Notes under the pieces: generated by a model
The model's input: only the letters and a program-made list of their open reading frames with translations
Told to the model about the DNA's origin: nothing
The model's database searches: none
Shown here: piece after piece, positions 1 through 24,276 of the stretch
Layout: each line of letters begins with the position of its first letter
Numbering within the stretch: the stretch's first letter is position 1
Translations under genes and position numbers: made by a program
IMG/VR virus record: IMGVR_UViG_3300021964_009988
Location: 1-24,276 of that record
Length of the DNA stretch: 24,276 bases
From: a virus
Direction: 5' to 3' (one strand)

Positions 1-436
1 GACAATGAATAAACATACTGTTAGGTTTCCACGGTATCTCAAGTTGTTTATCACTTTTTCCGAATAAAGTGGTTCCTTGATTTAACTCTGGATCTACATA
101 TAATATTCCTACAACAATTTTTGATTTGTTATCAATATGCCTCGGCATGTGGAACTTTGGGGCTTGTACTGACCATTCTAATCTTTTTAATGCCCATTTT
201 GAATCAAAAGATTTTGCAGTTGAAAACTTTTCGATCAGTTGTTTATTAAAAAAGGGAAAAATATCACCTTTTTCATATGGAGAATTGTATAAGTCTTCTA
301 CTCCGTTGTTATACTGATTCCATATTTGTTTTGCATTACTAATAAGCCTATCTTTTTGGTCAAGTAAATCTTTAAAAATATCCTCAGATAAACAATTCTC
401 AATTATCATATATTCAAAAGGTTCAGTATAAAACAT
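1..436 (-). CDS. 2OG-Fe(II) oxygenase-like protein, 3'-truncated by window edge
   Basis: An open frame starts at ATG 436 and is still open at base 1, giving 145 visible codons. Residues 97-140 resemble the core of the 2-oxoglutarate/Fe(II) dioxygenase (prolyl-4-hydroxylase-like) fold: an HxD pair (His100, Asp102), a following strand ILYVD, the glycine turn GTTLFG and a KPNSMFIH strand. The distal iron-binding His and the 2OG-binding Arg would lie beyond the edge. Such enzymes are common in T4-like marine phages, where their substrates are mostly unknown. The gene follows a strong terminator (449-482) and has only a weak ribosome site (GGATAATTA before ATG), so its own promoter is not obvious. 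The family call is moderately sure; the substrate is unknown. Confidence 0.6.
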   Translation of the reverse strand, partial: MFYTEPFEYMIIENCLSEDIFKDLLDQKDRLISNAKQIWNQYNNGVEDLYNSPYEKGDIFPFFNKQLIEKFSTAKSFDSKWALKRLEWSVQAPKFHMPRHIDNKSKIVVGILYVDPELNQGTTLFGKSDKQLEIPWKPNSMFIHC

Positions 437-448
437 TAATTATCCAAA

Positions 449-482
449 TAAAAAAGCAGGCAAGAGATCAACCTTGCCTGCT
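449..482 (-). terminator. Intrinsic terminator of the structured RNA
   Basis: A perfect 10-bp inverted repeat (AGCAGGCAAG at 455-464, CTTGCCTGCT at 473-482) with an 8-nt loop is followed on the minus strand by a T-rich tract at 454-446. There is no T-tract on the plus-strand side, so it acts on leftward transcription and ends the transcript that covers the structured region 483-665. Confidence 0.85.
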
Positions 483-665
483 CTAATGTGTAAAAGGGCT
501 AACATATACGTCATGATCGTTTCTGTGCCACCCTTTCGACTAGTCATTGCGTGATATGTTGCCACCAACCTCGCCAACATATCTGATGAGTTCAAACGCT
601 CATCCCCGACTCAGGAATTTCCGCTCCTGACAGGCGCGCTTGATGAATTAAAACTCATCACTCCC
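449..665 (-). ncRNA. Candidate structured phage ncRNA (~215 nt)
   Basis: This stretch holds no ORF of note but several perfect hairpins and ends in a strong terminator. Visible stems: TGATGA/TCATCA (655-660 with 641-646), TCAGGA/TCCTGA (611-616 with 625-630), GATGAG/CTCATC (599-604 with 585-590), a 9-bp GATATGTTG/CAACATATC stem (553-561 with 575-583) and AAAGGG/CCCTTT (493-498 with 531-536). Some arms are interchangeable: 652-660 can also pair for 9 bp with 584-592, and ATATGTT/AACATAT arms occur three times, so alternative folds are possible. A TATAAT box lies at 677-672, about 8 nt upstream of the proposed 5' end, but I see no good -35 element at 17 bp. The RNA could instead be processed from read-through of the gene upstream. 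I do not recognise an Rfam family. Confidence 0.6.
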
Positions 666-720
666 ATGTGTATTATAAGCCCACACCAGGCTATCAGTGT
701 ACACAAAGTCTACACTAATT

Positions 721-775
721 AAAAACTGGGGTTACGCCTCTAAAAAGAAAGGAAAGAGGAGCAAGAGGCGTAACC
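721..775 (-). terminator. Terminator after the HTH gene
   Basis: A perfect 12-bp stem (GGTTACGCCTCT at 730-741 pairing with 764-775) with a 22-nt pyrimidine-rich loop (minus strand) follows the stop codon at 787 and is trailed by TTTTT at 725-721. The long loop is unusual. The core GCCTCTT of one arm recurs in the leader of the same gene (around 1143-1152). Confidence 0.65.
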
Positions 776-786
776 AATGTAGTAGC

Positions 787-1104
787 TTAGTTAGCTACTA
801 CATCTTTTAGTCTTGATAGTGCAAGTTTAGTTGCACCTTCAAAACCTGTAACATCAAATCCGAAAGACTCGATATCACGCAAGATTTCCTTTTTGCTCGG
901 ACCTTCTTGCTTTGAAGCTGATTGTTTTGGAGATGCGATATACACACCTTCACGAACCAACTTTGAACGAACTGATCGAACAGATTTATCAAGTTCGATA
1001 GCAATGTCTTCTATTCCGTCATTGCCTAATTCATTATACATTGTGACCATTTGGTCGACCATTGCTGCTGTGTAGTTAGCAGACTTTAGGATAGCTTCAG
1101 CCAT
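787..1104 (-). CDS. Small helix-turn-helix-like phage protein
   Basis: This 105-residue protein has a clear ribosome site (GAGGTG before ATG 1104). Residues 30-55 (IEDIAIELDKSVRSVRSKLV) read like a helix-turn-helix: a short helix, a turn after the hydrophobic LD, and a basic recognition-type helix. The C-terminal third is predicted helical and ends with a basic/hydrophobic mix. It sits alone between its own promoter (1176-1204) and its own terminator (721-775), as expected for a separately regulated DNA-binding protein. Its target is not known. I infer a regulatory or nucleoid-type role from the HTH-like segment only. Confidence 0.6.
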   Translation of the reverse strand: MAEAILKSANYTAAMVDQMVTMYNELGNDGIEDIAIELDKSVRSVRSKLVREGVYIASPKQSASKQEGPSKKEILRDIESFGFDVTGFEGATKLALSRLKDVVAN

Positions 1105-1175
1105 AATTCACCTCATTAGCTCTGAAACATTAAGGAACAGTCAAGAGGCGTTCCCTTCCCTCATTTTCTTTATAG

Positions 1176-1204
1176 ATAATAACAATAAATTCAGCAGTAA
1201 GCAA
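1176..1204 (-). promoter_or_regulatory. Phage promoter TTGCTT-N17-TATTAT for the HTH gene
   Basis: TTGCTT at 1204-1199 and TATTAT at 1181-1176 (minus strand) are exactly 17 bp apart, just past the stop of the DUF1289 gene at 1208. The predicted start is near 1169. The roughly 65-nt leader contains a GGAAC/GTTCC hairpin (about 1132-1154). Confidence 0.65.
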
Positions 1205-1207
1205 CCT

Positions 1208-1468
1208 TTAAGTGGTTTTTGGTTTCATATTTCCTACAATATGTTTTTTAAGTGAAATTCCTGTACGAGTTCTAAATTTGTAAGCTGTATTCCAAAAATC
1301 AAGTTGAAGACCTGACATACGTTGTTGTATGTCAACTAAGTTTTGTAGCTTCCAAGAGTCTGCTGTTGACTCATCTTTCCACATTTGTCTTTCAGATTCT
1401 GTTCGTGCGCAGTTTAAACAATTATCTTCTTCATCTCTACTACACAATCCAGTACAAGGGCTTTGCAT
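1208..1468 (-). CDS. DUF1289 family protein
   Basis: The 86-residue product opens with the DUF1289 signature: SPCTGLC near the start, an acidic stretch, then CLNCARTESE and a Trp (Cys5, Cys9, Cys17, Cys20, Arg22, Trp30 visible). The four cysteines suggest a bound metal or Fe-S site, but the biochemical role of the family is not established. The domain usually makes up a short bacterial protein; here it carries a roughly 50-residue basic C-terminal tail ending KPKTT. GGAG lies 6 nt before ATG 1468. The gene directly follows the 3' end of the large structured RNA and might be read from its promoter. Confidence 0.8.
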   Translation of the reverse strand: MQSPCTGLCSRDEEDNCLNCARTESERQMWKDESTADSWKLQNLVDIQQRMSGLQLDFWNTAYKFRTRTGISLKKHIVGNMKPKTT

Positions 1469-1492
1469 TTAAAACTCCATAATAAGGTTAAT

Positions 1493-2158
1493 AAAAACAG
1501 GGGGAGAATGTGTTCTCTACTAGCGAAGTTTAATTTTGAACGTGTCTAGTACTAAGTACATCTCTGACTTGACTTGCGTTCGGTACTAACAGCACTCCCC
1601 TATCGTCTTTGTGGTAGGTTTTTTTACGATGGTTACCTTACCGAAACATCAAAATGATCTTAACATAGCCCCGCTTCGCCCGCTTGTTAAGGGAGTATTC
1701 CGACCTATGAAACCTTCTAGCGAAGGAATATAGAAAAAATACTCTTACCGAAAACGGGTGCTCTACTCGCGCAATAGGTAGGCGACACATACGGAGGAGC
1801 ACACCGTTAGCTGTTAGGGGAGGTATATCCGCGCCTCCAAGACTGTTACAAGGAGCACACAACTATTTGGTACTCTACCTGCTCTACGCGACTTAACCAC
1901 TTTGGTAGGTTTCGCTCCTCCTCTGGCATTTTTTACGTATAATCCAGTTTTGACGATGATGATGTCGCTTTCCATCTGCGTGAAGTTATCGCCTTCAATA
2001 CGACACTTTCTCGTAAGTGCAACGATCAAAGAGAGGAGAGGCTGAGACGGTTTCCGTGACTCCGTTGCATCATTAACCGATTTTACCTTTCGCAACGCTT
2101 ATCGCAACCAGGGCGACCATGCTGCTTGCTCGGAGGATGATGCCTCTCTTCATTTGAT
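1493..2158 (-). ncRNA. Candidate very large structured phage ncRNA (~665 nt)
   Basis: A roughly 750-nt gap between genes (1469-2223) contains a GC-rich block; 33 of 60 bases at 1741-1800 are G or C, against 14 of 60 at 4141-4200 in a coding region. Self-complementary elements fill it: 8-bp closing pairs 2143-2150 with 2029-2036 and 1914-1921 with 1793-1800; hairpins 2048-2052/2075-2079, 2004-2008/2015-2019, 1819-1823/1834-1838 and 1875-1879/1904-1908; a nested arm of 7 bp (1693-1699/1738-1744), 4 bp (1705-1708/1730-1733) and 5 bp (1713-1717/1722-1726) with a tetraloop; 1599-1606 with 1626-1632 (one bulge); and a final stem 1501-1506/1595-1600 followed by a T-tract at 1497-1493. A promoter at 2165-2193 predicts a 5' end near 2158, just where the structure begins. 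Short ORFs inside lack convincing protein character. Size and phage context recall the GOLLD and ROOL classes; membership is unproven. Confidence 0.65.
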
Positions 2159-2164
2159 ATATAG

Positions 2165-2193
2165 AGAATATCAAAAAAATAACCGCCAGGCAA
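2165..2193 (-). promoter_or_regulatory. Phage promoter for the large ncRNA
   Basis: TTGCCT (2193-2188) and TATTCT (2170-2165) are 17 bp apart, and the -10 is preceded by TGA, an extended -10 context. The predicted start near 2158 coincides with the first base-paired segment of the structured region. The -10 is also inside an 8-bp TTTGATAT/ATATCAAA inverted repeat (2153-2175), a possible operator. Confidence 0.55.
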
Positions 2194-2223
2194 TCAAAAA
2201 GTCTCAGAGATTGTTATTAGAGG

Positions 2224-2376
2224 TTAATTTAAAGTATTATTTTTATCCACTATATCCCTTAACTCTTTAATCCGTTTATAAGCATTATACAGTTGTGAGT
2301 TAAGTTCAAAAACATTATGTTTTAAAATATCAACTTCTGTTAGTAAGTCTTCAAGTTCTTTTTCATCGTTACTCAT
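2224..2376 (-). CDS. Small coiled-coil protein (50 aa)
   Basis: ATG 2376 lies 1 nt after the stop of the upstream gene (TAACATG), giving a 50-residue product ending in TAA at 2224. The sequence is heptad-like and charged through most of its length (LLTEVDILKHNVFELNSQL and on), typical of a short parallel coiled coil. I recognise no family. The tight junction and lack of stop codons support a real gene, probably the last of the operon that starts with the YubB-like gene. Confidence 0.6.
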   Translation of the reverse strand: MSNDEKELEDLLTEVDILKHNVFELNSQLYNAYKRIKELRDIVDKNNTLN

Positions 2377-2377
2377 G

Positions 2378-2581
2378 TTAAAAATCTATCTGTCCTAACC
2401 CAGTGCCTGTGGCAGAGCCATGGGCTATTTGTAAGTGTGAGTCTTGGCTTGTAGCTTTTTCATAAGGACAACCTTTTACATTACAAGGCCAAATCTCAGG
2501 TATATTACCTGAATGAGCATATAAATTTATAGTGCAAATTTCACACTTACCTACTGGGTCTGGTCTATTAGTTTTTGCCAA
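2378..2581 (-). CDS. Small zinc-finger-like protein, TTG start
   Basis: A 67-residue product with a CEIC pair at 13-16 and a second Cys pair at 33 and 38 (CNVKGC), plus His residues, arranged like a small zinc site. The start is TTG at 2581 with GGAG 9 nt upstream, inside the last codons of the preceding gene (14-nt overlap); no ATG is available in a better place. The family is not recognised. The role is unknown. Confidence 0.6.
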   Translation of the reverse strand: MAKTNRPDPVGKCEICTINLYAHSGNIPEIWPCNVKGCPYEKATSQDSHLQIAHGSATGTGLGQIDF

Positions 2582-3146
2582 AATTTTCTACTCCACCATT
2601 GTATCTATCATAATCAAACTCAAGCTGTTCTTCTTTAACTTTTTGGCGAGCTTCTTCTTCACGATCTTTTCGCTCTTCTTCTTCCCATTCTGCTAAACCC
2701 TCAGAAATGCCATACATTTCGTCTAACCAGTTAGGTATTTCAGAACGGATATCTTCAGAACTCATTTCAGCGTAGTCAAAATGCTGACCATCATATTCAC
2801 CTACAAAACACATTCCAGGTTCATAGTATGATGCTTGAATAGAGAAGTTGTGTGTTTCTTCCATTTCGTTGTAAAACTCAATCGGAGGGCCCCAAGCAGT
2901 ATTCATTTGAATGATTATAGAATCTTCATCTCTGTACCAGTCATATATCTGAGGCTCCCATTTTGTTCCCCAAGCATTAGCCTGCCCCCATACAGTTTGA
3001 TCTTCTTCTGTTACTGGAACATAGTGACCAAAAAAAGCGGGATCTTCAGTCTCAGTATTTTCATAATCATTAATTACTTTTTCAAGACCGTCTATCTGTT
3101 CCTTAGAACCGCTAATAGTCAGTGTATTGTCGCACCAATTTGGCAT
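2568..3146 (-). CDS. YubB/DUF1281 ferredoxin-like family protein
   Basis: The mature start is ATG 3146 with AGGAG about 9 nt upstream; an in-frame TTG at 3164 overlaps that ribosome site and is rejected. The protein (192 aa) begins MPNWCDNTLTISG, the hallmark opening of the plasmid- and phage-borne YubB/Api92-like family with a ferredoxin-like fold. The middle part carries the usual WGTKWEP and NTAWGPPIEF aromatic motifs. Residues 150-185 are a Glu/Lys-rich probable coiled coil. These proteins are widespread on phages and plasmids, with no firmly assigned function. It is the first gene after promoter 3179-3207. Confidence 0.8.
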   Translation of the reverse strand: MPNWCDNTLTISGSKEQIDGLEKVINDYENTETEDPAFFGHYVPVTEEDQTVWGQANAWGTKWEPQIYDWYRDEDSIIIQMNTAWGPPIEFYNEMEETHNFSIQASYYEPGMCFVGEYDGQHFDYAEMSSEDIRSEIPNWLDEMYGISEGLAEWEEEERKDREEEARQKVKEEQLEFDYDRYNGGVENFGKN

Positions 3147-3178
3147 ATAAAAATCTCCTCTCAAAAATCATTATAAAT

Positions 3179-3207
3179 AATATATCAAAAAATAAGGAAA
3201 AAAGCAA
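3179..3207 (-). promoter_or_regulatory. Phage promoter TTGCTT-N17-TATATT
   Basis: TTGCTT at 3207-3202 and TATATT at 3184-3179 are separated by 17 bp; TGA precedes the -10 (extended -10 form). It lies 9 nt beyond the tctA-like stop at 3216 and would start the YubB-like operon. Confidence 0.7.
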
Positions 3208-3215
3208 GTTAAAAG

Positions 3216-4547
3216 TCATATCCAAGAGGCAAATAAGTCCCCTAAAGTAAAAAACAAAGCATATAATCTATCTTGTAAAAGATAGATAAACAAGAATGGA
3301 AGAGTATCGTAATTTCTTAGTAAATAACCTATAGGAAGTAGGGATAAAAAAACAATTACAAAATACGCCCCTTGAAAAGAATAAGAACCAAAAATATAGA
3401 TAACATAAGTTAAAAGACAAAAGACACCTATGTTAATATACTTTTGAGGTATGTAATAAAGGTATTTAACATATTTTGCAAAAGGCCAAGCCAGTAGCAG
3501 TCCAAGCAAATTAATTAATATTAAGTATTTTGCAAAAGAAGCGATGTAATACTCAAGGTTAAAAATAGAATCTAAGTCCCCTCCTCTCGCTAAAACTGTA
3601 TTATAAAATATTAGTTCTGAGCCGCTAAGAGGAATTCCTATTACAAAAAGAGGTAGCAAAGAAGCAAAAATTGCAGCATTATTTGCAGTTTCTGCGCTGA
3701 CTAACGCATTGTAGTTACCTTCTTCATAAGTGCCTTTCTTCTTTTCAATATTAATCTCAGACTTATAAGCAACCATGGAAGAAGCAGCTACACCCGCTCC
3801 AGGCATTAATGATACAAAGAATCCTATAAAAGTACCCCTGATGGCACTTGAGATATTTTTCAAAAAATATCTAAAATGTTTTATAAAACTCTCAGTTTTG
3901 AGATCCCCTACAGCATTAGAATACCCATAGTCTTTTAATAGTTGAGGGAAAACATAAATAGCCCCTATCACGCTTAAAAAAGGAAGCCCTGTAGATAAGT
4001 CTGGATTATCATATACTAAAAAACATTCACCACCTCTGCTCATAATTTTAGAGCATCCAATACTACCTAAAAACCAAGCTAATCCTATAATAACTGCGCT
4101 AATAATAATTCGATTAGTACTAGTAATAATTAATAGAGCTACTACACCTAAAAGTAATATTCCTTGTAAATAAGAACTGAAAAAATAAACTAAATACTGA
4201 AGTAGGGGTGATATGGCTACAATTAGTGCCATTGTTAAAAATGCACCTAATAAACTACCTAAAGCAGCCCCACTAATAGCGTAACTACCTAAACCTTTTT
4301 TAAATAGAGTATTGCCCTCTTTTACGGCGGGTATAGAGCTACCCTCACCAGGTATACCTAAAATTGTAGCACTAACGCTACCCATAAATTGTGTAGTAGA
4401 CGCTAATGCTATATAAAAAATAAATAACTCATCAAGAGGTAGAGAAAAATAGAAGGGGTACAGGAGTATGAGTGATACTGTCACTCCTACTCCTGGTACT
4501 AACCCTGCTACTGCTCCAGATAGGACACCTAAAAGGAGAGTATCCAT
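3216..4547 (-). CDS. tctA: TctA-like large membrane subunit of a tripartite tricarboxylate transporter
   Basis: A 443-residue, very hydrophobic protein with about ten to twelve membrane segments. The N-terminal third matches the TctA family: GVLSGAVAGLVPGVG, then QFMGSVSATILGIPGEGSS followed by AVKEGN, the conserved loop of this permease. A second, similar half carries LMPGAGVAASS and ETANNAAI..LLPLFVIGIPLSGS, matching the internal repeat of TctA. Cellular TctA proteins are about 500 residues, so this is a shortened version. It follows the binding protein by 6 nt in the same operon. No small TctB subunit is present in the window. TctA moves organic acids with an ion gradient; the substrate here cannot be read from sequence. 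It would act in the host inner membrane during infection. Confidence 0.85.
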   Translation of the reverse strand: MDTLLLGVLSGAVAGLVPGVGVTVSLILLYPFYFSLPLDELFIFYIALASTTQFMGSVSATILGIPGEGSSIPAVKEGNTLFKKGLGSYAISGAALGSLLGAFLTMALIVAISPLLQYLVYFFSSYLQGILLLGVVALLIITSTNRIIISAVIIGLAWFLGSIGCSKIMSRGGECFLVYDNPDLSTGLPFLSVIGAIYVFPQLLKDYGYSNAVGDLKTESFIKHFRYFLKNISSAIRGTFIGFFVSLMPGAGVAASSMVAYKSEINIEKKKGTYEEGNYNALVSAETANNAAIFASLLPLFVIGIPLSGSELIFYNTVLARGGDLDSIFNLEYYIASFAKYLILINLLGLLLAWPFAKYVKYLYYIPQKYINIGVFCLLTYVIYIFGSYSFQGAYFVIVFLSLLPIGYLLRNYDTLPFLFIYLLQDRLYALFFTLGDLFASWI

Positions 4548-4553
4548 GCTAAC

Positions 4554-5402
4554 TTAATTCCAGTCGTTACGATCAAGAATTACTTTTGCACTTTCAATTG
4601 GATTTTCCATGAAAGCAGTACTTCCACGAGAACGATCAGCTTTCATGTAGGCACCCCAAGCAGAATCATCTTTATTAACTTCTTCCAAAAAGATTTCTCT
4701 CATCTCATCGATAGAAAGATTACCTTTATAAGCAGTAAGCTCATCAGTTGCATATTCGATGCCTCCAATAGTTGTTACCGAAGGAGTACCATCAAATTCG
4801 CCACCAGTGAAGTTGTAGTGGGCAGTCATTACATCTTCGTTACGGTAGTATCTTTTTGCAGAGTTTAAATAACCATAAGCTACTTCGCCATTAAGAACAG
4901 CGTTAGTTAAATCTTTTGAACTTGCATACACAACTTTTTTAAGATCAACATTGTTTGCAGAGATGATAGCATCAACATCATTTCCAGTAGCTTCTGTATG
5001 TCCTACAGTAGTGCCGTCTTGTAAAAGAGGCACACCTACGTCTTTAAGAGATACGATAAATCCAGTTTTAAATTCAGCGTTCAGAACACTGTCTATTCCT
5101 GTGAAAATCTTATCACAATATTGTTCGCCTATATAAGCATTTACAAATCTCCAGATGACACTGTCGCCATTTTTTGTAGCTCGGTCAACCATAACAGAAG
5201 TTTTTAAACAGCCGTCTGTGTGCATGTAAACTACGTCATCAAACCTATCTTCTAGGTCTTGGACAAGAGCAGTTTGAATTGAAAAGTTACTACCATTAGC
5301 ACTTCCCCCATTTAAAACATATAAAGTTTCAGCAGAAGCAAGAGATGTAGTAGCGAAAAAAGAAGCGGCAACTAAGCCAAAGATAGAATTTTTTAAATTC
5401 AT
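4554..5402 (-). CDS. tctC: TctC/Bug-like periplasmic substrate-binding protein
   Basis: The first 24 residues form a signal peptide (charged start, hydrophobic core, ASA cleavage site before Glu25). The remaining roughly 258 residues start ETLYVLNGGSANGSNF, which corresponds to the first strand and ligand loop of the Bug/TctC periplasmic binding fold; the protein is smaller than cellular members (about 300-330 aa). Its direct coupling to a TctA-like permease is the main support for the call, because primary similarity is modest. The ligand is unknown. It is the first gene after promoter 5459-5487, with a short leader that contains a hairpin and a T-run (5427-5452). The family is probable, not certain. 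Confidence 0.65.
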   Translation of the reverse strand: MNLKNSIFGLVAASFFATTSLASAETLYVLNGGSANGSNFSIQTALVQDLEDRFDDVVYMHTDGCLKTSVMVDRATKNGDSVIWRFVNAYIGEQYCDKIFTGIDSVLNAEFKTGFIVSLKDVGVPLLQDGTTVGHTEATGNDVDAIISANNVDLKKVVYASSKDLTNAVLNGEVAYGYLNSAKRYYRNEDVMTAHYNFTGGEFDGTPSVTTIGGIEYATDELTAYKGNLSIDEMREIFLEEVNKDDSAWGAYMKADRSRGSTAFMENPIESAKVILDRNDWN

Positions 5403-5432
5403 AGTAAAAATTTCCCTATTTTATTAATAAAA

Positions 5433-5452
5433 AACAGCTATAAATAACTGTT
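5433..5452 (-). promoter_or_regulatory. Leader hairpin with T-run, possible attenuator
   Basis: AACAG (5448-5452 complement) and CTGTT arms, 5 bp, with a 10-nt AT loop, are followed on the minus strand by six T residues. It lies between the predicted transcription start (near 5452) and the start codon of the binding-protein gene. The stem is weak, so any attenuation is speculative. Confidence 0.3.
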
Positions 5453-5458
5453 AAACAA

Positions 5459-5487
5459 ATAATAATAAAAAGTTTAGTAAAAAGCAA
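5459..5487 (-). promoter_or_regulatory. Phage promoter TTGCTT-N17-TATTAT for the TctC-TctA operon
   Basis: TTGCTT at 5487-5482 and TATTAT at 5464-5459 with a 17-bp spacer, 9 nt past the stop codon at 5496 of the upstream gene. The predicted start is near 5452. Confidence 0.7.
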
Positions 5488-5495
5488 GACGATTA

Positions 5496-6629
5496 TCACT
5501 CTATATACTTCTTAGCTATACAAAAAGTTTTTGAAAAGTTAAATATAGGTAATTTAAGTGAATCTATTAGAGTGTTAAAAGATTTTTTATGATTATTGTA
5601 AAGGTATGCTAAATAAACTTGATTTCTACTTCTTAAAACTGATCTAAGTAAAGGGTTGGTATGTGAAACTAAAGGTGATACTCCTTTATCAAAAAAGTAA
5701 GAAGATTCATAAACATTTAATATATTTTGGGGGATATCACGAGTAACTCGCATCATAATTTTTTTATACTCACCATAGTTAGACCTACAGTTTATATCAA
5801 CATTATTTTCTTGCATAAAATTTTTCATCATATGCACTTGTTTTAAAAATAACTTTGGATATCTTGGATCTGTATAAAAGGGAATAGAGTTAGAATACTG
5901 ATGACCCCCTAAAAAGTTATCGGTATCATTAATTTCAAAATACCATTTTTTTAGTTTTTTATCATAGAAAATAAAAGGCTCAGAGGAACCTCTTATAGTA
6001 ATCGACCCATTTCTCATCCCAATAGTACCGATTAATTGATTTCTTGGGTTTGGAAGTAATCTTTCACCTCTTGAAAATAAATCTCTTTTAGAGAGTTCAG
6101 TATAATAGTGATTTATATCTGAGAACAAATCAGATGATTTATATATACCAACATTAGCCCCCAATACTTCATGTGCTTGTTTTAGTAACGGAACTCCGAC
6201 AAGATCTTCAACTTCATTAGCCTTATTGTCAGATTTATCAATTATTTTGAAATCATCTTTTACTAAGATAATATTGTCTAATTTGATTTTATATTTTAAG
6301 AAAATATTTAAAATGTGTAAGGAATCACTTCCTCCCCCAAAAGAAAGAGTAATGTTTCTAAATGTATCTCTTAAATATAAAGCTCTGTCCCGACATAACT
6401 CTTCCCAAGACTCGGTTGGCTCTATGGTACAATCTATATCAGAAAAAGGAGTTAAATGTTTAAACAGAGTTGCTTGAATATTTGAATGAGCTGATGAAAC
6501 ATTAGCAAAACCTTCATGAAAAATATCATTAGCAGCTGCATATTGAGAATTATAAAATTTACCATTGTAATAGTAATGTAAAACTCTATCTAATTCAACA
6601 TTTGTGTAAGGGAAGTCATAAACTAGCAA
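5496..6629 (-). CDS. PP-loop ATPase, asparagine synthase-like
   Basis: A 377-residue protein with a clear PP-loop, LSFGGGSDS at residues 95-103, matching the SGGxDS pyrophosphate-binding motif of ATP pyrophosphatases such as the synthetase domain of AsnB. The Cys-first glutaminase domain of AsnB is absent; the N-terminal 90 residues are unfamiliar. Such proteins activate a substrate by adenylation, using ammonia or another nucleophile. The reaction here is not known. The start is TTG 6629 with AAAGG about 6 nt upstream; an in-frame stop lies just before. A structured leader (about 6640-6760) precedes it. QueC-like or other tRNA- or natural-product-modifying PP-loop enzymes are alternatives. 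The fold is secure, the substrate unknown. Confidence 0.7.
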   Translation of the reverse strand: MLVYDFPYTNVELDRVLHYYYNGKFYNSQYAAANDIFHEGFANVSSAHSNIQATLFKHLTPFSDIDCTIEPTESWEELCRDRALYLRDTFRNITLSFGGGSDSLHILNIFLKYKIKLDNIILVKDDFKIIDKSDNKANEVEDLVGVPLLKQAHEVLGANVGIYKSSDLFSDINHYYTELSKRDLFSRGERLLPNPRNQLIGTIGMRNGSITIRGSSEPFIFYDKKLKKWYFEINDTDNFLGGHQYSNSIPFYTDPRYPKLFLKQVHMMKNFMQENNVDINCRSNYGEYKKIMMRVTRDIPQNILNVYESSYFFDKGVSPLVSHTNPLLRSVLRSRNQVYLAYLYNNHKKSFNTLIDSLKLPIFNFSKTFCIAKKYIE

Positions 6630-6639
6630 AATATACCTT

Positions 6640-6760
6640 TAGGCGCAAGTGTGAGCTAGAACGATAATAAACTACGTTTATACTATAGCTCCCTACGGTC
6701 GCACTATGTCGAATAGTTTGTGCCGCGCTGTTCGCCAGCGTATCAATTCGTTCAAGCTAT
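6640..6760 (-). ncRNA. Structured leader or small RNA upstream of the PP-loop gene
   Basis: About 120 nt without a gene, GC-richer than the flanks, with hairpins CGCTG/CAGCG around TTCGC (6726-6740), ACTAT/ATAGT around a 5-nt loop (6703-6717), ATAAAC/GTTTAT with a 3-nt loop (6667-6681) and a 6-bp closing stem GAGCTA/TAGCTC (6653-6658 with 6686-6691) around the last hairpin. A promoter (6767-6795) lies immediately upstream and no terminator is evident before TTG 6629, so a 5' leader (riboswitch-like or regulatory) fits better than a free sRNA. No known class is recognised. Confidence 0.5.
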
Positions 6761-6766
6761 GCAACA

Positions 6767-6795
6767 ATAGTAGCACATAAAAGTAGTAATTACAA
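6767..6795 (-). promoter_or_regulatory. Promoter TTGTAA-N17-TACTAT
   Basis: TTGTAA (6795-6790) and TACTAT (6772-6767) with 17 bp between and TGC before the -10. The -35 overlaps the stop codon of the 162-residue gene. This is the weakest match of the set, but its spacing and position agree with the others. Confidence 0.45.
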
Positions 6796-7278
6796 TTTAT
6801 TAATTTTTAATTTTGGAAGTGATAGAGGATCACTTACCTTTTCAAGTGGTAGCAACTGATCCTCAAGTTGTTTCAAATGTTTATTCCAATTCAGCCAACT
6901 CTCTACACCAATTGATTCAATCATTCTTGCACTCGGAGAGCGCCGATCTGTTGGATTACTATCAAAAATATCCTGAAGTTGTCTATAACTATTCTCATCT
7001 GAGTAATAAAATAAAGTTTTCAATGTCTGATTAGCATAGCTACCTTCAATTTTAACACCTTTAACGCTCCATTTTTGTTCGTGATCTAAGCACATTTCAG
7101 CTTTTTCTATAAAGTCATTGGGACTTGAAGCTTTCCATTCTTTTGCGTAGTTTAATAATATTGGACATAATGCATTTGCTTTTGATTTATATCCTTTTTT
7201 AAGTGCATGAGTATGCATATTTAATCCGTGAATTATGCTACCACGTTTATTATCATTGTCTCTTATATCACCAATCAT
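6790..7278 (-). CDS. Unknown protein, last gene of methyltransferase cassette
   Basis: A 162-residue, mostly helical, charged protein with no family I recognise. ATG 7278 overlaps the stop of the gene before it (TAATG), so the two are translationally coupled. Two stretches are Lys/Asn-rich (residues 25-36) and Leu-rich (140-162). Its place at the end of a methyltransferase - nuclease-like - unknown - unknown series suggests it works with that cassette, for example as a specificity or accessory protein; this is inference from position only. Confidence 0.6.
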   Translation of the reverse strand: MIGDIRDNDNKRGSIIHGLNMHTHALKKGYKSKANALCPILLNYAKEWKASSPNDFIEKAEMCLDHEQKWSVKGVKIEGSYANQTLKTLFYYSDENSYRQLQDIFDSNPTDRRSPSARMIESIGVESWLNWNKHLKQLEDQLLPLEKVSDPLSLPKLKINKL

Positions 7279-7835
7279 TAATCAATCCTATATTGTGGGT
7301 GTTCACAGACTACAATGCCTGCATTTTCATATCTTTTGGCTGCTACGCTCATGTCCTCTGTCCAAGGTAGTAGTCTATCATTTTCTAAGTTAAGTATGAT
7401 TGTGACTTTTGAGTATCGCCACATCCAATCGCGTAGCTGTTGCAGAGTCCAGCCTTGATCTCGGATACCTTTTTTAGGAATTAGAATCGGATACTCATGC
7501 TCACAAGTAAACCACCGCTTGCCTCGCTCATCTCGCGCATTGCAAATCTGGCGATGAGTTGGCGGCTTTCCTCCACGTTGTTCAGTTAAGTCATCTTTAA
7601 TACTTTGATATTTAAAGAGTGCCTCACTTGACCAGAGCTTACACCACTGTATTAGTGATGCAGTGTTAGAGTGGACTGAAGTGCTTTCAGCTGAGATTAC
7701 ATCAGATGCTCCTCTTAAACATCTATCTATCACATGATACTGATATTTCGGTAAAAGAGGAGTGAGAGTACAAGAGTAAGCAATCTCAATCCAAGTATTA
7801 GCTTGTAGTTTCCAATCCTCTAGGGATGTCGTCAT
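7278..7835 (-). CDS. Unknown protein with conserved-looking CEHEYP motif
   Basis: The start is ATG 7835, 8 nt after GGAG; an in-frame TTG at 7841 is too close to that site. The 185-residue protein overlaps the nuclease-like gene by 38 nt. Residues 105-160 contain the dense block RWFTCEHEYPI, PKKGIRDQGWT, LRDWMWRYSKVTIIL and ENDRLLPW, rich in aromatic and charged residues, which looks like an enzyme or binding core rather than linker. I cannot assign a family. A nuclease role is possible given the neighbours, but no catalytic signature is certain. Confidence 0.6.
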   Translation of the reverse strand: MTTSLEDWKLQANTWIEIAYSCTLTPLLPKYQYHVIDRCLRGASDVISAESTSVHSNTASLIQWCKLWSSEALFKYQSIKDDLTEQRGGKPPTHRQICNARDERGKRWFTCEHEYPILIPKKGIRDQGWTLQQLRDWMWRYSKVTIILNLENDRLLPWTEDMSVAAKRYENAGIVVCEHPQYRID

Positions 7836-8352
7836 ATGCAATTCTCCATTGTTGTAGTTTTGTCCAGCAAGGCCCTTCGTGAGGAATAGAACGAATTCCT
7901 ACATTAGACCCGTCATTACCTTGATCATTACCAACCCATTGTTCAAACTCATCTAAAAATGTTTGGATAGTAGGGATCCAATAAAATTGAAGCTGTTTAG
8001 TTTTAAAGTGAAAAAACTGACAAAACAAAGATTGTGTTAAATCATAATTGAGTTTTATTTGTCCAATTCTATAAGACCCCATAGGAGGAGCTGAAGTTTT
8101 AATTTCTACCTTGTGATTACCAATGATAGAATCAGTGTCTCCCTTAACACGTTTCCAATTAAAAAAGTGATTAGCTAAGTGTTCACCTACTTTTCCTAAA
8201 TCATTATTTGTATTTTTATTAACAACTGTCCATGCTAAAGCTGTAGCGTAATCATGTTCATAAGCAATGTTAATAGCTTCTTTTTTGAGTTGTTCTAAAG
8301 TATATTTTGTAAGAATTTTTTCACATAGATCATCAAGCATATTGCATCTCAT
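7798..8352 (-). CDS. PD-(D/E)xK-like nuclease, putative restriction-type partner
   Basis: The 184-residue product has GKVGEHLANHFF (helix with a conserved-type Glu), then GDTDSIIGNHKVEIKTSAP: an Asp followed by hairpin and a VEIK strand, the layout E...D...ExK of the PD-(D/E)xK nuclease fold, with a following QIKL strand. The C-terminal half (residues 115-184) is unfamiliar. The gene overlaps the methyltransferase gene by 20 nt, so the two are coupled as in restriction-modification pairs. The start is ATG 8352 or ATG 8340; neither has a clear ribosome site. It could also act on host DNA rather than as a restriction enzyme. The fold is fairly likely, the role inferred. Confidence 0.6.
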   Translation of the reverse strand: MRCNMLDDLCEKILTKYTLEQLKKEAINIAYEHDYATALAWTVVNKNTNNDLGKVGEHLANHFFNWKRVKGDTDSIIGNHKVEIKTSAPPMGSYRIGQIKLNYDLTQSLFCQFFHFKTKQLQFYWIPTIQTFLDEFEQWVGNDQGNDGSNVGIRSIPHEGPCWTKLQQWRIAYDDIPRGLETTS

Positions 8353-9160
8353 ATAGTTGAACTAATGCTCCCTTACCTAAAGAAGCTTGTCTCGCAGAAT
8401 CGTGTGCTGAAGAATAATCGAGTTTAGTAAATCGTTGTTTTAAAATGCTAAGATCAATATTCGATTTGATAAAATGAACAGACTTTGGACGCCAACGATA
8501 TAAATCATCGCTCATTTGACCAGGATTTGAGCCATAAGCTAAGATAACAAAGTCTGCATCTTTCGGAGGGTGTAGTTCTTTATCACGAGATGTATAAGGT
8601 AAAAACTGCCAGTCTGGATGAACAGTAGAAAGTTTTATCTTTTTACGAGGGCTGTTTGTTCGCTTCCAGACTTGAAAGCAGCACTTTACAGAAGTAGCCT
8701 TTTCCCCATAAAAAGCATTATCTAAATCTATAGAAGTGACTAAACTAAAATCTAAAGAAAGAGAGTTTTGAATATGGGGCTTTTTCCAAGTGCGAGGAAT
8801 GATAAAAGCTATTGTATCAGCAAATTGTGCTGCATGATTAAAAAACTTTATTGCTTCTTTGTTTTGTGTACCAAAAGGTGGATTGCCGATTACAAGATGG
8901 TTTCCTTTTTTAAGTGTATAGTCATACCAAGAGCCGCAGATCCAAGAACTTATATCCTTTTTAAGTCTTGAATCTATCTCTACCGCAACACGCTTGTCAT
9001 GAGGTAGCAAATCAAAAAAACTTCCTTCTCCTGCGCTTGGTTCTATAACTAAGTCAAAATTATCTAAATCAATATTAGATAAACACAGTTTTGCAGTATC
9101 AGTATTAGTAAAAAATTGGTCAAAGGTATAAACGCTTGCAGTTTTTCTTTTTTCAGTCAT
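8333..9160 (-). CDS. DNA methyltransferase (NPPF-type, probable N6-adenine)
   Basis: The start is ATG 9160, 6 nt after AGGAG; an earlier ATG at 9166 abuts the ribosome site and is rejected. Numbered from the earlier Met, motif I (IEPSAGEGSF, SAM binding) is at 41-50 and the catalytic NPPF at 95-98, preceded by DQFFTNTDTAKLC, which fits motif X. The order X-I-IV is that of gamma-type amino-methyltransferases such as M.TaqI. A C-terminal region of about 130 residues could carry target recognition. Length 275 aa is short for the family. It lies between a sulfotransferase and a nuclease-like gene. Roles could be protection of phage DNA from host restriction, or modification in a phage-borne restriction-type pair. 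Confidence 0.8.
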   Translation of the reverse strand: MTEKRKTASVYTFDQFFTNTDTAKLCLSNIDLDNFDLVIEPSAGEGSFFDLLPHDKRVAVEIDSRLKKDISSWICGSWYDYTLKKGNHLVIGNPPFGTQNKEAIKFFNHAAQFADTIAFIIPRTWKKPHIQNSLSLDFSLVTSIDLDNAFYGEKATSVKCCFQVWKRTNSPRKKIKLSTVHPDWQFLPYTSRDKELHPPKDADFVILAYGSNPGQMSDDLYRWRPKSVHFIKSNIDLSILKQRFTKLDYSSAHDSARQASLGKGALVQLYEMQYA

Positions 9161-9172
9161 TTTCATCTCCTT

Positions 9173-9844
9173 CTATACTCTTTCATCACGACGATAGTTA
9201 AACAGTTTAAAGTCTATCTTAAAAAAATTGTAGATAAGTTCTCTTGTCTCTTCATCATAGTATGCAGAGTAGTGAACGTTTTTATCACGAAAGCCGCTTT
9301 TTTCATGAGTAAGATCTGGTAGCTTACAATTAATTAACTTTTCAATCGTTTTATAGTCTTCTGAGATATTTTCATATCTACCAACAAAGTCAACGAGAGT
9401 GCTATCTTCAGTTCCTAAATAAGGATGCTGCAAATCACTATATGCATATTCTTGAATATATTGTTTAGCCCAGTCTTTAAATCCTTCGATCTTAGACTCT
9501 TGTTCAACTTTTCCAGTAAGTCTAACAGATTTACCAGTAACATCCCAGTGGTATCTTGATACAGCTAAGTCATAAGGATTACGAACAAATCCAAACGAAA
9601 AAAAGTCAGGCACGTTACAGCACTGCGAAACTTCAGTATAAGTTTTAGGCGCAAGCCCTCTAGGTAATCTGTCCAAGTTTTGACCACAAGATATATGACT
9701 ATCATGTAAAACACCATCTATCATCATTGTACCTAAAATAATATCATCAGGACCGCAGATAGTAGAAAGAGCTGCTTGTATGCTTGTGCCAGCAGTTTTT
9801 TGTGTCTTAAAGAATATAAAGTTATTTTTGTAGCTTAAAATCAT
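9173..9844 (-). CDS. Sulfotransferase family protein
   Basis: The 223-residue protein begins with FIFFKTQKTAGTS at residues 9-21, the 5'-phosphosulfate-binding loop (P-loop-like KTxxTS) that binds PAPS, and has FGFVRNPYDLAVSRYHW at about 84-100, the 3'-phosphate-binding Arg...Ser motif. Such enzymes move sulfate from PAPS to a sugar, lipid or protein. Small sulfotransferases occur in marine T4-like phages and are thought to act on cell-surface or virion sugars. The acceptor is unknown. The start codon lies only 5 nt after a -10 box, so the message may be leaderless. Confidence 0.85.
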   Translation of the reverse strand: MILSYKNNFIFFKTQKTAGTSIQAALSTICGPDDIILGTMMIDGVLHDSHISCGQNLDRLPRGLAPKTYTEVSQCCNVPDFFSFGFVRNPYDLAVSRYHWDVTGKSVRLTGKVEQESKIEGFKDWAKQYIQEYAYSDLQHPYLGTEDSTLVDFVGRYENISEDYKTIEKLINCKLPDLTHEKSGFRDKNVHYSAYYDEETRELIYNFFKIDFKLFNYRRDERV

Positions 9845-9849
9845 AAGTA

Positions 9850-9878
9850 ATAATATAAGAATTAACGCATTTTGGCAA
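9850..9878 (-). promoter_or_regulatory. Promoter TTGCCA-N17-TATTAT, apparently leaderless
   Basis: TTGCCA (9878-9873) and TATTAT (9855-9850), 17 bp apart, immediately after the terminator of the phosphate permease gene. The -10 is followed by 5 nt and then the ATG of the sulfotransferase gene at 9844, placing the expected transcription start on or next to the start codon. The same geometry occurs at 17419-17447. Confidence 0.55.
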
Positions 9879-9909
9879 TAAAAAAGCGATGCTACGTAGT
9901 AGCATCGCT
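9879..9909 (-). terminator. Intrinsic terminator of the PiT gene
   Basis: A perfect 11-bp stem (AGCGATGCTAC at 9885-9895 with 9899-9909) and a 3-nt loop, followed on the minus strand by TTTTTATT. This is a strong canonical terminator that isolates the phosphate permease gene from the sulfotransferase operon. Confidence 0.9.
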
Positions 9910-9957
9910 CTATGAAAGTGCACTTTTGTGGGTAAATGCTCTATTGCAAATCGTCCA

Positions 9958-10920
9958 CTAGTGTAGTCCGTTAGGCACAATAACGTAGTGAATTGATAAC
10001 ACCACAGCCACAGAAGCTCCTAACCCAATCATCATTTTGATAAAGTCTTTTGTTACTAGCGGAAACACAGTTCTCCACTTTTGTTTACCAGTAATTGTAG
10101 CCATTGCGAGTTCTCGTCCACACAGTAGCCCAACAAATACCCAAGTAGTGCTCATTGGTATATCATTAAGTTCTTTAAAAAACCAAAGGATCAGCCAGTA
10201 TACTGCATCAATTATTGTAGCTGAGCGTACATATCTTGTGTTATGCTTTTCAATCACAATATTTTGTATTTTACCACCGCCTTCGCGAAACATAAAAGCC
10301 ATACCAACAATAAATAGTATGCTAATTATAATCATTAAATCCCACGGTATCTGTCGTGGGAGAAACACAGCGATGTTGGCCATATCATGTGATAACCAAG
10401 TGAACCATAATAAACCTGTTGTTACCCATTGGCCTATTCTCCACCAGCGTTTGTGTTCTTCTTTTACTGGCTTTGCCTCGTCAAGTATTTTGCTTACCAC
10501 AATCCAAATTGCATAAGCTGCAACTGCTGCAACAGCATAACCCATCATAGATTTGATCAACATTTTTTCTAACACAAAGGTTGATGCAAAGGCACTTAAA
10601 ACTAAAAAAGACGTACTCACTGGTACGCCAATTCTGGTTAAGATTAATAGTAGTCCTGGTGCCATTGCATGATACCACTGTATCTCTTGAAACGGTATTT
10701 TATTTAGTCGTCCATAACTAATGTCTCCACCATTAGTATACCAACCATACCACAAAGTATAAAGGAGAACTACTGAAGCAGCTCCCCACATTACTTTCCA
10801 ACTAAATCTCTCATTATTTGATGCGATCCATGTACCGAGAGTTTGTACAGAATCGTTTGCGATAACAGCATAACCAGCAAATAGAAAGCCGATAGCCATC
10901 CACAGTGTGAGTGCTTCCAT
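9958..10920 (-). CDS. PiT-family inorganic phosphate permease
   Basis: A 320-residue membrane protein with about eight to nine hydrophobic segments. The first half carries AVIANDSVQTLGTW (residues 18-31), matching the GANDVANSFGT loop of PiT transporters, and GVPVSTSFLVLS; the second half repeats it as SHDMANIAVFLP and PMSTTWVFVGLL. The inverted duplicated signature is diagnostic of PiT (PHO-4) permeases, which import phosphate with H+ or Na+. Bacterial members are about 400-500 aa, so this is compact. ATG 10920 has a strong AGGAG. It has a private promoter, a structured leader and a terminator, so it is a stand-alone expression unit. It would raise phosphate uptake of the infected cell; that role is inferred. 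Confidence 0.85.
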   Translation of the reverse strand: MEALTLWMAIGFLFAGYAVIANDSVQTLGTWIASNNERFSWKVMWGAASVVLLYTLWYGWYTNGGDISYGRLNKIPFQEIQWYHAMAPGLLLILTRIGVPVSTSFLVLSAFASTFVLEKMLIKSMMGYAVAAVAAYAIWIVVSKILDEAKPVKEEHKRWWRIGQWVTTGLLWFTWLSHDMANIAVFLPRQIPWDLMIIISILFIVGMAFMFREGGGKIQNIVIEKHNTRYVRSATIIDAVYWLILWFFKELNDIPMSTTWVFVGLLCGRELAMATITGKQKWRTVFPLVTKDFIKMMIGLGASVAVVLSIHYVIVPNGLH

Positions 10921-10931
10921 TTTTTATCTCC

Positions 10932-10984
10932 TCGCTTGACGGCTTTACCCCGTCGCTCACGTGGGTGACTAGGAATATCCTAGT
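10932..10984 (-). promoter_or_regulatory. Structured 5' leader of the PiT gene
   Basis: Between the predicted start (near 10986) and the ribosome site there are three hairpins: ACTAGGA/TCCTAGT, 7 bp, loop ATA (10968-10984); TCAC/GTGA (about 10957-10968); and GACGG/CCGTC, 5 bp (10938-10954), ending next to GAGGAG. A stem so close to the ribosome site could control translation. No known riboswitch consensus is recognised. Confidence 0.45.
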
Positions 10985-10992
10985 ACATGCTA

Positions 10993-11020
10993 ATCATAAC
11001 ATAAAATAAAAAGTTGTCTA
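10993..11020 (-). promoter_or_regulatory. Sigma70-like promoter of the PiT gene
   Basis: TAGACA (11020-11015) and TATGAT (10998-10993) with a 16-bp spacer; each is one base from the sigma70 consensus. This differs from the TTGCTT-type promoters elsewhere in the window and may be read by the unmodified host polymerase. Confidence 0.55.
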
Positions 11021-11045
11021 CCCCATATAATAAGCGTCGTATCTT

Positions 11046-11372
11046 TTAACTTTTAGAGTCATTGCTATCAAGTAAATCAAACCTCAAATCATATCCAAAT
11101 GCTAATACACATGCTTCATCACCATCTGTCTCAAGTATTGACCACGATCCTGTTTCTGAATTTGTCCATAGACCGACTTGTACTGCAAACTCTTCGAGAT
11201 CCTCATCATAAGCAATACCTAAACCATTTAGCAGATACTCTTCTCCCTGTTGTTGAAGTATTACACCAATTTCTTCTAATGATCCACATCGCACAGGTTT
11301 TGTTCTCCACTCACCTGCGTGAACGCTGTATGATAGCAACACTACAGCAGTGGTCAATGCTATTAGTTTCAT
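11046..11372 (-). CDS. Secreted small protein, unknown
   Basis: A 108-residue product with a signal peptide (residues 1-19, cleavage after VHA). The mature part is acidic and has two cysteines (in RCGSLEEI and EACVLAFG) that could form a disulfide in the periplasm. ATG 11372 overlaps the stop of the upstream gene (ATGA) and has GGAGG. No family is recognised. Similar exported small proteins accompany marine T4-like phage accessory operons, but I cannot name one. Confidence 0.65.
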   Translation of the reverse strand: MKLIALTTAVVLLSYSVHAGEWRTKPVRCGSLEEIGVILQQQGEEYLLNGLGIAYDEDLEEFAVQVGLWTNSETGSWSILETDGDEACVLAFGYDLRFDLLDSNDSKS

Positions 11373-11800
11373 GAGTCCTCCTCCAGTTGCTCTAACACTT
11401 CAACTTTTACTCCAGAATGAATCCATACCTCATCAATCTCTGGGTAGTATTCTTGTGTCTCTAGCCAAAGCTCTGCATCTTCCATTTCTTCAAGCTCTTC
11501 TTTAATATCCTGATTTGTTTCTTTGCTTGAGTTAAGTGCGAATGTAGACCAGTCACACCACACACTGTCCCAAGTAGTATCAAGCTCCCAGTTCTCGTAG
11601 GCAGTTATTTCTAAAGAGTCGTTATCCTGCCACTCTTGTAGTTCTTTTAACTCTTCTTCAGTAACAGTTAAGATAAAAGAGCCCCAACGCCAACCAATAT
11701 TGCGCTCAAAAACACGAGGATTTTCAGTAGAAGTCCAACGCTCTACCTCTTCTATACTCTTTTTCCATTTAGGCTCTACCGATACTTTATAGTAAATCAT
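11369..11800 (-). CDS. Acidic phage protein, unknown
   Basis: A 143-residue, strongly acidic, Trp-rich protein (over ten Trp and many Glu) beginning MIYYKVSVEPKWKKS. AGAGGATAAG precedes ATG 11800. It ends in an ATGA overlap with the secreted-protein gene. No motif or family is recognised; the acidity could suit a DNA-mimic or protein-binding role, which is only speculation. Confidence 0.6.
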   Translation of the reverse strand: MIYYKVSVEPKWKKSIEEVERWTSTENPRVFERNIGWRWGSFILTVTEEELKELQEWQDNDSLEITAYENWELDTTWDSVWCDWSTFALNSSKETNQDIKEELEEMEDAELWLETQEYYPEIDEVWIHSGVKVEVLEQLEEDS

Positions 11801-11843
11801 AAACTTATCCTCTATTTTGAGTTTAACAAATTATTTTATCTGT

Positions 11844-12008
11844 TTAAAACCATCCAAGTTTTATGCCATTATGGGCAATAATAAAAAAGCAAGCAACCAT
11901 ATGAGTTATAACCCATATGGTGCGGAAAATTGCAGCAAGATCACTTTCACGGTCATCTCCAATTTTTGATCCAATAGTTTTAGCCCATATTCGCCAAACC
12001 CTATTCAT
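11844..12008 (-). CDS. Small single-pass membrane protein (54 aa)
   Basis: ATG 12008 overlaps the end of the peroxiredoxin gene (ATGAATAG). The product starts MNRVWRIWAK, has an acidic linker (DDRESD) and one membrane segment at about residues 30-46 (TIWVITHMVACFFIIA). The layout, a Trp-rich amphipathic start then a hydrophobic segment, is like a small protein I associate with T4-like cyanophages, function unknown. It was too short for routine ORF cut-offs, but coupling and composition support it. Confidence 0.65.
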   Translation of the reverse strand: MNRVWRIWAKTIGSKIGDDRESDLAAIFRTIWVITHMVACFFIIAHNGIKLGWF

Positions 12009-12546
12009 CAGATATAGACTCTCCTGTTAGGTCTTTGTATATTGTTTCTGGGGATGTTTCGCCATACGGGTCATCATCATCGCCAAGCTGATTCTTGCCT
12101 GGCTCTTCATACCAATCAGTAATCATTGTATCCTCAGCTACAAATGCGTAGCGCCAAGAGCGATAACCAAATCCTAAATGCTTTTTATTAACAAGCATAT
12201 CAAGTGCCTCAGTAAGCTCTCCATTACCGTCAGGTATCACTTTAACACGCTCAATACATTGATCTTTTGCCCATTTGTTCATAACAAAAGCATCATTAAC
12301 AGACACACAGTATATTTCATCTATACCTGCAGACTTAAATCGATTGTAGTTATCTTCAAATCCTGGCAGTTGATAGGTTGAACACGTCGGAGTAAAAGCT
12401 CCTGGAAGTGAGAATACAAGCACTCGCTTGTCTCCAAATAATTGGTCAGTTGATACAACTTCCCAACGAAAAGGGTTCGGTCCGTCGATACTGTCATCGC
12501 GAATACGAGTCATAAATTCAATGTAAGGTATATTTTTTCCTATCAT
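12001..12546 (-). CDS. Peroxiredoxin, Prx5-like
   Basis: The 181-residue protein carries PGAFTPTCS at residues 48-56, the active site of the Prx5 group, with the peroxidatic Cys at 55, followed by LPGF (60-63) where Prx5 has HLPG. Later blocks (VSVNDAFVMNKWAKDQ; RYAFVAEDTMITDWY) match the rest of the fold. It reduces H2O2 or organic peroxides using a thiol partner, often glutaredoxin. It sits directly downstream of tRNA-Trp. It probably protects the infected cell or phage enzymes from oxidative stress; that role is inferred. Confidence 0.9.
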   Translation of the reverse strand: MIGKNIPYIEFMTRIRDDSIDGPNPFRWEVVSTDQLFGDKRVLVFSLPGAFTPTCSTYQLPGFEDNYNRFKSAGIDEIYCVSVNDAFVMNKWAKDQCIERVKVIPDGNGELTEALDMLVNKKHLGFGYRSWRYAFVAEDTMITDWYEEPGKNQLGDDDDPYGETSPETIYKDLTGESISDE

Positions 12547-12567
12547 TAATTTCTTCTTTCTATTAAA

Positions 12568-12641
12568 TGGCAGGAGTGTAAGGAATTGAACCCTATCCTG
12601 CTGGGTTGGAGCCAGCCGTGCTTCCGTAACACTTCACTCCT
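12568..12641 (-). tRNA. tRNA-Trp(CCA)
   Basis: A complete cloverleaf: a perfect 7-bp acceptor (AGGAGTG with CACTCCT), D-arm with GG in the loop, anticodon stem GCTGG/CCAGC with loop CTCCAAC giving anticodon CCA, T-arm TAGGG-TTCAATT-CCTTA, G discriminator and an encoded CCA end (12570-12568). Its first two bases overlap the TAG stop of the glycine-zipper gene. It reads UGG. Confidence 0.95.
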
Positions 12642-13023
12642 ATTTATTAAATCGTAAAGTATATTGTCTACCATTATGTAAAAAAGTTACAGTAGAATGT
12701 GAATATACATTTTCATATTCTTCATCATATCTAGTTTCAGTGCGGCAACGAGTGCCTTTATTACGCTCTGAATTTAGAATACCTCCGATAATTGCTCCAA
12801 TGGCTCCTCCGCCGTCTTCGCCTGGAACATTATTTCCTATAGCTCCTCCAACAATCGCGCCCTCAAGTAAATTTTCAATATCTGATTTACCATTACCTTC
12901 AGAGCAGATCTCAACAACAAAAGGTGTCTTGACTATAACACTTTTATAGTGGTCTTGCACAGTCTCTGCATATGCAGACGAACAAGAAGTAGTTAGTAAA
13001 AAAGCTAGTAGTAATTTTTTCAT
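12640..13023 (-). CDS. Exported glycine-zipper protein
   Basis: A 127-residue product with a signal peptide (residues 1-19, AYA before Glu). Residues 53-84 form a Gly-rich zipper (EGAIVGGAIGNN and GGGAIGAIIGGIL) of the 17-kDa-antigen/glycine-zipper 2TM type, able to insert into or lie on membranes. Two cysteines flank it (ICSEGN; TRCRTE). The C-terminal part is a short beta-rich tail. AGGAG precedes ATG 13023. Related small proteins occur in marine phages; an outer-membrane or envelope role is inferred. Confidence 0.75.
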   Translation of the reverse strand: MKKLLLAFLLTTSCSSAYAETVQDHYKSVIVKTPFVVEICSEGNGKSDIENLLEGAIVGGAIGNNVPGEDGGGAIGAIIGGILNSERNKGTRCRTETRYDEEYENVYSHSTVTFLHNGRQYTLRFNK

Positions 13024-13034
13024 TAAATCTCCTA

Positions 13035-13133
13035 CTAAGAAACTTGTAATGCTACGTAAATAAGCATTCCTAATATGCTAAAATTTATTATCATATTTAT
13101 ATAGTGTGGGTTTGGATTCATTTTTGACCTCAT
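13035..13133 (-). CDS. Tiny membrane protein (32 aa)
   Basis: ATG 13133 overlaps the stop of the preceding gene (ATGA). After a polar start (MRSKMNPNPHY) comes one membrane helix (INMIINFSILGMLIYVALQV). It ends in TAG at 13035, leaving AGGAG for the next gene. No family is recognised. Support is coupling plus composition. Confidence 0.5.
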   Translation of the reverse strand: MRSKMNPNPHYINMIINFSILGMLIYVALQVS

Positions 13134-13327
13134 TTTGATAACTTGTAACAAACTAATGATTTACCGTTTCCAGGTTCTATAACAAGAGATGGCAGAGAAG
13201 CATCTACTTCTCTACACTCTGGTAAGTTTTTCCAAACATATCCCTCAGCAAGCTGTTGCTTTTCAGCTTCAAAGAAATCAGCATTTGAATTAAAAAACAA
13301 CATTCCAACTATGATTATTACTTCCAT
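13130..13327 (-). CDS. Small exported or membrane-anchored protein
   Basis: A 65-residue product with a hydrophobic start (MEVIIIVGMLFF), then a soluble part with two cysteines (PECREV and LVCYKL). ATG 13327 follows the previous stop within a few bases. It could be an exported disulfide-bonded peptide. No family is recognised. Confidence 0.55.
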   Translation of the reverse strand: MEVIIIVGMLFFNSNADFFEAEKQQLAEGYVWKNLPECREVDASLPSLVIEPGNGKSLVCYKLSK

Positions 13328-13329
13328 GT

Positions 13330-13536
13330 TTAGTACCCTTCAAAATAACTATCTAAGATATCAATTTGATCTTCGTATTTAGCAATCTGCTCAAGTTCTA
13401 CCTCAATAGCCTCAATAATATCAGAATGCTCACCGATGCCCACAGGGTGTGCTAGATAAACTTCGATATTTGCACGATGCTTTTCAATGTGCCCTTGTGC
13501 ATGTGTACGCACAGCGTTTAGTAGTACATCTCTCAT
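13330..13536 (-). CDS. Small conserved-type phage protein
   Basis: A 68-residue helical, acidic protein starting MRDVLLNAVRTHAQGHIEKH, with HRANIEVYLAHPVGIGEH in the middle. I associate this pattern with a widespread small protein of T4-like marine phages, function unknown. Its ATG overlaps the upstream stop (TAATG). Confidence 0.7.
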   Translation of the reverse strand: MRDVLLNAVRTHAQGHIEKHRANIEVYLAHPVGIGEHSDIIEAIEVELEQIAKYEDQIDILDSYFEGY

Positions 13537-13739
13537 TATTTATCCTCTACTTCTATAACATAACCAAGACCTCTTAAAAAAGAGTTGAAGTGAAACTGAA
13601 TATCATTCACAAGCACATCATCTAATCCTGAGCCTTCTTCTGTTTGAAATTCATAATTTATTGAGGGTAGTGTTTCTTTTACATAAGATTTATTTTGATT
13701 ATAATCAGCATCATAGCTGAAACGAAAAGTGCCAGACAT
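13536..13739 (-). CDS. Small phage protein, unknown
   Basis: A 67-residue product beginning MSGTFRFSYDADYNQNKSY, with a strong AGGAG before ATG 13739. It is the first gene after promoter 13770-13798. No family is recognised. Confidence 0.6.
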   Translation of the reverse strand: MSGTFRFSYDADYNQNKSYVKETLPSINYEFQTEEGSGLDDVLVNDIQFHFNSFLRGLGYVIEVEDK

Positions 13740-13769
13740 ATTTTTCTCCTTTGTTAATGTTATAAAAAG

Positions 13770-13798
13770 ATATTACAAGATAAATAGGCATAAAGCAA
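13770..13798 (-). promoter_or_regulatory. Phage promoter TTGCTT-N17-TAATAT
   Basis: TTGCTT (13798-13793) and TAATAT (13775-13770), spacer 17 bp, directly abutting the terminator of the Hsp20 operon. It starts the operon that reaches the glycine-zipper gene, tRNA-Trp and peroxiredoxin. Confidence 0.6.
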
Positions 13799-13799
13799 G

Positions 13800-13826
13800 A
13801 AAGGAGCTACTCTCGCAGCTCCCTTT
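13800..13826 (-). terminator. Terminator of the Hsp20 operon
   Basis: AAAGGAGCT (13800-13808) pairs with 13817-13826 with one bulged C and an 8-nt loop. The T-tract that follows on the minus strand is interrupted (CTTTCTTGCTTT) and merges with the next promoter's -35, a compact terminator-promoter junction. Confidence 0.6.
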
Positions 13827-13839
13827 GCACAAAGGTTTA

Positions 13840-13944
13840 TTAAAGTGTTCGCCAGTTAGCCATGCTTAATAAGCTTGACTGACGAGTTAATACTTGAGTA
13901 ACAGCAGTATCATTTGAATAATAGTTGTAAAAAAACTTTAACAT
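13840..13944 (-). CDS. Tiny protein (34 aa), end of Hsp20 operon
   Basis: ATG 13944 overlaps the stop of the gene before it (TAATG). The product starts with an aromatic MLKFFYNYY segment followed by a polar helix (TAVTQVLTRQSSLLSMANW). The terminator follows 14 nt after its stop. No family is recognised. Support is coupling and position. Confidence 0.5.
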   Translation of the reverse strand: MLKFFYNYYSNDTAVTQVLTRQSSLLSMANWRTL

Positions 13945-14159
13945 TATTTTACACCATATTGCTTACTGCTAGCTTCATTCATTTCTGATAAGATACGGTG
14001 ATATTCTTTACCATTGTATTCTGCATCAGAAAGTAATTTTGCTGCATAATGATTAGCCTGCATTTGACGTGCTAACAAAAATGCATTTGCAATGTTTTGT
14101 AGTAAGGCATAGATTGATTCAAATAAACTAGCTGAATAGTTAAGTACTAGTGTTGTCAT
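13944..14159 (-). CDS. Small helical protein, unknown
   Basis: A 71-residue, mostly helical product (LFESIYALLQNIANAFLLAR then polar). GGGAG precedes ATG 14159. It follows hsp20 in the same operon. No family is recognised; the amphipathic first half could touch membranes or a partner. Confidence 0.6.
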   Translation of the reverse strand: MTTLVLNYSASLFESIYALLQNIANAFLLARQMQANHYAAKLLSDAEYNGKEYHRILSEMNEASSKQYGVK

Positions 14160-14206
14160 TGTGTTTCTCCCAAAGTTAAAATTTAACGATGAGACGCTAT
14201 CTTCTT

Positions 14207-14623
14207 TTACCTTTTGATCGTTATTTTCTTAGGTAATTCGTCCTGTGGAATAATAACCTCTAAATCGATAATTAAAATTCCGTCACGAAGATCAGCTCCA
14301 ACGACTTCTGTATATTCACTTAATCTAAAGCTTCGAGTAAACTTACGAGTAGACAGACCTCTATGAATGTAATGTTCTTGGGGTCTGCGCTGTGCACGTT
14401 CACCTTTGATAGTTAAGACATGATCTTTAACTTCAATGTCAATATTCTCACGAGTAAATCCAGCTACTGCAAGTTCTACAGTATATTTCATTTCGTCAGT
14501 TTTAATAACATTATGAGGGGGGTATGCATCGTTAGCTTTTTCACGAATGCGGGTTAGTTCTTCGGCTATGTGGTCAAAGCCTAAAAAGACACTATTAGGG
14601 TATGCGAATGATCCAGTCATCAT
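14207..14623 (-). CDS. Small heat shock protein Hsp20
   Basis: A 138-residue protein with an alpha-crystallin domain (about residues 38-128): YTVELAVAGFTRENIDIEV, then HVLTIKGER and the closing ADLRDGILIIDLEV, the family's AxxxGVL-type motif. It ends with the ITI tripeptide (IxI motif) used for oligomer contacts. AGGAG lies before two consecutive ATG codons (14623, 14620). Hsp20-like genes are frequent in T4-like marine phages, where the protein is thought to help folding of phage or host proteins during infection. It is the first gene after promoter 14685-14713. Confidence 0.95.
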   Translation of the reverse strand: MMTGSFAYPNSVFLGFDHIAEELTRIREKANDAYPPHNVIKTDEMKYTVELAVAGFTRENIDIEVKDHVLTIKGERAQRRPQEHYIHRGLSTRKFTRSFRLSEYTEVVGADLRDGILIIDLEVIIPQDELPKKITIKR

Positions 14624-14684
14624 TATTCTCCTTTTTTATAAGCAAGAAAGTTTAAATAGACCTCGAAAGAGCATCTACTCTAAT

Positions 14685-14713
14685 AATATACTAAAAAATT
14701 AATAAAAAAGCAA
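14685..14713 (-). promoter_or_regulatory. Phage promoter TTGCTT-N17-TATATT for hsp20
   Basis: TTGCTT (14713-14708) and TATATT (14690-14685), 17 bp apart, starting 10 nt after the tRNA 3' end. The leader is about 55 nt and contains a second TTGCTT (near 14640) without a -10 box. Confidence 0.7.
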
Positions 14714-14722
14714 GAAAATTTT

Positions 14723-14811
14723 TGGCTCTAGAGGTAGGAGTCGAACCTACAAGATTAATATCAATCACACAATGAACAGTCGTGCGCGTTTACCATTTTC
14801 GCCACTCTAGA
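14723..14811 (-). tRNA. Class II-shaped tRNA with Asn anticodon GTT
   Basis: A complete tRNA: a perfect 7-bp acceptor (TCTAGAG with CTCTAGA), D-arm GCG...CGC with GG, anticodon stem CACGA/TTGTG (one G-U) with loop CTGTTCA, T-arm GTAGG-TTCGACT-CCTAC, G73 and an encoded CCA. The anticodon at 14777-14775 reads GTT, for Asn codons. The variable region is 17 nt and folds as GATT/AATC, a long class II arm, as in Leu, Ser or Tyr tRNAs; the D-arm also resembles tRNA-Leu. Base 37 is C, unusual because this site is normally a purine. It lies 6 nt downstream of the AsnRS-like gene. Confidence 0.85.
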
Positions 14812-14817
14812 ATATAG

Positions 14818-15642
14818 TTAATTAAGCGTATCTAACGCAGCTATCATTCTTGTCATGCCAATTCCTCCACCAACACGGGGGAAAAAGTCAAACTCTAAGA
14901 ATTTTTCTAACTCTGCTTCAACTCTGTCTTTGCCGAATAGCTCAAAAAGTAGTTTTGAGTAAGCACCTTCTGTAATTGTGTGAAAGGTATCTCTCATTTG
15001 CTCTACGTCGCATGAACGCTCTGCTGAACCAATAGTCTCCATTCCTCCAAGTATAACATCAATCTTTTTAGATGTTTTTCCGTCATCGTTTCTACTCATA
15101 TTCCAAAATGGAGAGGTCATCTCAGGAAAATCTGTAATCATAGTAGACCCACACTTTTTAAACATAGAAGTTTCGTGCTCAGCCTCCATCTCAACTGTCT
15201 CTTCTAAACCAAAATAAGTTTGCCACTCTCTATAAGTTTTCTCAGTTAGATCGTCAAAGCCTAGATACTCACACAGAGCATATTCCATTTCTTTAAGATC
15301 ATCTATAGTTCCTGGCATTTCAAACTCAAACATAGGAAATATAATATCGTGTCTTCCTGGTATTGCATTTGGTTCTTGCCTATAAGAAGTAGAGACACAA
15401 AAAAAGCCCTCTTCGTTAGGGGCTGATAATAGTTCATGTTCTAACCACATTTGACCTGTTTGTGGGAGTGGCCATACTTTTCCTGCGTAGTTATACGTTG
15501 CTACATTGAAAGGATCTTCGCATGCGGCAAGTATTGAAAGTCTATTCTGTGTATGTACTTCTTTGAACCCTTTGCTCAAAAAAAATGACCTTAAAAGGCC
15601 AACAGTATCTGTAAATTTTGTAGGTGATATTAGTTGTGTCAT
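14818..15642 (-). CDS. Class II aminoacyl-tRNA synthetase core, AsnRS/AspRS type, no anticodon domain
   Basis: The 274-residue protein is a class IIb catalytic core. Motif 2 is visible as SYRQEPN (Arg88, Glu90) leading to FPMFEFE (102-108), motif 3 as GGGIGMTRMIAAL (258-270, Arg265), and QTGQMWLEHELL (61-72) matches the substrate-side helix of Asx enzymes. The N-terminal OB-fold anticodon-binding domain (about 100-130 aa in AsnRS) is absent: the core begins within 10-15 residues of the Met, and AGGAG before ATG 15642 fixes that start. Known stand-alone cores of this type include the archaeal asparagine synthetase derived from AsnRS, so it may make free asparagine rather than charge tRNA. The neighbouring Asn-anticodon tRNA argues the other way. 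The fold is sure, the function open. Confidence 0.8.
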   Translation of the reverse strand: MTQLISPTKFTDTVGLLRSFFLSKGFKEVHTQNRLSILAACEDPFNVATYNYAGKVWPLPQTGQMWLEHELLSAPNEEGFFCVSTSYRQEPNAIPGRHDIIFPMFEFEMPGTIDDLKEMEYALCEYLGFDDLTEKTYREWQTYFGLEETVEMEAEHETSMFKKCGSTMITDFPEMTSPFWNMSRNDDGKTSKKIDVILGGMETIGSAERSCDVEQMRDTFHTITEGAYSKLLFELFGKDRVEAELEKFLEFDFFPRVGGGIGMTRMIAALDTLN

Positions 15643-15689
15643 AGTTACTCCTTGAATAAATTACTCCCTGACGGGATTCCATTCATACG

Positions 15690-15718
15690 AGTATATCAAA
15701 AGTGATAATTAAAAGCAA
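15690..15718 (-). promoter_or_regulatory. Phage promoter TTGCTT-N17-TATACT for the synthetase-tRNA unit
   Basis: TTGCTT (15718-15713) and TATACT (15695-15690) with a 17-bp spacer and TGA before the -10 (extended form). It lies 9 nt after the purS stop. The leader holds a short TCCC/GGGA hairpin. Confidence 0.7.
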
Positions 15719-15726
15719 GAAAATTT

Positions 15727-15972
15727 TTATTTTATAACAGTAACGGTATAATCTTCCATTGTAGTATTTGTAAGTAAAGACTGACACATCTTATGACCTA
15801 AATGAATTGCTTTACTTTCATCATCTGTGTCTATGTCTAGAATAAATGTTTTTCCCATTTGCATATGAGACACTTGATTATAACCCATAGAATTTAAAGT
15901 GCCTGTGATAGCTTTAGCTTGAGGATCAAGAACTCCTGCTTTGAGTGTTGTATAGATCGACAATTTTATCAT
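15727..15972 (-). CDS. purS: Phosphoribosylformylglycinamidine synthase subunit PurS
   Basis: The 81-residue protein has the PurS layout: a first strand (IKLSIYTTLKAGVLDPQAKAI), the GTLNSMGYNQVSHMQMGKT segment, then DIDTDDESKAI and a terminal YTVTVIK strand. PurS links PurL and PurQ in the FGAM synthase complex of purine synthesis. Cyanophages and other marine phages carry purS alone, apparently to boost nucleotide supply. Length is normal. It is the last gene of the 17413-15727 operon. Confidence 0.9.
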   Translation of the reverse strand: MIKLSIYTTLKAGVLDPQAKAITGTLNSMGYNQVSHMQMGKTFILDIDTDDESKAIHLGHKMCQSLLTNTTMEDYTVTVIK

Positions 15973-15976
15973 AATA

Positions 15977-16495
15977 TTAATTCCATATATAAAATAAGTG
16001 ATTACCGATGACAGTAACTAATGTTTTTGTATCAGCCCATCGTGGGCGAACATAATCAGCATGATAGTGTGTAGCATTCTGACTAAAATCTGGTAGTGTT
16101 GTTTGGTAATAAACTTTAAAAGCAATAGCATGTGCAATTTCATAAATAAAATAATCACCAGCAGGTATCTCATCATCTTTTCCATCACAAAACCAAGAAA
16201 ACTGACAACGATTACGAATCGGGTACATGATGTCAGGGTTTTTCCAAGAAGCTCGTATTGGTCCTTCCTTAATTACATCGCAGTAATTATCAGGAAAACG
16301 ATCATCAAAAACACGATTACGCACAACCCAAGCAACTGCAATCATGCCTTTTACAGGTTGATTACGTGCTTCCCAATAAATATTATCAGCTGCACATTTA
16401 ATCTGTGCTGGGTCTGCTTCCGCGTAAGATATCGGACTCAACACAATTAGTGCCATACTGAATTTCAATAATTGATAAAAGTTCTTTAGTTTCAT
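15977..16495 (-). CDS. SleB/CwlJ-like cell wall hydrolase, exported
   Basis: A signal peptide covers residues 1-26 (KFSMALIVLSPISYAEA). The mature part begins IKCAADNIYWEARNQPVKGMIAVAWVVRNRV, the opening of the Hydrolase_2 (SleB/CwlJ) domain with its catalytic-type Glu (YWEAR), and continues with CQFSWFCDGKDDEI and a late HY-type motif. These enzymes cleave peptidoglycan glycan chains. The 172-aa length is normal for a bare domain. Its first 98 nt overlap, in another frame, the end of the nucleotidyltransferase-cupin gene. An alternative ATG at 16456 would shorten the signal peptide. Likely roles are lysis or envelope remodelling. Confidence 0.85.
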   Translation of the reverse strand: MKLKNFYQLLKFSMALIVLSPISYAEADPAQIKCAADNIYWEARNQPVKGMIAVAWVVRNRVFDDRFPDNYCDVIKEGPIRASWKNPDIMYPIRNRCQFSWFCDGKDDEIPAGDYFIYEIAHAIAFKVYYQTTLPDFSQNATHYHADYVRPRWADTKTLVTVIGNHLFYIWN

Positions 16496-17186
16496 TTACT
16501 AACTGGTGCCACCTTCCTACTGGTATTTCAAAATAGTTGTTCTTGTACAGAGTCTTTTTTTCTACTTGCTTGCCATGTGTATCAGTAGAATAATAAATAG
16601 TACCTTTACCTTCTCGCACAAACCAGATCTCACTCCGCTCTTCGTGAACTTGCCAAGAGAGTTGAGATTGTGGATTTACAACAAGTTCTTTTACTTTTGC
16701 AGTTTTATAGTCAGAAAGAGTTTCATAAATTCCCCAATCACGTTTTGTAGGTTTATATCGCCAATTTGCTAAAAAGTTTGATGATGAGTTAACTTTATCA
16801 GTTCCACCAATATCATCATCAATAAGAATATTCATATCTCTACAAAACTCAAGTTCTGGATAATTCCCGTCTTTTCTGTCACCACCATTGCCAAAGGTAA
16901 TTGTAGACGCTACATCTCCCCAGGCATGATTCATATCATTTATTAAATCAATAGCTGTGTCATCTGAATCATCAAATGGGTATACAAAATCTATGTACTT
17001 TATGGACTCTAAAATGTTTTTTCTTACACTGAAAGGCATGAACGAAGCACCTTTTTTACGAGTAAGCCAGCCATCTGAATTTAACCCTACTAAAACTTTA
17101 TCATACATTAATGCCGCACTTCTAAACATACGAATATGCCCATCGTGTACAGGGTCAAATCCCCCAGATAAAATTACTACATCCAT
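16398..17186 (-). CDS. Nucleotidyltransferase-cupin fusion
   Basis: A 262-residue two-domain protein. Residues 1-140 are a cytidylyltransferase-like domain: ILSGGFDPVHDGHIRM with HxGH at 14-17, and VNSSSNFLANWR at the ISSxxxR position. Residues 150-255 form a cupin like the C-terminal part of type II mannose-6-phosphate isomerases: LSWQVHEERSEIWFVREGKG (about 173-192) and FEIPVGRWHQLVN. The first domain attaches a nucleotide to a phosphorylated sugar or alcohol; the second would bind or isomerise a sugar. Together they suggest activated-sugar synthesis for glycosylation of DNA, virion or cell surface. ATG 17186 overlaps the upstream stop (TAATG). Confidence 0.8.
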   Translation of the reverse strand: MDVVILSGGFDPVHDGHIRMFRSAALMYDKVLVGLNSDGWLTRKKGASFMPFSVRKNILESIKYIDFVYPFDDSDDTAIDLINDMNHAWGDVASTITFGNGGDRKDGNYPELEFCRDMNILIDDDIGGTDKVNSSSNFLANWRYKPTKRDWGIYETLSDYKTAKVKELVVNPQSQLSWQVHEERSEIWFVREGKGTIYYSTDTHGKQVEKKTLYKNNYFEIPVGRWHQLVNETKELLSIIEIQYGTNCVESDILRGSRPSTD

Positions 17187-17413
17187 TAAAATAATTCTCC
17201 AATTACTTGAGCCTGATCATCATATATTTTACCAGTCGGGTAATCTTCATCTTTCCAAACCTTGAAAATTTTTAGATGTTTACAAGAGCTATAACGAGAA
17301 GGACAAAAGCACTTTCGTTCAGAGATACGATATACATCACTTGGATAGCTTGATTCTTCAAACTTTGCAATTTCATGACTGAACTTACTTTTTCTTAATA
17401 TATAATTTGCCAT
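17186..17413 (-). CDS. SWIM-like zinc-binding small protein
   Basis: A 75-residue basic protein with CFCPSRYSSCKHLKIF at residues 35-50, a CxC...CxH pattern of SWIM-type zinc fingers, which bind DNA or proteins. The start ATG 17413 lies 5 nt after a -10 box, so the transcript may be leaderless. The gene is coupled by TAATG to the nucleotidyltransferase gene. The function is unknown beyond the motif. Confidence 0.65.
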   Translation of the reverse strand: MANYILRKSKFSHEIAKFEESSYPSDVYRISERKCFCPSRYSSCKHLKIFKVWKDEDYPTGKIYDDQAQVIGELF

Positions 17414-17418
17414 TGTAT

Positions 17419-17447
17419 ATAATACCTATTTTCATTTTACTTTGCAA
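17419..17447 (-). promoter_or_regulatory. Promoter TTGCAA-N17-TATTAT, apparently leaderless
   Basis: TTGCAA (17447-17442) and TATTAT (17424-17419), 17 bp apart, 10 nt after the stop at 17457. The ATG at 17413 follows the -10 by only 5 nt, as at 9850-9878. Confidence 0.6.
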
Positions 17448-17456
17448 ACAAAAAAC

Positions 17457-18002
17457 TTATCTACTTGCTGCACGTCTACTTATTGAATCAGGTCTAACTC
17501 CTACAACTTCATCAATCATATCTTGATACTCAACTTGTGCGTCATGTTGAGGTTCTAAATAAGGATTTAAAAACACATTACGTAGACGACGATAAAAATT
17601 ACGCCATGTCGGTCCGTGCGGCTTACACCTAAAGTTATTAAGTTTGTATGAGTAGTATTGAAGAGCGTGTGCTATCTCATGTATAAGTACCATTTCAAGT
17701 CTATGCCATTTATTACGAGTATAAAAGCCGCCTATCTCTGGATCAGAGTCAAATGATTTATATTCATATACTCTATGTAATTCGTTAATTGGGTTGTATA
17801 GATGCCACATAGCGATGTTGATGCCAGGACCATCTGCGTACATTCCTCCACGAGACGATCTACGTTTCTTATCCCAATCAAGTTTAATAGATGCAAGTTC
17901 AAAATTTACATATATCTCTTCCTGACAATGTTTTTCGATGCGTCTAATAAACTCATTTGCATATTTTGTTACTTCAGTTCTTGTTTCAAAAAAATGACTC
18001 AT
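17457..18002 (-). CDS. SprT-like zinc metalloprotease
   Basis: A 181-residue protein with HEIAH at residues 108-112 and, 17 residues later, HGPTW (129-133), the HExxH...HGxxW pair typical of SprT-type domains; the second His is the expected third zinc ligand. SprT relatives such as SPRTN cut proteins bound to DNA. Phage SprT-like proteins are common and uncharacterised. ATG 18002 overlaps the stop of the upstream gene (ATGA). Family call is fairly sure, substrate unknown. Confidence 0.8.
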   Translation of the reverse strand: MSHFFETRTEVTKYANEFIRRIEKHCQEEIYVNFELASIKLDWDKKRRSSRGGMYADGPGINIAMWHLYNPINELHRVYEYKSFDSDPEIGGFYTRNKWHRLEMVLIHEIAHALQYYSYKLNNFRCKPHGPTWRNFYRRLRNVFLNPYLEPQHDAQVEYQDMIDEVVGVRPDSISRRAASR

Positions 18003-18298
18003 GTTCTACGTTTTCCTGTTGCTGAATCTGATGCTTCTTTTTGAGAGAGCACTACTAAATTACCTTTGTTGTACGCCTGACCTATATGCACACCTACTCC
18101 AGAGTATCTTTTCTTAGACGCAACAAAGCCATTACCAACTACATCAGAGGTTGGAGCTACACGTTCACAAGCATAATCTGGAAAGTTTGGAGAAACTTTA
18201 AGCTTCTTAGCAAGTTGAGTAGGATGAACCCCACGCTTCATTAACCAGCGGTCATGATCTTCTTGCATTGTAATCTTAGATGGTCTGTACTGTTTCAT
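17999..18298 (-). CDS. Basic phage protein, unknown
   Basis: A 99-residue, Lys/Arg-rich protein containing VGNGFVASKKRYSGVGVHIGQAYNKGN. AGGAGATATC precedes ATG 18298. It is the first gene after promoter 18319-18347 and is coupled to the SprT-like gene. The second half has the look of proteins marked as small conserved phage hypotheticals; no domain is named. Confidence 0.65.
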   Translation of the reverse strand: MKQYRPSKITMQEDHDRWLMKRGVHPTQLAKKLKVSPNFPDYACERVAPTSDVVGNGFVASKKRYSGVGVHIGQAYNKGNLVVLSQKEASDSATGKRRT

Positions 18299-18318
18299 GA
18301 TATCTCCTTATTTTTAAT

Positions 18319-18347
18319 AATATAACAAAAATAAGGCTAATATGCAA
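18319..18347 (-). promoter_or_regulatory. Phage promoter TTGCAT-N17-TATATT
   Basis: TTGCAT (18347-18342) and TATATT (18324-18319), spacer 17 bp. The -35 directly abuts the stop codon of the ATP-grasp-like gene at 18348. Confidence 0.65.
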
Positions 18348-19310
18348 CTAAAGACTTAACTCTTGATAGTCCTTTAGTGGAGATAAGTATTTTCCATCAA
18401 TATCTGGTTTGAACATAGCTGCCGCAATATTTCTTGCCCATGCTACTGAATCCCAATCATCTCCACAAAATAATGCAACTCTTTTTCCGTGAGAAGGATT
18501 AGTGTGCCATAGGCTAGGATCATCTATTTGATAATAAGTAACATAGTCACCAATAATATAGTCAAGTGCGTCAAAATTTAAAGTAAGGTTATCTGCGTGC
18601 TGAGCAAATAGTGCTGCTAAGTAAAAACTTTCTTTGCGCCCCCAGTTATCTTCATACATATAACTTACATCGTTCTCATTATATAGATCATATACAGTTT
18701 GCATGATAGTAACATCCCCAAATCTATCAATATCTCCCATTCTAAGCTGTACTTCTATAATTTGAGTGCCTATTATTTCAATATTGACAACACCTGAGTA
18801 CCCAAAAAAGTTTTGGTCTACAAAACGGTGAAGTATAGTTTTTGCTTCAAGATCAATAATATCTTTTAATTCACCGATATACTCCCAGTAATCAAAAGCT
18901 CCGTGTTGAAGTTTTTCTCCTCTAAAAACAAACTCTCTTGCACTATGCCCTTGATCAAGTAAAAAATCAACAGAATAGTGCTCACCCATAGCATAGCGTG
19001 ACCAAAAACAACCAGGATTAGAAATCTTACTATAGTCTTCTTCGTTATGACAAACTTCTGATTGAATTGACCCGCCCATCAAATTCATAATAGGTTTTAC
19101 ACAAACAGGGTACTCAGTAGGAAGTGTACCGACAGGGCCACAAGGTATATTTTGTATTTGAGAGATAGTTAATTTATTATATGCCCACCTAAAATCCCTA
19201 TTCATAGTATACGCAATATCATCTGTAGTAGGAATTAGTACACCGTCAGTAGGTAACTTGCCATACCAATGCGGCATTTGAATTACAGGATCATAGTTTT
19301 TCCACGGCAT
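18348..19310 (-). CDS. ATP-grasp-like protein
   Basis: The start is ATG 19310, in a TAATG overlap with the glycosylase gene and 9 nt after GGAGG; an in-frame codon at 19334 is rejected. The 320-residue protein resembles an ATP-grasp ligase: YPVCVKPIMNLMGGS (nucleotide-binding Lys strand and Gly loop), a middle block with EHYSVDFLL, and VNIEIIGTQIIEVQLRMGD, matching the metal-binding Glu...Asn/Glu-x-x-R region. The last 80 residues are unfamiliar. ATP-grasp enzymes join carboxylates to amines or thiols through an acylphosphate. The substrate is unknown. Call rests on motif pattern only. Confidence 0.5.
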   Translation of the reverse strand: MPWKNYDPVIQMPHWYGKLPTDGVLIPTTDDIAYTMNRDFRWAYNKLTISQIQNIPCGPVGTLPTEYPVCVKPIMNLMGGSIQSEVCHNEEDYSKISNPGCFWSRYAMGEHYSVDFLLDQGHSAREFVFRGEKLQHGAFDYWEYIGELKDIIDLEAKTILHRFVDQNFFGYSGVVNIEIIGTQIIEVQLRMGDIDRFGDVTIMQTVYDLYNENDVSYMYEDNWGRKESFYLAALFAQHADNLTLNFDALDYIIGDYVTYYQIDDPSLWHTNPSHGKRVALFCGDDWDSVAWARNIAAAMFKPDIDGKYLSPLKDYQELSL

Positions 19311-20176
19311 TAGTGTTGTACCTCCGGTGACCAAAATGTTGTGCGTCCATCATTAAGTTTTACTCGTTGAACAGGATTACCATAGATATCTACAGTTTGA
19401 TTATATACCATTACGTGACCTCCTCTAGCATCAACTATTTCATTTGGTGAAGAAGCGAATCGAGTGTACTGACCATGATTATTGTAAAGATCTGAATAAT
19501 TTCTAATAGTTGCTCCGCCAGTTTCATAAGAAGCAGTCAAAATCTGACACACAGCTAAATAAAGTTTTTGAAGTTCTTCATCAGTAAAAGACTCCATTAA
19601 CCGATGAGGGGCTAATCCTGCTAAAAATAAAGATTCTGATTTATAAATATTACCAACACCAGAGATCTGACTTTGATCCATTAACCACTTTACTGCTGTC
19701 CACTTTGGCTTTTTACGAGCTAATCGAATAAACTCTTCTAAAGTACAAGGATTATTAAGCATATCAGGGCCAATAGATGCCAACTTTTTTGAATGATCTT
19801 TATCACTAAATATAAACTTAACAGTACCAAAATTACGCATATCGTTGTAATAAATAGCTGAGTCATCGTCAAAATAAAAAGCAATTCTTGTATGTTTTGA
19901 AGGTTGAAGTTTAAAGTTGCCACTCATGCCAAGTGTGGTATACATATAACAAATGGGTAACAAGTCTCCAAACTCCCACCAGATAAACTTACCTTTATTA
20001 TATACACCTTTTACTGGTAGCTGTCGCTCCTCAAGTGCTATATAAAAATCAGCAAAGCCTGTAGGCAAGTTTTTAACATACCTACCTGAGATAAAGTTTA
20101 AATTAACAAGTTGTTTATTGCGTACAGCCCGATCAACTTGGCGGGCTGTACGAGTGCATTCAGGACCTTCAGGCAT
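19310..20176 (-). CDS. Fpg/Nei-family DNA glycosylase with zincless finger
   Basis: The start is ATG 20176 (TAATG overlap), which gives the required MPEGPE N-terminus: Pro2 is the Schiff-base nucleophile and Glu3 the acid. The hairpin lysine is at NKGKFIWW (Lys61/63) and the H2TH helix at DQSQISGVGNIYKSESLF (167-184). In the C-terminal finger (about 254-288) the family's four zinc cysteines are all missing, yet GRTTFW keeps the finger Arg; no Cys occurs after residue 210. This zincless finger recalls NEIL1, plant Fpg and mimivirus Nei1. The enzyme removes oxidised bases and nicks the strand. Length 288 is normal. Confidence 0.9.
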   Translation of the reverse strand: MPEGPECTRTARQVDRAVRNKQLVNLNFISGRYVKNLPTGFADFYIALEERQLPVKGVYNKGKFIWWEFGDLLPICYMYTTLGMSGNFKLQPSKHTRIAFYFDDDSAIYYNDMRNFGTVKFIFSDKDHSKKLASIGPDMLNNPCTLEEFIRLARKKPKWTAVKWLMDQSQISGVGNIYKSESLFLAGLAPHRLMESFTDEELQKLYLAVCQILTASYETGGATIRNYSDLYNNHGQYTRFASSPNEIVDARGGHVMVYNQTVDIYGNPVQRVKLNDGRTTFWSPEVQH

Positions 20177-20445
20177 TATCGCATCTTTATTGCAGAAGAA
20201 CGGGGATATCCCCAACGAGATGTTGCAGGAACACGTATTGTGCGTTCTTTTGTATTCTTTTTATCAGGATTTGGGACTGTAAGCATAACAGCTTTACCAG
20301 CTCGCCAAGCAGCTTGCTGATTTAGTAGTCTAGCCTCAGTTTGAAGATATTCTAAACGTAATGCTTTACGAATAGATTTATTTACGCTTGAACGCTCACC
20401 ATTAGATATGTATCCACTATTCTTTGATCGTTTGCCTCGTGCCAT
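20176..20445 (-). CDS. Basic phage protein, unknown
   Basis: An 89-residue, Arg/Lys-rich protein (MARGKRSKNSGYISNGERSS at the start) with a helical middle (LEYLQTEARLLNQQAAW) and TIRVPATSRWGYPRS near the end. AGGAG precedes ATG 20445, and the gene is coupled to the glycosylase. Basicity suggests nucleic acid binding. No family is recognised. Confidence 0.65.
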   Translation of the reverse strand: MARGKRSKNSGYISNGERSSVNKSIRKALRLEYLQTEARLLNQQAAWRAGKAVMLTVPNPDKKNTKERTIRVPATSRWGYPRSSAIKMR

Positions 20446-20474
20446 TTTTATTCTCCTTTTTAATTTTATAAATA

Positions 20475-20503
20475 AATATACGGAAAAAAATAGTATTAAG
20501 CAA
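20475..20503 (-). promoter_or_regulatory. Phage promoter TTGCTT-N17-TATATT
   Basis: TTGCTT (20503-20498) and TATATT (20480-20475), 17 bp apart, 3 nt past the stop at 20506. It starts the glycosylase/ATP-grasp operon. Confidence 0.7.
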
Positions 20504-20505
20504 GC

Positions 20506-20721
20506 TTAAAGTAAAGATACGTTGTGAGATTGATATGAGGAAGATATTGTTGAGTTTGTTCTCATCTCTAAAAACGTACTAATAAAATCAGCAGGCTCAA
20601 AGAGATGAGTACATTTTGGACACTCAACAATGTCAAGTGGTTGTATTTTTCCAACAGAAAACCAAACTTCTTCTGCATTATTACATATTGGACAGTTAGA
20701 TCTTGCCCTGTAAACTGACAT
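20506..20721 (-). CDS. Zinc-ribbon protein
   Basis: A 71-residue product with CPIC at residues 10-13 and CPKC at about 34-37, a two-knuckle zinc ribbon, then a Ser/Thr-rich tail. It overlaps the lipase gene by 26 nt. Such ribbons bind nucleic acid or polymerase. The exact role is unknown. Confidence 0.65.
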   Translation of the reverse strand: MSVYRARSNCPICNNAEEVWFSVGKIQPLDIVECPKCTHLFEPADFISTFLEMRTNSTISSSYQSHNVSLL

Positions 20722-21457
20722 TTTTTATTTTTTCATGATAATCACCAATATTGTGATCCATTACACCGTCAAAAGGTTGACGTTTTTTCCAAGCGGCAAG
20801 TCTGCCTCTCCATTGATCCTTTGTTCTTTGCCAAGGAGTCATTCTTCTAATGTTACCATAGTGATTAATATATTGAAGTTCTCCACCATGTTTATAACCC
20901 ATTATAGCAAATGGAACTTTTGTGACAATATCATTATTATTTACGAACCTAAAGTGCTTGATATTATCTGCTTTCATTTCTTTAATAAAAGATCTATTAC
21001 CAACACGAGGTGAACCAAAAGTATAAAGTTCATGTGCATCAATACGTGAAGCACATATAGTGGCAACTGCTGCACCAAGTGAGTGACCAGTACATATAAC
21101 TTTAGTCTCGTCCGCTAAACCAAGAGAAATACGCTCTAAACATTCTTCAATCTTTGCATAAACACAATCAAGTGCTTCTACGAATCCAAAGTGGACTAGT
21201 CCTTTTTCTTTTGAACGTTTTGGCCAAGCTTTTAAGTCTGCCATTACGTCACTCATTTGAGTAGGCTCTGTTCCTCTAAAACAAATAATAATACGATTAT
21301 CATCTGTTTTAGGAGGTAGTACAAACGCTTGAGTCCCATCTTGGTCAAACCAGTACCAATCTTTCCAGCCCATGCTAAGTAACTCTGTGTTTATCTCATC
21401 TTGAGTTTTATAAACAAGAGCAGATAGGAGGGACATTTCTGCTGCTGTTTTTAACAT
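20696..21457 (-). CDS. Class 3 lipase
   Basis: A 253-residue alpha/beta hydrolase. CFRGTEP (59-65) forms the oxyanion region, CTGHSLGAA (122-130) the nucleophile elbow with Ser126, FGSPRVGN (147-154) is the class 3 hallmark, Asp176 lies in NNNDIVTKVP and His235 in MDHNIGDYHEKI, so the Ser-Asp-His triad is complete. No signal peptide is visible, so it acts in the cytoplasm or is released at lysis. Class 3 lipases cut triacylglycerols or phospholipids; a role in membrane breakdown or lipid use is inferred. ATG 21457 overlaps the upstream stop (TAATG). Confidence 0.9.
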   Translation of the reverse strand: MLKTAAEMSLLSALVYKTQDEINTELLSMGWKDWYWFDQDGTQAFVLPPKTDDNRIIICFRGTEPTQMSDVMADLKAWPKRSKEKGLVHFGFVEALDCVYAKIEECLERISLGLADETKVICTGHSLGAAVATICASRIDAHELYTFGSPRVGNRSFIKEMKADNIKHFRFVNNNDIVTKVPFAIMGYKHGGELQYINHYGNIRRMTPWQRTKDQWRGRLAAWKKRQPFDGVMDHNIGDYHEKIKNVSLQGKI

Positions 21458-21609
21458 TACTTTTTCGCCTTTTTCTTTTTAAGAATTGCTTTCTGAAGAG
21501 CGGGTGGAAGTTTCTTTTGAGCTGCTGTAAGCCCGTTACCATTCATAGGTTTTTTACCACCGCTCATTGGTTTGGTTTTACCGTTTCCTTTTTTTCCGTG
21601 CATAGCCAT
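21457..21609 (-). CDS. Small Lys/Gly-rich basic protein (50 aa)
   Basis: The start is ATG 21609, 6 nt after AGGAG; a longer reading to 21726 would run through the neighbouring gene and has no ribosome site. The product (MAMHGKKGNGKTKPMSGGKK at the start) is rich in Lys, Gly and Met and ends with a poly-Lys tail. Likely nucleic-acid binding or disordered. No family is recognised. Confidence 0.6.
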   Translation of the reverse strand: MAMHGKKGNGKTKPMSGGKKPMNGNGLTAAQKKLPPALQKAILKKKKAKK

Positions 21610-21619
21610 CTTATTCTCC

Positions 21620-21787
21620 TTATGATTTGCCTCGTTTACCGAGATCAATTTTTTTACCTTTATGAGGTCCAGATTTGCGAGGTAGCATACCTCTTGAAAC
21701 AAGTCTTGCTCGGTTCGTAGAACCAATAGACTTGCCAGCTTTGTATTTTCTTAGTAATTCTGCATAATTAATTTTTGGTTTTTTCAT
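21620..21787 (-). CDS. Small basic protein (55 aa)
   Basis: ATG 21787 overlaps the radical SAM gene stop (TAATG); the stop is TAA at 21620. The 55-residue product (MKKPKINYAELLRKYKAGKS at the start) is strongly basic with RGMLPRKSGPHKGKK near the end. It belongs to the set of small basic proteins in 21457-24259. Function unknown. Confidence 0.6.
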   Translation of the reverse strand: MKKPKINYAELLRKYKAGKSIGSTNRARLVSRGMLPRKSGPHKGKKIDLGKRGKS

Positions 21788-22656
21788 TAAACTGCCTTTA
21801 ATTTATGTTTTAAAATTGCTTCTGGTTGACTGACACCATTTAGGTTAACTGGACACATGTTACAAATAGACTGAGGTTTATAAATATTATCTATAAAATT
21901 TTGCATTTCATATTCACTGCAATCTAGACCTAATCCTTTATAGTTATAATACGGCTTCCAATCAGGGTCGTTTTCAAGTTTAAATTTTTCTAAATGAGTA
22001 CGAACTAAGCTGATAGGAGGACATTTATAAAGTCTATTCTTATATATAATAGGTATATGTTTAACTACACAATTATCATAACTTAAGTTAGGATATCCCT
22101 GATTCCAAGGTTTAAGATTACCATTAACCTTTTTTCTATAAGAGACCCAATTAGATTCTCTTGTATGATCAACAATCTCAAACTTGATATCTTTATGTAT
22201 ATAATAGTTTTCTGTGTCCTCTTTTTTTTCCCAATCGTAATCTTTTACTAAGTAATCAACTACATTTTTTAAAACATGATTTCTAATATTTTTTTGCCTG
22301 TTATGAATTGAAACTAAAATCTTAACATTTCCTACCTCATGGCAGACTTCAATCAATTTTTCTTTATTATGTAAAAGTAAACCGTTTGTAAATATTTCTA
22401 TCCTACTACTTTTAAAATTTTTTCTTGTTTTTCGTAATATATTGTAAAATTCTGGATGTATTAAAGGTTCGCCTCCTAAAAGGGCAACATTTTTTGGCTT
22501 TAAACGACGGCTCCAATTTTTTATTTCATTAATAATTTGCTCATAATTAGCAGTCCAGTTATGATTGTACTCAATAAACCTATCACACCCTTCACAAGAT
22601 AAATTACAAGTAGTAGTGATCATAAACTCTAAATATTTAACGGGGTGCCTTACCAT
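21787..22656 (-). CDS. Radical SAM protein
   Basis: The 289-residue protein has the CxxxCxxC cluster motif as TCNLSCEGC (Cys17, Cys21, Cys24) and the SAM-binding GGEP at about residues 60-63. Further cysteines near the C-terminus (YKCPP; ICNMCP; DC) could hold an auxiliary Fe-S cluster of the SPASM/twitch type. Such enzymes modify peptides, sugars or cofactors by radical chemistry. It overlaps the unknown gene before it by 20 nt, which may encode its partner or substrate. The target is unknown. Confidence 0.85.
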   Translation of the reverse strand: MVRHPVKYLEFMITTTCNLSCEGCDRFIEYNHNWTANYEQIINEIKNWSRRLKPKNVALLGGEPLIHPEFYNILRKTRKNFKSSRIEIFTNGLLLHNKEKLIEVCHEVGNVKILVSIHNRQKNIRNHVLKNVVDYLVKDYDWEKKEDTENYYIHKDIKFEIVDHTRESNWVSYRKKVNGNLKPWNQGYPNLSYDNCVVKHIPIIYKNRLYKCPPISLVRTHLEKFKLENDPDWKPYYNYKGLGLDCSEYEMQNFIDNIYKPQSICNMCPVNLNGVSQPEAILKHKLKAV

Positions 22657-23317
22657 AGTTTCTTATACCTGCTTTATTGTTATGTACAATCTTTATTTTC
22701 GAATACCCTGTATTAATAAATGTTATAACATTAGAAAAAGAAATATTAGCTTGCTTCCAAAGGTGTTTAATTTCGCTAAAATTAGGTGTACGTCCAGCAG
22801 GTATGGCTATCCCAAAATCTTTAACTTTCTCTTCATAACTTTCATCAGATTGAGCACTATACAAACCTCTAAAAACTCCAGTGTTATCTTGTAAATTTGT
22901 AAAACGATAAATATCAGTTCCCTCATCATATACAAAATATACATCAAATTGTCTGTCGCAGATAGGAGGTATTTTAATGTCTTGTTTGATTGCGACTGGT
23001 TTTCGTTCTTTAATTCTTGGTGTAAAATTTAGTATATCATCTAAAGGCTTTAGTTTTGAAAATTTTTCCCAATCATCAACTGTTTCTTCAGTGTACCCTC
23101 TATCTTTACATTGAAAATTATGAGCCATGTATGAGTTTTTATTTTCTTTAATTAAAACAGTCCAGTTTACTCCAAAATATATACCGTTAGTATAGCTTTT
23201 TCTAACATTTATTAAATGAATGTTATCTAAAGAATAGATTACTTGATCTAAAAGTGGTTTAGTTTTGTCATATTCATAGTAGATATTATCAACTTCTTCA
23301 GAAAGCTTTAAGGTCAT
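22637..23317 (-). CDS. Unknown protein coupled to the radical SAM gene
   Basis: A 226-residue protein with no recognised motif. Residues 118-165 have a mixed strand/acidic pattern (DRQFDVYFVYDEGTDIYRF), and the C-terminus ends with a basic stretch (KIKIVHNNKAGIRNYGK). It overlaps the radical SAM gene by 20 nt and is coupled by TAATG to the Cys-rich peptide gene upstream. A functional link to the radical SAM enzyme is plausible but unproven. Confidence 0.6.
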   Translation of the reverse strand: MTLKLSEEVDNIYYEYDKTKPLLDQVIYSLDNIHLINVRKSYTNGIYFGVNWTVLIKENKNSYMAHNFQCKDRGYTEETVDDWEKFSKLKPLDDILNFTPRIKERKPVAIKQDIKIPPICDRQFDVYFVYDEGTDIYRFTNLQDNTGVFRGLYSAQSDESYEEKVKDFGIAIPAGRTPNFSEIKHLWKQANISFSNVITFINTGYSKIKIVHNNKAGIRNYGKAPR

Positions 23318-23409
23318 TAATCTTCAGTTACGTATCCACATTTGCACTCTGGATAACAGGTGCAAGGATCGCAATCACAATTAGGGTTTTCACACGAACT
23401 ATTTTCCAT
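23317..23409 (-). CDS. Cys-rich metal-binding peptide (30 aa)
   Basis: ATG 23409 lies inside the end of the previous gene (11-nt overlap), and the stop overlaps the next ATG (TAATG). The 30-residue product has seven cysteines at 6, 11, 13, 16, 18, 22 and 24, in CxC and CxxC pairs (CDCDPCTC), plus acidic residues. This is a metallothionein-like spacing that would bind Zn, Cu or an Fe-S unit. It sits two genes upstream of the radical SAM gene. A processed-peptide substrate is an alternative. Confidence 0.6.
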   Translation of the reverse strand: MENSSCENPNCDCDPCTCYPECKCGYVTED

Positions 23410-23536
23410 TTTTATTTTTCCTTTTTGGTACAGGCGATCCTAAAACCTTTTTTAGCATTTTAGCTTGCTTTGCGTGAGCTTTAGAAGCACCTTCTAACAT
23501 GGTCATAACATCTTTAATAGTTTTATCGTTATGCAT
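23399..23536 (-). CDS. Small basic helical protein (45 aa)
   Basis: ATG 23536 overlaps the upstream stop (TAATG). The 45-residue product (MHNDKTIKDVMTMLEGASKA at the start) has a helix followed by a basic tail (PKRKNKNGK). It shares the basic character of its neighbours. No family is recognised. Confidence 0.55.
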   Translation of the reverse strand: MHNDKTIKDVMTMLEGASKAHAKQAKMLKKVLGSPVPKRKNKNGK

Positions 23537-23832
23537 TATTTCTTCCTATTAGCTGTAATTTTTTTCTGAGCATTAATAAACTTTCTGTATACAGCTGCTG
23601 CAGATACCTTACCCATCTCTCTGGCTCTTTGTTCCATTGCTATTGCAGCCTGAGTTTTGTGAGCGTGACTTCGACTAGAAGCTTTAATTTTAGCTACAGA
23701 AGCTGTAGCGTCTTTTACCTTAGCAAAACCTAACCCTTTAATAGTGCCTTTTGGGTTCTCATCAGTATAAAGGTCAGAGTGCTTTTTAGAATTAGCTCTT
23801 TGTCCTTTTTTCCTTGGGATACGTGGCGCCAT
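23536..23832 (-). CDS. Basic phage protein, unknown
   Basis: A 98-residue, Lys/Arg/Ala-rich protein. The segment GTIKGLGFAKVKDATASVAK followed by RSHAHKTQAAIAMEQRA is a recurrent pattern in large DNA viruses and phages, but I cannot attach a family name. ATG 23832 overlaps the previous stop (TAATG). A nucleic-acid-binding or virion role is possible. Confidence 0.65.
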   Translation of the reverse strand: MAPRIPRKKGQRANSKKHSDLYTDENPKGTIKGLGFAKVKDATASVAKIKASSRSHAHKTQAAIAMEQRAREMGKVSAAAVYRKFINAQKKITANRKK

Positions 23833-24104
23833 TATTTCTTCTTCTTAGCAAAAGTTTTTACGTTTGTAGGTTTACCACCAGTATTACCTGCAGCACGTTT
23901 CCTACTTACAGCACTTCGGATCTCAGATGCAGACATTCTATTAGCGGTTGCACGAGGCACACATTTAGGATATTTTCCTTTTTTTGAAGTTTTTCTACCA
24001 CAAGGTTGAAATTTACCATCTTTTTTAGGAGCACCAATATTAACCCAGTCTCCTTTAGATCCTTTTCCAAACCATGCGGTTAAACCTCCTCTTGGTTTAG
24101 CCAT
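23832..24104 (-). CDS. DUF5872-like basic protein
   Basis: A 90-residue protein with GLTAWFGKGSKGDWVNIGAP, then KFQPCGRK and KYPKCVPRATANRMS, a pattern I associate with DUF5872 proteins of phages and giant viruses. Two cysteines (CGRK; CVPR) are spaced as a possible metal pair. It ends in a Lys-rich tail. ATG 24104 overlaps the upstream stop (TAATG). Function is not established. Confidence 0.65.
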   Translation of the reverse strand: MAKPRGGLTAWFGKGSKGDWVNIGAPKKDGKFQPCGRKTSKKGKYPKCVPRATANRMSASEIRSAVSRKRAAGNTGGKPTNVKTFAKKKK

Positions 24105-24259
24105 TACCTATAACCTCCCCCTCTGGCTTTGTAAGTTTTTACTAACCATCCATTTGCATAGGCTGATGGGTAGACCTTAAACTTACGTTTGGCCTCTGCT
24201 TTAACTCTAGCATATAGCGTTGGGTTTGTTGGTTTTGGTGATTTTTTCTTAGGTGCCAA
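24104..24259 (-). CDS. Small basic protein, TTG start (51 aa)
   Basis: The frame from TTG 24259 to TAA 24104 encodes 51 residues, with AGGAG 6 nt before TTG. The core KAEAKRKFKVYPSAYANGWL followed by a Gly-rich end is a conserved-type motif often seen next to or within DUF5872-like proteins. The message is coupled by TAATG to the next gene. The first bases of an upstream gene, if any, are beyond the window. Confidence 0.65.
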   Translation of the reverse strand: MAPKKKSPKPTNPTLYARVKAEAKRKFKVYPSAYANGWLVKTYKARGGGYR

Positions 24260-24276
24260 GTTCTTCTCCTATAGTA

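Follow-up and report, generated by a model that had tools for sequence, protein, structure and literature searches.

The stretch of DNA analysed here, which we call the window, comprises all 24,276 bases of an IMG/VR viral record that probably represents a fragment of a genome; nearly all its long ORFs lie on the minus strand. The features that concern us are collected in Table 1. Adjoining the TctA permease gene, in a phage, is the gene for a secreted-looking 282-aa protein without Pfam match. As for the virus itself, the terminase of a 173-kb contig bearing one homologue of the RNA (L096; homologous loci are given L numbers throughout) has its nearest relatives, at ~41% identity, in T5-like phages, e.g. 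Erwinia phage KEY and Pectobacterium phage My1; the T4-type capsid family PF07068 gave no match, its controls being equally silent.

Positions 1493-2158 had been read, from the window's sequence alone, as a very large and elaborate phage non-coding RNA with its own promoter, perhaps of a new class. That much stands, as does the observation that the region's GC (0.43-0.485) exceeds that of its neighbours (roughly 0.28-0.39 in most flanking windows), while the strand and the promoter and terminator ends do not. The object so described was also incomplete: the region holds two elements, RNA-A and RNA-B, and a third part of the same system, RNA-C, lies outside it, ~1 kb away.

Table 1. Features of the window, and of two homologues in the last row.
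Feature	Position	Strand	Basis or remark
RNA-A promoter, TTGCCT (2193-2188), 17 bases, TATTCT (2170-2165)	2165..2193	minus	Geometry kept in homologues
RNA-A, ~500 nt, approximate ends	1655..2158	minus	Model R2 match, M and A3 hairpins, homologue alignment
RNA-A 5' domain (A5)	2023..2156	minus	Covariation; model R2, 121 bits
RNA-A middle hairpin (M), invariant UGUCGCCUACC	1757..1805	minus	Alignment A5 and stem versions, by inspection
RNA-A 3' hairpin (A3), UUAAC...GUUAA around conserved AGCGGG...GGGGCU	1659..1691	minus	Covariation
RNA-B, ~160 nt, U-run end at 1500-1493	1493..1653	minus	Covariation; model R1, 150 bits
H-type pseudoknot, RNA-B 5' end: GAUG/CAUC and GGUA(A)GG/CCUACC, A-rich third loop	1613..1650	minus	
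RNA-B closing helix, GGGGAGUG...CAUUCUCCCC	1501..1600	minus	Covariation; G-C becomes C-G at two positions
DUF1289 gene, between RNA-B and 105-aa gene	1208-1468	minus	Not at this place in L002-L006
Gene for 105-aa protein, between RNA-B and RNA-C	787..1104	minus	
RNA-C core: small hairpin, GUCGGGG, hairpin around UGGCGAGGUUGGUGGC	548..640	minus	Covariation; model R3, 76.8 bits
Intrinsic-terminator-like hairpin and T-rich tail, downstream of RNA-C	453..484	minus	13-pair stem, 6 G-C pairs
TctA tripartite tricarboxylate transporter permease gene	3216-5402	minus	Pfam
Class II tRNA-synthetase-like gene (PF00152)	14726-15642	minus	Directly adjoins tRNA-Asn gene
manA domain inside large RNA	L098:2831-3000; L100:692-861	minus	RF01745 above cut-off

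Coding capacity, strand and promoters

The claim that 1493-2158 holds no credible gene is upheld by comparison with L002, an 87% identical homologue used as the reference for substitutions. An unusual or degraded protein-coding region could be argued from minus-strand ORFs of 93 and 74 aa, yet in the two longest ORFs of that strand the three codon positions have taken substitutions about equally (5/4/3 and 4/3/5), as opposed to 13/9/42 in a real neighbouring gene taken as control; the codon-like substitution in one frame that would have spoken against an RNA is thus absent from both. Gaps relative to L002 include ones of 22 and 11 bases, which break the frame, stop-free lengths match those of shuffled sequence, and Pfam gives no match. 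We regard a coding region as refuted by the substitution pattern, and its residual probability as negligible.

The sequence-only reading had placed the RNA on the plus strand, a reading that we discard in view of gene direction, G-U pairing and promoter position. Across 15 loci, ORFs of at least 100 aa amount to 25,496 aa on the minus strand versus 796 aa on the opposite one. Summed over the named helices, the minus strand shows 59 G-U cells against 10 A-C cells, and since G-U cells would be A-C mismatches on the opposite strand, it is the minus strand that is read. Promoter-like sites are no commoner than in shuffled sequence (15 versus 15.4), which leaves the plus-strand promoter once placed at the first stem without weight. 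With the strand wrong, both ends were wrong as well: the terminator seen as a stem and T-tract at 2132-2147 has a weak tail, CTTCATTTGA, and lies inside the 5' domain of RNA-A.

The RNA does have its own promoter, but at the other end, on the 2190 side and on the minus strand. Its geometry, TTGCnn-17-TAnnnT with 21-23 bases separating the end of the -10 from the GGCATCATCC motif, is found in 20 of the 22 loci scored (L003 and L105 are left out of the 20, the automatic scorer having chosen another site in each). To judge from this sequence pattern, the site at 2193-2165 likely drives RNA-A, whose start we have placed from the promoter. RNA-B has separate promoters in L003, L004, L006, L104, L102, L116, L118 and L112, and in many loci they stand 8-9 bases ahead of the pseudoknot; in the window, L092 and L095, A and B are contiguous, with no separate RNA-B promoter. 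The promoters of these RNAs appear to resemble strong early phage promoters.

Covarying structure

On both strands the single sequence folds better than 20 shuffles, though modestly so (z of -2.6 on the plus strand, -2.3 on the minus), and it is with homologues that the case for a large structured RNA, made earlier from one sequence, becomes decisive. In all elements tested (A5, A3, B and C), 94-98% of cells are paired, a figure that our picking of structures while viewing the alignments favours more than it does the double changes. Compensatory changes support each element, covariation being 2.2-3 times that of shuffled alignments, with 0/500 shuffles reaching the observed value; the shuffles ignore relatedness, for which slid controls correct, and these lie far lower. 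Matches to the covariance models (2156-2023 and 1653-1493) fit the boundaries first proposed, and the region almost certainly represents a real structured RNA family.

The 5' domain of RNA-A consists of a closing helix, an AUCAU/AUGAU helix, a CYGR/YCRG helix, a variable arm and a side hairpin. Over 16 sequences and 22 pairs, 94.3% of cells are paired, with covariation of 0.280 versus 0.120 (sd 0.015) in shuffles (0/500) and 0.04-0.11 in slid controls. As regards the GNRA-type loops proposed earlier, the GCGAAAG/GCGCAAG of homologues is a conserved joining segment of this domain and not a hairpin loop. Downstream, the M hairpin keeps its invariant segment while its stem takes the versions GGUGUGCUC/GAGCACC, UACGCUC/GAGCGUA and GGGAGUGCUC/GAGCACCC, and the A3 hairpin (14 sequences, 10 pairs, 95% paired) shows double changes in 6 pairs and covariation of 0.497 versus 0.228 (0/500).

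RNA-B, for which 17 sequences and 28 pairs give 98.5% pairing, has a covariation of 0.330 versus 0.111 in shuffles (0/500) and at most 0.10 in slid controls. The first stem of its pseudoknot pairs perfectly in 19/19 sequences and occurs in four versions: GAUG/CAUC, GAAG/CUUC, GUCG/CGAC and GUUG/CAAC. Within the closing helix, AGUA and GAA strands face each other (1587-1584 with 1515-1513; 1521-1518 with 1581-1579), both invariant, in an arrangement that resembles, and may be, a loop-E motif. RNA-C (11 sequences, 10 pairs, 97.3% paired) reaches a covariation of 0.945 versus 0.354 (0/500). A small element D (GGCUG...GUAACAAA...GGUCGG) shows apparent covariation in L093, L096, L104, L108, L116, L003 and L004 (alignment A7); it was not found in the window.

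Module order among homologues

Homologues of the RNA occur in ~28 IMG/VR contigs, L002-L006 having been found by neighbouring genes and L091-L120 by DNA patterns drawn from conserved blocks. The RNA-A 5' motif is present in 24 contigs including the window, RNA-B only in four more, and RNA-C in L113. Several homologues are near copies, so that the independent lineages number perhaps eight. The 198-aa gene of the window has many relatives, of which only L011, on the same contig as L002, had the RNA. BLAST against the INPHARED phage collection returned no match for the RNAs of the window and L004, and for L098 and L102 only ~50-60 bases of promoter-like sequence in enterobacterial and other phages, which on our own reading of the sequence are probably promoter matches. 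Among genomes of 84,980 bacterial and archaeal species the only match, L115 (Balneolaceae), lies inside a 569-aa ORF and is attributed to chance, as is L117, which lacks RNA-B features. A conserved tRNA-like sequence (GTGGCAGAGTGGTTATGC[GA]TAATTAC...GGTTC.AATCC) stands just after RNA-A or RNA-B at L003:3917-3987, L095:785-855 and L107:131-201; it seems to be without a normal anticodon arm, and ARAGORN makes no call.

Whole-contig searches with models R1-R3 find A, B and C together in 15 contigs, in different orders. In the window, L002, L092, L095, L003, L004, L006 and L104 the order is A5-M-A3-pseudoknot-B, the 105-aa gene and C, with A, B and C as separate or partly joined units; D precedes C in some of these. 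In L093, L096, L102 and L116 it is pseudoknot-B, A5, a second pseudoknot, C and D (with M and A3 where seen), D thus lying on opposite sides of RNA-C in the two groups, and in L098, L100 and L091 it is B, A5, C. In the permuted lineage B is followed by a single long RNA in which C sits within A, between A's 5' and 3' parts, and the second pseudoknot within that RNA is of the RNA-B type (L102:9138-9214, L116:1790-1866, L096, L093). Modules that one lineage carries in cis are therefore separate in the other; this splitting and permutation escaped the sequence-only reading because a single sequence does not show it.

Alternatively, such linkage might reflect coregulation, within one transcriptional cluster, of structured RNAs that are independent and serve different tasks, the two orders being ordinary phage mosaicism. 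Each element does fold alone, often under its own promoter, and in L113 the models find C but neither A nor B (an A3-like hairpin is present). We nonetheless find this account rather doubtful, given that A, B and C stay within ~2 kb or little more of one another in two orders across 15 contigs while the nearby 105-aa gene does not stay linked to them, and that one lineage places C inside A. Relatives of the 105-aa gene stand beside the RNAs in the A-B-gene-C lineage and are distant or undetected in the other; it is probably a neighbour and not a partner, and its protein has no relative in INPHARED. Where protein-coding ORFs have come to lie between A and B (L003:4056-4691, and the minus strand of L104), both RNAs are retained and RNA-B keeps its own promoter. 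Five records have A without C, four of which end within ~2 kb of the RNAs; L110 shows no RNA-C match although a further 6.6 kb follow A and B downstream.

The exchange of parts between cis and separate arrangements, the constant linkage and the separate promoters fit a structural RNA delivered in pieces, a reading to which we give even chances. Fragmented ribosomal RNA, in which the parts of a single structural RNA are encoded apart and in altered order, offers a working analogy only, as no rRNA match was found here in Rfam. A and B, joined in the window, would be made as one ~665 nt minus-strand transcript from a sigma-70-type promoter of its own, with RNA-C produced separately ~1 kb downstream; the separately made parts would fold independently and then, binding one another, come together in trans as a single particle during infection, in the manner of fragmented ribosomal RNA. 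Such a particle might be RNA-only, like ROOL and GOLLD, or contain host or phage proteins.

Relation to leaders, cages and known families

The manA and wcaG RNAs of marine phages have been proposed as cis-regulatory leaders, and A, B and C might likewise be leaders or riboswitches for downstream genes. The long RNA of L098 and L100 contains, between the 5' domain of RNA-A and RNA-C, a manA domain (RF01745, 61.3 bits against a cut-off of 55.2); the topology of the RNA-B pseudoknot, with its A-rich loop, is suggestive of small-ligand aptamers, and in the window the DUF1289 gene is directly downstream. This gene, of which viral contigs yielded no relatives, is however missing from that place in L002-L006, and the downstream gene varies among homologues. 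In L003-L006, moreover, RNA-B ends in a stem and U-run, after which a fresh promoter precedes the next gene, and A and B far exceed typical leader size. A leader function thus appears unlikely, and the product would rather act as an assembled particle. In the cyanophage P-SSM2, unlike here, manA stands alone upstream of purL, and the models detect none of RNA-A, B and C. The manA RNA is a candidate riboswitch found in marine phages (PMC2864571); we set aside the idea that its cyanophage form is what remains of the present RNA, since the models found none of the three elements in three cyanophages. The window itself has no manA match in Rfam.

To our knowledge, very few classes of giant structured RNA are known from bacteria or phages. 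One of them, GOLLD, assembles into a 14-mer nanocage. Both GOLLD and ROOL had been suggested as relatives, with HEARO as a further candidate, but Rfam covariance models give no match to GOLLD or ROOL in the window region or L102 (at the gathering score or at E up to 10), nor to HEARO or OLE in the window region. Weak matches to other models in the window (E up to 10) fall far below gathering scores and are treated as chance. Membership in any of the four families is accordingly unsupported, and the RNA is probably a new class.

Size, phage setting and, in several relatives, nearby tRNA genes are nevertheless reminiscent of GOLLD and ROOL. ROOL is phage-borne, large (659 nt for env-120) and elaborate, with pseudoknots, and often near tRNA genes (PMC12286853); the present RNA shares its approximate size, phage setting and a pseudoknot. 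GOLLD, too, is a giant phage RNA with marine members, a tRNA neighbourhood and both a conserved and a variable part (PMC12286853), all of which recur here, tRNA genes lying near L096, L098, L107 and others (in the window the closest is ~10 kb from the RNA). As ROOL and GOLLD have been demonstrated to form RNA-only nanocages, of unknown purpose (PMC12286853), one may ask whether ours is a functional analogue, a homo-oligomeric RNA-only cage whose split pieces are incidental. We consider this analogy improbable: sequence and structure match neither family. Unlike ROOL, the present RNA has pieces that are split and permuted, and it carries motifs of its own (GGCAUCAUCC, GUCGGGG...GGCGAGGUUGGUGG); its pieces are separately promoted, whereas GOLLD is one transcript.

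Assembly from pieces remains the reading we prefer, and a broader picture may be drawn from it somewhat more tentatively: a giant RNA machine, encoded by large phages and built of interchangeable modules, that exists largely as one RNA or as two to three reordered RNAs assembling in trans, and that can take in a riboswitch-like manA domain. A further, unrelated giant-RNA class would help to separate traits common to such RNAs from one family's accidents. Its natural splitting and permutation mark where the RNA can be cut, a pointer to the limits of its domains and to intermolecular assembly, for tests of which the naturally split RNAs are ready-made reagents. The manA domain within some members, finally, places an orphan riboswitch candidate in a new context.
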